This document shows, piece after piece, positions 1 to 64,000 of a stretch of 64,000 nucleotides of DNA. A model generated the notes under the pieces. It searched no databases. It was given only the letters and a program-made list of their open reading frames with translations, and was not told the origin of the DNA. The stretch is taken from the NCBI GenBank assembly GCA_028691535.1, contig JAQUZB010000002.1, positions 1 to 64,000 on the forward strand, written 5' to 3'. Origin of the DNA: Candidatus Altimarinota bacterium. Its GTDB lineage: Bacteria; Patescibacteriota; Gracilibacteria; BD1-5; UBA6164. The translations under genes and the position numbers were made by a program. The first letter of the stretch is position 1. Each line of letters opens with the position of its first letter.

Positions 1-2
1 AT

Positions 3-86
3 CTTGCTTCATATATTTGATTGATTTGAAGTTTAAAAATGAATTATAGTTTCAATATAAGTGCTGTTAATTGAATAATAAAATAA
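3..86 (+). CDS. C-terminal fragment of an unidentified protein
   Basis: The third frame stays open from the window edge to a TAA at 84-86 and ends just before a strong hairpin terminator. It gives about 27 residues with three TGA codons read as glycine and a mildly hydrophobic start (LASYIGLIG). The other two forward frames close earlier. The terminator position is the main reason to choose this frame. The fragment is too short to identify. Confidence 0.4.
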
Positions 87-121
87 AAACATATTCTCGC
101 ATGAGAATATGTTTTTATTTT
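80..121. terminator. Bidirectional hairpin terminator
   Basis: A 19-bp perfect inverted repeat (80-98 with 103-121) has a GCAT loop and A/T tails on both sides. It serves the forward gene ending at 86 and the reverse lipoprotein gene ending at 123. Confidence 0.85.
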
Positions 122-122
122 A

Positions 123-320
123 TTAATTTTTTACTGCATCAATTTGTTTTTGCATATCTCATTGCCCTGCTTCCATCATAACCTTTATATCTTTTGCATC
201 AACTACAGTATCTTGTAAAGTATCAACATAATCAGATGTAATAGTTCATGCTTCTTTAAAATCTTCACCACAAGAAACTAAAACAAAGATCATAATTATT
301 AATAAAAATATTTTTTTCAT
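123..320 (-). CDS. Small putative lipoprotein
   Basis: This 65-residue protein begins with a signal peptide and a lipobox (LVSC, Cys at about residue 17), so it is probably exported and lipid-modified. The rest is a short acidic and helical stretch with no domain I recognise. Two glycines are TGA codons. It lies 14 bp downstream of the pseudouridine synthase gene on the same strand and ends at the shared terminator, so it is the last gene of that operon. Short exported lipoproteins of this kind are common and poorly conserved. Coding status is well supported; function is unknown. Confidence 0.7.
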
Positions 321-333
321 AGTTTTTAAATTA

Positions 334-1263
334 TTAAATTAAATTTCAAATTATATTTTTCATATCACTTTTTAATGGTGCTATATAAAAAACATCATTT
401 CAATACAAATTAAATTTAAGTTCATAAGCATGTAGTGCTTGTCTATTTAAAGAGTATTTTGTTGAAACTTCTGTATTTATTTTTTTATTTCAATAAACTT
501 TATCTCCTATTATCGGAAATCAAATACTAGATAAATGCACTCTTATTTGATGTGTTCTACCTGTTTTTATGTTTATCTTTAATATTGTATATTTATTATC
601 AATAAATCAAATAATTTCTCAAAATGTAATTGCTTCTTTTGGGTTTAATGGATTTTTAGTTGTCATCTTAAGTCTATCATTTGGATCTCTTCAAATAAAA
701 CTTTCTATTTTAAACTTTTCTTCATTAAATATTCAAGATACAATTGCTATATAATTCTTCGTTATTTCCCTATTTTTTATAATATTTGATAGATAATTCA
801 TCATATAATCAGTTTTTGCAACAAGTATTATACCAGAAGTATCCTTATCTAATCTATGAACAATTCAAGGTCTATGAGTTCATCAAATTGTTGGCAGATT
901 ATCCTTGCAATGATATAATATACCATTTACCAAGGTATTTTTATTTCAATTTTCTCATGGAACTGGATGTACGTTTATTCCTGAATTTTTATTTATAATG
1001 AGTATATTTTCATCTTCAAAAATGATATCTAAATCCATTTTTTCAGGACTAACCTCTTCTAAATGTTCATTTATAATAGTTATAAATAATTCATCTCTAT
1101 TTTTTATTTTCACATTTTTATTAATTTTTTTTCAATTAACACTTACTTGTCCTCTATCTATTATTTTTTGAATATAACTTCTAGAAAAATCAGAAAAAAG
1201 AGTAGATAAAAATATATCCACTCTATTTTGTTTTTCTATGTTTATGCAAAAATTATAATTCAT
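334..1263 (-). CDS. RluA-family 23S rRNA pseudouridine synthase
   Basis: This 309-residue protein converts uridine to pseudouridine in rRNA. An S4-like RNA-binding region lies at about residues 10-60. The catalytic core carries the family signature HRLDKDTSG near residue 136, whose Asp is the nucleophile. A GRTHQIRVHL-type motif lies near residue 225, as in RluC/RluD. Many glycines in the core are TGA, including those in the GTHRPG stretch. The ATG lies 1 bp past the stop of the upstream 132-residue gene, so the two are translated together. I cannot tell RluD from RluC or RluB by eye. Confidence 0.93.
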
Positions 1264-1264
1264 A

Positions 1265-1663
1265 CTATAATCAAAGTGATGATTTAATATCGTCTATTTT
1301 GTTCTTATCTTCTGATTCTTTTTCTTTTGCTTCTAGTTCACTCTTGTATAAATCACCTAATTCAATCCATTCTTTTTGTTGTTTTGAAACAAGTTTTTTT
1401 ATATCTTCTGGATGTTCTTTTGCAAGTTCTCTAAATTTTTCTCTTTCTTCACTAAAAACTTTAGTTAATTCATCAAATTGAAATTGACTTAATGTAGGAA
1501 CAGCATCAATAACTCTCTTTTTTTCTAATGTATTTAATGATAAACTAAACTTTAGTAAATCTAAAAAATTTGAAGCATCTACTTCAACTTCTACAGAGTG
1601 TGCACTAATTAATGCTAATATCATTGTATCAACTTCTTTTTCAGTTAAGAAAATTTCTTGCAT
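1265..1663 (-). CDS. Conserved-looking helical protein of unknown function
   Basis: This 132-residue protein is strongly charged and predicted helical, with a Lys/Glu-rich tail (about residues 75-125) resembling a coiled coil. No cysteines, membrane segments or known motifs are visible. Reading one TGA as glycine extends the frame by two residues to a TAG. It sits directly upstream of the RluA-type gene with a 1-bp gap, which suggests joint expression and possibly a ribosome-related role (inference from position only). Confidence 0.75.
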
Positions 1664-1747
1664 ATTTTTATTGAAAAATATTAAATTATGTGTAGATTAT
1701 ATACTATATTTTATATATTTCAATATTATTTATTAAAAAATTAAAAA

Positions 1748-2326
1748 TTGAGCATATTTAAAGACAAAGCAATAGTATTAAAGATAGATAAGGTAAATTC
1801 TAATAGTTCTTGAGAAAAAATAAAAGACAAAGAATTGCTTTATACTCTATTTACAAAAACCTATTGAAAAATAAAAGCAAATAAGACATATAGTAAGAAT
1901 GAAAAAAATATAGATATATGATATGTCATAAATTTTGAAATAATAACTAGTGAAAATAAAAAAATTCACAAAATTAAAAACATAAAAATTAATTCAGAAT
2001 TCAATTTAAATAAAGACAAAAATTTTAGTGAAATAAATAATTATCTAGAAACTCTATCTCTAATATATAGAGAAATCCCCGAATGATTATCATTTGAAGA
2101 AGTTTTCGAAGTAATAGAAAAAATAAATACTTCTGATAATATTAATTTAACTAAATTAATTTTAGCAAAACTAAAAATTAAATCCCTACTTTGAATATTA
2201 AATATAGAAAATAAAAATCCAATTATTAGTAAAATACTTAAATTTATACATAACTCTAAGATAGACTCTATTTTTAGATTAACTTGAATAAATGAAGAAC
2301 AAAAAAAAGAATTAGAAAATCTCTAA
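1748..2326 (+). CDS. recO: RecO-like DNA repair protein
   Basis: This 192-residue protein starts with TTG; no ATG is available near the N-terminus. Residues 8-75 follow the RecO pattern: a short beta segment (ALVLKID), a 'TLFTKTYGKIKA' strand-helix element and a beta-rich OB-like fold. Helical segments follow. Known RecO proteins are about 240 residues and help RecF/RecR load RecA. This one is shorter and lacks a zinc-binding Cys cluster. The assignment rests on N-terminal pattern only. The gene is transcribed alone toward its own terminator. Confidence 0.5.
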
Positions 2327-2337
2327 TTCTTTTTTTA
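2302..2337. terminator. Hairpin terminator after recO-like gene
   Basis: AGAATTAGA pairs with TCTAATTCT around a short loop, with an A-run before and a T-run after. It overlaps the forward stop codon and abuts the reverse stop at 2338, so it probably works both ways. Confidence 0.75.
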
Positions 2338-5271
2338 TTATTTTTCTCAAACTGTAATCGCATCAATAGCAAAATCTCATTGATAGTTACCTCAAGAAGT
2401 ATAAAATAATCTAATTTCTGTTGTTCAAGATGGGATTGTTATGTCTGGAGTTTTTGTCCATGCTTTATTATAAGCTGTATGTTGTTGTCAACTTATAGTA
2501 TATCTAGTTGTCCGTGAACTTCAATCATATGTTTCTACTTTCATTACTCATATATCTGCTCAATATGCATGATAATAAAAATTAACAAAATTTGAAGTAT
2601 CAGTTATATCATAATATAAATAAGATGTTTTATTACTATATCATTTATTACTATTACTTGTTTCTATAAATAAATATGTATTTCAATCATATGATGCACT
2701 AGGTCAAGTATAACTCGAAGGAGTATAACCTGAACCATAATACCATCAATCTCAACTTCAGTTTTTATTTGTTCATGCACCTATATACCATAATCCAAGA
2801 TTATCTCATTCAAAATTTGTAAATGTTCAAGCAGGATCTCTACATAACTTTGTTTTATCAGTAAATGTACCTAAAGATGCATTTTTAATTGTCCAATTTA
2901 TACAAACAGTTGAAAGTGATGATATTTTATTAGTATAAACTTTATCATCCAATGCAAGTATTTTAGAACTTGAAGTATATCAATTTAATGCTGATAAATT
3001 TGTTATAGAAGAATTTCAATATATATATAATAAATTAGTAGCAAGTCATGATAAAGAAGATATATCTGATAAACTATTATTATTTAAATATAAATCTTTA
3101 ATACTTGTTTTTCAACTTAGTGTTGTTATTGTAGATATATTATTAAAACTTAAATTTAATGTATTAATATTATTTAATGAAGCTAATCATGTAATATTAC
3201 TAATACTATTATTATTTGCTATTATATGAGTTAATGATGTAAATGTTGATATTCAAGATAAACTTGTTAAAGCATTATTGCTTATATCTATATATGTAAG
3301 ATTTGTTATATTTTGAATTCAAGTTAGATTTGATAATCAACTATTATTATTTAAATATAAATTCGGAACACTAGTTAATAATGTTAAGTTTGCAACAGCA
3401 GTTAAATTATTATTATTTAATCTAAGATTTGTTCAAACTGATTTTAATGATGCTAATCAAACTACATTTGTTAGTGAATTTCAATTTAAATTTAAAAATC
3501 AAGTAACTCTTATTAATGGAGTAAATTTATCTAAATCAGCATTTACTAATCACTTTGATCAACAATCAATATCTCAAGTATAAACTCATGTTGATGAATT
3601 AAAATTTGTATCAAAAGTTGATCATGATATTCAACATTTAGTTCATAATACTAATTTAAATTGTTCCATAGGACTCATTGCACAAGAAGTACCATTCCAT
3701 GTATATCAAGAATTACATTTAAATCTACATTCTGTAGTACTAGCATTTGAATTATTTACAAAAGTTGCAGAAGGAACAAAAGAAGTTCAATCCCATGTTT
3801 GTGTAATACTTGATACTGTATTTGCAGTTGCATTTGAAGGTAATCATGTACAAGCAACTATTTGAGTATTTGCATCACAAGTAGAATTAATAGAATTCCA
3901 AGTATAATTTGTATTACATTTAAACTTACATTCATTTGCGACAGGAGTTAAATTATATTGTCCAGCAATATCTGGTAACCAATTAGTTCAATTCCATGTC
4001 TGTGTAATACTTGCTTGATGCCATGTTGAAAAGGCAGGATTTCAAGTACAATTTCAGTTTCTTGAATCAGCTACACAAGAACTTCAATTATATGTATAAT
4101 TTAGCGAACATTTATAATTACATTCAGTAGTGCTAGGTGCTAAATTATATTGTCAGGCTAAACTAGGAGTCCATAAACTTCAACTCCATGTTTGCGTAAT
4201 ATTTGAAACAGTATTCCATTCTGCATTTGCAAGTAATCAAGTACACATACCATTTTGAGTTCAAGCTTCACAACTAGTTCAATTCCATATATAATTAGTT
4301 GGACATTTAAATCTACATAAATTTGTTGATGAAATTGTATTATATGATCAAACACTTGTTGGTGAATAATCTCATATATTTGTATCCCAAACTTGATCCA
4401 CTTGTGTTACTGTATTCCATAAAGCATTTGGAGCTAATCATGTACAAGCAACTGTTCTCATAGTTGTATCAGGTTCACATTTATTTAAATTCCATGTATA
4501 TCAAGTCTTACATGAAAAATAACATGGGTTTGATGAACTTGAATTTTGCCAAGGAGTATTTGATACAGTTGGATTTCAGATTGTATAATTAGCATATAAA
4601 TATGGTTGTGTCGCACAAGAATAAATGTTATCACCATAATTAGCAATTACATTTTGAATCTCAGCAAATAATGTAGATCAAGATGATGAAACTATTTTAT
4701 CATTTCTTAAAAGTACATTATATGTATCAGTATCAGAACTAGTTATATTTAAAGGAGAATTAGCATATTCATGAACAGGAACTACATCTTCATTAAAAAA
4801 TATTCAGATTTCCTTACTTCAAACTATAAATGGTATTCTATCATTATTATCAATTAATAATGCTTTTTCATATCATACATTTACAAAATTCTCTTCTTTT
4901 TCTAGTAATGTCATTATTTGAAAATATTTTCCATTAGCTGAAAGTGTATATGTAAAATAGTTATTATCTTTAGGATCTAAACCATCCATAGAATATCATA
5001 TTTTTTTTATAAGGCTTGGTCAAAAATATCATTGATATGATTTTTTTTCTCAATTAAATTGAATTTCAACACTTCATTCTGGCTTTAAAACCTCTCATGC
5101 ACTTAATTTCAATGCAACTCAGTCTCTAATATTACTTACTTGAGTTATTCTATTAGCATCTCTAACTCAAACTAAATAATCAGTAAATATAATTGTTACT
5201 ATCGTAGAGATAATAACAATTATAAACATTGAGATGACTAATTCAATTAATGTAAATGCTTTTTTATTCAT
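2338..5271 (-). CDS. Giant pseudopilin adhesin: prepilin + Cys-rich repeats + LRR + MAM domain
   Basis: This 977-residue surface protein begins with a class III signal (MNKKAFTLIELV), so it should be cleaved by prepilin peptidase and assembled with type IV pili. A pseudopilin-like head runs to about residue 215. Five imperfect repeats of about 65 residues follow (about 217-530), each with CxxKC-like cysteine pairs, a YTWNG motif and ITQTW. Residues about 575-755 are an internalin-like leucine-rich repeat array (LxxLxLxxNxL). The C-terminus (about 814-975) matches a MAM domain: an FE...W start, a TPSSYTGP-like turn and a GDFAIDAI end. This layout suggests a pilus-tip or surface adhesin for host or partner contact (inference). 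The next gene upstream (5375-6157) is a smaller relative. Confidence 0.88.
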
Positions 5272-5328
5272 TTTACTATTTTAATTATATAACTTAATTA
5301 TTATAAATTATTTTGTGTTAAATTAAAA

Positions 5329-5363
5329 CAAAAATCACTTTACAATTAAGTAAAATGATTTTT
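5329..5363 (-). terminator. Hairpin terminator after the 260-residue prepilin gene
   Basis: An imperfect stem (AAAATCA..TTTAC with GTAAAA..TGATTTT) lies 12 bp past the reverse stop at 5375 and is followed by T-rich sequence in the reverse direction. Confidence 0.6.
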
Positions 5364-5374
5364 TATAAATATAA

Positions 5375-6157
5375 TTATGGATTTTCACAAAATAATCAAG
5401 TATATCAATTTATACATGTATATGAACATGGTACAGTATTATCTCACTTTACCCATTCTTGATATGGTTCAGTTGGAGTTCAAACATTATATACTGCATT
5501 TACATATGTAGGAGCAACTGTACATCAGTTTGCAGGTTTTATATAACATGGTCATTTTTCAAATTCACTTTGATTTACTATTCAATCTAGTATTCTTCCA
5601 TCTTGAAATATCATTTTATATCACTCATCAATACCACAATCTATATTTATTGTTCAAGTTAAAACTTTATTTAATGGATTTCATAAATCATCTAGTATTA
5701 TTCATAATGAATTTTTACCATAAACATACGGAATTTTTGTTCAAAAAACATTAAATTCTTTCAAACTTTTTGGTAAATTATTTTTGCTTTCTAAAAATGA
5801 CATTATTTGATAATCTTTATTATTTGAAGCTAAGGAAAATGTATAATATTCATTATCTTTTGGATCAAGACCTTTTCAAATAAATCAAGATTCTCAAAGA
5901 ACTTTTTGTCAAGCAACTCATTGTGTAGAATACTTTTTTCAACCAACATAAATTTCTATAGAATTTTCAGGTTTAATATTTTTTCACTTTGACAATTGTA
6001 AATCTATTCCATCTCAAATATTATGAATTTGATTTATTCTATTATTATCTTTAACTGTAACTATATGTCATAAATATGACATATATCAAACAGTAGATAG
6101 AATTGTTAAAATAGTTATAACTATAATTAATTCTACTATAGTAAAAGCTTTTTTCAT
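5375..6157 (-). CDS. Prepilin-like protein with one C-terminal Cys-rich module
   Basis: This 260-residue protein starts MKKAFTIVELIIVITI, a typical type IV prepilin leader and hydrophobic helix. The middle region (DPKDNEYYTFSLASNNKDY) matches the same part of the neighbouring 977-residue pseudopilin. The C-terminus holds a single Cys-containing module (CTVAP...CSYTCINGYT...CENP) like one repeat of that neighbour, so the two genes are paralogues and this one is the short form. It probably serves as a minor pilin. It is separated from its neighbour by a terminator, so the pair is not strictly co-transcribed. Confidence 0.85.
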
Positions 6158-6246
6158 ATTTTTTTATTAAATAATATTTAAAACAGTATAAAAAATATTT
6201 TGTTTTTTTAAAATAAAAATGTCTTTACACTATGAGTAGTTTATTT

Positions 6247-6924
6247 CTAATACCCTACATTTTCCCTTATTACATTTAACATTTGTAAATCAACATCACT
6301 TATATTTTTAGGCATCTTTGCATCAATTTTGACAATAAGATTTCATTTTCTTATTCATTCACTTTTTCAAAAATCTTTTACTCTAAATTTGCTTCAAGGT
6401 TTAGTATTTGCTGGAATTTTTAAAGTTGCTTTTTGTCAATATACTCAAGAAACTTCTATTTTACAACCTAATATTAAATCAAAAACTGGAATTTCATATG
6501 TTTTTTCAAAATCTAGTATTTCCTCTTCTTTAGGTTCTTCTTTTTTTGTTTGTCTTCTTGAGCTTCATCACATACCTCAAAATAAATCTTCTATATTAAA
6601 TTCAAATCATGAACTAGATCATCTTGAACTTCATCACATACCTGAAAAAATATCTTCAAATCATCCTCCTCATCAAAATGGATTTCATCATCCTCAAAAT
6701 TGACTTCATGAAGTTGATCAAAACATATCATATTGTTTTTTCTTTTTTTCATCTCACAAAGTATCATATGCAGAGTTAATTTCTTTAAATTTTTCCTCTG
6801 AATTTTTATTTCATTTATTTCTATCTGGATGGTACTCCATAGCCTTTTTTCTATATGCTTTTTTTATTTCTTCTTGAGTAGCATTTTTACTTACTCATAA
6901 TATATCGTAAAAATTATTTGACAT
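6247..6924 (-). CDS. DnaJ/CbpA-type Hsp40 co-chaperone lacking the zinc finger
   Basis: This 225-residue protein opens with a complete J domain (residues 1-70) including the HPD motif at 32-34, which stimulates the ATPase of DnaK. A Gly/Phe-rich linker follows (about 75-125), in which most glycines are TGA. One C-terminal substrate-binding domain ends the protein. There are no CxxCxGxG zinc repeats, and only one of the usual two C-terminal barrels is recognisable, so this is a shortened CbpA-like form. No dnaK or grpE is adjacent. The frame closes with TAG. Confidence 0.9.
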
Positions 6925-6979
6925 TTTATATATTTTAATTATAAATACTTATATTATTTTAATTATAACTTATTTTTTT

Positions 6980-7429
6980 ATGAAAAAATTAGTTTACATC
7001 ATTTTATCTATATTTTTCTTTTTTTCAATAGTAACTATAAGTAGTGCAGAAAATAAAGAATGATATATTGAAAAATTACTTGATTTAAGTTATTGAATTG
7101 AAGATTATAAATTTCAATTAAATGACATAGGTTATGTATATTTTTATGATTCAAAATCACAAAAAATGTATGATAATTTCAGAACAGCAGAACAAATGCT
7201 AAAAGATGAACTTATGAAAATGTATAGAGCTTGAGATATAGATTATTATCAAATGAATTGAATAATTACAAACTATAATTTATTTGTATATCACACAAAT
7301 AAAATGTTTAGTTATTTAAGTATAAAAGAAGTTAGACCTGATTTCAAAGAACTTGATAGTGCAATTCTTAAAAACTATGAATTATCTAGAAGTTATTATA
7401 CTAGAACAAAATTACTTATATTAAAATAA
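6980..7429 (+). CDS. Exported protein of unknown function
   Basis: This 149-residue protein has a clear signal peptide (MKKLVYIILSIFFFFS..., cleavage likely near residue 23 after SSA). The mature part is helical, rich in Tyr and Lys, and has no cysteines or recognisable domain. Four glycines are TGA. It is transcribed divergently from the dnaJ-like gene across a 55-bp AT-rich spacer and ends at a bidirectional terminator. Periplasmic or surface location is inferred from the signal peptide. Confidence 0.75.
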
Positions 7430-7467
7430 AAAAATAAACTAATGCTTCGCATTAGTTTATTTTTTTA
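7428..7467. terminator. Bidirectional hairpin terminator
   Basis: AATAAACTAATGC pairs with GCATTAGTTTATT around a TTC loop, with an A-run and T-run on the flanks. It separates the convergent exported-protein gene and the VirD4-like ATPase gene and contains the stop codon of the latter. Confidence 0.85.
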
Positions 7468-9920
7468 TTTTCTAAATTTTTCTTAGCCTTTTCTTCTTTT
7501 TCTTTTTCTTTGTATTCTATCTTCTTTTTTTCCCACTCTTGTTCTTGCTTATCTATATCATCAATTGTTTTAAATATTCTTTCTTCTATTTGTTTTCTTG
7601 GTTTAGAGTATTTTTCACGAGAAACTGTAAGTATTTTTTCATATCTTTTTGCGAATACCTCATCTTGTTTTAGATTTGGAGCAAAAGTACTAGCCGAAAA
7701 AACTGGACTTGGCATACCATCAATTAATTGTTTTGTATAAATGTTGTACTTTTTTAAATTCATTAAATCATCTTCTAGTATTTCTCAAGTTAAAACTTCT
7801 TTTAAAATAGTAGCATCATGATAACCAACTTGAAAAGAAACTATACTTCATACATTTCAAAAAACTGCTCATCTAACGCTTTCTTGCATTTGGTCAATAT
7901 ATTGATTTGCCATAACTAGATTTAATTTATACTTTCTAGCTTCACTCAAAATTGTAGCAAAACTATCTGTTGCAAAATTTTGGAACTCATCTACATATAG
8001 ATAAAAATCGACTCTTTTGCTTTCAGGAATATCAGCCCTACTCATGGCATCCATTTGAAATTTAGTTACCATCATAGCTCATAAAAGTGCTGATGCATCT
8101 TCACCTATTTTTCATTTAGATAGATTTACTATAATGATTTTGTTGTTATCCATAGCCCATCTTAGAGAAAAACTATTTTTTGGTTGTCATAAAACATTTC
8201 TCAAAATAGAACTTGAAAGAAATTGTCATACCTTATTTAAGATTGGTCAAATAGCTTCTTGTCTTTGATTTGGAGCCATTTTTGCAAATTCTCATGTCCA
8301 AAATTTCTTCACTACTGGATCTTTTATCTTTGCAACAACTTTATTTCTATAAATTTCGCTTGTAAGCATCAATGGAATAGAAATAAGAGTAGTATTTGAA
8401 TATTCAAGTAATGCAAGAATTGTATTTCTAAGAATATATTCAAGTCTTGGTCACCAAGAATCTCAAAATATTTTTTTAAATATTCATACAAGTCATGAAG
8501 CAACAAGTGGTCTTTGTTCTGGACTTATATCTTCAAGCATATTAAATGCAATTGGCCAATCTGTATCACTTGGATCAAAAATAATAGTTTGATTTGTTCT
8601 AGATTTTGGTATAAAACCAATAACAGCTTCAGCTAAATCACCGTGAGGATCTATAACTGCAACTCATCTACCTTTTCTTATATCATCAATAATCATATTT
8701 TCCAAAAGTGTAGATTTTCACATACCCGTTTTTCATAAGACATACATATGTCTTCTTCTATCATTTGGTCAAATACCAAAACTCATATTTGTTCATCTGA
8801 AATTTGTTTTTCAAATTGGTGTTAGATCTGATTCAGGATTTAAATCATCAGTTAAATCTGGATCAACAATTGGCAGATTAGAAGGCGGTTCAAAAGCTCT
8901 TGAACTTACCCAATTTATTTGTGGAGTTTTTACATAACTTGTTGGAAGATGAACTAGTCAAGAAAGTTCATTTGTAGAAAGTATAGTATTTCAAGTAATT
9001 TCTCTATTTTTAACTATATTAACTGCATCATCTCAAGAAACTATTTCTTTTAAAACAAAAGAATTTAATCAAAAATAAGAAAAAACTTCTAGTGTTGAAT
9101 ATATTTCTCTAACAGTTCATTTTCATTCAAAAGCTTCTTCTCAAGCGTGAATAATATTTATAGAAGTGTTATAACCTGAAAGACTTAATTTATTTTTAAA
9201 AAATTTATTAATTCAATCATCTCAATCATCATCAGATGAAGTATCATCTGATGTGCCTCCATCATCTCATTTATTTGTAAATAAACTTATAAGTTTAACC
9301 AAAAATGTAAATGGAAAAATAAGTATTTTAAATATAATTAAATATTTACTAAGAAGTATTTTTTTTATAAAATTAGGATATTTTGAAGTTATAACTTTGA
9401 TTATTTTATCACTTTTATCTTTCCAGCTTTCATCTTTTATAGGTGTAAAATTTACTTGAAAAGTATTAAGTGTATATTTTCAAGTTCTTGATAATGCTGA
9501 AGTTATACTTGAAAATGGGTCAACTATATCTTTACTTGCCTCTTCTTGAAGTTCTGTAAAACTTTTAATAGGATAATAACTATGTTTTTTTAATCAAACT
9601 CTTCAAATTTGAATTTTTGAATTTGGAATATTTGCTAAATAATCTCAAACTTCTACTATTTCAACATTGTTATAATGTGCATAAATTTGGTTTGAAAGAA
9701 AGTTAGCATATTTTTTTGGAGCAACTATAAAAAACCTAATTCTATTTGCAACTTTTGTAATTTCAAAAGAGAAAGTTGCTTGTTTATCAGGCTTAGAAAA
9801 CATAGTTTTTTTAGGATAATCTTCAAAAACTCTGTGAAGTATGATTAAAATATGTTCAAAGACTCAAGGTCATTTTAAATTATTTCTATCAACTAGGATT
9901 TCAAATACTTTTAAATTCAT
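7452..9920 (-). CDS. VirD4/TraD-type conjugation ATPase (TraM-recognition domain family)
   Basis: This 822-residue protein has a N-terminal domain, a hydrophobic segment near residues 183-215, an acidic Asp/Ser linker, then a RecA-like motor. Walker A is GKTGMGKST at about 393 and Walker B is YVDEFQNF near 641, followed by a conserved 'ARKYKLNLVMANQY' arginine-finger-like region. The tail (from about 760) is a Lys/Glu coiled coil. The family couples DNA to type IV secretion or conjugation channels. It stands alone here; the VirB4-like gene is 25 kb away. Such lone ATPases are frequent in candidate-phyla genomes and may serve DNA uptake or protein export (inference). Confidence 0.85.
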
Positions 9921-10024
9921 ATTTATTTTTTATAGTTTTTATACAATATAATTAAGAAAAATCTCTTAAAAAACATATAAAATACTAGAAATAAATTTAC
10001 ATATTTATATTATCACATTTGAAA

Positions 10025-10471
10025 CTATAACACAAATTTTTTAGCAAATAATTTATGCTGAGAGCATTTTATTCTTACCTCAAATTCATCAATAGAATAA
10101 TCATCAAAAGTAACGACACTATCGTCATCTGTTTTTAAAAATTTTTCATCTATTAAATCACCATATTCATCAAATAATCAAACCCAAACTATTCTGTGAT
10201 CTTCTCACATTGGATGAGTATTTCATCAAACAATTACTTCAAATTCTTCTCAAATATGCTTTACTTCTATGAAATGATCTAGTTCAAATAAGTCATTTGT
10301 ATCTTCATCTAAATAACAAATTTCCTCATTTACATGGTGAAAAGTGTCATATTCTTCACAAACTGGACATGGAAAATTATCTTCTATCTTTGTTCAAGGT
10401 TCAATTCCCTCTCAAATATCTCAAAGTGCTTCGTCATATATATAATTACAATTCACACATAAATATTTCAT
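10025..10471 (-). CDS. Rubredoxin-superoxide reductase fusion
   Basis: This 148-residue protein joins two iron sites. Residues 1-45 are a rubredoxin-like domain with CxxC pairs at 5/8 and 35/38 and the typical YDEALGD and GIEPGT turns. Residues 60-145 match superoxide reductase, with all five ligands of the Fe(His4Cys) centre: His66, His86 (THPM), His92, Cys136 and His139 (CSQH). The enzyme reduces superoxide to peroxide without making oxygen and is typical of anaerobes. Classic desulfoferrodoxin has a desulforedoxin domain instead of rubredoxin. The gene stands alone between divergent and same-strand neighbours. Confidence 0.88.
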
Positions 10472-10532
10472 TTTCTTGATTTTAATTATAAATAAGTATT
10501 ATTTATACAATTATAATCAAAATATACAATAT

Positions 10533-11258
10533 ATGAAACAAAAATTTTCAAAAGATGAATATAAGAAATTTAAAAAATACTTTTCTATGAAAAAATCAGA
10601 AAGTGATATAGAAAAATACTTTATAGATAGAACTTATAAATTTATAGGATACATAAAATGGATTCCATGATTAAAAATGGTTTGAGTTTGAAATAGTATA
10701 TCTATGAACTCAGCAAGTCTAGAAAGTGATATAGATTTATATATAGTTACAAGTCCAAATACTATGTGGTTAAATAGACTTTTAATAACTATTATTTTTC
10801 AAATATTATGAGTTAGAAAGGCATGAAAAAAACATGCTTGAATGTTTTGTTTAAGTTTTTTTAGTACAACAAAATGAATGGATTTTTCAGATTGGGCAAT
10901 AGAAAAAGATATATATTTGTATTTTTGGGTCCTTCATCTTAAACCACTTTTAAATATTGATAATACTTATGAATCATTTTTAAAGAAAAATACTTCTTGG
11001 CTAAATCTTGATTGATATGAAGATATAATAAAATCAAATAAAAAATATATAAGATTTTATAAAAATACTAGTAGTGATGATTCTATTGAAAATATACTTA
11101 AAAAAATTGATTCTTTTATTAAAAAAATATTTTTACCAAGAACTTTAAAACATTTTAAAGAAATTTGAAAACCATATTGAGTTATAATAAATGACAATTT
11201 ATTAAAATTTCATGACAATGATATAAGAAAGAAAACAAAAAAAGAAATATTGGATTAA
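10533..11258 (+). CDS. Nucleotidyltransferase-fold protein
   Basis: This 241-residue protein carries the nucleotidyltransferase signature at about residues 55-75: GNSISMNSAS followed by LESDIDLYIVT, with the paired Asp of SDIDL. The rest is Lys- and Phe-rich, with no partner domain visible. Family members transfer nucleotides to small molecules, proteins or RNA. I cannot assign a substrate. An alternative in-frame ATG further upstream exists near 10476, but the one at 10533 fits the spacing better. The last codons lie inside a palindromic terminator and overlap the convergent gene. Confidence 0.72.
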
Positions 11259-11276
11259 TCCAATATTTCTTTTTTT
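11237..11276. terminator. Perfect palindromic bidirectional terminator with two stop codons
   Basis: AGAAATATTGGATT is followed at once by its reverse complement, extended on both sides by A and T runs. The TAA of the forward gene and the TAA of the reverse gene both sit at the centre. Confidence 0.85.
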
Positions 11277-12592
11277 GTTATTGTAACATCTACTTTACCA
11301 ATCTTAGCATTATCTATATCTATAATTTTAAGACTAAGTATTTCAATTTCTTTTTCTTTTTTATTATTATTTTCTTCTTCTTTATTTATATTGAAATTAA
11401 TTATTTCTCAATTTGAAGGAAATCATTCTAATATATGAGTTATAACATAACTCAAAGTTTCTCAATCAAAATCTCTTTCATCAAGTCAGATATCACTCAA
11501 TTCTAAATCAAATTTATATAAAACTTCTTCAATTAATACATCGCTAGAAACTATAAAAGAATTTTTTCAATTTTTAATGAATTCTTCACTTTCTTTATCT
11601 GTTTCATCTCTTATCTCACCAAAAACTTGTTCAATTATATCTTCCATAGTTACAAGTCCTGAAACTCAACCATATTCATCCATAATTATAGACATAGTCC
11701 TATGTGCTCATTGAAGAGTTTCAAAAAGTTTTTGAATTGACTGTGTAAGAGGTACTTTTAATACTTTTTTTAATTTTATTTCAGATAATTTTTTATCTTT
11801 ATTTCAATAATTTAATTCTCTAATTAAATCACGACCTGTTAAATAATAATCAATTTTATCTATTGTATCAGTAAAAACAGGAATTCTAGAATGTGTATGA
11901 CTTAAATAAAAATCCATTGCTTCTGAAACTGTTGTATCTATATCAAGCGCATCTATTTTAACTCTAGGAGTCATAACTTCTTCAACAGTTGTATCATCAA
12001 ATTCTAAAATAGACTTAATTTTTTCATGTTCATCATCATCAATTCATCATTTGTCTCTTCACATATCTATAAAGCTTTCTATTTCTTCATCTGACATAGT
12101 CTCAACATGAGATCATTTTGAAAATAACTTAACAATAAATCCAATAATCAAAATTAAAGGATACAATATAAAAAGTAGAAATTTATAAATAGGTGCTACC
12201 GATAATGCAATTGATGTTGCATTTTTAATTGCTATACTTTTAGGTATTATTTCTCAAAAAAGAAGTAATAAAAAAGTAATGATTCAAGTTGATATTCATA
12301 CTGCTGTTGCTTCATTTAATGTAGCTCAAGAAGTTCTAGCAAATTCTATTGCTATTGTTGTAGCAAATGATGCAGTAAGTGTATTTACAAGATTATTTCA
12401 AATAAGAATAGTTATAAGTAACTTATCATTATTTTTTTTAATATTTTTAAGTGATTTTGATCAAAACCTTCACTCTTTAACTAATGAATCTATCTTATGA
12501 GAAGCAAGTGACATCAAAGCAAGTTCCGTTCAAGAAAAAAATGCAGATAGAGAAAATAAAAAAACAAATAATAGTATGAGTAGAGGGTCCAT
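11255..12592 (-). CDS. CorC/HlyC-family transporter-like protein (CNNM + CBS pair)
   Basis: This 445-residue membrane protein has a N-terminal CNNM/DUF21 transmembrane region (about residues 1-190), starting with FSLSAFFSG where the Gly is TGA. A CBS pair follows (about 220-340; EEVMTPR and TMSIIMDEYGGVSGLVTMEDI motifs). A CorC_HlyC domain closes it (about 355-440). The family is linked to Mg2+/Co2+ efflux or magnesium homeostasis; older names call it hemolysin C. It overlaps the convergent nucleotidyltransferase gene by 4 bp. Length and domain order are normal. Confidence 0.92.
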
Positions 12593-12667
12593 TTTAGTAA
12601 ATATTATATTAAAAAATTAATGCAATGCATTTTATGTATAAAATTCAAAAAGTAAAGAATTTTTAAA

Positions 12668-12700
12668 AAAATAAAAAATCCCAAAGGGATTTTTTATTTT
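12668..12700 (-). terminator. Hairpin terminator after discoidin-type pseudopilin gene
   Basis: AAAATAAAAAATCCC pairs with GGGATTTTTTATTTT around an AAA loop. The stop codon at 12694 lies within the stem. Confidence 0.8.
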
Positions 12701-14358
12701 GCTCAAACAACTTTAAAATTTTCTCAAATAAAGTTTTTTTCTCAACCAATAATTATATGATTTGCAACAGTTTCAATAACATTTGGTTTTGAATCATCTA
12801 TTGGATTTATATAAATCATTTTACCAATATCTGTTATAAGTCATGAACTTGGTTTTTCTTCTCAAGTTATTCTAACTGCCATATTTGTACCTAAATTATT
12901 AGTAAAAAATATAGCATAATCTTTATTTTTAAAATCAAATTTAAATTCATTTCAAGTTTTATATCTAGAAAAAGACAATACTTCTCAATTTTTTTGAAGA
13001 TATCAATATGTATCTGACATATTAAATGTTTCAATTACATTTATAGGTAATAAAGTAAACCTATCTTTATATGATAACTTATCAAATTCAATAATTTTCA
13101 TATTATAATTAAGACCTAAATCTGTTTTTGAAAATAAATCAAAAATTAAATATCATTCAGTAACATCTCATATTTTAGTAATTGAAAGTGGATTATCATT
13201 ATTATAAACATTATTATTAATAATTTCATTTGTTATATAATTATTCCAAAATACATTATAATAATCTGACATATTTGGTCATATATTTCAAAAAATTGTT
13301 AATCTTGGAATTATATCATCATCAAAAAAGTTTCAAGGATATCAAATACTTCAAGTAGATGTTGATCTATAATTATCACTATCCATATTATCATCTACGT
13401 TATCAACTCAACCAACTCAAGTAATAGCAAATGAAAATTCAGTATTATCTCAATCATTAAAATATCAAATTGATGACCATTTTGGAGTTCCATAATCTAT
13501 CAATTCAGTAATTTGTATCTCGCTTACAGTTAAATATCTATTTGTATGATTTGATATTATTTGAATATATTTTATATCATCTGCTGAAGCATAATTTGCA
13601 TATGATAAATCAATTACAATATTACTATCTCATCCAATACCATTTAATGAAACTGATTTTAATACAGCATTTGATGAACTTAAAAAATTAACTATTCAAT
13701 TATCCCGATAACTAGTTCAAGTATTAGCACTTTTATATATAATTAATTTTGCTAGTTTTTTTGGTGATCACAAATCATATGTTATTTGAGGATAATTTGA
13801 TTTTGTTGATCTATATTGAGTACTATTATTTCAGTCAAATGATTTTGCAGGAGTATCACTACTAGTATAACTAGTAGAACTATAAATTGAAATTGTACCA
13901 TTATTTATTACAGCTCAAGGTCAAAATGCTAAATTATCTATTTTCAATAATTCTCAATTATAATAGACACTTGAAAAATCTTTTGTCTCATCACTAAAAT
14001 AAAGTCTTCAATTTTTATAATTATAATCAAATGAACAATAAACTGTTCATAAATCATAATTCATTTCTGAATTTATATTTGTTCAACTATTAGTATTTCA
14101 ACTCATAGTTATATTATCAGGACAAGAGATAAAGTCAGTAAATCATCAACCATTTCTATTATATTGTCTTACTGATTCTATATTTATATTAGCTTTGTCT
14201 GAAAGTTTTAAAAAAACTTCTTCTGCATTTTTTCAAATATTTATATTGTTATTTAATATATATGTATTATTAAAAACAACATATCAAATAATTAATGCTA
14301 CATTTACAAGGATAAGAACATAAATAAATATACTTCCTTTTTTATTTTTATTTTCCAT
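12694..14358 (-). CDS. Prepilin-like protein with discoidin-type (F5/8 C) domain
   Basis: This 554-residue protein has a short basic leader and a hydrophobic helix (about residues 8-30, GSIFIYVLILVNVALII). This is pilin-like but lacks the classic GFTLIE motif. Residues about 165-285 resemble a F5/8 type C (discoidin) fold: a SFDGNNSTQYRST-type opening, ITYDLGSPKKLAKL and a final strand LTVSEIQI. That fold usually binds sugars or lipids. The remainder is Asn/Tyr-rich beta structure. It lies 9 bp downstream of the 214-residue prepilin gene, forming a two-gene unit, probably of minor pilins. Confidence 0.75.
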
Positions 14359-14367
14359 AGAAAAAAA

Positions 14368-15012
14368 TTAATAAACTAAATCATATTCATCTATTACAAG
14401 TTTATCAACATAAAAATCAGCAAAATCTTTATAAAACAAACTATTATCAAATAAATTTATAACACTAAAATAAATATCTATTAAATATCAAGAATTATAT
14501 ATTTGTGCTTTGAAATCTTTCATTCTAAGATTTTTAAATATCTTATCATCTGCAAATATTTTATCATAAATAAGTGCATTATTTCAATCAATTGCAGCCA
14601 TTTCAGCTACACTTAGATATCTATATCATAAAAAATTATTTCAATATACATAATTTCTTTGAAGTTGATGTGTGTCTAGTGATACAATTCATAATAACAT
14701 TCATTCACTACTATCAAGTTTTTTTAGATATAAAACATTATTTGGATTTGGTATTGTAGTTCAAGTATACGAAGGATCAGTAATTCAAGTAAAAGCTTGG
14801 GCGTCACTATATCATCATCTTACAAATCTTCACATTACATCTTTAAATGTAAATCATTCATCAATTGATGAAATTTTAACATCATTATTAACAAGTTGTT
14901 CTACACTATCTGTCATAAAAATGAATATAATAAGAAACAATATTCAAGATATTGTTATTGTTGTTATTAACTCTATAAGAGTTATTGCTTTTTTATTATT
15001 AAAAAATTTCAC
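14368..15012 (-). CDS. Prepilin-like protein, GTG start
   Basis: This 214-residue protein starts with GTG and reads MKFFNNKKAITLIELITT, a type IV prepilin leader with Glu at +5 of the mature form. One hydrophobic helix is followed by a mixed domain with many Tyr and Asp residues. No ATG is available upstream in frame, and starting at a later Met would remove the pilin helix, so GTG is favoured. It is 9 bp upstream of the discoidin-type gene and divergent from the LamG-type pilin gene, with a 60-bp promoter region between them. Confidence 0.82.
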
Positions 15013-15072
15013 AATTAGTAAAAATTAATTATATTAGTGATGTTATAATATTTATATTAAACATTTTGTAAA

Positions 15073-16497
15073 ATGAAAAATAATAAAAAAGCTGATACGA
15101 TTGCCTGAATAATAATTGCTGTTTTTATTTTATCCTTTGCTATGCTTTGAATAGTAAATGTACTTGATTATAATCAAAATATCTCTCAAAATTATGAAAA
15201 AGAAACTGATTCATATATATTGAAATCAAATTCTGAAAATATATTAAAAAGACTTAATGTAGATAATATACAAGAAAATGGTAAATTCTATATATATAAA
15301 AATACAGCTTCTGGTGAATTTTTAATAATGACATGAGCAGCAAATGAAAAATATAAATATGTAGATAAAGATTGAAATAATGTTGACCCTAATGTATATA
15401 TAGGTAAAACTTTTACAAGAGAATTTGTAAAAAAAATAGATATACTTAGATATGATATAAAACCACCTGAAATAAATAATTTAATATTTCATTTTGATGC
15501 AAACAATATAAATTGAAATGGTAATATTTGAATAAATGATTGAGATACTATTAGTGTTTGGAAAGATTTAGCAACAGCAAATTGAGAACAAAATGCAGTA
15601 AATAAATCTACACTTCCTGACCCAACTAATTATTCTTCAAATTTACCTACATATAGTGAAAATGGTTTAAACTTATTACCTATGGTTCAATTTAATTGAA
15701 TAGATCAGATGTTGGCAATGGACTTAAATACTGATATAAATAATGATTGAGATGATAAATCACAAGCTTATTTTATGGAAAAATCATTTGCTATTGTTTT
15801 TAGAACTTGAGAAGATATTACAAGTAGACAAATGGTATATGAACAATGATGAGCTGCTACCGGGTATAATTTCATGATTGAAAATGGTGATGTATGGGCT
15901 TGAATACATAATATAGCTTGTAGATATAATTTTAATTGATGTACTCTAAATTATGCTGATACTAAATTTAGTGATACAGATCCAAATTTTTATTGGGAAT
16001 GGGATTATTGAAATAAATTTAAATCTGTTAATTTATGAGAAGTAAGACCTAATACAGTTTATTTTGTAATGATAGTTCAAGATAGTACACATATAAATAG
16101 AACTCATGCAAACATTATTGATGATATAAAGGAAAACTTAACAACTCATAATAAATATATAGATTCTCAAAATAGATTAAAAATATATCTAAATTGAGTA
16201 CTTGCAAATGAAACTGATCATGTTGATCCACAACCTGAGCATTCATATTGAGCACTATGAAATATATATAGATGGAATGTAAGTGCTGTAACAAAAACAG
16301 CTATTGATGATGTTAATTTTAGTGATAAAGTATATTTTAAATGATGAATTTGAGAACTTATTTCTCGGAATCATGCACTTACAGAAAATGAAATAAAATG
16401 AGTTCAAAATTACTTTTCTCAAAAATGGCTTGGTGGTAAAAAAAGTATTAGATATGATATAATTGAAACTAATATAAAAGAATTTAAAGATTTTTAA
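15073..16497 (+). CDS. Membrane-anchored protein with LamG/concanavalin-like domain
   Basis: This 474-residue protein has a basic N-terminus and a pilin-like hydrophobic helix (about residues 11-33) but no FTLIE motif. From about residue 140 to 460 it shows the pattern of a LamG/concanavalin-A-like lectin fold: a FHFDANN opening, GDTISVWKDL, a central MVQFNGIDQML stretch, and a C-terminal LISRNHALTENEI followed by QNYFSQKW. This 'ISRNxALTxxEI' tail is frequent in LamG-type bacterial surface proteins. It is 17 bp upstream of a classic prepilin gene, so it probably functions with the pilus as an adhesin (inference). Confidence 0.75.
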
Positions 16498-16514
16498 ATT
16501 ATAAAAACATAAAA

Positions 16515-17321
16515 ATGAAAAATAAAAAAGCATTCTCATTTGTGGAACTTATAGTTTCTGTAACTATATTAGCAATAATAAGTACTATTTGATTTATATC
16601 TTATAGTAGTTATTTATGAGATTCAAGAGATTCTCAAAGAAAATCAGATCTTGCACAAGTTTGATCTGCATTAAAAGTATATAAACAAAAAAGATGATAT
16701 TATCCTGTGCCTGGGAATAAATTTGAATTAACATATAACTGAACATGAATAGTTTTTCAATGAAAATTTGATGAAAATGTTCGTTTAAATACTCTTGATA
16801 GACTTCCTCTTGATCCAAAAAGTAAAACTTGATATATATATTCTATTACAAAAAATGCTCAAGAATATGAAATGGCTGCAACTTTAGAAAATGAAGATAA
16901 TCCAATAGCTTTAGTAAATGGTACATATAAATCTGTTTCAAGAGATATATTACCATGAATAATGCTTGCAATTGAAACTCCTGCTAGTTTAAAAGCAGAA
17001 ATATTTTCTTGAGCTAGTTGAGCTATAAATAAAAATAAATTTATTTTTTCAAATCAAAAACATAACCTAGCTTATGATTTTGTTGAGCCATTTTTACCTC
17101 AAAGTGATTGAACAGCAATTGCAACTATACTAAATGAACTTTCTGCAACAAGTTCATATTGGCAAAATACAGATTATAGAAGTTGTATAGAAATAAAAGA
17201 AAGTTGAAAAGCAATCCAGACAGATAATACTCCTATAACTTATCAAATTATTGATTCAACTACTTGAAATCTATCAAATAGAATATGTAATTGTACAGCA
17301 AGTACTTGTACTGGAGATTAA
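16515..17321 (+). CDS. Type IV prepilin / GspG-like pseudopilin
   Basis: This 268-residue protein starts MKNKKAFSFVELIVSVTILA, a typical prepilin leader. Residues 30-110 follow the GspG/PilE layout: a long helix, then KVYKQKRGYYP and LPLDPKSKTGYIYSI. The C-terminal half carries three closely spaced cysteines near the end plus one at about residue 220, possible disulfides. It is the second gene after the LamG-type protein and ends at a strong bidirectional terminator. A minor pilin role is likely. Confidence 0.85.
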
Positions 17322-17370
17322 AATAAAAAAAGAGAATTAAATTTAAAAATTTAATTCTCTTTTTTTATTT
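17321..17370. terminator. Bidirectional terminator between prepilin gene and hisS
   Basis: A 14-bp perfect stem (AGAGAATTAAATTT with its complement) has a 2-nt loop and is extended by A/T arms to about 24 bp on each side. It contains the stop codon of hisS. Confidence 0.88.
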
Positions 17371-18681
17371 TATATAATCATTTAATTCATCTTTTGTTAT
17401 AGTAGATTGAACTCAAGAGTCTAAGTTTTTTAGTTGTAGCGTATTATTTTTAAGCTCTTCTTCTCAAATTATAATAACAAAATTTATCTTTTTATTATTT
17501 GCATATTTTAATTGTTTCACAATTTTTGCTTCACTTTCAAGATATATTTCACAAGAAATACCTGATTTTCTAAGTATGCTTAATATTTCTAAATTAGTTT
17601 TTAAAGTTTCATCTCACATATTTACAAGCATAACTTTTGAAACTGTTTTCCTATTTAATTCTATTTTTCAGATATTATTTAAAACTGCTATTAATCTAGA
17701 TAAACCTATACTTCAACCTACTCAAGGATAATTATTTTTTGTAAAATTTGATGCTAAGTTTTCATATCTTCCTCATGAACTTACACTTCACATATTTTCA
17801 GCTCAAACAATAAAAGTTTCAAAAACTGTTCAAGTATAATAATTTAATCCTCTAGAAATTGATGGATTTATTTTTAAGTATTTTTCCTCAACTCATAGAG
17901 AAATTAAATTATTGTATAAAAATTTTAATTCTTCAATTCAAGTTTTTAACAATTCATCATCAAATTGTGAATAAAAAGTTAAAATCTCAACACTTGTTTT
18001 TTCTTCTCAAAATCTTATAAATTCTACAATTTTTTCAATTTGAGTATTATTTAATCAAATAGAAATAAACATTTCATTTAATTTATCATGTCTTACTTTG
18101 TCTTTTTTATCGATTATAGAAATAGTTCAAGCTATATTTTCAATAGATAGCGATTTTAAAAAACCTCAAAGAAATTTTTTATTATTTATATTTATAACAA
18201 ATTCTCAAAAATCTAACTCTCTTAAAGAATTATAAACTGTAGAAATTACTTCTACATCAGCAAAAAGTGGTAAATCTCAATTTCAAATTATATCAACATC
18301 TGCTTGATAAAATTCTCTATATCTTCCCTTTTGTGGCCTTTCTCATCTATAAACTCTTCATATGTGTTGTCTTCTAAATGGAAAAGTTAATTCTCATTCA
18401 TATTGGGCTACATAACGAGCCAAAGGAACTGTTAAATCAAATCTAAGTCATAGAGAAGAATCATCTCAAACTTCCCCATTTACTCTATGAATTGCATAAA
18501 CTTCGTTATCATCAGCTCATTTTGCAAGCAAAACATCAAGTCTTTCAACAACTGGTGTGTCAATTGGAGTAAAACCTGATAAACTATAATTTTTTTTAAT
18601 TATATCTTTAAATTTTTCTTCTATTAATTGTGCTTCTGGTAAATTTTCACCAAATCATGAAATTGCTTGTGGTTTAATCAT
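17365..18681 (-). CDS. hisS: Histidyl-tRNA synthetase
   Basis: This 438-residue class II synthetase charges tRNA-His. Motif 2 is visible near residues 100-130 (FRRQHIGRVYRGERPQKGRYREF), with the catalytic Arg. The His-binding signature GLNYYTG lies near 265 and motif 3 (GGSIGLSRL) near 320. A C-terminal anticodon-binding domain follows (about 335-430). Length is normal for the bacterial enzyme. Many catalytic glycines are TGA codons, for example in the YTGTVFET loop. The gene is transcribed alone. Confidence 0.96.
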
Positions 18682-18840
18682 TTTTTAATACTTAATTTTC
18701 TAAATTAAATATATTTTAACTAAAAATTAGAAAAAATAAACAGATTTTATACATAAAAGGTTTATTATTTGATTTTATAGATAAAATGTAATAAAATAAT
18801 ACTAATAAAGTTAAAATTTAAATAAATAAGTATTTAGAAA

Positions 18841-19878
18841 ATGTTTAAGAAAAAAATTGATTTAAGTGCTTTAATAAACAAAAACGAACAAGAAAATAAA
18901 GAAACTAGTAATTCTGATGTAATTACTAGTTCTTTGAGTGAAGAAAATACAAATATTGAACCAATTATAATTGAAAAAAAAGAAGATATTGAAATTAAAA
19001 TAAGTGAAACTACAGATATAATAACAGAAGAAAAACCTAAAAAGAAGATATGAATTAAAAAAAATAATTCAGAAGATGAAAAAAATAATTCTAAAGAAAA
19101 AACTATTGAAATAGAAAAAAATGAAGATGATATTAACTCAAATGAAGAAATAAAATACAATTATACTAATACAGTAGAAACATATGAAGAAAATAAAAAT
19201 ATTGAGCAAAATATAGATGAAAATCAAGAAAATATTGATAATTCTGAAATAATAATAAAAGATGAAAAAAAAGATAATAAAAAGAAAAAAGAAGAAAAAA
19301 AGATAGAAACTCCTGAAGAAATAGAAAAAAGATATGAAGAAATGACTTCTAAGATAGAAATTAAAAAAGAAACTGCAGAATATAATAAAGATGATAACTC
19401 TGATTTATTTTGAAATTATAAAAGTGATTTTGAAATTAAAAATAAAACTGAAGAAAAAATACAAGATGAATTGTGAAACAAGATAGAGGAACTTAGCTCA
19501 GAAAAAGATTGAGAATTTAAGGTATCAAATGAAAATATTAAAAATGAGAAAAAAGATGAAAATATAATAATAAAACCTAAAAACAGTAAAAAAATAATAA
19601 AAATACTTATTTTATTATTAATTATATCTATTATTTGAAGTATTAGTTACTTCTTCAATGATATAAAAAAATTGATTATAAATGATAATATAACTACAAA
19701 TACTTGAGATACAAACTCAGGTATAATTGATACAATTGACCCAGAAATAAAAGATGAAGTAAATGACTATATTGAACAAATAAAAAAAGATAATTCAGAA
19801 CTTACTCCCGAAGAAATAAAGAAAAAAATTAATGATAAAATAATTGAAATTTATTTAAAAAAGGCTATGACAAAATAG
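18841..19878 (+). CDS. Lys/Glu-rich single-span membrane protein
   Basis: This 345-residue protein has a long, highly charged, low-complexity N-terminal region (residues 1-245, mostly Lys, Glu, Asn, Asp). One transmembrane helix follows (about 250-272, IIKILILLLIISIIGSISYFF) and then a 70-residue outer part. This layout suggests a cytoplasmic disordered or coiled-coil arm anchored in the membrane. It lies directly upstream of the pilB operon but is separated from it by a terminator. No family is recognised. Confidence 0.75.
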
Positions 19879-19888
19879 CCTTTTTTTT
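19856..19888 (+). terminator. Hairpin terminator upstream of pilB operon
   Basis: AAAAAGGCTAT pairs with ATAGCCTTTTT, followed by a T-run. The stem overlaps the TAG stop at 19876. Confidence 0.8.
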
Positions 19889-19990
19889 ATTTTATATATA
19901 AAAATATAGTAGCGTCAAGACAATTTATTTAATTATTAATAAAATAAATGATAAAATAAAATAAATATAAAATATAATCCAAATAGTAAA

Positions 19991-21217
19991 ATGATACCAA
20001 GTGTAGAAGAAATAAATAAAATGCCGCTAAAAAAAGAAATTTGAGATATAGTAACATACATCTGAAATATTTTTAAAATGGCTATTGATAGATGAGCTTC
20101 AGATATACATATTGAACCGAATGAACACTTTTTATTAATAAGATTTCGTAAAGATTGAGATTTTATGCTTATTGATAAAATTGATAGAGAACATATTTCA
20201 GCAGCAGTAACAAGACTAAAAGTTTTATCAAAGATTAAAATTGATGAAAATAAGAAACCTCAGGACTGAAAAATAGTATATTACTATGAAAAAGAAAAGA
20301 AAAACATAGATATAAGACTTTCTACCCTACCTACAAGTTACTGAGAAAAAGTAGTAATGAGAATTTTAAAACAAGAAGAAACTCTTATAAATATTGAAGC
20401 TCTTTGACTAATAGATGTAAACCTAGAGAAAGTTAGATTAGCTCTTCAAAGTAAATATTGAATTATCCTTGTTGCATGACCAACTTGATCATGAAAATCT
20501 ACTACTCTGTTTGGTATATTAAAGAACTTCAATCCATTAGAATTAAATATATCAACTCTAGAAGATCCTATAGAATACGATATAGAATATGTAAATCAAT
20601 CTCAAGTAAAACCTGATATTTGATATTCATTTTCAACATGATTAAGATCACTAGTTAGACAAGATCCAGATATAATAATGGTATGAGAAATCAGAGATAA
20701 AGAAACTGCAATATTAGCAGTTGAAGCTGCATTAACTTGACATTTGGTTCTATCAACAATACATACGAATTCTGCAGCTGGTACTGTACAAAGACTTATA
20801 AACATGGGAGTTGAACCATTTTTACTAGCTTCAGCAATGAAAATGGTAATAAGTCAAAGACTTTGAAAAAAAATATGTGAATTTTGTAAAAAAGAACACA
20901 AAGCAACTGAATATGAAATGAAAAAAGTAAATGAATTTTTATGACCAGTTTTAGCAAAAGAAGATTTAGAAAACGCAGTATTTTACAAGTGAGAATGATG
21001 TGAAAAATGTAGTTGAACAGGATATAAATGAAGACTTGGTATACATGAAGTATTAATTGTATGAGATTTCTTGGAACCACTTATTTTAAATAAAGAAAGT
21101 GCAAATGCTATGAGAGATATTTCAATTCAACATTGAATGATAACAATTGTACAAGATGCATTAATAAAAGCACTACTTTGAAAAACTACTATTGAAGAAG
21201 CACTAAAATTAATTTAA
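19991..21217 (+). CDS. pilB: Type IV pilus assembly ATPase PilB/GspE
   Basis: This 408-residue hexameric motor powers pilus extension. Walker A is GPTGSGKST at about residues 163-171, with all its glycines TGA. Asp box ([12 protein letters not shown]) lies near 115-127, Walker B (DIIMVGEIRD) near 227-236, and His box ([10 protein letters not shown]) near 250-259. A tetracysteine zinc site (CEFC ... CEKC) lies at about 297-340. The N-terminal T2SSE_N domain of longer PilB proteins is missing, hence the short length. It starts an operon with a phosphatase and pilC. Glycine coding is extreme: by my count 24 TGA against 5 GGN. Confidence 0.95.
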
Positions 21218-21230
21218 TAAAATATAAATT

Positions 21231-23132
21231 ATGTTTGATTTTTTAAAGAAAAAGAAAAAAATTGATACAAATGAAGTAAAGGCATTTGATTCAGCAGTAA
21301 AAGCTATAGAAGTATTTATAGCTCTTTCTGAGTGGTGAAATGCAAAAAAAGCTATTGAAGAAATTTTATATAAAGAAACAGAGGCTTTAAATAAATTTTT
21401 AGAAAAATATGAGTCTGAGAATATAACTCTTGATGCAAAAAAACTTATAGAGAAAGAAAGAAAAGAATATAAAAGAAAAGAAAAAATTATTGCAAATTTA
21501 AAAACAAATGTTGATAAACTTGAAAATAAATATATCAAAAAAGAAGAAGGTGAAAGATTTAAAGTAAGATTTGAAAAAATAAAAAATGAAATTGATAGTT
21601 TAATATGAACAAAAAATCCTCTTGCTGCAATGAATTTATTGCAAAAATTTCTGGAAGAAAATAAAGAAAATTCAATTGTAATAAATTTTTATAATAGAGA
21701 AAAATCAAAAGTTCAAAAACATATAGAGAAACAAAGAAAAATAGAACAAGAAAGATTAAAGAAAAATGCTAAAACAGAGGCAATGGAATTAATCTGAGAA
21801 ACAGTAAAAATAGAAAAAAATGATAATGATGATATTGACGATGATATATGAATATTCAAAAAAATAAGTAAAAAATTAAATTTTTATAAAACATTAAAAG
21901 AAAGAATAAAAAGAAAGAAACTTCTTGATGAAATTAATATATTAATTGAAGAAGATACAAGAATTAATAATGAATTAGCTGAAAAAAAGTTAGAAAATAT
22001 TCATAGATGATTAGTAAAAGAAATAAACAAACATAAAATTATTGGTTATGATCTATACTGAAAAATTCTTTGAGCTGATAAAATTTCATGAGATACTTTT
22101 TGATTAGAAGAAAGTAATAAAAAATATAACTTCTTTTTATGAGATGCAACAGGTCATTGAATTAGAGCTTGATTTATTATTACATTAATTAATAAATTAT
22201 TTAAAGAAAATTATAATAATGAATTAAATGAAATAGCTTTTAACATAAATAATTGATTAAAACAAGATTTAAAATCAAGAAATTTTGTTACATGAATACT
22301 TTTTGAAATAAATAAGGAAAATAGCAATATTTGATTTGTATGAATGTGACATGAGCCTATTTTTATATACAGAAAAAAAGAAAATAAAGTTGAAAAAATA
22401 ATTCCAGGTTGATTAGCAGCATGAATAAGACTTATAAAAGATATAAATGATATAAAAATTAAAAATATAGTTCTTAATGATTGAGATATTCTTATAACTT
22501 ATAGTGATTGAATTATAGAAAATAAAAGTATAGACTGAGAATATTATTGATTAGAAAAATTAGAAAAATCATTTAAAATGGTTGCCGAATATGAAACTGA
22601 TATTAAAAATATATATGATTATATAATAAATGATGTTAAATTATTTAGATGAGGTTCAAATTTTGATGATGATGTTTCAATGATAATACTAAAAAGAGAT
22701 TTAAATAAAGATATAATTAAAGAAGATGACAAATTTATAGATGAACTAAAAATAAAAGAAGGACTTGATAGAACAGATATTAAAAATTTAAGATGAAAAA
22801 ATAAAGAAGAAATTGAAAAAGAATTAGAAAATATAAGAAGAAAAAAAGAAACTGTAAGAATAATTAAAAATTTAGAAAATCTATATTATACTTGAGAAAT
22901 ATTAAAACTAAAAGAAGAAGCTACAAGATTTATAAAGGAATGATATATAGATCCTAAAATAAATTCATATTTAAGAAAAGCTATTGATAATGAAAAAAGT
23001 TATAGAGTAGAACAAAAAAATCAAAAAATGCAAATAAAATATAGCATATTAAGCGAACTATACAAAAAATGAGATTATTCAACTGTAATTAAAGAAATAG
23101 AAGAAATAATTTCTAAGGATTGAAATATTTAA
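21231..23132 (+). CDS. SpoIIE/RsbU-type PP2C phosphatase with helical arms, in pilus operon
   Basis: This 633-residue protein has a Lys/Glu-rich coiled-coil N-terminus (1-265). A PPM-type phosphatase domain follows (about 270-500), with SGDTF, GDATGHG, GDILITYSDGI and DDDVSM motifs, so all four metal-binding Asp positions are present. A helical C-terminal part (about 510-633) follows. It lies 13 bp after pilB and 13 bp before pilC in one operon. Such phosphatases usually act on Ser/Thr-phosphorylated regulators, so it may switch pilus activity (inference). No kinase partner is nearby; the only kinase in the window is 37 kb away. Confidence 0.85.
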
Positions 23133-23145
23133 TAAAAACAAAAAT

Positions 23146-24360
23146 ATGTTTTGAAAGAAATTCTATGATAGGTATTGAAATTTTGATAACCAAAAATTTC
23201 TTTTACTATTAGAAGATGCAAAAAGAGCTGAATTTAAATGATATTGAAAAAAGAAAAAATCGTGAGATATAGAAATCACATTATTTCAAAGTGTTTCAAA
23301 AAAAGAATTATGGCAATTTATAAATAAATTTTCTATTTTCTTGAACTCTTGAATTGATGTGAAATGAGCATTATGAATTCTAGTAAAACAAATAAAGAAT
23401 CCATATATGAAAAAAATCGCTATAGAAATGAGAGATAATATAGACCATGGTATAGGTATATATGAAACTATGAATCAATATCCAAAAATTTTTGATGCAC
23501 TAACTACATCTCTTGTATGAGTATGAGAAAAAACATGACAATTAGGTAAAATATTGGCAGAACTTGATACAAACTTACTTGAAAATATTGAACTAAAATG
23601 AAAAGTAAAATGAGCCATGATATATCCTATGATTCTTTTATTTCTTACAATTATGATGGTTGTATTTATGATGATATTTATTGTACCTAAAATTACAGCA
23701 TCATTTGCAAAAGCATGAAGTGAATTGCCTTGATTAACTCTAAAAGTAGTTGCAGTTTCAAATTTCATAGTTAATGATTGGTGAAAATTAATACTTATAA
23801 TAATTTGAGCAATTATAACATTTAAACTTATAAATTCTACATATATCTGAAAAATAAGTTTAGCTAATATAGCAATTAGAATACCAATATTTGGTTATGT
23901 AGTAAAACAGTCAAATATAGTCTTCTTTATAAAATCATTTACTATACTTCTTGATTCTTGAGTATTACTTCTTGATTCACTTAAAACTTCAAGTAGAGTA
24001 GTTACAAATCTAGCATATAAAAAAGAATTAATAAGAATTAAAAATGAAGTTGAAGTGTGACTTACTATTTCAAAATCACTTTGATTAAATCTTGATTATG
24101 AAGAATCAGTATATTTAAATAAACTATTTCCAGAAGAATTTGCATATGTAGTAAGTACTTGAGAAGAAACTTGAAGTTTATCTACTTCTCTAAAAAAAGT
24201 TTGAGATAACTATAATTGAGAACTAAAAAGGTATATCTGAAACATGTCTAGTATGATGGAACCAATTATTATAGTAATTGTATGAGCCCTTGTTGGTACT
24301 ATAGTAGTTGCCATAATGTTACCATTTTTCGAAATGTGAAAGGTTGCAAAATGAGTTTAA
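23146..24360 (+). CDS. pilC: Type IV pilus inner-membrane platform protein PilC/GspF
   Basis: This 404-residue polytopic membrane protein forms the platform on which PilB acts. It has the repeated T2SSF architecture: two cytoplasmic helical domains (about 50-165 and 255-370), each followed by membrane helices. The family motif VGVGEKTGQLGKIL lies near residues 125-138 and its second copy in degenerate form near 330. The final helix ends with VGTIVVAIMLP-like sequence. Last gene of the pilB operon, ending at a terminator. Confidence 0.94.
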
Positions 24361-24400
24361 AAATAAAAAATCTATATGTAAATATAGATTTTTTATTTTT
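24360..24400 (+). terminator. Hairpin terminator after pilC
   Basis: AAAATAAAAAATCTATA pairs with TATAGATTTTTTATTTT around a short loop, directly after the pilC stop. Confidence 0.8.
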
Positions 24401-24564
24401 TTATTTTCTAAAGTATAATAAAACTATTTTATATGAAATAGTCTAGCAATTTAATAAAATATATTTGCTAATTAAGCACTTAAGAGATAAAATACACTTG
24501 TCTCCTAAAAGACAATAAACTTTAAAATTTATTTTTGTATTTTATTACTTAATTTTTCTATACA
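24401..24564 (+). promoter_or_regulatory. Promoter and three-stem-loop leader of the major pilin gene
   Basis: A -10-like TATAAT lies at 24414-24419. Downstream, the leader holds three short hairpins: ACTATTT/AAATAGT (24423-24442), TAGCAA/TTGCTA (24444-24470) and TTGTCT/AGACAA (24497-24514). The stretch between the pilC terminator and the pilin ATG is about 165 bp, long for this compact genome. Stabilisation or regulation of an abundant mRNA is inferred. Confidence 0.5.
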
Positions 24565-25101
24565 ATGAGAAATACAAAAAAAGCCTTTACATTGGTTGAG
24601 TTAATCGTAGTTATTACTATATTAGCTATTCTTGGTACTATCGCATTTATTTCTTTACAAGGGTATTCTGGTGAAGCTAGAGATTCTAAAAGATTATCAA
24701 ATGTTAACGATATAGTTAAAAAAATGAATATTGAAGTATCTAAAGGTACTGCTTTATCTTCATTAGTAACTGGTTCAGGTACTAATGCAAAAACTATTAA
24801 CAATACTGGTGCTACTGCTACTCAATGAGTAGTTAATTTCTTAACTTTAAAAGAAAGTCAAACTTCTTTTCAAGATAAAATTAATAATGTTCCTGTAGAT
24901 TATCCAGTTGCATATGTTCAAGGTGGTTCATGAACTGGTGCATATAAATTTATGCAAATTGCTACTGTAAACGAAGCTAAAAATTCAGCTGTAGTTGTAG
25001 GTAACTATTATAAAATTAATGTTACTACTGATTCAGACGGATTAATTGGTGCAGGTTCAGGTGTATATGATGGTGGAACAACTCTTCCTTACTCATTATA
25101 A
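24565..25101 (+). CDS. pilA: Major type IV pilin (PilA-like)
   Basis: This 178-residue protein begins MRNTKKAFTLVELIVVITIL, a textbook prepilin leader with Glu5 and a long hydrophobic helix. The globular head is Gly/Ser/Thr/Val-rich with no cysteines. Its own promoter region, long leader and strong terminator suggest high expression. Glycine codon use differs sharply from its neighbours: by my count 17 GGN (mostly GGT) against only 2 TGA, which fits selection against UGA in an abundant protein. PilB and PilC upstream and PilT downstream complete the machine. Confidence 0.92.
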
Positions 25102-25110
25102 TAACATTAT

Positions 25111-25151
25111 TACATAAAAAAAAGACTCTAACGAGTCTTTTTTTTTATGTA
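25111..25151. terminator. Bidirectional terminator between pilA and pilT
   Basis: AAAAAGACTC pairs with GAGTCTTTTT around a TAAC loop, with outer TACAT/ATGTA arms. It includes the reverse stop of pilT at 25145. Confidence 0.88.
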
Positions 25152-26224
25152 ATTGATTCTTTAACTAATTTCGGATTATTAGAAAATTTTAATCATTCTT
25201 CTTCACTTATCACTCCTTTACGAATAAATGAAACAATATCAGTTTCAAGTAATTGCATACCCTCTCTTGATCACATTTGAATAACTGATGGAATTTGATG
25301 TAGATCATTTTCTCTAATTAGATTTGAAATTGCAGTATTTTTTACAAGTATTTCTTTTGCTAAAACAACTCATGTTCAATCATTTGTTCTTAATAATCTT
25401 TGTGAAAATACAGCAATTAATGAATCTGCTAATTGCATTCTTATTTGAGTTTTATCTTCTCATGAAAAACTATCTAGTATTCTAGTAATAGTTTGATATG
25501 CACTTCTAGTATGTAGTGTAGAAAAAACCACATGACCAGTTTCTGATAATCTAAGAGCCATTTCCATTTCTGCTTTATTTCTCATTTCTCAAAATAAAAT
25601 TATATTTGGATTTTGTCTCATAGCACCAATAAGTGCAGTTTCATAATCTGGAACATCTCTTCATACTTCTTTATGCTCAATAATAGATTTTTTATGCTGA
25701 TGAACATATTCAATTGGATCTTCAATTGTAATTATATGTCTATTATAATTTCTATTTACATAATCAATCATTGCTGCAAGTGTAGTAGTTTTTCAAGAAC
25801 CAGTAGGTCAAGTAACAAGTATTAATCCTTGTCATTTTTTAGTTACTTCCTTATATATATCAGTTAGTCATAAATCATCTATATTTGGTACATCTGATGT
25901 TAAAAGTCTTAAAACAATCATATAATGTCATAATTGAAAAGATACATTTGCTCTAATTCTTCTTTTTAAAAATGTAAATGAAAAATCTAGATTTTTATCT
26001 TTTAATAATCTATGATGTTGGTCTTCTGTTATAATTGAAAAAGCAAAATCCCTTGTATCATCTGGTGTAAAGATTTCTAATCAATCATCTACCCTAACTA
26101 TTTCTCATCAAATTTTAATTGAAGGATAAGTTCAAACAGTAACGTACATATCACTTCATTCATTATCAATCATGATTTGAATTAATTGGTCTTTTAATAA
26201 ATTATCTAGTTTTAATGCTTCCAT
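25145..26224 (-). CDS. pilT: Twitching motility retraction ATPase PilT
   Basis: This 359-residue hexameric ATPase depolymerises pili. Walker A (GPTGSGKTT) lies near residues 143-151, the Asp-box region near 167 ([11 protein letters not shown]), Walker B (ILFGEMRN, in place of VGEMRD) near 210 and the His box ([13 protein letters not shown]) near 235. The AIRNLIRE signature of PilT is present as AISNLIRE at about 310. Length matches the family. It is convergent with pilA and transcribed alone. Confidence 0.95.
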
Positions 26225-26281
26225 TGACAAAAATTATATATTAATATTATATTTATAATATCATATTTTCTTTAAAACAAC

Positions 26282-26313
26282 AAAAAAACAATGTAATATT
26301 ACATTGTTTTTTT
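26282..26313 (-). terminator. Palindromic terminator
   Basis: AAAAAAACAATGTAAT is followed directly by its reverse complement. It lies 13 bp past the stop of the reverse gene at 26326. Confidence 0.85.
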
Positions 26314-26325
26314 ATATATTATTTC

Positions 26326-27177
26326 TTATACTTTTTTAGATTTATTTTTGATAAAATAGAAACTAGAAAATAAAAATGTAAGCAACATAACAAACCAAGT
26401 TTCAGCTCATGTTTCAGGAGTCGCTGCTGCATTTAATGATACTTCTTCTATATTAGAATCAACTGAAGCTTCCAAATTCTTTACAATTGGAGTTTCTACT
26501 ATATTTTCTTGAGCTGTTGGATTCTTTTCAACTAAAGTACTATTTGTAGAAAAATCATATAATGATTCTGTTAAGTTTAATTGTTCTCAATCTATATTTT
26601 CAAGAGATCAAATCATTAAAATATATGATGATGATTTATCTAAAGTATTTGAAAGATTAACATCCAATATATTGTTTCAAGTTGAAGATAATGATTCAAC
26701 AGTTAGTTCACTTAAAAGTTTAAATTCAAATAATAATTCAGTTATATCATAATTATAATATACTTCAATTGTTCTAGGGTCTAAAATAACTACTTTTTCT
26801 ATAATCTTTGTTTCATTATAAAAATTTTCATTAATATATTCTCAAGCTATTTTATTTCCTATTTTAAATTCAATACTTCATTCAGCTCATAAAACTCAGA
26901 TAAGACTATATGAAGAATTTGTAACTAGATCTGAAGATAAAGTTAAAACTATTTTTTTAGAATTTTGCGAATCACTATTTGCATTTAAGACATCTATATC
27001 TCTTAAAATTTTTACATCACCATAAACTTTTGTATCCGAAAAAGTTACATCTGATGAAGCTGCAATTTTTACAGTTTGGTTATCAACTGCTTGTATGTTA
27101 TCAATAGTCGCAGCATAAGCGCTAGACATAAACATAGAAGATATAAAAATTGTAAATAAAATCTTAAATTGTTTCAT
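26326..27177 (-). CDS. Exported surface protein with sortase-like TPETG anchor
   Basis: This 283-residue protein has a signal peptide (cleavage likely after AYA near residue 22) and a beta-rich middle region. It ends with a C-terminal sorting-like signal: TPETG, a hydrophobic segment and a basic KNKSKK tail. This layout resembles LPXTG-type anchors used by sortases. The first third has two short Ig-like beta stretches (VDNQTVKIAASSDV). No sortase gene is in the window. If no sortase exists, the tail would simply be a membrane anchor. Confidence 0.78.
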
Positions 27178-27243
27178 AACATTATTTTATTAATATAAAT
27201 ACATATATATATTAAATCATATTTGAAAAAAAAAGTCAAAAAA

Positions 27244-27627
27244 TTACAACTTTAAATATGATTCAAGTATTAATGCAGCTGAAATATCATCTTTTTTTCA
27301 CTTCATTTCTTTTATTTTCATACTTTTTAATACATTCTCTGCTTCAAATGTAGTAAATCTTTCATCAATACTATCAATTTTTAGATCTGGAAATATAATT
27401 TTTAACTTTTCTATAAATTGTTTTGTTTTATTTAATTGTTTTAAATCAGTATTATATAAATCATAAGGTAATCAAACTACAATTACTTTTATATCATAAC
27501 TTTTTATATACTTTTTTAAAGTATTAATTATCAAAGTTCTGTTTACTATTTCTTTTGGTATAGGAATTCACTCAATAGTTATAGCAATTCCACATCTTTT
27601 ATCTCCTAAATCAATAGCTAAATACAT
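27244..27627 (-). CDS. ruvX: RuvX/YqgF-type RNase H-fold protein (pre-16S rRNA nuclease)
   Basis: This 127-residue protein matches YqgF: opening [16 protein letters not shown] with the first catalytic Asp, VGLPYDL in the middle, and IDERFTTFEAE with the acidic motif, ending KDDISAALILESYL. It matures 16S rRNA or resolves Holliday junctions in other bacteria. Its ATG overlaps the stop of the L9 gene by 1 base (TAATG), so it is translationally coupled to rplI. Confidence 0.93.
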
Positions 27628-28079
27628 TATTTTTCTTCATTAATATTTATAAAAATCTTTGCCATAGCATCTTTTCATAATTTAACATAAATTATATGCT
27701 CTCAAATTTTTTTTAAGTGACCATTTGGCATATCAATATGCTTTTTTGTAAGTTCAATTTTAAATTTTTTCTTTATGTATTCTATAATATCTTTTTCTCA
27801 AATTCAACCATAAACTTTATTATTAGTTCAAGTTTTAAGAACAAAATCAAGTTTTTTATGATTTAGAGATTCTGAAATTATATGTCTATTTTCTATAAGT
27901 TCCATCCTATGTTTTTCATCTTTTTTCACTTTATCTCTATGTCTTTTTTCTGCTTCTGGAGTAAGTTCTATAGCAAGTCATTGAGGAATAAGCATATTTG
28001 CAGCATAACCTGGTTTTACTTCTTTTATTTCACCTTCCTTCCCTACATTAATCACATGTTTTAAAAATAATACTTTCAT
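27627..28079 (-). CDS. rplI: Ribosomal protein L9
   Basis: This 150-residue protein carries the L9 N-terminal domain (MKVLFLKHV followed by [17 protein letters not shown]) that binds 23S rRNA, the connecting helix, and a C-terminal domain. Length is typical. It precedes ruvX with a 1-base overlap. The usual neighbours rpsF-ssb-rpsR are absent. Confidence 0.95.
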
Positions 28080-28138
28080 AAAATACAAAATTATCAAATA
28101 ACTAATTTTATTATAGAAATAATAAAATATTTTTCAAA

Positions 28139-28181
28139 TAAAAAATCAGTTCATACTTTAAAAGTATGAACTGATTTTTTA
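28139..28181 (-). terminator. Hairpin terminator after nusA
   Basis: AAAAAATCAGTTCATACTT pairs with AAGTATGAACTGATTTTTT. It lies just past the nusA stop at 28186. Confidence 0.88.
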
Positions 28182-28185
28182 TTTT

Positions 28186-29250
28186 TTAAGCTTCAATATC
28201 TTCAATAGAAATTTTATAACCTGTTAATTTAGAAGCTAAATTAACATTTAAACCATTTTTTCAAACAGCTTTTGCTCTTTCAGTTGGTAGTATATAAACA
28301 ATAGAAGATTTATTTTCTTCATCAACTTCAACTTTTATAATATCAGCTGGTGAAAGTGATTTTTTTATAACTTCCCTCATGTCAGCAACATTTGGAATTA
28401 TATCGATTTTTTCTCATCCAAGCTCATCCATAACTGATTTAACTCTCATTCATTTTTGACCAATAAGTGTTCAAACAGGGTCTACTTCTTCATAATTTGA
28501 TGAAACTAAAATCTTTGTTTTTACTCATGCTTGTCTCACAACCTTATCAACATTTATAATTCCATCTCCAATTTCAGGAACATTTTCTGCAAATATTGCA
28601 GTAACTAATTCTGGTCTTTTTCTAGATAAAATAACTCTAGGAGAACCATTTTCTCATTTTGAAACTTCAGCAACATATAAGAAAAATCTAGCTCCAGCAA
28701 CATAATTATCTCTTGAAACTTGCTCACCTTTAGGTAGAACAATTTGATTTCACATATAATCAAAAACAACTTTTGATCATTCTACTATTTCAATTTTTAT
28801 ATTTACAATTTGACCTTCTTTTCATTCAAAAAGTTCAAAAATCTTTTCTTTTTCAGATTCACCCATTTTTTGAATAATAACTTGTCTAGCAGCTTGTGAA
28901 GCAATTCTACCAAAACTTTCTCAGTTATCATCATTTTGAATTTCTTCAGTAACATCAAGTTCTATAATATCTCATTCAACAAAACCTTCAGCATCATCTC
29001 CAAGTTCTTCAAAACTTATTTCAAGTGCTGGGTTTGTTACTTCTTTTACAATTGTTTTTTCAACAGTAACTTGGATAGATTCGTTTTCTAAATCTATTTT
29101 TACATTTACTTCTTCGTCTTTATTTCCGTAATCTTTTTTATAAGCTGTTTTAATTGCAGCTTCAATTATTTCAATTAATTTTTCTTTTGAAATATTTTTT
29201 TCTTTAGAAATCAAGGTAATTGCTTGATTTATTTGTTTTACATTTAGCAT
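28186..29250 (-). CDS. nusA: Transcription elongation/termination factor NusA
   Basis: This 354-residue protein has the NusA N-terminal RNA-polymerase-binding domain (1-125), an S1 domain (about 130-200, EGQIVNIKIEIVEG), and two KH domains (about 205-350), with the PVGTLIGQKGMRVKSVMDELGGEKIDII signature split around residue 265. It ends after KH2, lacking the acidic repeats of E. coli NusA, as is normal outside gamma-proteobacteria. Here it is transcribed alone; the usual rimP-infB operon is not seen. Confidence 0.95.
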
Positions 29251-29368
29251 AGTTTTTTGTTATTACATTTTAAATAAAAAGAGAATTCGCTTACGCAAAT
29301 CCCCAATTTCATAATCTAAGTACAAATTAATTGTAATATTTTTTATAATAAATGCAAATTTTTTTATA

Positions 29369-30553
29369 TTACATTTTTTTTCTTAAAAAACTTGGTACAT
29401 CTAAATCTTCTTCCACTTTTTTTGGTGGTGAAGGCATAATTCTAGAATCAGTTGGAACTGGTTTTCTACCAAATGGATTAGATTTAACAGAAGCTCTTGA
29501 GTCACCTGCATATTGTTCATTTGATTCTTCATCAAATCAAGTTGCAACAACAGTAATTTTTAATTCTCCATTGTATTCTTCATTTATTGTAGCACCAAAT
29601 ATAATATTTGCGTCAGCATCTACTGTCTCAGTAATAATTCTAGCAGCTTCATCAACTTCATACATTGATAAATCTGTACCTCAAGTTATATTAAACAATA
29701 ATCATTTTGCTCAAGCGATTGATAACTCAAGAAGTGGTGAATCAATAGCTGATCTAGCAGCTTCAGTAGCTCTGTTTTCTCCAGAACCATAACCAATACC
29801 CATAAGTGCAGAACCTGCATTTTTCATAACAGAAGTAACATCCGCAAAGTCTACGTTTATTAAACCTGGTTGAGTAATTAAATCTGAAACTCATTGAACT
29901 CATTGATTTAAGATTTCATCAACAATTGAAAATGCATCAAGTAATGGAGTTTTTTTATCAATAATTGATAAAATTCTATCATTTGGAATTGTAATTAATG
30001 TATCTACTTTTTCTTTTAAAGCAGCATATCAGTCTAGCGATTTACTCATTCTATTTTGACCTTCAAAAGAAAATGGTTTAGTAACAATTCAAACTGTTAA
30101 AGCTCATAATTCTTTTGCAACTTCAGCAACAATTGGTGCAGCTCAAGTACCAGTTCAACCACCTAATCAACAAGTAATAAATACCATATCAGCTCATTCT
30201 AATGCAGCTTTAATTTCTTCTCTTGATTCTTCAGCAGCTTTTTTACCAATTTCTGGATTAGCACCAGCTCATAATCAATGAGTAATTATTTTTCAAATAT
30301 TAATCTTTTTTGGTGCAAGTGAATTATATAATGCTTGTGCATCTGTATTTATAGTAACAAATTCTACTCAATCTAAACCTCATTCTATCATTCTATTTAC
30401 AGCATTTTGTCCAGCTCAACCTACTCAAACAACTTTAATTCTTGCAACTGGAGATATTCAGTTACTTAATTTAACTTCTTGTGGTCCTGATAATATATCA
30501 GTATTTTGTCATAATAAATTTTTTAATTTATCTTCTCTTCTATTAGTAGCCAT
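29369..30553 (-). CDS. ftsZ: Cell division GTPase FtsZ
   Basis: This 394-residue tubulin homologue forms the division ring. The GTP signature GGGTGTGAA lies near residues 129-137, with a mix of GGT and TGA glycines. The T7 synergy loop (NVDFADV) lies near 215 and the [11 protein letters not shown] stretch follows. The C-terminal linker is short and ends with DVPSFLRKK, the conserved peptide bound by FtsA. Directly downstream of ftsA (36-bp gap), forming a classic ftsA-ftsZ unit. Confidence 0.97.
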
Positions 30554-30588
30554 ATTTAATTATTATATATATAAGTTTATTTTTAAAA

Positions 30589-31824
30589 TTAAGGTAATAT
30601 TTTCTTAAATAATTTTTTAAGTGACTCTAATATAGAGCTAAAATTAATAGAAAATAATGGTCAATTATTACCGTACATATTTGAAAAAATCATAGTTCAA
30701 ATTACAGCAGAAAATACAGGATCAGAAATCGAAGCATCAACTAGCTCATCTTTTGAAAATGGTAATCAAATGAAAACTGGTAATCTAAGTGATTTTTTAG
30801 CAAGTTCTACAAATCATTTCATTTTAGAACCTCCTCATACACAAATAGCTCATTCAGGAAGCATTCAATCTTTTCAAATCTTTTTTAATTCATCTCTTAT
30901 AAAATGAAATATTTCTTCGTATCTAGCAGTTACAATCTTTGAAAGGTATTCTCTTGAAACTCATCATTCTTCTCACATATTTAATTCTGATAAATCAAAT
31001 TCGCTATCTCTAAATCATTCTTTTCAATCTAAATCAAGTTCAGCATATTCAAGTTTTATTTTTTCTGCCATAGCAGTTGAAGTTCTAAGACCTAAAGCAA
31101 TATCATTAGTTACATTATCTCAACCAAATGGAATAATTGTAGAAAAATTTAATACTCAATTTTCATAAACAGTAATTCAAGTTGTTGAAGAACCTATATC
31201 TATACAAACAACTCACAATTCTTTTTGTCTTTTTGTTAAAACTCATTCTGGACTTGAAAGTAAATTTGGATATATATCATATATTTCTATTCCTATATCA
31301 CTAATAGCTTTTTTGATATTAGTTAATACATTTAAGTTCATAGAAAAAATATTAGCAGAAACTTCAAGTTTTCTAGCAGACATTCAAAGTGGATTTTTAA
31401 TTCCAGTTTCTAAATCTACGACAAAGCTTTCAGGAACAACTTTTAATATCTCTTTATTTGGCATATCAACACCTGATTTTGCTTTATCTAAAGCTCTTTC
31501 GATATCTTCTTCTGAAACTTCTGAACCAGTAACTGAAACAATTCATTTACTTCTAATAACATCAAAACTTGATGAATTAAAAGATATATATGCTCATGAA
31601 ACATGTTCACCTGCCATTTTTTCTGCTTCTTCTAGAGATGAATCTAAATTATTTTTAAACTCTTCCATATCAAGTATATTTCACTTTCTCATTGCAGTTG
31701 AATTTGAAATTCAAACTCACAATATATTAAAATCGTCATTTCTCTCTTTATCGAAATATCAAATAACAGTTCTTATTTTAGAACTTCATATATCAATAGT
31801 TGTTATAGTATTAGATGCTCACAT
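30589..31824 (-). CDS. ftsA: Cell division protein FtsA
   Basis: This 411-residue actin-like ATPase anchors FtsZ to the membrane. The phosphate-1 loop (TIDIGSSKIRTVIG) starts near residue 8, the 1C domain follows (about 85-170), the phosphate-2 motif (VVCIDIGSSTTGITVYE) lies near 210, and an adenosine motif (CVGGGSKMKG) lies near 335. The C-terminal amphipathic helix (LKKLFKKILP) fits membrane targeting. The start ATG is followed at once by a TGA glycine codon. Start choice is supported by alignment with family N-termini. Confidence 0.94.
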
Positions 31825-32078
31825 TGTAAATTGCAAGTTAAAAATTATATGTTCAAAAAAATTATACAGCCTTTATGGCTTTAAATCATATTTTTAAATA
31901 TTTTTTCCTTTTCTAGGACAGATAAATTATATTTAGCAAAAACACTTAATCAAAATTACTTTTTAAGTAATGTTAAAAACTAAATATTGTGCTAATTAAA
32001 TACAAAAATACTGATTTTTTTTGATTTATAAAATAAAATATAGTATCATTAAAATAGTTTTAAATAATAAATATAAAT
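31825..32078. other. Divergent intergenic region between ftsA and a phosphatase gene
   Basis: About 250 bp without a gene. It holds small hairpins: AGCC/GGCT near 31,867, and ATTACTT/AAGTAAT near 31,960 nested inside TTAGCA/TGCTAA. Promoters for both directions are expected here, but I see no clear consensus. Confidence 0.4.
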
Positions 32079-33278
32079 ATGAAATCATTTTATAACATTT
32101 TTAAGATAATTTTACTACTTTCATTGGCTATAAATCCAATGACTTTTATGATATTAGAATTATATTTTAAAGAAACTGGATTAACTATTAAAATATTTAT
32201 TTTTTTAGTTATAACTATTATAAGTTTTTTCATAATAATATATTTAGTTAAAAAATTTTATCATGACCCTATAAAAAAATTAGAACTTACTATAAAACAC
32301 TTTTTAGTTTGAGACTTAAAAGATTCTGAAATAGTATTTTGAAAAACTCCAAATATACATCTAAATTATGCACTTATATTTTTTAGTAAAACATTAAATA
32401 CTTTAAAAAATATAAAAGATGAATTTATTCATGGTAAGGAAATAAAATGAGAAGTTGAACTATGAAAAGAAATACAATGAAAAATGCTAACTAAAAAATT
32501 AATTGAAGTTCCCTCTTTAGACATAATTGCTAGATCAAAACCAGCATGAGAAATATGATGAGATAGTTATGATATAATTGAACAATGAGATAATTATTAT
32601 ATTTATGTTTGAGATGCTACTGGACATTGAGTTTGAGCATGATTTATTATGATAATGGTAAATGCATTGGTGAGTGGTTTTTCAAAAGTATACAAATCAT
32701 GAGCAACTGTTTTAGTAAAAACAAATGAAGTATTAAAGCCTAGAGTAAAAGCAAACTTACTTATGAGTATGTTACTTGTAAGATGGGATGAAAAAGAAAA
32801 AAGACTATTCATGACTTGAGCTGGGCATGAATACTTAATGGTATATAAACAATCAAGCAAAAAAACTTTTAGAATTAAATCCGGTTGAGTTGCTATTTGA
32901 ATGATAAAAGATATATCTAAAATATTAAAAGAACAAGAAATAAAATTTGAAAAATGAGATATTATTGTACTTTATTCAGATTGAATTACTGAAGCAATTA
33001 ATAAACCAAGAAGAGATTGAACTGAAGAATTATTTTGAGAAAATAGATTAGAAGAATCTATAAATCAAGCACCAAATATGAAAGATAAAGAATACAAAAG
33101 TGCAAGAAGTATATTTAATAATATAACAATAAATTTATCAAAATTTATGTGATATAAACATACTCAACTAGATGATGTAACACTTGCTGTAATACAATAT
33201 AAAACTGATGATTTTGATAAAAATAATGATTTTGATGAGATTATAAGTAAAGATTTTATCACTGAATGGAATTGGTAA
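32079..33278 (+). CDS. Membrane-bound SpoIIE/RsbU-type PP2C phosphatase
   Basis: This 399-residue protein has two N-terminal transmembrane helices (about 7-28 and 38-62), then a HAMP-like linker (about 63-125). A PPM-type phosphatase domain follows (about 135-385), with IGGDSYD, VGDATGHG, MTGAGHEY, LYSDGITEA and LDDVTLAV. All metal-binding Asp residues are present. It resembles signal-responsive phosphatases that act in partner-switch pathways. No anti-sigma factor or STAS partner is nearby. It is transcribed alone with its own terminator. It is the second such phosphatase in the window. Confidence 0.88.
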
Positions 33279-33309
33279 AAATGAGATTTTTAAAATCTCA
33301 TTTTTTTTT
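33277..33309 (+). terminator. Hairpin terminator after phosphatase gene
   Basis: AAAAATGAGATTTT pairs with AAAATCTCATTTTT around a 2-nt loop, followed by T. Confidence 0.85.
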
Positions 33310-33418
33310 ATTTAAAATATATATTTAAAAGTGTAAAGTCTGATATGTTAGACAATCTTTACATTATTATTTTTATAATTAAAATACAAACAATATAAAT
33401 TAAAATAATAATGTAAAA

Positions 33419-35257
33419 GTGGAAAAACAAGAAAAACTAATAGAACTTGTAACTAAGAGAATATCTTGAGATACATATTGATATATTAAAAAAATTGAGA
33501 TTGAAAAACCTGCTAAATCTGATGAAAGAGAAATCATTGAATCAGAAAAGGAGTATAAGGCAGCATTAGCATATATAAAGGATATAATATCTCCTGCTTT
33601 TATGAAGATTTATCCTGATAAAATTCAAATTAACAATACAATTGTTAAGACTTTTTTTGTTTATGCATATCCAAATTTTTTAGAATGAAACTGGTTATCA
33701 CCTATCATAAATTGGGATGTTAAATTTGATATGAGTTTATTTATCTACCCTATTGAATCTGGTTTTATTCAAAAATATTTAAAGAAAAGACTTACTCAAC
33801 TTTATTCTGAAAGAAGTATAAATGCTGAAAAATGATTATTAAATGATCCAGCAATTGAAGCTCAAATTCAAGATGTAGAAGAACTTAGACATAAACTTAC
33901 TAGATGAGAAGAAAAATATTTTCATTTTTGATTATATATAACAATTTATTGAGATACTGAAGAACAAGTAAATAGGATTTGAAAAGATATAGAAACTATA
34001 TTAGCTGGTAGAAATGTATTACAAAAACAAGCTTTTCTTAGAAGTGAACAAGCTTTTATATCAACTTGACCTTTCTGTAAAGATGAATTATGAGTTTATA
34101 GAAATATTTCAACAGGTTGATTATCTACAACATTTCCATTTTCATCAAGTACTCTAACTCATGATGATGGTATACTTTATGGTATAAATACTCATAATAA
34201 TTCTCTAATTATATTTGATAGATTTAAAACTGAAAATGCAAATATGACTGTATTTGCAAAATCTGGTTGAGGTAAATCTTTTGCTATAAAACTTGAAATA
34301 CTTAGAAGTTTGATGTTTTGAACTGATGTTATAGTTATAGATCCTGAAAATGAATATAAAGCTCTGATTGATAAAGTTGGATGAAGTTATTTAGATGTAT
34401 CTTTAAATTCAAATCAAAGAATAAATCCTTTTGACCTACCACTTTGACTAAAAGATCAAGATGAAAGACCAGGAGATTTACTTAGAAATGCTATTATAAA
34501 CTTACTTGGTTTGATGAATTTGATGCTTGGTAAATTGGATCCAGAAGAAGCATCTATCATGGAAAAAGCTCTTGTTACAACTTATAGTTTAAAATGAATT
34601 ACTCTTGAAGATGACAATATAATAGGAAAAGAAATTCCAATTATGAAAGATTTACAAGATGTACTTGAAACTATGGATTGAGCTTGAAGTATGGTAAGAA
34701 GGATAGAAAAATTTACTTCATGAATATTTTCTTGAATATTTTCTCAAAAAACAAATATTGATTTATGAGATGGTTTACAAGTATTTTCAGTTAGAGATTT
34801 AGATGATATACTTAGACCAATTGCCATGTATGTAATTCTTAATCATATATGGAACAAAGTTAGATCTAGTAATAAAAAAAGATTCTTAGTTATAGATGAA
34901 GCTTGGAATATTATGCAATATGAAGATTCAGCAAAATTTCTTTTCTGACTTGTAAAAAGAGCCAGAAAATATAATCTATGAGTTACAACAATAACACAAG
35001 ATGTGGAAGATTTTGTTTGAAGTCCTTATGGAAAGCCAATAATGACAAACTCATCAATACAATTACTTTTAAAACAATCTAGTGCTTCAATTGATGTATT
35101 ACAAAATATATACAAACTTACAGAACAAGAAAAATACATATTACTAAATGCTTCTGTTTGACAATGATTATTTTTTGCTGGTACTGAACATGTATGAATT
35201 CAGGTTGTAGCGAGTTACTACGAAGAACAAGTAATTACAACAAACCCAAATAGATAA
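33419..35257 (+). CDS. VirB4/TrsE-type conjugation ATPase
   Basis: This 612-residue ATPase of type IV secretion has an N-terminal VirB4-like region, then AKSGGGKSF as Walker A (about 279-287), VIDPENEY shortly after, and FLVIDEAWN as Walker B (about 487). The tail has VTTITQDVEDF and the STASVLLKQ-type stretch as TNSSIQLLLKQS. It starts with GTG; the nearest ATG upstream is followed by TAA. No VirB6/VirB8 genes are adjacent. The VirD4-like protein at 7452-9920 is the likely partner. A role in DNA uptake or secretion is possible (inference). Confidence 0.88.
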
Positions 35258-35279
35258 AAAAGACTTGAAAAAAAACTTG

Positions 35280-35310
35280 AAAAAAAACTTGATTTGTCAG
35301 GTTTTTTTTA
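35280..35310 (+). terminator. Hairpin terminator after virB4-like gene
   Basis: AAAAAACTTGA pairs with TCAGGTTTTTT (one G-T pair), followed by T-rich sequence. Two extra copies of GAAAAAAAACTT precede it in tandem. Confidence 0.65.
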
Positions 35311-35456
35311 TATAATTCACTGGCTTCCGAAATATAATATAAATTTTAGTAAATAAATTTAGTTTTGTCCCGAAAACAAACTTATAAGATTTATCGAATA
35401 AATAGATATTAATATTTTCAAAAAAATAAAAATTTAAATATTTAATCAAATTTAAA

Positions 35457-35933
35457 ATGGCACCAAAATCAAATAAACCAGTAAAGGCTTATATAAAATT
35501 ACAAATTAACTGAGGTCAAGCTAATCCAGCACCTCCAGTTGGTCCTGCTCTAGGTCAACATTGAGTACCTATAATGGAATTTACTACTAGATTTAATGAA
35601 CAAACTAGAGATAGAATGTGAGTTAAATTACCAGTTATCATTACTGTTTATGAAGATAAAAGTTTTGATTTCATAGTAAAACAATCTCCTATGTCTCATT
35701 TAGTAAAAGCTAAAGCTAACTTAAAAAGTGGTTCTAAACTTCCTCATAAAGATAAAGTTGCTCATTTAAGCTTACAACAAGTTATTGAAATCGCAAATGA
35801 AAAAATGCCTGATTTAAATGCTGTTGATTTAGCTTGAGCTATGATGACTGTTAGAGGTACTGCAAGATCTGCTTGAATCACTACTGATATAGATGGTTTA
35901 GTTAAATCTGAAGTTGCTGCTAAAATTGCATAA
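35457..35933 (+). CDS. rplK: Ribosomal protein L11
   Basis: This 158-residue protein shows the L11 N-terminal motif (KLQINGGQANPAPPVGPALG) that binds the GTPase-associated centre, and the RNA-binding C-terminal domain with GTARSAGI. It is slightly longer than the usual 141 residues. It stands alone: rplA, which usually follows, is absent, and a terminator comes directly after. A TATAAT lies at 35333-35338, about 120 bp upstream, so a leader of moderate length is likely. Confidence 0.96.
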
Positions 35934-35945
35934 TTATAAATAATT

Positions 35946-35978
35946 AAAAACTCTTGAATTAATTCAAGAGTTTTTTTA
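35946..35978. terminator. Bidirectional terminator between rplK and ATP-grasp gene
   Basis: AAAAACTCTTGAATT is followed directly by AATTCAAGAGTTTTT, a perfect palindrome. It reaches into the reverse stop at 35976. Confidence 0.88.
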
Positions 35979-37229
35979 TTGTAAAATAATTAAGTTTTTA
36001 TAATTACCTTCTATAAAATCATAATCTTTTTTAAATTGTTCTAAGTTTTTATTTATAATCCTAAGTGCAGCAATACTACTAAATCAGTCTTTTGTTAATC
36101 ATATTTCTTTTCATATATAATTGTTTGATAATCTTATACTAGAATAAGAATTTAGTTTCTCAAATTGTTCTAATAATTCACTATTAAATCACTTAAATAT
36201 TCATTTTGTATTTGGATAAAATACAAATACAGCATTTGAAAAATCTCAAGATTGATATAATGACTTACCAAGAGGCATTGTAAGTAAATTGAATCAATAT
36301 AAGTCTTGCATCATTTCAAGTCTATAACCTCAAATTCTTGCATTTAATTCTATATTTTTTAACTCTAACTTTGTTGTTAATTTAAATTCATGATGAATAA
36401 AAGTATTTTTAATTCATAATGCGTTTATATTTTTTTGTATAAATAATTTAACATTCTCAAAATTGATCTCATTTTCTATTATATTTCAATTAATTCTTAC
36501 ATAATTTGAGAAATCGTCTATTCCTAAATCTCTAGCAGAATTTACCTTTACAATTGGAGAATATGATATATTTCAAAAATCATCAACAAAATAATTTATA
36601 GTATACATTTCCCCATCTATAAACTCTTCTACTAAATACTTAAGATTTTTTATTCACCTTGAAACCATATTGATATTTAAACTTTTTATATTGTTCAAAT
36701 AATTAATTAACTCATTTTTATCATGAATTAATGATACTCCAGAGCTTTGAACTCAAGAAGCTGGTTTTATAACATAAGGAAAATTCAACTTGTTGTAAAA
36801 ATCTTCTATATCATCATTTAATAAATCAATTTCAAAATATGAAACAGTTGTTTCAGGAAAATTTTTAAGCAATAATTCTCTTTGTAGATTTTTATTTCTA
36901 AAAGCTTCATAAAAATCAGATACAACAAATCAAAGTTCCTTTTTTACTTCATTTAAAAGCAAAACTAAGATTTCATCAAAAGTATTTATATAATAAATAT
37001 CTTCTTTTGATATTTGTTTTATTTGATTTAATAAATCATCTTTTGACTCATAATAAAAATATTTATAAGCCTCATTTTTGTCATCTGAATGAACTATATT
37101 TTTTGATAATTCTTTATCAAAGAATACAAAAGTTTGAATAGAGTAGTTTTTGTATAAATCTGTGTATGCAAAATCATAATATGCATGCATTTTGTATCAT
37201 CTAGAAATATTTATAAGTATTTTTGTCAT
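35976..37229 (-). CDS. ATP-grasp ligase of unknown substrate
   Basis: This 417-residue protein has an ATP-grasp fold in its central part (about 120-340): a FPYVIKPASG-type P-loop strand with VQSSGV, then YLVEEFIDGEMYTINYF and the acidic-Asn metal site (IELNARIGGYR). Related enzymes join a carboxylate to an amine, thiol or imino group using ATP (carnosine synthase, PurK and D-Ala ligase groups). I cannot name the substrate. It is transcribed alone. Family assignment is firm; role is open. Confidence 0.82.
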
Positions 37230-37363
37230 ATATAAAAATGAAAATTATATTTCTACTATATTATTTTTTTATGAAATAAATCAAATAAAAATATAATAAG
37301 AGTTTTGCAAAGTAGCATCTTTGCATTATAATAAAAATTAATACATAATAACCTCTTTTAAAA

Positions 37364-38230
37364 ATGAGTTTCAAATCTATAGATGATAAAATAAAAATCC
37401 CTTTATTTAGCTCAAATTTCAATATTTTGATAGTAATAATTTGCACAATTGTAATCGTATGAACAAATTATTATACAAGTAAGAAAACTATCTTAGAAAT
37501 AAATAACATCATACAACAATACGAATATAACAAGACTTGATGAGAGGATAATTATAAGATAATGATGGAAATTCAAAAAGATCAGATGAATTCATATATT
37601 GAAAATCTAAAAGAAACTAATCCTGAATATATTGAAATTATAAAAAATAAGATTAATAACAAGAAGCAAGCAGAAGTAAAAACTTTGAGTATTGAAGAAA
37701 TATGAGTTTTACAAGGTACTGCCCCTATTTTGTGAGATAAAAGTGCAGATTATAGCATGATTGAATTTTCTGATTTTGATTGTAAATATTGTAAGGAGTT
37801 TCATAATGAAAATAATCTATGACTTATCTTAGAAAAAAATCCTAAATGGAATTATATATTTAAAAATATGATTAATTCTAGTAATACTTATGCAATTCTA
37901 GCTTCAAAATACTGAAAATGTATTGAAGATAAATGATGAAATGATATGTATTTCAATTTTATTTCAGAAATGTTTAAAAATACTAATTTAGAATCTATTA
38001 ATTCTTTTATTAGTGAAAATAAATTGGATAATGAAGAATTAAATAATTGTATAAATACTGAAGAAGTTAGTATTTCTCTAGAAAAAGAATTTTGACAATG
38101 AGTTTATCTTTGAATAAAAAGTACGCCAAGTACTGTGTTAATAAATAATAATTCTTGAGAATATAATATTATTGAATGAACATTGACTGAAGAAGAACTT
38201 GAAACTAAAATAAGCGAATTTACAAAATAA
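37364..38230 (+). CDS. Membrane-anchored DsbA-like thiol oxidoreductase
   Basis: This 288-residue protein has an N-terminal signal anchor (about residues 20-38), then a coiled region and a thioredoxin-fold domain from about residue 120. The active site is CKYC (Cys140, Cys143) in EFSDFDCKYCKEFH. A cis-Pro loop (KSTPSTVLINN) lies near 255. This matches DsbA/DsbG-type proteins that oxidise or isomerise disulfides outside the cell, and may serve the Cys-rich pilins. No DsbB-like gene is adjacent. Confidence 0.87.
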
Positions 38231-38259
38231 GAACCAGCCTACGGCTGGTTCTTATTTTT
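38227..38259. terminator. Bidirectional terminator with GC-rich stem
   Basis: AATAAGAACCAGCC pairs with GGCTGGTTCTTATT around a TAC loop. It separates the convergent DsbA-like and small membrane protein genes and contains both stops. Confidence 0.9.
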
Positions 38260-38635
38260 CTATTGTTCATAATTTATTAATTCATAATGGTGTTTTTAGA
38301 TTATTACTAATTGGTGCTTTTTTTATCAAATAAACAACTGTACAATAAAATGTATTTGTTAAATCTATAAATAAGTTATCACTAACCATTAAGCATCAAT
38401 ATGCCTCTCAAACTTTATATTGTTGAACTGAATCAACAATTTCTGAATTTTTTGGTTCTATATGTCTTTGTCAGTTTATATTGTATAAATATCATCAATA
38501 ATTACTCTCTTCTATATTATCAACATAATCTAAAACACATGCATTTATACCTGGGGTACTTGAATAGTACCTCATAAAAGGTACAGCTATCATAAGCAAG
38601 ATAGCAACTGGATATGTTATAAGATGACTCCTCAT
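38252..38635 (-). CDS. Small single-span membrane protein
   Basis: This 127-residue protein has an N-terminal hydrophobic segment (about 6-20, ITYPVAILLMIAVPF) that may be a signal anchor. Three cysteines follow at about residues 33, 79 and 95. No known family is recognised. It is convergent with the DsbA-like gene across a shared terminator and divergent from the tRNA-Glu gene. An outer location with disulfides is possible but not shown. Confidence 0.65.
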
Positions 38636-38720
38636 AATTTCTAGTTTGAGTTAATTTAAGTTAAGATAAATTATACTCAATAAAACATCTTTATAAAATT
38701 TTTTTATTATTAATAAAAAA

Positions 38721-38750
38721 TTGTTGATTTTATTTTGTTTTACATATAAT
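38721..38750 (+). promoter_or_regulatory. Sigma70-type promoter of tRNA-Glu
   Basis: TTGTTG (38721-38726) and TATAAT (38745-38750) are 18 bp apart, and the tRNA starts 13 bp after the -10 box. Confidence 0.7.
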
Positions 38751-38763
38751 ACAAATACTTCTA

Positions 38764-38838
38764 GCTCCCATCGTCTAGTGGTTAGGACACGGCCTTCTCA
38801 AGGCTGGAACTGGAGTTCAATTCTCCATGGGAGTACCA
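38764..38838 (+). tRNA. tRNA-Glu (anticodon CTC)
   Basis: A full cloverleaf can be drawn. The acceptor GCTCCCA pairs with TGGGAGT (one G-T), and CCA is encoded at the 3' end. The D stem is GTCT/GGAC, the anticodon stem CGGCC/GGCTG, and the T stem TGGAG/CTCCA around TTCAATT. The seven-base loop TTCTCAA puts CTC at positions 34-36, decoding GAG. The TCGTCTAGTGG block is Glu-like. The 3' part overlaps, on the other strand, the end of a serine recombinase frame. Confidence 0.95.
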
Positions 38839-40281
38839 AACAAGAAAATTAATATTTTTTATAAGATTGAAGAGGTTGTTTTCCTTTATAACAACCTCTT
38901 TTTTGTTGTTTATAATGAGTTCGCAATTCATCGCTCTGATAATTTTTCACTTAATATCATTATTTCCATTAATATAAGTCCCAGAAAGGTTTTCTATGAG
39001 TTCGCAATACTCTGAAATACTTCTCTCAATATTTTCATCTCATTGATTTAATCAATTAATTTTTTCTTTATTATTATTTATATCATTTTCAATTTCTTTT
39101 CTCTTTTCATCATATTCTTCTTTATTAATTTCTGAATCAAGATACATGTTAAATAAATTCTTTTTTCTTGTTTCCATTTTATCAATTTCTTTTTCTATTT
39201 TTATCTTTGATTTTTCTATATCATCATTTTTTGTTTTATAATAATTTTTTAAATATTCTTTAACTAATAAAACAAATTCATGAGGAAAATCATATTGTTT
39301 TATATGTTTTCATATTTCATTAAATAAATGTAATTGAGATACATTTATATAATCCGTTGCTATTTCATTATTATTATGATAATAAATATACTTTTTTCAA
39401 CTTTTCTTTGTTTTTTCATATCAGTATAATATATTTCATTCAGTATCTTTAAGTATATTGTAAAAATATTTTGGAAATTCAGCAGGGATAATTGTTCTTC
39501 AAGATTTTATTCAATTTACCGCATTAAAAAGTTCCTCACTTATTAATGGTTCATATCATTTAGTTGTTATAAACTCTCTAATTCCAGCAAATTCTTGAAT
39601 TCAGTAGTATTTTGTATTTTGTAACATTTGTCTTGCTCTTTCTGAATTCCGTTTTTTTCATACTTTTTCATTGACATAATTAGCAATTTTTAATAGTGAT
39701 ATTCATTCTTTTCTCATTAAAAAACAATCTCTCACTATTTTTGCTTCTTCTTCAATAACTTGAATATCTTTATTTCATTTTGCCCCTACATTTTTATATC
39801 ATAAAACTGCTTTTCACATCCATTTTCAATCTTTTACTGCTGTTTGCATTTTATCTCTCACATCTTTACTTCTATCTTCATTATCCATTTTAGATAAAGA
39901 CAAATCCAACTGCAATAAAAATTTATCTCTATTATTTAAAGATAAATATTCTCTAGAAGTACAATAAACTCATTTAATTTGTTTTTTATCTAATAGATCA
40001 ACAATTCTAGAGTTATCAATATTATTTCTTGACAATCTTTTTGGTTCATCAATAACAATATAATCAATTTTTCATTTTTTACATATATCTATCATTTTAT
40101 TAAATCATTCTCTTTTGAACTCTATTTTTGCACTCTTAGACTCAACAATTTCCTCAATAACCTCAAGTTTCTTAAATTTTATAACATTATGACAATTTCT
40201 TAATTGATGAGGTAATGAATTTTGTTGTAGTTCATCCTTATCGGTAGATTTTCTACAATATATAATGCAATTTTCTTTCAT
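38782..40281 (-). CDS. Large serine recombinase reading into tRNA-Glu antisense
   Basis: This 499-residue protein has the serine resolvase/invertase domain (about 1-145) with catalytic Ser12 in YCRKSTD, the IDEPKRLSRNN motif and SLSKMDNEDRSKDV on the E-helix. A Recombinase domain (about 165-260) and a coiled coil (about 370-450) follow. The last 18 residues (WYSHGELNSSSSLEKAVS) are encoded by the antisense of the tRNA-Glu. This suggests insertion at the tRNA and a junction-created C-terminus. The zinc-ribbon cysteines of many relatives are missing. A relative lies at 56568-58052. Confidence 0.9.
38870..38904 (+). terminator. Hairpin terminator of tRNA-Glu
   Basis: AAGAGGTTGTT pairs with AACAACCTCTT, followed by a T-run. 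It lies within the recombinase frame on the other strand. Confidence 0.8.
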
Positions 40282-40284
40282 ATA

Positions 40285-41169
40285 TTATCAAATTAGTTGA
40301 GATAAAAACCCTTTTAGTTCATTTTCAAAAGTTAAATTTCCTTTATCATCTGTTAAAGGAATTCAATTAAATTCATATCATCAGTTTTTTGTTTTTATCA
40401 TTTTACTTCAATGTTTTTTACTCATATCATTTAAAAAATCAGTTCTCATCTTACTATTAAAATCAGCATAAAATTTAAAAAAATTATTTTCTCAATCAGC
40501 AAATTTAATCTTCACTATATAATTTGCCTGAAAAATATTATTTCAAAAATTTTCTTTATTTTTAAATATAAATAATCATGATATTTTTCTACCTGTACTA
40601 TACTCTAAGTCTTTTATAGTAAACAATTCTTTATTATCTACCTTTTCAAAAGATTTTAAAAAATTCATAATTTCTCAGACTCCTGATAATTTTTGAATTT
40701 CTTTCAATATATTTCATTCATCAAATGATTTTTGAAATATTGAATTATAAAATTTATTCTTGAATAATGAATCTTTTACTAATTTTTCATCTTTAAAAAT
40801 ATCTTGAATATCTTTCAAAGATTTATTTTTTAAAATGTTATCTTTTCATAAAAATAAAATTTCTAAAATTTTATTTTCATTAATATTATTTATTAAATTT
40901 ATATAATTTCATGAATTTAAAAAATCATCTATTATTTCATAATTTCTATTTCACTTGTTAAATAAATTTATATGATTTTTTATTGAAATTATGAAGCAAA
41001 TATCTTCATATTTAGATGTAAAATTTAAATCTTTATCTAATTCAAAAAATAAATTTAAATCAACATTTATAACTTCAATTATTTCTTTTTGAAATAATTT
41101 TTTATTTATATTTTCAAAATACTTTTTAATTCATTCATATTTTTTTAAAAGTAATAATTCTTTTATCAT
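40285..41169 (-). CDS. Protein of unknown function next to recombinase
   Basis: This 294-residue protein is rich in Lys, Asn, Phe and Ile, mostly helical in the first half. The second half has beta-like stretches around 195-260 (IFQANYIVKIKFAD). No motif is recognised. It ends 3 bp before the recombinase ATG, so the two are one unit. Its position next to an integrase suggests a role in element maintenance or excision (inference). Confidence 0.7.
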
Positions 41170-41181
41170 AATTTAAAAGTT

Positions 41182-41231
41182 AAAAATAAAAATGCTTTTA
41201 GATTTATATATTTCAAATATCTAAAAGCATT
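41182..41231 (-). terminator. Hairpin terminator
   Basis: AATGCTTTTAGAT pairs with ATCTAAAAGCATT around a 15-nt loop, followed in the reverse direction by a T-run. It lies past the stop of the reverse gene at 41260. Confidence 0.75.
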
Positions 41232-41259
41232 ATAATAAATCTTATTAATAAATCCATTT

Positions 41260-42192
41260 TTATTTTATTAATCCCTCTAAAATTCATTTTACTCTATCTA
41301 CAAATCAATTTCTTGTTTTTTCAACTTCTCTTTGAGTTTTTCATTGCTCTTTTACTCAATTCATTTCATTAATTTTTTTATCTCTTACTTCAATTCTTCT
41401 CAAACAATCATCATACATTTTTTGTGATATAAGAGGATTTCATTTTGTTGGTTTTAAATATTCATCTAATTCACTTTTTGTAACCTCCATTCACATCCTT
41501 ATTCATTGTGCTGTTTGATAAAATCTAGTATCACTACATTGATTTGGTAACTCCTGAACTGCTCTTTTTAATAATCTTGGTATATCATCATTTGGAATAT
41601 ATCATTTTCAAGCAAAATACATTACATCCTTTATACGAGCAACTCAAGAAATTATCATATTATTTGCCGATTTTAACTTTATCATTTCAATATTATCTCA
41701 TCACTTAATAGTTTTCATTAATCAATAAACTCTTTGAATTTCTTCATAAAAGTTTATATTGTCTACTCATCTTACAAATTCAGTATTTACTTTTCAATTA
41801 GGTAAAAATTGTGATATTTCTTGTCAATTTTTGAATAATTTTCAATTTTTTACTTGATATCAAGAATCTCTTAAAGCATAATCTAAATCATAATCTGTAA
41901 AAGTTCAATTAATACTTGTATAATATTCTACTCAAGTATCTTTTCAATATTTATAAAATGAATGAACTTCTCATTTTGAATTAATAACAACTCAAATATT
42001 TCATATTAGGTCAAATCTTAAAGTTTCGATTTTTTCTTGAGAAACTCATGCTTTTAATAAACTTTTTTTCATTCATTCAATAATAGTTTGTTTTTGTTTT
42101 TCAATAACACTATTTAAAACCTCTTGATGGTTTTTTTGTTCTCAAGGTATTTGATGTATTATTGCAGGTTGTTGTATTTGTAAATCTCCCAT
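41260..42192 (-). CDS. Protein of unknown function in element operon
   Basis: This 310-residue protein begins MGDLQIQQPAI and is mostly alternating helix and strand, with many TGA glycines and no visible membrane segment. One short Gln-rich start and a central FTDYDLDYALRDS stretch are the only notable parts. No family is recognised. It lies 15 bp downstream of the 957-residue gene. Tail end of a three-gene operon (45420 to 41260). Confidence 0.68.
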
Positions 42193-42207
42193 AATTTTTA
42201 ATTAATA

Positions 42208-45081
42208 TTAAATATTAGACTCGTCGCTTTCTTTTTGTTTTTCTTGTATTTTTCTTTTTTCAATATATTTCTCAAAAAACTCTCTCATCATTTTTACATC
42301 TTTTAATTCTAATCTCCAAACAAACTCTCTTCATTCAACTTTTACTTTCATATCAATTCATCAAGATATATCTTTTCATTCTCATATCATTTCAACTAAT
42401 TTATCAAATTCAGCAAGTCTTTGTTCCTTAAATTCTTTAATAAATCTATTTCATTCAATTTCATCAACAAAAACTCATCTTTCTTTTAATATTGCAACAT
42501 AAGTATCAACTTCGCTATCTATTAACTCTTGTGCTTTTGTTCTATCTCATCAATTTTTTAATAATTCTTGGAATCTTCCTGTTAAATTCATTCATTCAAA
42601 TCATTTCATTAAATCCTCGATATTTTTTCATTTTAAGGTTTCTTGTATCGTTTTTACTCAAGTATTTAGATTAGTACTTTCTTTAGGAAAATTTTGGTCT
42701 TTTGCTTGTTTTGAATTATCCTTAGAATTTTGAACTTGATTTTGATTTGGTAAAACTGCAGTTGGAGTATCTGTATTTCAAGTTCAAGATTTTGCTAATA
42801 AATCTGCATTTTCATCTCTCAAAGTTTTATATTCTTTCTTTTTAGTTTTTAATTCCTCACTTACTTCTTTGTGTGATTTTCATTTATTTCTTGCAATATT
42901 TCTTTCTTGTCTTAATGCTCTAATTTCTTTTTTTAATCATTCTATCTGTATTATAAATTCATTCTCTTTTGGTATAACTGTAATTTTTGGAGGAGGTGAT
43001 TTTTCAAATAAACTTGCAACTGCTTTATCAGATTGCCTTAATCATATAATTAATGGAACTATAAATTTTAACTCATCTCATACAAACTCTCAAAATTTCT
43101 CCCATGTATAATTTCAATCAACATCTTTTGGTATTCATTCTCTTCAAACTATCTCTCATAAACTTCATCTAATTATAATATCTGTTCAAAGCAATGCTCA
43201 AGTATCAAGAGTAATATTTTTTGCTTCGTTTAATATTGGAGATTTAATATTAAAACTTTCTTTTAATTTATCAAGTGGCATAATCCTCAAAACTCAAAGA
43301 AAAGCAATAGTTCTTGTTAAATCATAATAGTTATAATCTTTTTTAATATCTCAAATATTTTCACGATTTAATATTCAATTTAATGCTGTATAAGTTCAAT
43401 AAAATCAAGTTCATTCAACCAATACTCAAGTTCATGCTTTTACAAATCTATTAGTATTTATTGTAGCAGGTGCAACTTTTCATAATAATAGTCATCATCA
43501 TTTTGCTATTATTCATCATACAAATCAAGAAACATACATTATTGCTATTTGTTCTACTAATGTTTTAGAAAAACTAGATATTCAATTAAAGTTTTTATCA
43601 CTTACTTTACTTCAAATTCACTCTATATCAGCATAAAGATTTAATGCTGTATCTTTCTTTGCTAAATTTTCTACAAATTTTGAATTATTTTCTAAAACTT
43701 GATTTATAATAGTTTTTTCAAATAAACTAAATACCATTTCTTGTTTTACTTTTTCTAATTGTTCTTGTAAGTTTTTTGGATTTAATGCTTTTTTTCTTTC
43801 ATTTTCTAGTTTTTCTTTTTCACTTTCAGGGATTCTTGCTTTTAAATAATCAAATTGTTTATTAACTTCATCTTCTAGAGATTTTTTTAATTTATCATTG
43901 TCTAATACTTTTAAACTTTCTTTTAAATCCTCGTATAAATCTTTTATAAACTCATTTTTATCTTTTTCACTTTTTAATCATAATTTATCTAAAACTTTTG
44001 AATTTGTGAGAAATGTTTTTAGTTGTTCTTTTCATCATTTTAATGAATCAAATAATCCTTTTTTCTTTGTTTCATCAAAATTTTCAAGTAATGAAAATGT
44101 TGTGTTTATGTCTGTTCTTTTTCTTAATTCTTTGTTATTTAAAACATTTCAAGTTATTCTTGATGATATTGCTTCTTTTGTATCTAAAATTAAATTATTG
44201 TCATCTGCTCATAATCTATCTATTTGTCTTATCTTAGAGAAAATTTGTAATTTTATTTCTTCTGCTTTTGATGGTGTTAAATTTGGAGTTAATAATAATT
44301 TTCTAATCTCTGCATAGGTTTCATTTACTCATTTTGTAGTTGCTTCGTGATATAGTATTCAATTTATGAGTGGTTGTTCCATAAATCAATCTTCTGATAT
44401 CACTTTTTCAGAAACAAACATTTGATTTACTAAATCTTTTAAATCTAATTTTTTTACTTCATCAAAATTTTGAAGTCTTGCTAAAAATGTTTCTAGGTTT
44501 GTTAATAAAGTTACTTTTTCTCAAATAACTCATATTTGTTTTTCATATCTTTCATCTTTCCCAGTTAGCATTTTAAATTGAATTGCTTCTTTTATGCTTT
44601 GCAAATATTCTTTATACATACTTGCAACATTTCTTATTAAATCTACTTGTATAAGTTTTTGGTCTATTTGTTTTAATTCTTGTTCTTTTGTTTTTAGTTC
44701 AGTTTCTCAAGATTTAACTAATTGCTTTTGATTTTCTGGAGTTAAAGTTATATTTGGTTTTTCTTGTTTTTCAGGAGATTTTTTTGCTTCTGTTTTATGA
44801 GGTCATACTTTAACTTCTGTTTTATTATCATCTCTATTTTCCATTAAAACTTGTTGTAATTTTGAAGTTCTTGAAGCAATAAAATCCTCAATGTAAGGTT
44901 GTGCTTGAGGGTTATTTTTTCAAATTTGAATAATTATATCTTGTAAATCAAATAATGTATAACGATCTGATTCTAAAGATAACATAAGTTTATCAAATTC
45001 TTTGTTTTGAGAATCTTTCAATAACTGCTCTCTATCTATTACAGGTCATGTTTCATTATTTTGTAATAATTGTTCTGCCAT
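42208..45081 (-). CDS. 957-residue coiled-coil protein with central glycine-rich hydrophobic domain
   Basis: The N-terminal half (1-500) is mostly charged helix with long coiled coils. A glycine-rich hydrophobic stretch follows at about 505-570 (YVSGFVGGIIAKGGGLLLGK), in which most glycines are TGA; it resembles a membrane-inserting hairpin. Another hydrophobic block lies near 590-620. The C-terminal third is again helical, with a Pro/Asn linker and a final basic helix. It could be a phage-like, pore or secreted structural protein. I recognise no family. Reading frame and codon pattern are clearly coding. Confidence 0.8.
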
Positions 45082-45087
45082 ATATTT

Positions 45088-45426
45088 TTATAAGTTATCA
45101 ATAGAATTTAGTAAATTTGAAAAATCATCTTGTTCACTTTCAATTTCTTGTCTTTCCTCTAATCTAATTTTTATTCTTGTTTTACTATCAAGTTCAGTTT
45201 TTATTTGCTCAAAACTACAAATATTTTTATCTTTAAAACTTTTTAAAAAAAATAAAACATCTTTTCTTTCTTCATTAAAATATTTTATAAGTGATAATAT
45301 TTGTTTTTCATTTAGTTTATCAAAATATTTTATAATACTACTTCTTGAAAAACTATCAATAAATGCATAATTTTTTATATATTCAAGTAAGTTATTTTCA
45401 TTTATTATCATAATGTTAAATTTCAA
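45088..45426 (-). CDS. Small helical protein, first gene of element operon
   Basis: This 112-residue protein has no TGA codons. It is rich in Lys, Asp, Asn and Leu and looks all-helical (SSIIKYFDKLNEKQILSLIK). A second Met at residue 6 (start 45411) is an equally good start. The stop lies 6 bp before the start of the 957-residue gene. Its upstream region is the structured locus at 45.6 kb. Function unknown. Confidence 0.65.
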   Translation of the reverse strand: MKFNIMIINENNLLEYIKNYAFIDSFSRSSIIKYFDKLNEKQILSLIKYFNEERKDVLFFLKSFKDKNICSFEQIKTELDSKTRIKIRLEERQEIESEQDDFSNLLNSIDNL

Positions 45427-45847
45427 TTTTTTCTATATTTTTATTTAGTGTATCATATATATTTATTTTTTTCAAATATTTTCACTTCTTTTTTACCCTT
45501 TCTTCTTCTCTTACTCTCCCTATTACCTTACCTCTTAACTCGTATATATTATTAGTGTATTTTAATACACTATTTTTTTGTTTTGTATTATATTTTTAAA
45601 ATTTCATTTCTTACTCCGCACCCGTGCCACACACCCCCTCCCTAAAGTGTGGTAAGAGACTAATGGGTCTTAGTTGAATAACTAAGACCCATTAGTCTCG
45701 TCTTGCTTTAGGTATCAGAAAATAAACACGGGTGCGAGATAAGTCAGGGGGTATAGAGTGTGACTTATACTTTTTTTCAAGAAAATATATAAAAACATTA
45801 ATATAATATTCTATACAAGTTTAGATTTTTAATTGTTTAGAAAATAT
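45427..45847. other. Divergent intergenic region with GC-rich structured locus
   Basis: A 421-bp stretch without a gene, placed between divergent operons. It holds a palindrome TAGTGTATT/AATACACTA (45553-45572) and the structured element described separately (45610-45777). TAGTGTAT also occurs near 45445. Confidence 0.6.
45610..45777 (+). ncRNA. Candidate structured RNA or DNA element
   Basis: Three hairpins are visible. H1: CTTAC and CCACAC pair with GTGTGG and GTAAG (45610-45656). H2: a perfect 20-bp stem with GAAT loop (45656-45699). H3: ATAAGTC with GACTTAT (45739-45768), followed by TTTTTTT, like a terminator. Cross pairs link them: CGCACCCGTG (45617-45626) with CACGGGTGCG (45727-45736), ACCCCCT in the H1 loop with AGGGGGT in the H3 loop, and CCTAAAG with CTTTAGG. 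The region is far richer in G and C than its surroundings. It may be an RNA, an origin, or a transfer site. Confidence 0.5.
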
Positions 45848-46720
45848 ATGAAATATTTTGAGAAAGATTGATATTTTTATTTAAAAATTATTCCTTGAGA
45901 TTCTTTTTGAGAAATACTAATTAATTCCGTAAAAGCAAATTTAAATGCTTTTTGGAAAAATTGAATTTGGTTTTGAATTGATATTTATGTTTTTAAGAAA
46001 AATAAAAATATCTATACAGAACAATATATTTACTCAAATAAGTTAGAATGAATCTCATTTATCATTAATTTTTTTGAAAAATTATATGATAAAAAAGTGA
46101 GTTTCTCTCTAAAAGTAAATGAAAAGTTAATTGATTATAATTTTAAAAATACTTTTCAGATATGACAAAGAAACCACGGAGTTTTACAAATTAAAAAAAT
46201 GTGAAGTTTATGAGGAGAAGACTTTTTGTCTTCTTCATCTCTGCATAATGGAATAATCGAAGATTATTCAAATTTTATAAATGAAAATGATGTTATTTTA
46301 ATATCATTTTCGTTCACGAAATGAGATTATAGTTTTTTTGTTAAAGATTATTTGTATGCTAAATATTCAAAAGGTATGGATGATGAAGAAAAACAAAGTT
46401 TTTTGAAGTCATTCACAGAGTCTCAAAACTTTTTTAAATTTAGATATTTCATAAAAACTAATTTCAATAATACTTCTGTTTTAGAAAATATTATTGAAAA
46501 AAATTTAAGGTTGTATGACTCTTTGTATAACAATTATAGTTATATAAAGAAAAAGTGAATTTTTGATTTTGTAGTTGATTATAAAAGGATTATTCAACCC
46601 GAAGCGATTTTGTCACAATGATTATTTTTACCAATATCAAAATTCACAAAAAAACAAATAAATCCAATAATTACTCCAAGTGTAGAGTTAATAGATTCGG
46701 GATTTATTAAAAAATTTTAA
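45848..46720 (+). CDS. Protein of unknown function upstream of HerA-type ATPase
   Basis: This 290-residue protein is rich in Phe, Lys and Asn with many TGA glycines. It looks like a soluble alpha/beta protein with no membrane segment. A central 'FQIGQRNHGVLQIKKM' stretch and the end 'SVELIDSGFIKKF' are the only distinct parts. The next gene, an ATPase, starts 19 bp later, so the pair probably works together, as partner proteins of HerA-like ATPases often do (inference). Confidence 0.7.
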
Positions 46721-46739
46721 TTTATAACTTTTATATATT

Positions 46740-48179
46740 ATGGACAACATAAAAAATTTTATTTGATTTGCTAATAATTCAAATATTGAGGAAGATGTAA
46801 GTTTTTTAAACTTAAATCTAAATTGACTCAAAGCGCAAGGGGTAGGGATTTATTGAAAATCATGAGTAGGTAAAACTTTTTTGGTAAGTAGCATAGTAAC
46901 TTCATTAGTTAAAAGTTCAATTGAAACTCAACTAACTCCTTTAAATACTCTTGAACCTGATACTTTTATAATGTTAGATCCACATAATTCTAATATTCCT
47001 CTCATTTTAGAATTATATAAAAAAATGCTAGATAATAATAAATTATATTCAAGAGAATCTTTATCTTATTTGTATAGTAAAAATTGAAAAGATAATCAAA
47101 AAGTATTTTTTGATTGATACACATTTCATAAGAAATTAATATTTAATCCTATTTTTAGCAAAGAGTTAAATAATAATTTAGATAGATTTGACATTTTTTA
47201 TAACTTCATAATCAATTGAATAAAAAATTATGTTTGAGATTTTTCAGCATTTTGAGCAAGAAATCAAAGTGCTTTGGAAATAGTTATTAAATGATATATG
47301 TTATTTAATATAGAAAACAATAATTTATGAATGAATAAAATTTATTCTTTAAAAGATGTTTATATATTTTTTGATACACTAATGCAAAAAATTTCATTTC
47401 CCTCATACATTAGCGAAGAATTTAAAAAACTTATAAATTCTAAAAACGAGAAAATAAAAAGTATGTGAGATGAGTTATATAACTCATTTAAATCTATTCT
47501 AAATAATATCAAAGAAAATAAATTATTTTACGAAACTGCTATTACGAAACTAAGTATATTTAATCAAATTTGAGAAACTTTAGGACACAATTTATTAAAA
47601 GAAAATTTAACTTTAGATTTTTTTAAACTCATCACAGAAAAGAAAATTGATGTTGAAATTCATTTGTTTAATTTAGAGGATTTTTCAAGTATTGAGAGAA
47701 AATTAATACAAGGGTTTCTAAATTCAGGGGCATATATTTTTGGTGCTTTAAAGAATCATTTAAATAAAAATTTAGGTTATACTTATATTTTTCAAGATGA
47801 GTTTCAAAGTTTTTTAGATTTAAAATGATGAAAAAATTATTTGATAAACGAATTAGAAAAAATAACTAACGAACACAGGAAGAAAAAAGTTATTTTTTGC
47901 CTTATATTTCAATTTATTGTAGAAGAACTAAAAGAACTTTTAAATAATTTTTGAATTCATTTTATATTTGCTTTACCTGACTACCAATCAAGGATTTTTA
48001 CGACAAATTTAACAAATTGAATTAAATGAAACCTAGAAATTACAGAAAAACATATTGCAAATCTTTGAAGATGAGAGTTTTATGCCTCTATTGATACCAA
48101 TACAAATTGATTATGTACGATTTTTTGAAAATCTTTCAATTTGAATAATGAAAAACATACAAATTTATTAGTAAAATAA
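46740..48179 (+). CDS. HerA/VirD4-superfamily DNA-translocating ATPase
   Basis: This 479-residue protein has a Walker A (YGKSGVGKTF) near residue 41 and MLDPHNSNI as the strand after it. A Walker B-like FQDEFQ lies near 353, followed by EKITNEHRKKKVIFCLIFQF, where the Arg/Lys helix resembles the position of the trans-acting finger. This is the HerA/FtsK/TraG type of motor, which moves DNA through a channel or ring. It is shorter than a full TraD. It sits between two element genes. Plasmid transfer or segregation is the likely job (inference). Confidence 0.78.
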
Positions 48180-48184
48180 TTATT

Positions 48185-48925
48185 ATGTTACACCTACAAA
48201 AAAGAGATCTAAATATTTTTATATTGTTAAATTCAATTTGAATTTTAACGAGTAAAAATATTAAAAATATTGTTTCTAATAATACAAAACTTAAAACTTT
48301 AAATCTAAGACTAAATAGTTTGAAAAAAGAGTGATATTTGAAAGAAATAAACAAAAAAGATAGAAGTAAAACGGATTATATGATTTATCAACTTACGAGC
48401 GATAAAATTCTTTTGAGTAGAATTTATTGAGAAACTTGATATGAACTTAATTCTATTCAATATAATCTTTCATATTTACTCTATAATCATCAATTGTTTT
48501 TGTGAAATTTAATATCTTATTTTTTATGAAAAATTAGAGAAAAAAACGAAAGTTTTGAGTTAGATTTTAATAAAATATATTGAAGCAAACAAGTTCAGCA
48601 ATTAATACTTAGAGAACAGAGAAGCAAAGAAAATAAATATAATTATTTAGATAAAATTCCAATACCAGACTTTATGTTTGAAAATAATAATACTTTGTAT
48701 TGTTTTGAACTTGAAAATATGAACTCATACAATCAATTTAAAAACAAAATGATTTTGTATAATGATTTAGAGATTTACAAAAATAATGAAAATTTTTTGC
48801 CTTTATTTAAAAATAGAAAAATAGTTTTAATTATTTGATGTCGTGAGACTAAAAAGACAAAATATGAAGAAATTATTAATGAAAATTTGAATTGAATAAA
48901 GACTTTGATAAAGACTATAGATTAA
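48185..48925 (+). CDS. Replication-relaxation-like wHTH protein
   Basis: This 246-residue protein has an N-terminal winged-helix region (about 1-70: IFILLNSIGILTSKNI, LRLNSLKKEGYLKEI). Its C-terminal part has IPDFMFENNNTLYCFELEN followed by a KMILYNDL helix, the pattern of replication-relaxation proteins of plasmids and conjugative elements (PD...EVE....K...Y). Such proteins regulate replication or transfer. It lies 5 bp downstream of the HerA-type ATPase. The match is by pattern only. Confidence 0.62.
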
Positions 48926-48941
48926 TATAGTCTTTATTTTA
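48911..48941. terminator. Bidirectional terminator
   Basis: AAGACTATA pairs with TATAGTCTT around a GATTAA loop that holds the forward stop; a T-rich tail follows. It also lies next to the stop of the small reverse gene. Confidence 0.75.
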
Positions 48942-49065
48942 TAACAAAATTTCAAAATTGAAATTTTCAAGTTTCAAGGTTTATATGGTATCAATACTTA
49001 TAATCTTCATATTTTTCAATAATATTTATTAGAGAATCAAAGAATTTTACAATAAATTTTTTCAT
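48934..49065 (-). CDS. Small 43-residue protein
   Basis: This reads MKKFIVKFFDSLINIIEKYEDYKYG..., with three TGA glycines and a TAA stop inside the terminator. A short basic helix leads to a beta-like end. Coding status rests on codon use, the MKK start and the fit between its neighbours. No function can be assigned. Confidence 0.45.
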
Positions 49066-49086
49066 GATTTTTTAAATTAAAAAGTA

Positions 49087-49119
49087 AAAAAAGAAGAATA
49101 TTTTTAGTATTCTTCTTTT
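49087..49119 (-). terminator. Hairpin terminator of the 104-residue gene
   Basis: AAGAAGAATA pairs with TATTCTTCTT around a TTTTTAG loop, with T-rich sequence on the reverse strand. The stop codon lies in the loop. Confidence 0.7.
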
Positions 49120-49418
49120 GTAAGCAAACAAATAGTGTCTCAATTATCAATACACCATATTTCTATATTGTTGATGTTGATAATTTGTAGATAATCAAGT
49201 TTTTGATTTTTTGTTTCTTCTTTTAGAATTTTAAAAATTTCTCAAATTATAAATTGAAGTTGAAAATCATTATCAAATTTTAAAAGTGTTTGAACTCATA
49301 AAGTTGCATAAGATGATTTTTTAGTAAAGTCAAAATCTTCGCTGATATATCAAGTTTCTTGAACTGGAGAATTAAAAGAAAATATTATTTTATTTCACAA
49401 AAATTCAAAAGTTTTCAT
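49104..49418 (-). CDS. Small protein of unknown function
   Basis: This 104-residue protein (MKTFEFLGNKIIFSF...) is mixed alpha/beta with one central helix and a Cys at about residues 90 and 98. No motif is recognised. Its promoter-proximal region holds the hairpin L1, described separately. A small accessory gene of the element. Confidence 0.6.
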
Positions 49419-49455
49419 ATATAATTAAATTAAAAAAATAAAGTAATTAAAATAA

Positions 49456-49529
49456 AAAACTCTAAATAAAAAAAATTGCAAGAATGGAGATTGTTTACAA
49501 TACTATCTTGCAATTTTTTTGAGAGTTTT
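49456..49529 (-). promoter_or_regulatory. Repeated leader hairpin L1 (terminator-like)
   Basis: Inner stem AATTGCAAGA/TCTTGCAATT (49474-49515) sits within outer arms AAAACTCT/AGAGTTTT. Its 3' arm, GTTTACAATACTATCTTG (from 49493), recurs with changes at 53870, where the paired arm changes too. Confidence 0.6.
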
Positions 49530-49570
49530 AAGATAAATTAATTTATTTTTTGTTTATATGAAAAATACTT

Positions 49571-49924
49571 TTATGAAATGACAATATTTCAGTTTAGTTT
49601 GTTTTCAATTTCTGATACTATCTTTTTTAATATTGTTATTGTTTTCTTTTCATTATTGAGAAATATATATGAGTGATAATAACAATTTTTACTAGATTCG
49701 TGATAACTTGATTTTAATTTTAATAAACTTCAAGAACTTAATTTTATATCAATATCAGTTTCAAAACTATTTTGTCTTTGGTAAGCATATTTTCAAGGAG
49801 ACCAAAAGTAAGATTTAGAGTATTTTTCTTTTTCTGATAAAAAAGTATTAATTTGCTCTTTTATCTTTAGCAATCTATCTTTTTTGATGTTTTTTATTAA
49901 ATCTTTTATAATAATTTTTTCCAT
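49571..49924 (-). CDS. Small helical protein of unknown function
   Basis: This 117-residue protein has a basic helical first third (MEKIIIKDLIKNIKKDRLLK), a central beta stretch (TDIDIKLSSGSLLKL), and a helical end. No known motif. Neighbour of other small element genes on the reverse strand. Confidence 0.6.
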
Positions 49925-50034
49925 AAATATAATAATTAAAATATAAAAATACTATTATCTTAGTATATAATAAATTATTATATTAAAATTTTTTATACTT
50001 TAGAAAAAAATGTTTAAAAAAACTTTATATTATT

Positions 50035-50724
50035 TTATTTATACCTATTCAAAACAAATGCCATACTATTAAAAAATAAATAAAATGTTTTAAATAAAAC
50101 AAAAAATGGCATTTTTATTAATTCAATAAGAAAATCAATAGTTCAATAAATTATAAAAATGAAAAAATACTTTATTATTTTTGTTATATTTTTAATAGAT
50201 AATATTCATTCTTGTAATTCTTTTTTTGATTTATTTTTTGCCTTAAACATTTCTATATCTGTGAAATTATCTTCATTAATTTTATCTCTTATTAATTTTG
50301 TAAAATATCAAAATCAATATTTTATAGATTCTCCAGTTTCTTTTTTAAAGAGTTTTAAAGAAATAAAAAAATGTCTAAAAATATCATCAGTATAATTAAA
50401 TATATCTTTATTTCATAATTTTTTACTTTCTCTATATGAAAAATACAAATAAATTGGAAATAAAAATCATATACTATCTCAAACAAAATCTAAAACACTT
50501 GCCTCTCAAAATCACATCATATCTATTAATTCCTTGAATAATCATATTAAAATTGTATCTCTTAAAGCAAATGCAATTGAATAAATTGAGTTAGATTTTT
50601 TTTGAATAAAATAATACCTAACTAAAAAATCAAATATTAAAATAATAGCACTAAGTAAAATATGTTTTTGCTTATCTGTTTGTAGAAAAAAATCAATTAT
50701 TCAAGATAAATTTATAAAATCCAT
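50035..50724 (-). CDS. Membrane protein of unknown function
   Basis: This 229-residue protein has hydrophobic segments at about residues 20-40, 57-72, 80-100 and 185-225, with a charged middle region (about 105-180). The second and third segments (ILIGLFKELIDMMGFG, DFVGDSIGFLFPIYLYF) resemble small phage-shock or VanZ-like membrane proteins, but I cannot assign one. A 9-bp inverted repeat (AAATGCCAT/ATGGCATTT) lies in its 3' part. It is 17 bp downstream of the TolB-like protein gene, on the same strand. Confidence 0.68.
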
Positions 50725-50741
50725 ATAGGAAAAGTTAAAAA

Positions 50742-53039
50742 TTAAAGTTTTTTATTAAGTCTATAGAAATTAAAATACCAAAATAAAAGTGTTAAAAATC
50801 ACCAAAATATTAATATTATAATAAAAATATTTAGATTATTTTCTTGTAATTTTAAAACTTTAGAAAAATCTCATTGTTTATTAAAAATAGTATGTAATAA
50901 GGTGAAAAATGATATAAATAAAAATAATAACCAATATTTTTTAACTTTTTGATCTTTAAAAATATAAACACCCCAAAATAATCCAAATGGCAATAAATTA
51001 AAAAATATGTCAGATGATATAGAAAAATAATTTGTTAATACTAATTTATAATAGATTGAATTTTCTTGAAATAATGAAGAACTAAACCAAAATCAAATTC
51101 AAATTAAGTAGACAAAAAATAATATAAATAATAATTTCTTCGGATTTAGGATTTTCCTTTTTACAACAGATGATAAAGTATTAAGTTTATGTGTTGCTCA
51201 AAATAAAGTTCAAGGTACTATTTTTGATATATTTACAAATAATGCAACTATTGAAAGAAAAATAAATCATGATGGAATTAATTCAATTTTAATTCATTCT
51301 TTTTCACTTTTTTTAATTAACAGATACAGTATTAAATCTTTAAGTAATGATAATACTCAAACTATCAAAATTATTACTAATAATAATAAATATCAATTAA
51401 TACTATTTAAGTCTAATTCTCAAACTATTATTTGAGATATAATTCATAGAGCAATAAATCATAAAATTATATTTATCTTATGAGAATACTTTCATATTAA
51501 TTTTTCTATTTTTTCAACATATAATATTATTTTTGAATTTTTAATAACTATTTTTAATATATTTTTAGTAAAAGAATAGAATTTATACCAAACATAAGAC
51601 CAGTAAAAATTTAATTTTTTATTTAAATTTGAAATACTCCATTTATCATCTTGAAAATAACTATTAAATAATGCTCAAGTAAAATAAAATAATATAATAT
51701 ATAAAAATGCTAAAATTCAGTTTACTCATATTACTTGGGGGTCTTTACTTACAGTTTTTGGGTCAGCAATATCTTTAGTAAAAGAAAGAAACTTTTTACT
51801 ATCTAAATAAAATATTTCTATTTTTTTATTTTTTCAACTTCAATCTCATATCCAATAAATAATATTTTTTCAATCTAAAGAATATATTCAAGAGGAAATT
51901 CAAGAGTTTTCTATTTCCTTTTCTTTTCAATCTATAACTAAAAATCTTTTATTATTTTTTTCTCAAATAAATGCAAAAGTTCAATTATCTAAAAATAAAG
52001 GACTGTAAGTTTTATCATATCAAATTAACTTTTCTCAGTTTTTAATAATATTTGCATAACTAGTATTATTATTTAATGTTATTGCATAATCTGAATTTAT
52101 TAAAGAAAAACTACTATCTGAAATATCAGATAATGAATGTGATTCAAATTCTTTTCAATTTATATTAAAAATATTTATTAATTTTATTCTATCTTTATAG
52201 GAAAAAACATATGATTCTCAATTAATTGTAGAGTTAAATGATATTGAAGATACATCAATTGAATTTGTTAATTTTGCTAACAACTTATTATTTATATATA
52301 ATCATTTTTCATCATTATTTTCGGCAGTATAAAATATATTGTTTCATTTTGATAAATATGCTATATATCAAATAGATTGAAATTCACTATTAAGTTCCCC
52401 TCAATTTTTAACAACTACAAAGTTTCAATTTTCTTTTTCTGCAATATATGAAAATTCTTTTCAGTCAGAGGAAAAAATTGGAGAATACATATATTTATAA
52501 TTATTTAATTCAACTCAATTTTTATTTATTTTATATCATCAATCTCAATTTAAAAATTGATAAGTATAATCATTTCAATCATAAGAAAAAGAAAAATATA
52601 ATATTTTATCATACTTTTTAGTTTCTTCTCAATTTATAATGAATTTATATCATAAGTTTATAGCATATTTTCATCAAATTTTTGATGTATATAATTCTTT
52701 AGGATTTCAATTAATACTTAATATTTCTTTTCAATCTTTTAATAAAATATACTCTCATTTATATGATTTATTTGCAATATAATAAATTGAATTATCTGAA
52801 TAAGAATAATCCAAGATTTCATAATATTCATTTCATATTTCCTTTCAATCTTTTACTATAATAAATCATCATTTTTTCTTTGCTGAAAATGACATACTAT
52901 TTCAATCAAAAGATGAAACTATATTTCATATATTTGAATAATTATCATATGTTTTTATTTCTTTTATCTCATTATTGTCTGCAAAAGAAGTAATTGAAAA
53001 AGAAAGTAAAAAAACTAAAATTAAAAATATTTTTTTCAT
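50742..53039 (-). CDS. Exported TolB/WD40-like propeller fused to polytopic membrane domain
   Basis: This 765-residue protein has a signal peptide (MKKIFLILVFLLSFSITSFA). About 420 residues follow with repeated short beta units, many carrying a Ser/Tyr-Asp-Gly-Lys pattern (FDGNSMSFSAKKKG, DGKEI), typical of a TolB-like propeller. Some six to eight transmembrane helices lie in the C-terminal part (about 440-760). The layout suggests a sensor or secreted-domain anchor. The membrane part has a GTLFGATHKL stretch but no protease motif I recognise. It forms an operon with the genes on both sides. Confidence 0.78.
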
Positions 53040-53042
53040 ATT

Positions 53043-53630
53043 CTATCTATTATTAATAATTTTTTTTCCATATTCTCATAAATATTCTTTTATTAACATT
53101 TCTTTCACCCTTTTATTTTTTTCTTCTATTTTTTTTGCTTTTTCTATTGATTCTGGTTTTGATGATTTTTGAAATTTTAAAGTAAAAACTAAAAATAATC
53201 CTCATAATAATAAATACTTATATATATCTACATTATAAATATCTATTAAATATGGTATTTTAATAAATTTAAAAATTAATGCTAATAATCCCCAAATAAT
53301 TAAAGTCAATCAAAATCAACCTCATATTCAATCAAAAATCCGTGCATCTGGTTTAGGTTTTTCTTTACTAAAATAATAATAAAGAAAATTATTAAATTTA
53401 TTTGTTTCTTCTTGATTTAAATCTTTTTCTATACTAACTTCGTAAACGGTTACAGTTTGATTAATTGTTTTTACATCTCTTCAATCTCATAAAATATGTT
53501 CTTTTACTTCTGATTTACTTGATTTTATTTCAGTATATGTATTTATATCAACTGAAAATCATAACTCTTTAACTATATTTATAAACTCATCTCTTGAACG
53601 AGTATTATTAAATGTGTATGTATATAACAT
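53043..53630 (-). CDS. Membrane protein, first gene of propeller operon
   Basis: This 195-residue protein has a soluble N-terminal part (1-95, alternating strand/helix) and two transmembrane helices (about 105-125 and 138-155), then a basic coiled tail. No family is recognised. It ends 3 bp upstream of the propeller gene start, so they are co-translated. Its leader is the structured region L3. Confidence 0.66.
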
Positions 53631-53952
53631 ATTTTATATAATAAAAAAATAAAGACCTTATATAAGAATATAAGACCTTTGAATTTGATAATTTTTTGAT
53701 TAGCAAAAAACAAGTTGAGAGTCTTTATCCTTATTTATTTTTTGCCTAAAATAATATTATTCCCATGTATCAATATATTAAACTTGAGAATCTTTTGGAT
53801 AAAGACCCTCATTTTATTTTTAATACATTGATAACAAAACACACACATTTTTAAAAATGTGTAATAATGGTTTACAATATTATTTTAGGCAATTGAAAAT
53901 ATACTTTTTTTATTTAAAAAGTCAAAACGAAGCTGTATAACAAGTGGAAAAA
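53631..53952. other. Intergenic region with crossing inverted repeats
   Basis: About 320 bp without a gene. It holds a 17-bp perfect inverted repeat (53742-53758 with 53876-53892), a 14-bp near-perfect one (53717-53730 with 53797-53810), a third (53768-53781 with 53820-53833, 13 of 14) and a palindrome ACACATTTTT/AAAAATGTGT (53843-53862). Some arms cross, so alternative folds are possible. AAGACCTT also occurs twice as a direct repeat near 53652 and 53673. Confidence 0.65.
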
Positions 53953-54276
53953 TTACTTTTCCCACTTTTCATAAAGTTCACTTATATCAGAATTATTAAA
54001 CCATAAATGTGAATCCATAAAATTTGTATAAATTTGATAATCTATATCATTTGGATCAATTCATAATGATTCAATTTCATCTTTTTTATCATTGATAAAC
54101 ATATTCTTAATAATTTCATAAGTTTCATAAATGAGAATATTTAAATCAACTTTTCAAAAGTTTGCTCTAATATCATCAATATCTAAATCAATTTCATAAG
54201 TATTTAATAAATCATCTAAGAAGTTAATATCTAAGTATCAACAATCAAGTAAATCACATAATAATCTTGTTTTCAT
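53953..54276 (-). CDS. Small acidic protein of unknown function
   Basis: This 107-residue protein is acidic and helical (DLLDCGYLDINFLDDLLNTYE...), with two Cys at about residues 7 and 12. No motif is recognised. It stops near a short stem (AAGTGG..CCACTT). It lies upstream of the propeller operon and is preceded by hairpin L2. Confidence 0.6.
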
Positions 54277-54327
54277 AATACTAAATTAAAGAAATAAGTA
54301 ATTATAAAAAAAAGAATTTAAATAAAT

Positions 54328-54368
54328 AAAAAAGTAAAAGTGGAGACTTGTACTACCTTTACTTTTTT
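54328..54368 (-). promoter_or_regulatory. Leader hairpin L2
   Basis: AAAAAAGTAAA pairs with TTTACTTTTTT; the loop (GTGGAGACTTGTACTACC) resembles the L1 loop. It lies 52 bp upstream of the 107-residue gene. Confidence 0.5.
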
Positions 54369-54544
54369 ATGAAATTCTTATATTAATTATCTTATTTCTA
54401 TTTAGTTTTATGAACTATGATTTAATATTTATGTTTTTGATATATTTAGAAGTTTTCTATTTTTTTTTATTTTTTTTATTTATATAAGTTATGCGGTCTG
54501 CGATTTTTGGAAAATGTTTTAAATAAAAGAAAAGTTGAAGAATT

Positions 54545-54650
54545 GATTATACCATTTAGAATTTTGAAATATTAAAGTTTATACCATTTTGCTAATTTTA
54601 AGTTTTGTGATTATAAAGTAATTTTTATATTTTTTATACCATTTTAGAAA
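54545..54650 (+). repeat. Iteron-like direct repeats (putative origin)
   Basis: TTATACCATTT occurs three times in direct orientation, at 54547-54557, 54579-54589 and 54634-54644. The first and third are followed by TAGAA or TTAGAA, the second by TGCTA. They lie 100-200 bp upstream of the Rep gene, the usual place for Rep-binding iterons. An AT-rich run follows. Confidence 0.65.
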
Positions 54651-54748
54651 GAATAAATCATAAAAAATACAATTTTTGAAAAATAAATAATTTTAATATT
54701 TTTTTTAATATAATAGTAATTATTATTTTATAATTTAATTACTAAAAA

Positions 54749-56488
54749 ATGACTAAAACACAAAATGATAAGTCTTCTTTTGAAAATATGGTATACTTCC
54801 AGAATTTTATAAATTTCTTTCATAATAAAGGTTCTCTTTTTCAACAAAGAAGAGAAATAAAAGATTATAAATTTGAAGTTGATGAAATAGAACTAATTGG
54901 AGAAAACAATAAAAAAGATGAAAAATATTATTATCCAAATATTAATTATAAGTCTATCCAAAAATCTGTATCAAAAAAAGAAAAAACAAATTTATTTTTT
55001 AGTATAAATTGATTTTATAGAAACAGAAAATCTAAAAATCTAAAATCTTTAAATTGTTTTTACTTTGACTTAGATTATAAAGATAATCCAAATATTAAAG
55101 ACAATATGGAAAGTATTATTGAAAAAATACGAGATAGTTTTGATATAATAATAAAATCAAGAAATTGATATCATTTTTATAACTTATTATCTGAATGACA
55201 ATATAAAGTTGATGAAAAAGATAAATATATAAAGGATCGAAAAGAAAAATGAAAGCATTTAGAAAATATTTTCTGAGTCAATTTTGATCCCAAAGTATAT
55301 GATGTTTCAAGGATTTCTAGAATTTGATACTCATACCACCAAAAAAATGATAAGGACCTTTTCATGATTGAAATTATAAAATGAAAGGAACTTATATCTC
55401 CTTTATTTGAAAGACAAAAATTAATTAATCTAACTCCAATAAAAGAGGTAGTAAAATTTGCAATTCAAGATGAATTGATAACAGATGTGCAAATTATAAA
55501 TGAAGACTATTATAGAAATGGAAAATTGAGCGATTGACTAAAAATTGATGATATAACAAACACAATTAAAGATTTTTCAACTCAGAAGAAAAATGAAAAA
55601 ATTACAAAAAAAATTAATGAAAAAATTGAAAATGAATATGATGAGTGACTAAATAAAACAGAGGATGAAGAAGAAAAAATTAATGAAGAAATAACAGAAT
55701 ATATATTAGAATACACCTGAATACCTTATACATTTATAAAAAAAATATTTTTTTATAAATTAATAGAAGATTGAAAAGGTTTTAAAACTGCAGAAGCAGA
55801 CTCAAGAACTTTAACTTATTCATTTTTTGCAAAACATTTTTGAATTCTTTCGGAAAATTGAATTAAAAAAAATATTATTATTCCTAAAGGGATTGAAAAT
55901 ATTTTATACAAATCAAATCTTTCATCTTTAGAATTAAAATATTTTTTAGGTCTTATGAATTTTTCCCAAGGAACAAGAAATAGTATAAATTACTTATGAA
56001 TAAATAAAAAAGTAAGTTTATATAATTTTGCTGATTTTAATTGATTTGACAAAAATGTTTCAAAAATCAAAAAAAATTTAGAAACACTTTTAGAAAATCA
56101 AAAAATTAATGAATCGTATCAATTATTAAAGTGAGAAATTATAAAGGAAAATAAAGAATATTTTATTAGTTATACTATTACTCCTAACTATTTAAAATTA
56201 GATAAAACTATAAAAAATACATATTATTATAACCATTATATAAATAAAAAAATCTTAGATATTCCGACAAATTGAAACTATTTAAATTTAATTTATAGGA
56301 TTTATTTTAATTTAATAAATTTAAATTGTGTAAAAAGTTATACTATATCTAAAGATGAAGTTATAAAAGATATATGAGACTCAAATATTCAGAGAATAAA
56401 GAAAAAGTTAATTGATTTGAGTGAAAGTTTGGATAATGTTTTTAGTGTAGAAATTAAAGGAGATGAATTAGTTTTTGAAAAAAATTAA
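54749..56488 (+). CDS. Plasmid-type replication protein with primase-polymerase (AEP) domain
   Basis: This 579-residue protein carries an archaeo-eukaryotic primase pattern. Motif I is FYFDLD (Asp107, Asp109), motif II is SRNGYHF (His142) and motif III is the Asp185 region (VYDVSRISRIG). The C-terminal half is helical and ends in a region (about 460-579) with a winged-helix look. The gene lies downstream of three iterons. Primase-polymerase Rep proteins start and extend replication of small plasmids and phage-plasmids. Three-motif agreement is good, but by eye only. Confidence 0.72.
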
Positions 56489-56567
56489 TTCTTTACTAAA
56501 TTACTTAGTTCTTCAACCATTTTACAATTTGTATCATAATTACTCCTAAATACAATATCTAGTTGCT

Positions 56568-58052
56568 TTACAAAAGTTCTAAAATTATCTTTTTTAGAGT
56601 ACCAAAAGAGAAATTTAAATATTTAAGACCTTTAAAAAGTGGAGTTTCCGCTATGTGAAGGTCTTTTTTATTGTCTATAAAAAGTTCGAACACATAGTTT
56701 TTTATAATAAGTGTTTTTGTCTCATCAATTACTCTTTTATAGCTTATATAAGGGCTTTTCAAAAGTTCGAACAAAATTTGGGTCTTTGCTAAAAAATCAT
56801 CTTTTTTTTCTTCTTTATTTTTAGTTTTTAAATCTAAAATTTCACTTTCAAATTTATTAAATTTACTTAAATATAACTCTTCACTAACTATTCAATCTAA
56901 CTTCATATCAAGTAAATCTTCTTGTTTTTTCTCTATCTTTTTTATCTCTAAATTATAATCTATCTTATCTAATAAATATTTTTCTTCATCTTGTTTTAAA
57001 AGTTCTATAATCATATCTTTTTGAATATCTAAAAGCATTTGATTATCTACTTTGATATCTTTTAATAATTCTCAAAATTTATCAAATATCTTTTGTTCAT
57101 TTATATTTACTTTCTCTTCACTTCTAGGTTGAGTCATATAGTAAGTATGCCCTTTTTGTAAATATGAACACATAAGTATTCAAGAATTATCTTTTACAAA
57201 TCATTTAAAATGATATTTTCTATATTCTCTTGGTATATTTAAAATAGTTCAAGTTCTTTCATATACTCAAACTCAAATAATATTAGCTTTATCAAAAGTT
57301 TCTTTTGATATCAAAGGTTTATGACTTCAAACTATATCTTTTCAATTCCAATTAAATACTCAATAATAAAACTTTTTACTAACTATTTTTTGCATTCTAC
57401 TAGCACTTAAACTAATTCAAATATTATCTCAATACTTTTCTCTAATAATTAATGCAATAGTACTAAAAGCTTTATTTTGTATCCTTAAATCAAATATTTC
57501 TTTTACTATTTTAGAATCATTTTTATCTATTTCTATTTCTTTATGTCATTTTTTTATAGTGATATTTTTATATCAAAAAGGTGCTTTTCATAAAAATCTT
57601 CAAGTATTGTTTATACAAGTTTCCATTTTATCTTTTACATCTTTACTCCTATCTTCATTATCCATTTTAGATAATGATAAATCTAGTTGTAATAAAAATT
57701 TATCTCTTGAATTATCACTTCTATATTCTCTAGAACTTCAAAGTATTCATTTGATTAATTTTTTATCTAATAAATCTATAATTCTTGAAGTATCTATATT
57801 GTTTCTTGATAATCTTTTAGGCTCATCAATAATAATGAAATCAACTTTTCATTTTTTACATATATCTATAAGCTCATTAAATCAAGGTCTAGTAAATTCA
57901 GTTTTAGCACTTCTACTTTCCCCTATTTGTTTTATAACTTCAAGATTATATTTTTCAGAAACTCTTAAACAATTCTCTAGTTGGTGTTCTAGTGAATTTG
58001 CTTGTTTATCATCTCTATCGGTTGATTTTCTGTAATATATTATTGTTTTCAT
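56568..58052 (-). CDS. Second large serine recombinase
   Basis: This 494-residue protein has the same domain order as the first recombinase: YYRKSTD with catalytic Ser10, IDEPKRLSRNN and LSLSKMDNEDRSKDV (near identical over about 140 residues), a recombinase domain and a coiled-coil tail. The middle and end differ; residues 290-310 carry GILMCSYLQKGHTYY. It is intact and ends in TAA. The HEPN gene lies directly upstream in the same direction, only 2 bp away, so the recombinase probably belongs to that operon. Confidence 0.9.
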
Positions 58053-58054
58053 GA

Positions 58055-59011
58055 TTATTTATTTAAGTCTAATTTAATATTTTCTTTTTCTTCTATATAT
58101 TTTACAAATTCTTCTCAACATTTAAATACAACATCATAAATATCTATTAATTCTTTTTTTGTAATATGAATATATTCTGCTTCATGAATAATTGTATGTC
58201 TTAACTCAATTATTCTATTTAACTCATTTTTTAAATTATAAAATTTTCAAGATTCAACTTTTCTTTTTTTATTTATAATATCAGTGAACTTATATCATGT
58301 GAATTCTTTATATGCTTCATTAATATTTTTGATATTTTGAAAATTGTATTTTTCAGAAATTAATTCTCACAAAGTTAAATCTCAATTAGATATTTTAATT
58401 AGTTCATTGTACGAAAGTCTCTTATCTATTTTATTTTCATTATCTAATTTAGATATTTTACTGTAATTTAAATATCTAATAAAAAAGGTTTTTAGAAAAT
58501 CCTCTAAGCTAGATATTAGAAAAGGTATAATTAAATTAATATAATTACTACTAGGATCCATTAAAGATATAAAATAGAAATATTCTTCATCATCAATATC
58601 ATCTTTTAATCAATGAATCATTCTTAATACTCTCATTTTAGACATTTGAAACTTATGATAAGAAAGCCCACAAGCACGCTCAATTGCACTATAATTAACA
58701 TCTTTCCAACTATTTAATGGCCAATCATTCTTAATATATCATCAAAATTTATTTTTCAAAATTTTTATAATTTCTTTCTGTTTTTCTATATCATATGAAT
58801 ATCTTAATCAAGATGTTCTAGTATGTATCTCTGTATTATTATCAGAGAAATGAATATATAATTCTATAGATGAAAATGATAAAAAATCTTTTTCCTCATA
58901 AAAAAAGTATGTTTCTCTACCATTTTTTCTAAATCAAAAGTCTTTTATTGTTTTTACTAATAAATTATAACTTATTTTTTTTTTAATTATTAAATCAATA
59001 GTTAATGACAT
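58055..59011 (-). CDS. HEPN-domain protein (predicted RNase)
   Basis: This 318-residue protein has a helical C-terminal part with RHTIIH near residues 271-276, which is the RX4H motif of HEPN ribonucleases. N-terminal residues 1-110 are mixed and of unknown fold. HEPN proteins act as RNases in toxin-antitoxin, abortive infection and other defence systems. It is part of a run of reverse-strand genes with a kinase upstream and a recombinase downstream. The motif is short, so the call is moderate. Confidence 0.65.
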
Positions 59012-59034
59012 TTTTTCAAGATAATTAAATAATA

Positions 59035-59562
59035 TTAAGAACATTGAACATCAAAATTTCAAGATTTTTCATTATATGTGGTAGTAATTTTAACTACATT
59101 ATTTTCAGAAAATATTTTAAAAATTTTAATTACATCATCTATATCAATTTGATATATTTTTTCATATATTTTTTTATCAGATGCAACAAGAATATATTTT
59201 AATCCACTTCATTCTTTCCATCAAAAAAATAATTGAGAATGTACAAACTGATGTGTCAAATCTCTAATTGATAATAATTCTTCTATGGGGTTATCATAAT
59301 CGTATTCATCTCAAAAAGGTTGCCATCTAGTTTTCTTTCAAATGAATTTATAAGATTTTACACTTATTTTGTAATGTCTAATATTATCAGTTATTTTATT
59401 TTTTGATTCTAATAATTTTCTAACAAAATAAAATCATATAAAACAATTTTTTTCTAGTTTATAAATCCAGTTATTATATAGTAAAAATCTTAACGAAAAT
59501 TTCTTTAATTCTCTTGATATTACTTCAAGTTCTTTTTTAGGATAATATGACTCGTAAAACAT
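59035..59562 (-). CDS. Helical protein of unknown function in HEPN-kinase operon
   Basis: This 175-residue protein is helical and basic in its first half, with a central SIRDLTHQFVHSQLFFGW segment and a beta-like end. The RD..H..VH pattern is faintly HEPN-like, but spacing does not match. It lies 23 bp upstream of the HEPN gene and 36 bp downstream of the kinase gene. I leave the function open. Confidence 0.6.
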
Positions 59563-59598
59563 CTTTATATATTAAAATTATAAGTTATATATATAATA

Positions 59599-60627
59599 CT
59601 AAATAATTTCAGAAAAAATTTTTGTTAATTGTTTTTCTAATTCGTTAAAAGTTAGTCATTTTTTACAATACTTTGTTACTCTGATAATAGAAGATTTGTG
59701 ATGTTTTTTTAAATCAATAGTCCATCAACTTTTATTATATATAGCATGTAAGTTAAATACTTGCTCTCAAGCATTATTAAATGACTCTGACATTATTTCA
59801 TTTCAATTAAATCTAATTGGGTTCCAAAAATACTTTAAATTTAATTTTATAATATCTTTTCTAAATTCCTTAATTGTTTTATATCTTTTTTCTAAATCTA
59901 TGTTAATTAACTTATTAATAATTTTCTTAATTTTTTTAGGAATATGAAGTAAATATTTTTTTCTATCTGGGAATTTTCACTTTAATATTAATTCTTCTCT
60001 ATTTCATTTTATTAACTGTCTCAAATAATGTACATCACCATTTATTAATCTATATAATGTAACTCATAACATATATATATCTGTTTGAATAGTTGGATTA
60101 GCAGCATTTTCTAAATACTCAGGAGGTTTATTAAGATTATATATTCATTTATATCTACTTTCTCATTCACTATTTTTAATATTAGATAATCAAAAATCTG
60201 ATAATTTATAACTAAATTCTTCTTTAATAAGAATATTTCAAGGTTTAATATCCAAATGTAGTATATGGTTATTATGAGCATGTTCTAATGCATAAGAAAT
60301 ATGTTCTGAAATTTTTAATAACTCTTTAATTGAAATATTTTTTTTTCATTCTAAGCTTCATAATTCTAAATACTCCATTTTTATCATAAAATCATCTCAG
60401 ATAAATGAAGCATCGTAAATATCAACTATAAAATCTGATTTTTTCAAATATTCTAGTACCTGAGATTCAAATATATTATGTTCAATTTGTTTTGGATTAG
60501 TGGAATCTGGCTCTATGATTTTTACAGCTTCTAGTTTATCTAAATGGATATTTCTACATAAAATAACTTTTCAAAAATTTCATTTTCATAGTTCTTTAAG
60601 AACTAATAAATTACTAGGTAGTTTCAT
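59599..60627 (-). CDS. Eukaryotic-type Ser/Thr protein kinase
   Basis: This 342-residue protein has a complete Hanks-type kinase domain: GKGNFGKV P-loop (about residues 15-22, all three glycines TGA), the VAVK Lys (AVKIIEP, about 36), catalytic HLDIKPGNIL (about 123-132), DFGLSN (about 144-149), and a PPEYLENA-type P+1 region. Residues 250-342 are an extra helical tail. It has no transmembrane anchor or PASTA domain, so it is a soluble kinase. Within this operon, control of the HEPN protein or of the tail's target is inferred. Confidence 0.88.
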
Positions 60628-60628
60628 A

Positions 60629-61087
60629 TTAAATTATATTCTTAATTAATAATAATAATGTTAATCAATCTAACATTATATTAGTTTTAGCAATAATTTT
60701 TTTATCTAATAATTCCTCTCTAATTAAATTAAAATTATCATTAAAAATATTCATTTTAATTTTTAATTTTTGCCTACAAAGAACTTTATTCACTTCTAAT
60801 ATATTAATTTTTTGAGTAAATCAAAAATATTTCAAGAAAGCTTCATTAGAATATCTTAATTCATCTAAACCTCTTTGTGTTTTTAATGATGAATGATAAA
60901 CAATCAAATCAGGATTATAGGTACTATTCAAAAGATTTAACTCTTGTAATAATCTAAAATATTTTTCTCAGTCAGAATTAGCTCAATCCATAGATAAATT
61001 ATTAATTTTAAAATTTAAATTATCTATACTATCTAGAAAGATATAATGTAATGTTTCTTTTTCAAATCTTATAAGCAATATTTTCAT
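60629..61087 (-). CDS. Small protein of unknown function, first gene of HEPN-kinase operon
   Basis: This 152-residue protein opens MKILLIRFEKETLHYIFLD and continues with alternating strand and helix, including a NPDLIVYHSS stretch. The order is reminiscent of a RuvC-like RNase H fold, but the catalytic acids are not clear. It precedes the kinase ATG by 1 bp. A short hairpin (AATGTTA/TAACATT) lies near its 3' end. Speculative fold; coding is well supported by the TGA glycines and tight spacing. Confidence 0.6.
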
Positions 61088-61228
61088 AAATATATAATTT
61101 AAAAATTAATAAATTATACTAACTTAATATTAATCTTTTAGTATAAAATTATATATACTATAAACTTATTAATATAATATATCAAATAATTATTTACAAT
61201 TATGTTAATATATTGTTAATAATATTTG

Positions 61229-61360
61229 TTAAAATATCAAAATCTCCAAATATCTAACTTGATAAACAAAAAATTCTTCTAGTTCTTTTTCTGTATAAGT
61301 TGGAAAGACCTCTGAAAGTCTTTCCTTATATTTGTTAAAATCTAATCTACACTTTTCCAT
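61229..61360 (-). CDS. Small 43-residue protein downstream of Rep gene
   Basis: The frame MEKCRLDFNKYKERLSEVF... overlaps the 3' end of the Rep_trans-like gene by 14 bases, typical of coupled translation. It is helical, with no known motif. A hairpin (GGAAAGAC/GTCTTTCC) lies inside. Confidence 0.45.
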   Translation of the reverse strand: MEKCRLDFNKYKERLSEVFPTYTEKELEEFFVYQVRYLEILIF

Positions 61361-62399
61361 ATTTGTATAGATTATTAATTGTTTCCTCTAAAGTTTCTCT
61401 AAAATATTTATCATCTTTTGCTTTATTTCTTGCTTCCTTTTCTAAATTATGTAAATCAGCTATATTTTCAGCTCATAATAGATATTTAGTTTTATCTTGA
61501 ATATATCATTCTCAGATTAAAACTCTAACTGGACAAAATCACATATTATAAATAGTTTTTGCATGTCCTATAAAAATTAATTTTCTATAATTTTTATAAT
61601 ATAAACTTTGATATTCTTCTGAATCAAGCATTATATTTTTAGCTTTATATAAAGTTATCTTTTCTCACTCTATAGAATCAAAGATTTTAGAATACTTATA
61701 CAAATAATTTTTAAATATTCATATCAATAAAGTATTATCAAAAACATCATAATAATTTCTAACCTTTGCTAATTCTGGTCTTATTTCAAGTTCTACTCTA
61801 GTAATATGTTTTTCAACTAAATAATTTTGATATAAAGATATTTTCTTCTTTTGTAAAATATCTTGAATCTTATTATATACTCTTATAAGTTGTCTTTTAT
61901 TTAAAGAGTTTTTCATTTCTCAAAAATACCTAGTTTCTGTCTTAGTTCATTTTCTATAATCTCTTCAAGTTTTATAAGTATCAAAATATTTAGAAAGTAA
62001 TTCATCAATATCAATTCTTAAATCAATGCAAATATCAAATCTTCTGCAATGTTTTAATTTTAAATGCCATTCTAAGAATCAAAGTATTTCTTCATACTCT
62101 AAAAGCTTAAAAGCTGTTGAATAAACTGTTATATAGTCTTTGGTTGCTACAGGTTGTTTATCCCCTTTAGGTATTCACTTATAATAAGCAAATAAGCTAT
62201 AATCTCATTTTGTAAAAATAATCTTATACTTAAACTTTGGTACTTCATTTTTAGTAAATTTAAAATCGTCTAATTCACTATAATTTGAATTATCAAAATC
62301 TAATTTATCAAATAAACTTTCATCTTTAAAAGTTCCATACACTTCTAAATGGTCTAATCCAAAATGGTAGATTAATGTTTCAATGTTAAAATTTTTCAT
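61347..62399 (-). CDS. Replication initiation protein (Rep_trans-like)
   Basis: This 350-residue protein shows the layout of the Rep_trans (replication initiation factor) family: CRRFDICIDLRIDI near 120-133, TRYFGEMKNS near 156-165 with RVYNK near 172, and RVELEIRPELA near 197. Such proteins nick and restart rolling-circle replication of plasmids and filamentous phages; the active Tyr is not identifiable with certainty. Its upstream region (62400-62580) is hairpin-rich, like a double-strand origin. It ends with TAG. Confidence 0.72.
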
Positions 62400-62588
62400 T
62401 ATTAATTAGATAATGACTCCGGAGTACTGATATAAAATAGTACTATATGGTTAACTGCTCCCACATTATTGTGTGGGAGTAAAAAATTAGTTTAAACTAA
62501 GAATATTAAAAAGACTAACGATTAATATTCGTTAGTCTTTTTAATGATTTATTTGTTTTTGTCAGCGGGGTTTACCGTGGTTAAGTAC
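62400..62588. other. Hairpin-rich region upstream of Rep_trans-like gene (candidate origin)
   Basis: It holds the palindromes ACTCCGGAGT (62416-62425) and TTAGTTTAAACTAA (62487-62500), a hairpin CTCCCACA/TGTGGGAG (62458-62479), two AGTACT sites, a 16-bp terminator stem (below) and a GC-rich GTCAGCGGGGTTTACCGTGG block (62561-62580). Confidence 0.5.
62505..62545 (-). terminator. 16-bp perfect hairpin terminator
   Basis: ATTAAAAAGACTAACG pairs with CGTTAGTCTTTTTAAT around a 9-nt loop. It lies downstream of the reverse gene ending at 62589 and may also serve as a strong structural block. Confidence 0.8.
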
Positions 62589-63767
62589 TTAATAAAACTT
62601 AGTATATTTGCATTCTAATCAACTTTTATTAACCACTATAAAAGTTTTGATATTATATTTTGTAAATATTCTATTATTAAAATCTCCAATTGTTTTTCTT
62701 AAATCTGCATATTTGAATTTACTTTTTAATAACCATTTATATTTTTTTCTATTGTAAATCTCTTCTAGTTCTTCAAATTTAATTTTATGATTTTTATTAT
62801 CTTGTTGTAATTCAAAAAATAGTTTTATAAGATTAAATGTTTTTTTAGTTTCTTTATTCCTAAAATCAATTTTTTCTCAATTTATATATAAATTATCATC
62901 TTTAAAAATAGCAATATCAGCAACTTTTCTTTTTACTATATTATAAGCTTCTTCAAACTTTGCCAAACTAAGAGTATTTAAATAATTTAATATAAAATAT
63001 AAATATCAATCTTTTATTTCTATTTTTAAAATATTTAATATACATCTTTCATGTAATTCATATAAAATAGGATATATAGAGGATTTATTATTAATATAAT
63101 TTTTTAAATCATAAAATATTTTTATCTCTCTTTCATAGTTAGTTTTTCATCAAGTTTCTGAAATAATATTTTCATATAATTCCCTAACATCTTTTAAAAG
63201 AAAATCTTTCTCTTCTTTATAGATAAGATTAAATAAAATATCAAAAAAAATAGATGATAAAATTTTTATATTTCATTTTAAAACTGTAAAAGGTGGTACT
63301 TTAGAATTAAATTCATTCCAATTATCATATATACTGAAACTACTAAATGTATCTAATTTTATTAACTTTTTTTCTTTCTGATTTATTAAGTTTAAAGCTT
63401 TTTTAGCTGAAATATTAATTGGTATTCATAATTTATTTTTTACCCTTCAAACAAAACTAGGTTTTTTTGTAAATTCATATAATAATCATTTTTCTTCATA
63501 TAATCTAAATTTTTCAAAATACTTCTCAAACTCTCAGTTTTTATCATTATGATTTTTTTCTAACTCTAACTTTTTTAACTGCAATACTCAACATTGCTCT
63601 AATTCTAAAATTTGTTTAAACTCCTCTATTCTTTGTTTTGATTTTAAATGAAAAATTACATCTATTTCTTTTACATAACCACTTAAATTATCTTCTAGAT
63701 ATTTATGAATAAAATCTAAAAGATTATCTAAGCTTAAATTAATATTTTTATTTGATAAATAAGTCAT
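62589..63767 (-). CDS. Protein of unknown function, C-terminal DNA-binding-like region
   Basis: This 392-residue protein is mostly helical. The last 65 residues (YNRKKYKWLLKSKFKYADLRKTIGDFNNRIF, then NIKTFIVVN) have a helix-turn-helix/winged look, seen in CPR and phage regulators. No named family is recognised. It ends 44 bp before the terminator stem. Neighbour to the Rep_trans-like gene. A regulator or replication partner is possible. Confidence 0.65.
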
Positions 63768-63775
63768 AATACAAT

Positions 63776-63803
63776 AAAAAAAACTATTCTTTAATTAGAA
63801 TAG
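63776..63803 (-). terminator. Hairpin terminator of partial right-edge gene
   Basis: CTATTCT pairs with AGAATAG around a TTAATT loop; a reverse-strand T-run follows. Confidence 0.7.
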
Positions 63804-63859
63804 CATTTTTTTAAAAAAAAGCCAATATATGAAAAATTAGAAGTATTTGTATATTATTT

Positions 63860-64000
63860 TTAAAATAATAATCACAAAGTTTTAAAAAGACTTTGTGGAT
63901 CAATAAATAACCATGTTGTAAGAATCATAAGAATAATAACTATAGTAATAATAATTTTCTTATCTAAATCAACAAAAAATCATGTTTGTATATTTTTTTT
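63860..64000 (-). CDS. C-terminal fragment of a single-span membrane protein
   Basis: The frame is open from the right edge to a TAA at 63860-63862. It shows a hydrophobic helix (KKIIITIVIILMILTTWLF) and a short tail, with two TGA glycines. The start lies outside the window, so length and family are unknown. Confidence 0.5.

Follow-up and report, generated by a model that had tools for sequence, protein, structure and literature searches.

The question raised by this locus is what role is played by a GC-rich, strongly folded segment lying between two divergent operons of an ultra-small bacterium, a Gracilibacterium whose genome reads TGA as glycine (its reading frames are open under code 25). 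The window analysed is positions 1–64,000 of contig JAQUZB010000002.1, and the segment (45610–45777) is flanked by a leftward operon (products of 112, 957, 310 and 294 aa and a serine recombinase) and a rightward operon (295, 479 and 246 aa). Both the setting between divergent operons and the contrast with an AT-rich background had been noted in the original prediction; the operon map confirms the first, and the second is seen in a GC content of 0.44, where the window averages 0.224 (sd 0.048), with only 20 of the ∼63,800 possible 168-nt intervals being equally GC-rich. We conclude, with a probability of roughly 0.7, that the segment is the oriT of an integrative mobilizable element, 17.8 kb long, whose relaxase is a divergent MOB-C-like protein, and that this oriT is recognised partly by the shape of its hairpins. 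An oriT had previously been mentioned as a side suggestion, and it is the function best supported by the structure, its operon linkage and its architectural match to enterococcal plasmids.

The inverted repeats are genuine and far exceed chance expectation. All of the complementary segments originally named, including a perfect 20-bp stem, are present in the sequence. The RNA fold has an energy of −73.8 kcal/mol (z −9.2; none of 200 shuffles folds as low) and the DNA fold has a z of −9.3. A detector of nested perfect inverted repeats picks out this segment alone in the 64 kb; it reports nothing in any of 20 shuffled versions of the window or in seven further stretches from the class Gracilibacteria that lack this relaxase operon.

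The three strongest pairings, of 10, 7 and 20 bp, are nested and not crossing, and the locus is therefore a rod and not a web. The outer stem pairs CGCACCCGTG (45617–45626) with CACGGGTGCG (45727–45736) over 10 bp, the middle stem pairs CCTAAAG (45641–45647) with CTTTAGG (45706–45712) over 7 bp, and the centre is a perfect 20-bp hairpin at 45656–45699 (arms 45656–45675 and 45680–45699) with a GAAT loop. Of the interlocking order that was proposed, a seven-pair crossing of ACCCCCT (45633–45639) with AGGGGGT (45746–45752) is present; crossing is otherwise limited to a small CCACAC/GTGTGG hairpin (45627–45652; arms 45627–45632 and 45647–45652), which is weakly supported, shows no covariation, and has ACCCCCT and most of CCTAAAG in its loop. 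AGGGGGT sits in the loop of a terminator-like plus-strand hairpin, ATAAGTCA/TGACTTAT, that lies outside the conserved core and is followed by a T-run (45739–45777; arms 45739–45746 and 45761–45768; T-run 45771–45777). Beside the structure is a tract (45472–45601) that is 73% purine on the minus strand and ranks among the most extreme 0.6% of positions in the window. As expected of an oriT, the segment has inverted repeats next to a meltable, AT-rich stretch. We also note a palindrome, TAGTGTATTTTAATACACTA, at 45553–45572 between the structure and the left operon, with one mismatch in the G030 contig described below; it is possibly a repressor operator.

The rightward operon (45848–48925, plus strand) starts ∼70–110 bp from the structure. 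Its first gene (45848–46720; the reading frame is called from a TTG at 45833) encodes an N-terminal coupling-protein domain, free-standing here, and is followed by that of a HerA/VirD4-like ATPase (46740–48179; Pfam DUF87 at 4.9e-05, PDB HerA by profile at 1.4e-04) as the candidate coupling protein, and by a candidate relaxase of the Replic_Relax family (48185–48925; PF13814, MOB-C) with a predicted winged helix and PD-(D/E)XK-like C-terminal part. PF13814 is listed as the MOB-C relaxase family (PMC5357655), and PD-(D/E)XK nucleases are relatives of the MOB-C enzymes (PMC8152469). The candidate scores 19.7 bits against a curated cut-off of 25.3; its homologue in G047 scores 23.0, that in G046 gives no match (both genomes are described below), and an enterococcal relaxase (L064) likewise falls under the cut-off at 21.1 bits. 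In the predicted model, which is of moderate confidence (mean pLDDT 67), the N-terminal helical part resembles a winged helix and the C-terminal part weakly suggests a PD-(D/E)XK fold; the top Foldseek matches are to viral cap-snatching endonucleases and are weak (E 0.006), with Holliday-junction resolvases among the weaker ones. The alignment shows conserved PD...E-x-E residues, and a profile alignment to the relaxase of the enterococcal plasmid pAM373 was insignificant (probability 1.4%). The HerA-domain ATPase directly upstream supplies the link to a VirD4/TraG-type coupling protein that is expected of a MOB-C relaxase, and the structure lies next to the operon of both candidates, as is expected of an oriT.

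A covariance model of the structure, run over 353 genomes of the class, matches only the window and two others, G030 and G046. The G030 contig, from another genus, carries a 95% identical copy; the similarity to the window (94%) spans 45408 to 46731, which is the intergenic region and the 295-aa gene, and drops sharply leftward. In this copy one outer-stem pair is broken by a mismatch in the right arm and one of the seven ACCCCCT/AGGGGGT pairs is also broken, and the 3′ hairpin is preserved through two G-U pairs in spite of two substitutions. G046, from another family, has a rod with largely different letters at the corresponding position, upstream of a homologous operon whose 295-aa homologue is 47–49% identical. 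Its centre is 19 bp (AGAGGCTGGGTAGTCATAG), its 9-bp middle stem (ACCTAATAG/CTATTAGGT) is the counterpart of the CCTAAAG stem, and its 14-bp outer stem (TTACTACCATCTTA) differs from that of the window; the CCAC/GTGG of the small hairpin is also found there. Covariation among homologues had been put forward as a check, and compensatory changes were indeed found in the nested stems. Between the window and G046, 14 of 37 pairs are altered on both sides, a count that none of 500 shuffles reach and for which slid controls give 0–5; since two of the three sequences are nearly identical, this amounts to a single comparison, and the covariation of the middle stem goes uncounted because the alignment displaces that stem by one column.

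A further lineage, G047, was missed by the covariance model and found by inspection of hairpins. It contains two related elements (L020 on contig C8 and L021 on contig C19) in which the N-terminal domain is fused to the ATPase, and the structures are ∼50 bp downstream of the Replic_Relax gene, in the opposite orientation relative to the operon. Their outer stems are of 17–20 bp (CCTGCCARCCCCTCACA...) and their centres of 20 bp (AGAAGTATAWT...), and central hairpins of 19–20 bp with differing sequences occupy the corresponding place in G046, L020 and L021. The hairpins of L020 and L021 show compensatory differences from each other, providing a second covarying pair. A purine-rich strand of ∼180 bp follows the G047 structures, and the G046 tract resembles that of the window; the window and G047 arrangements are alike in that the structure adjoins the operon and the purine tract is directed away from it. 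As an aside, L020 and L021 have related backbones within one genome and hairpins that differ compensatorily, as if co-resident elements were being kept apart.

The structures of the Gracilibacteria form three independent sequence classes, and linkage to the operon is retained in three lineages despite the changed position. Their conserved core is the nested rod of outer stem, short middle stem and 20-bp perfect hairpin. Since its position and orientation relative to the genes vary between G047 and the window, it is hard to see as a 5′ leader and natural as a DNA site; the structure is a conserved one at the level of DNA, and its pairing is under strong selection. The N-domain/ATPase/Replic_Relax operon is itself rare, and the structure is found with every copy whose flanks are available. 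The genes of the 112-, 957- and 310-aa proteins are present without the structure in G125 and G014. We note that this cargo module (310, 957 and 112 aa, 41260–45426) has hardly any Pfam match and is shared with these other elements of genus g10. Searches with the DNA of the structure against plasmid and phage sequences gave no match, and neither did protein searches of IMG/VR. A 17-nt match to a hairpin arm in G017 was read as lying inside the gene for RNA polymerase subunit alpha and was taken as chance.

The locus is part of a bounded, integrated element. The serine recombinase, or integrase, at the tRNA-Glu end (38782–40281, minus strand) matches Pfam Resolvase (3.4e-22) and Recombinase (1.1e-11), and an att-like core, GAGTACCAAA, is found on the plus strand at the 3′ end of tRNA-Glu (38831–38840) and at 56597–56606, with a further copy at contig position 67399. 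The sequence flanking the 56597 copy matches that beside tRNA-Glu in a congener, G002, which therefore lacks the segment 38831–56597, and synteny likewise shows the element to be missing from the corresponding tRNA-Glu of G002; the att-like ends and this empty site together define an element of 17.8 kb. An integrase and att direct repeats at a particular site in the host are what is expected of an integrative mobilizable element. Near its right end there are three iteron-like repeats, TTATACCATTT (54547–54645, plus strand), a candidate replication origin, followed by the gene of a putative primase-like replication protein, so named from its sequence motifs (54749–56488, plus strand), which has a homologue in the G047 elements (BLASTP 2e-55) that is likewise accompanied by iteron-like repeats.

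The closest architectural parallels are in enterococcal plasmids. In pAM373 (PLSDB type MOBC), a nested inverted repeat of 18 bp and 25 bp, with 12-bp direct repeats, is located between the TraG-like and Replic_Relax genes, and the same nested repeat recurs in six more enterococcal plasmids, although several of the seven are closely related and these are not seven independent cases. Outer stems in these plasmids are 17–22 bp, inner perfect hairpins are 18–27 bp and the span is ∼140–165 bp; pP6-4 of E. mundtii, with 17, 9 and 18 bp, has a three-step rod like that of the window. The window shares with them the outer stem, the internal loops, the inner perfect hairpin and the adjacent coupling-protein and Replic_Relax genes. 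There is no sequence similarity, the match being one of architecture, and the window differs in its shorter outer stem (10 bp) and tiny loop, in having a purine-rich tract where pAM373 has 12-bp direct repeats, in placing the structure upstream of the operon, where the plasmids have theirs between the genes, and in its patescibacterial host in which TGA is glycine. In its mapping paper, the second oriT of pAD1 is reported to have a large inverted repeat together with direct repeats. Other authors mention inverted repeats in the oriTs of pAD1 and pAM373, and describe oriTs as often being near relaxosome genes (PMC5587640).

As an element, the closest parallel is with streptococcal mobilizable elements of class 8, a described class that combines a serine integrase, VirD4 and MobC (PMC5357655). 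The same trio of functions is present here, also in an integrated element in which a secretion channel is unrecognised, whereas in the present element the coupling protein is split into two genes, there is a primase-like replication gene of its own with iterons, and the cargo is without assigned function.

Several observations count against the oriT reading. The relaxase candidate is below the cut-off and its structural matches are weak, there are only three sequence classes in the Gracilibacteria, and the pAM373 match is architectural. Of 380 sampled Patescibacteria genomes, 37 encode a PF13814 protein, and none of the 40 other Patescibacteria PF13814 loci examined (L099–L138) has the nested architecture, which is therefore not a general feature of the protein family; a HerA-like ATPase gene is nearby in eight of these 40, directly upstream in several. 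Patescibacteria MOB-C relaxases near T4CP genes have been described and the window agrees with these in relaxase Pfam family and coupling-protein neighbourhood, but most Patescibacteria T4SSs are thought to be non-conjugative (PMC12102498). That report makes no mention of oriT, and a limited, non-exhaustive literature search found no earlier proposal of an oriT in Patescibacteria.

The main rival is that the locus specifies a structured regulatory RNA, either a leader or a small RNA, which is transcribed rightward, ends at the T-run at 45771–45777 and attenuates the coupling-protein operon. The very stable fold and the G-U pairs that keep the G030 3′ hairpin are consistent with this, as are terminator-like hairpins before the first gene in both the window and G046, but the conserved stems are all Watson-Crick with no G-U, and the G047 structures are downstream of the operon in reversed relative orientation. 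The predicted terminator-like end is present as a hairpin and T-run but is not conserved in type, with a different hairpin and T-run preceding the gene in G046. The crossing pair is absent from homologues other than the 95% identical G030 copy, and the structure can also follow the operon, on the opposite relative strand, so that the pseudoknot or kissing RNA that had been envisaged was not supported. RNA folding has no consistent strand preference, the s-strand being better in four loci and worse in one. The earlier statement that no RNA family matches holds against Rfam 15, in which a search at gathering level gave none and a lax search gave only sub-cut-off miRNA matches attributable to chance. 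A ∼165-nt transcript ending at the T-run is possible, although it is not needed by the evidence, and we regard the regulatory RNA as unlikely. A retron-like ncRNA (a long hairpin with a1/a2-type repeats) was rejected, the next gene encoding the coupling-protein N-domain and not a reverse transcriptase.

Three other explanations place the function in DNA. An sso/ssi/Frpo-like single-strand initiation site or promoter would prime the complementary strand in the recipient, with the oriT elsewhere nearby; known sites include structured single-strand origins (PMC5714925), and the perfect DNA-level hairpins, purine-rich neighbouring tract and adjacent transfer genes would suit one. The stems of the different loci have no common promoter-like or sso motif that we could see, however, and the nested design fits the coupling-protein/relaxase interval of MOB-C plasmids, such that we think this quite improbable. 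A vegetative replication origin could also be a GC-rich, structured, non-coding site between divergent operons, but the iteron-like repeats and primase-like gene are together at 54.5–56.5 kb, 9 kb from the structure, with iteron-like repeats also in G047; the replication origin probably lies elsewhere, and one at the structure is very improbable. Lastly, this genome has many long, perfect terminator hairpins rich in A/T, as a bidirectional terminator, insulator or chance palindrome would have it, but these are without a nested GC-rich outer stem, the divergent gene starts that flank the structure need no terminator, and the conservation is compensatory; this explanation is scarcely credible.

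If the structure is an oriT, an order of events can be proposed. The serine integrase would first excise the element, and the Replic_Relax protein, as a MOB-C-type, PD-(D/E)XK-like nickase, would bind the nested inverted repeat together with accessory proteins. The repeat could be extruded, or could fold into a hairpin when single-stranded, and one strand would be nicked in or beside the structure; the adjacent purine-rich, easily melted tract would mark the side to be unwound or the first to enter. The HerA/VirD4-like ATPase and the separate N-terminal domain would couple this strand to a type IV secretion channel for transfer; because no secretion-channel gene is recognised within the 17.8-kb element, we propose that the channel would come from the host chromosome or from another element.

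The candidate oriT offers a concrete handle on whether these ultra-small bacteria engage in conjugative DNA exchange. With a bounded element, an integrase, a coupling protein, a divergent candidate relaxase and a candidate cis site all in hand, a simple nicking or mobilisation test is possible, and architecture provides a way of finding oriTs where sequence comparison fails. A more general idea, which we offer tentatively and consider doubtful, is that MOB-C-type relaxases read oriT mainly by the shape of nested hairpins, so that oriTs built alike but sharing no sequence operate in Firmicutes plasmids and in Patescibacteria elements, and that the Patescibacteria have functional conjugative mobilisation which is missed by sequence-based relaxase scans.

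Two features outside of the element were also observed. In the flanking host region, a TraG P-loop/VirB4-like ATPase gene (33419–35257) lies beside the rplK (L11) gene, and it possibly encodes an ATPase of a chromosomal secretion channel that the element could use in trans. The att-like core at 56597 is also the start of a second island (L012), which is inserted in tandem at the same tRNA-Glu site and extends over 10.8 kb to contig position 67399. Its genes include a serine recombinase (56568–58052), a RiboL-PSP-HEPN protein (58055–59062) and a Ser/Thr protein kinase (59599–60627), and the HEPN and kinase genes are possibly defence cargo.
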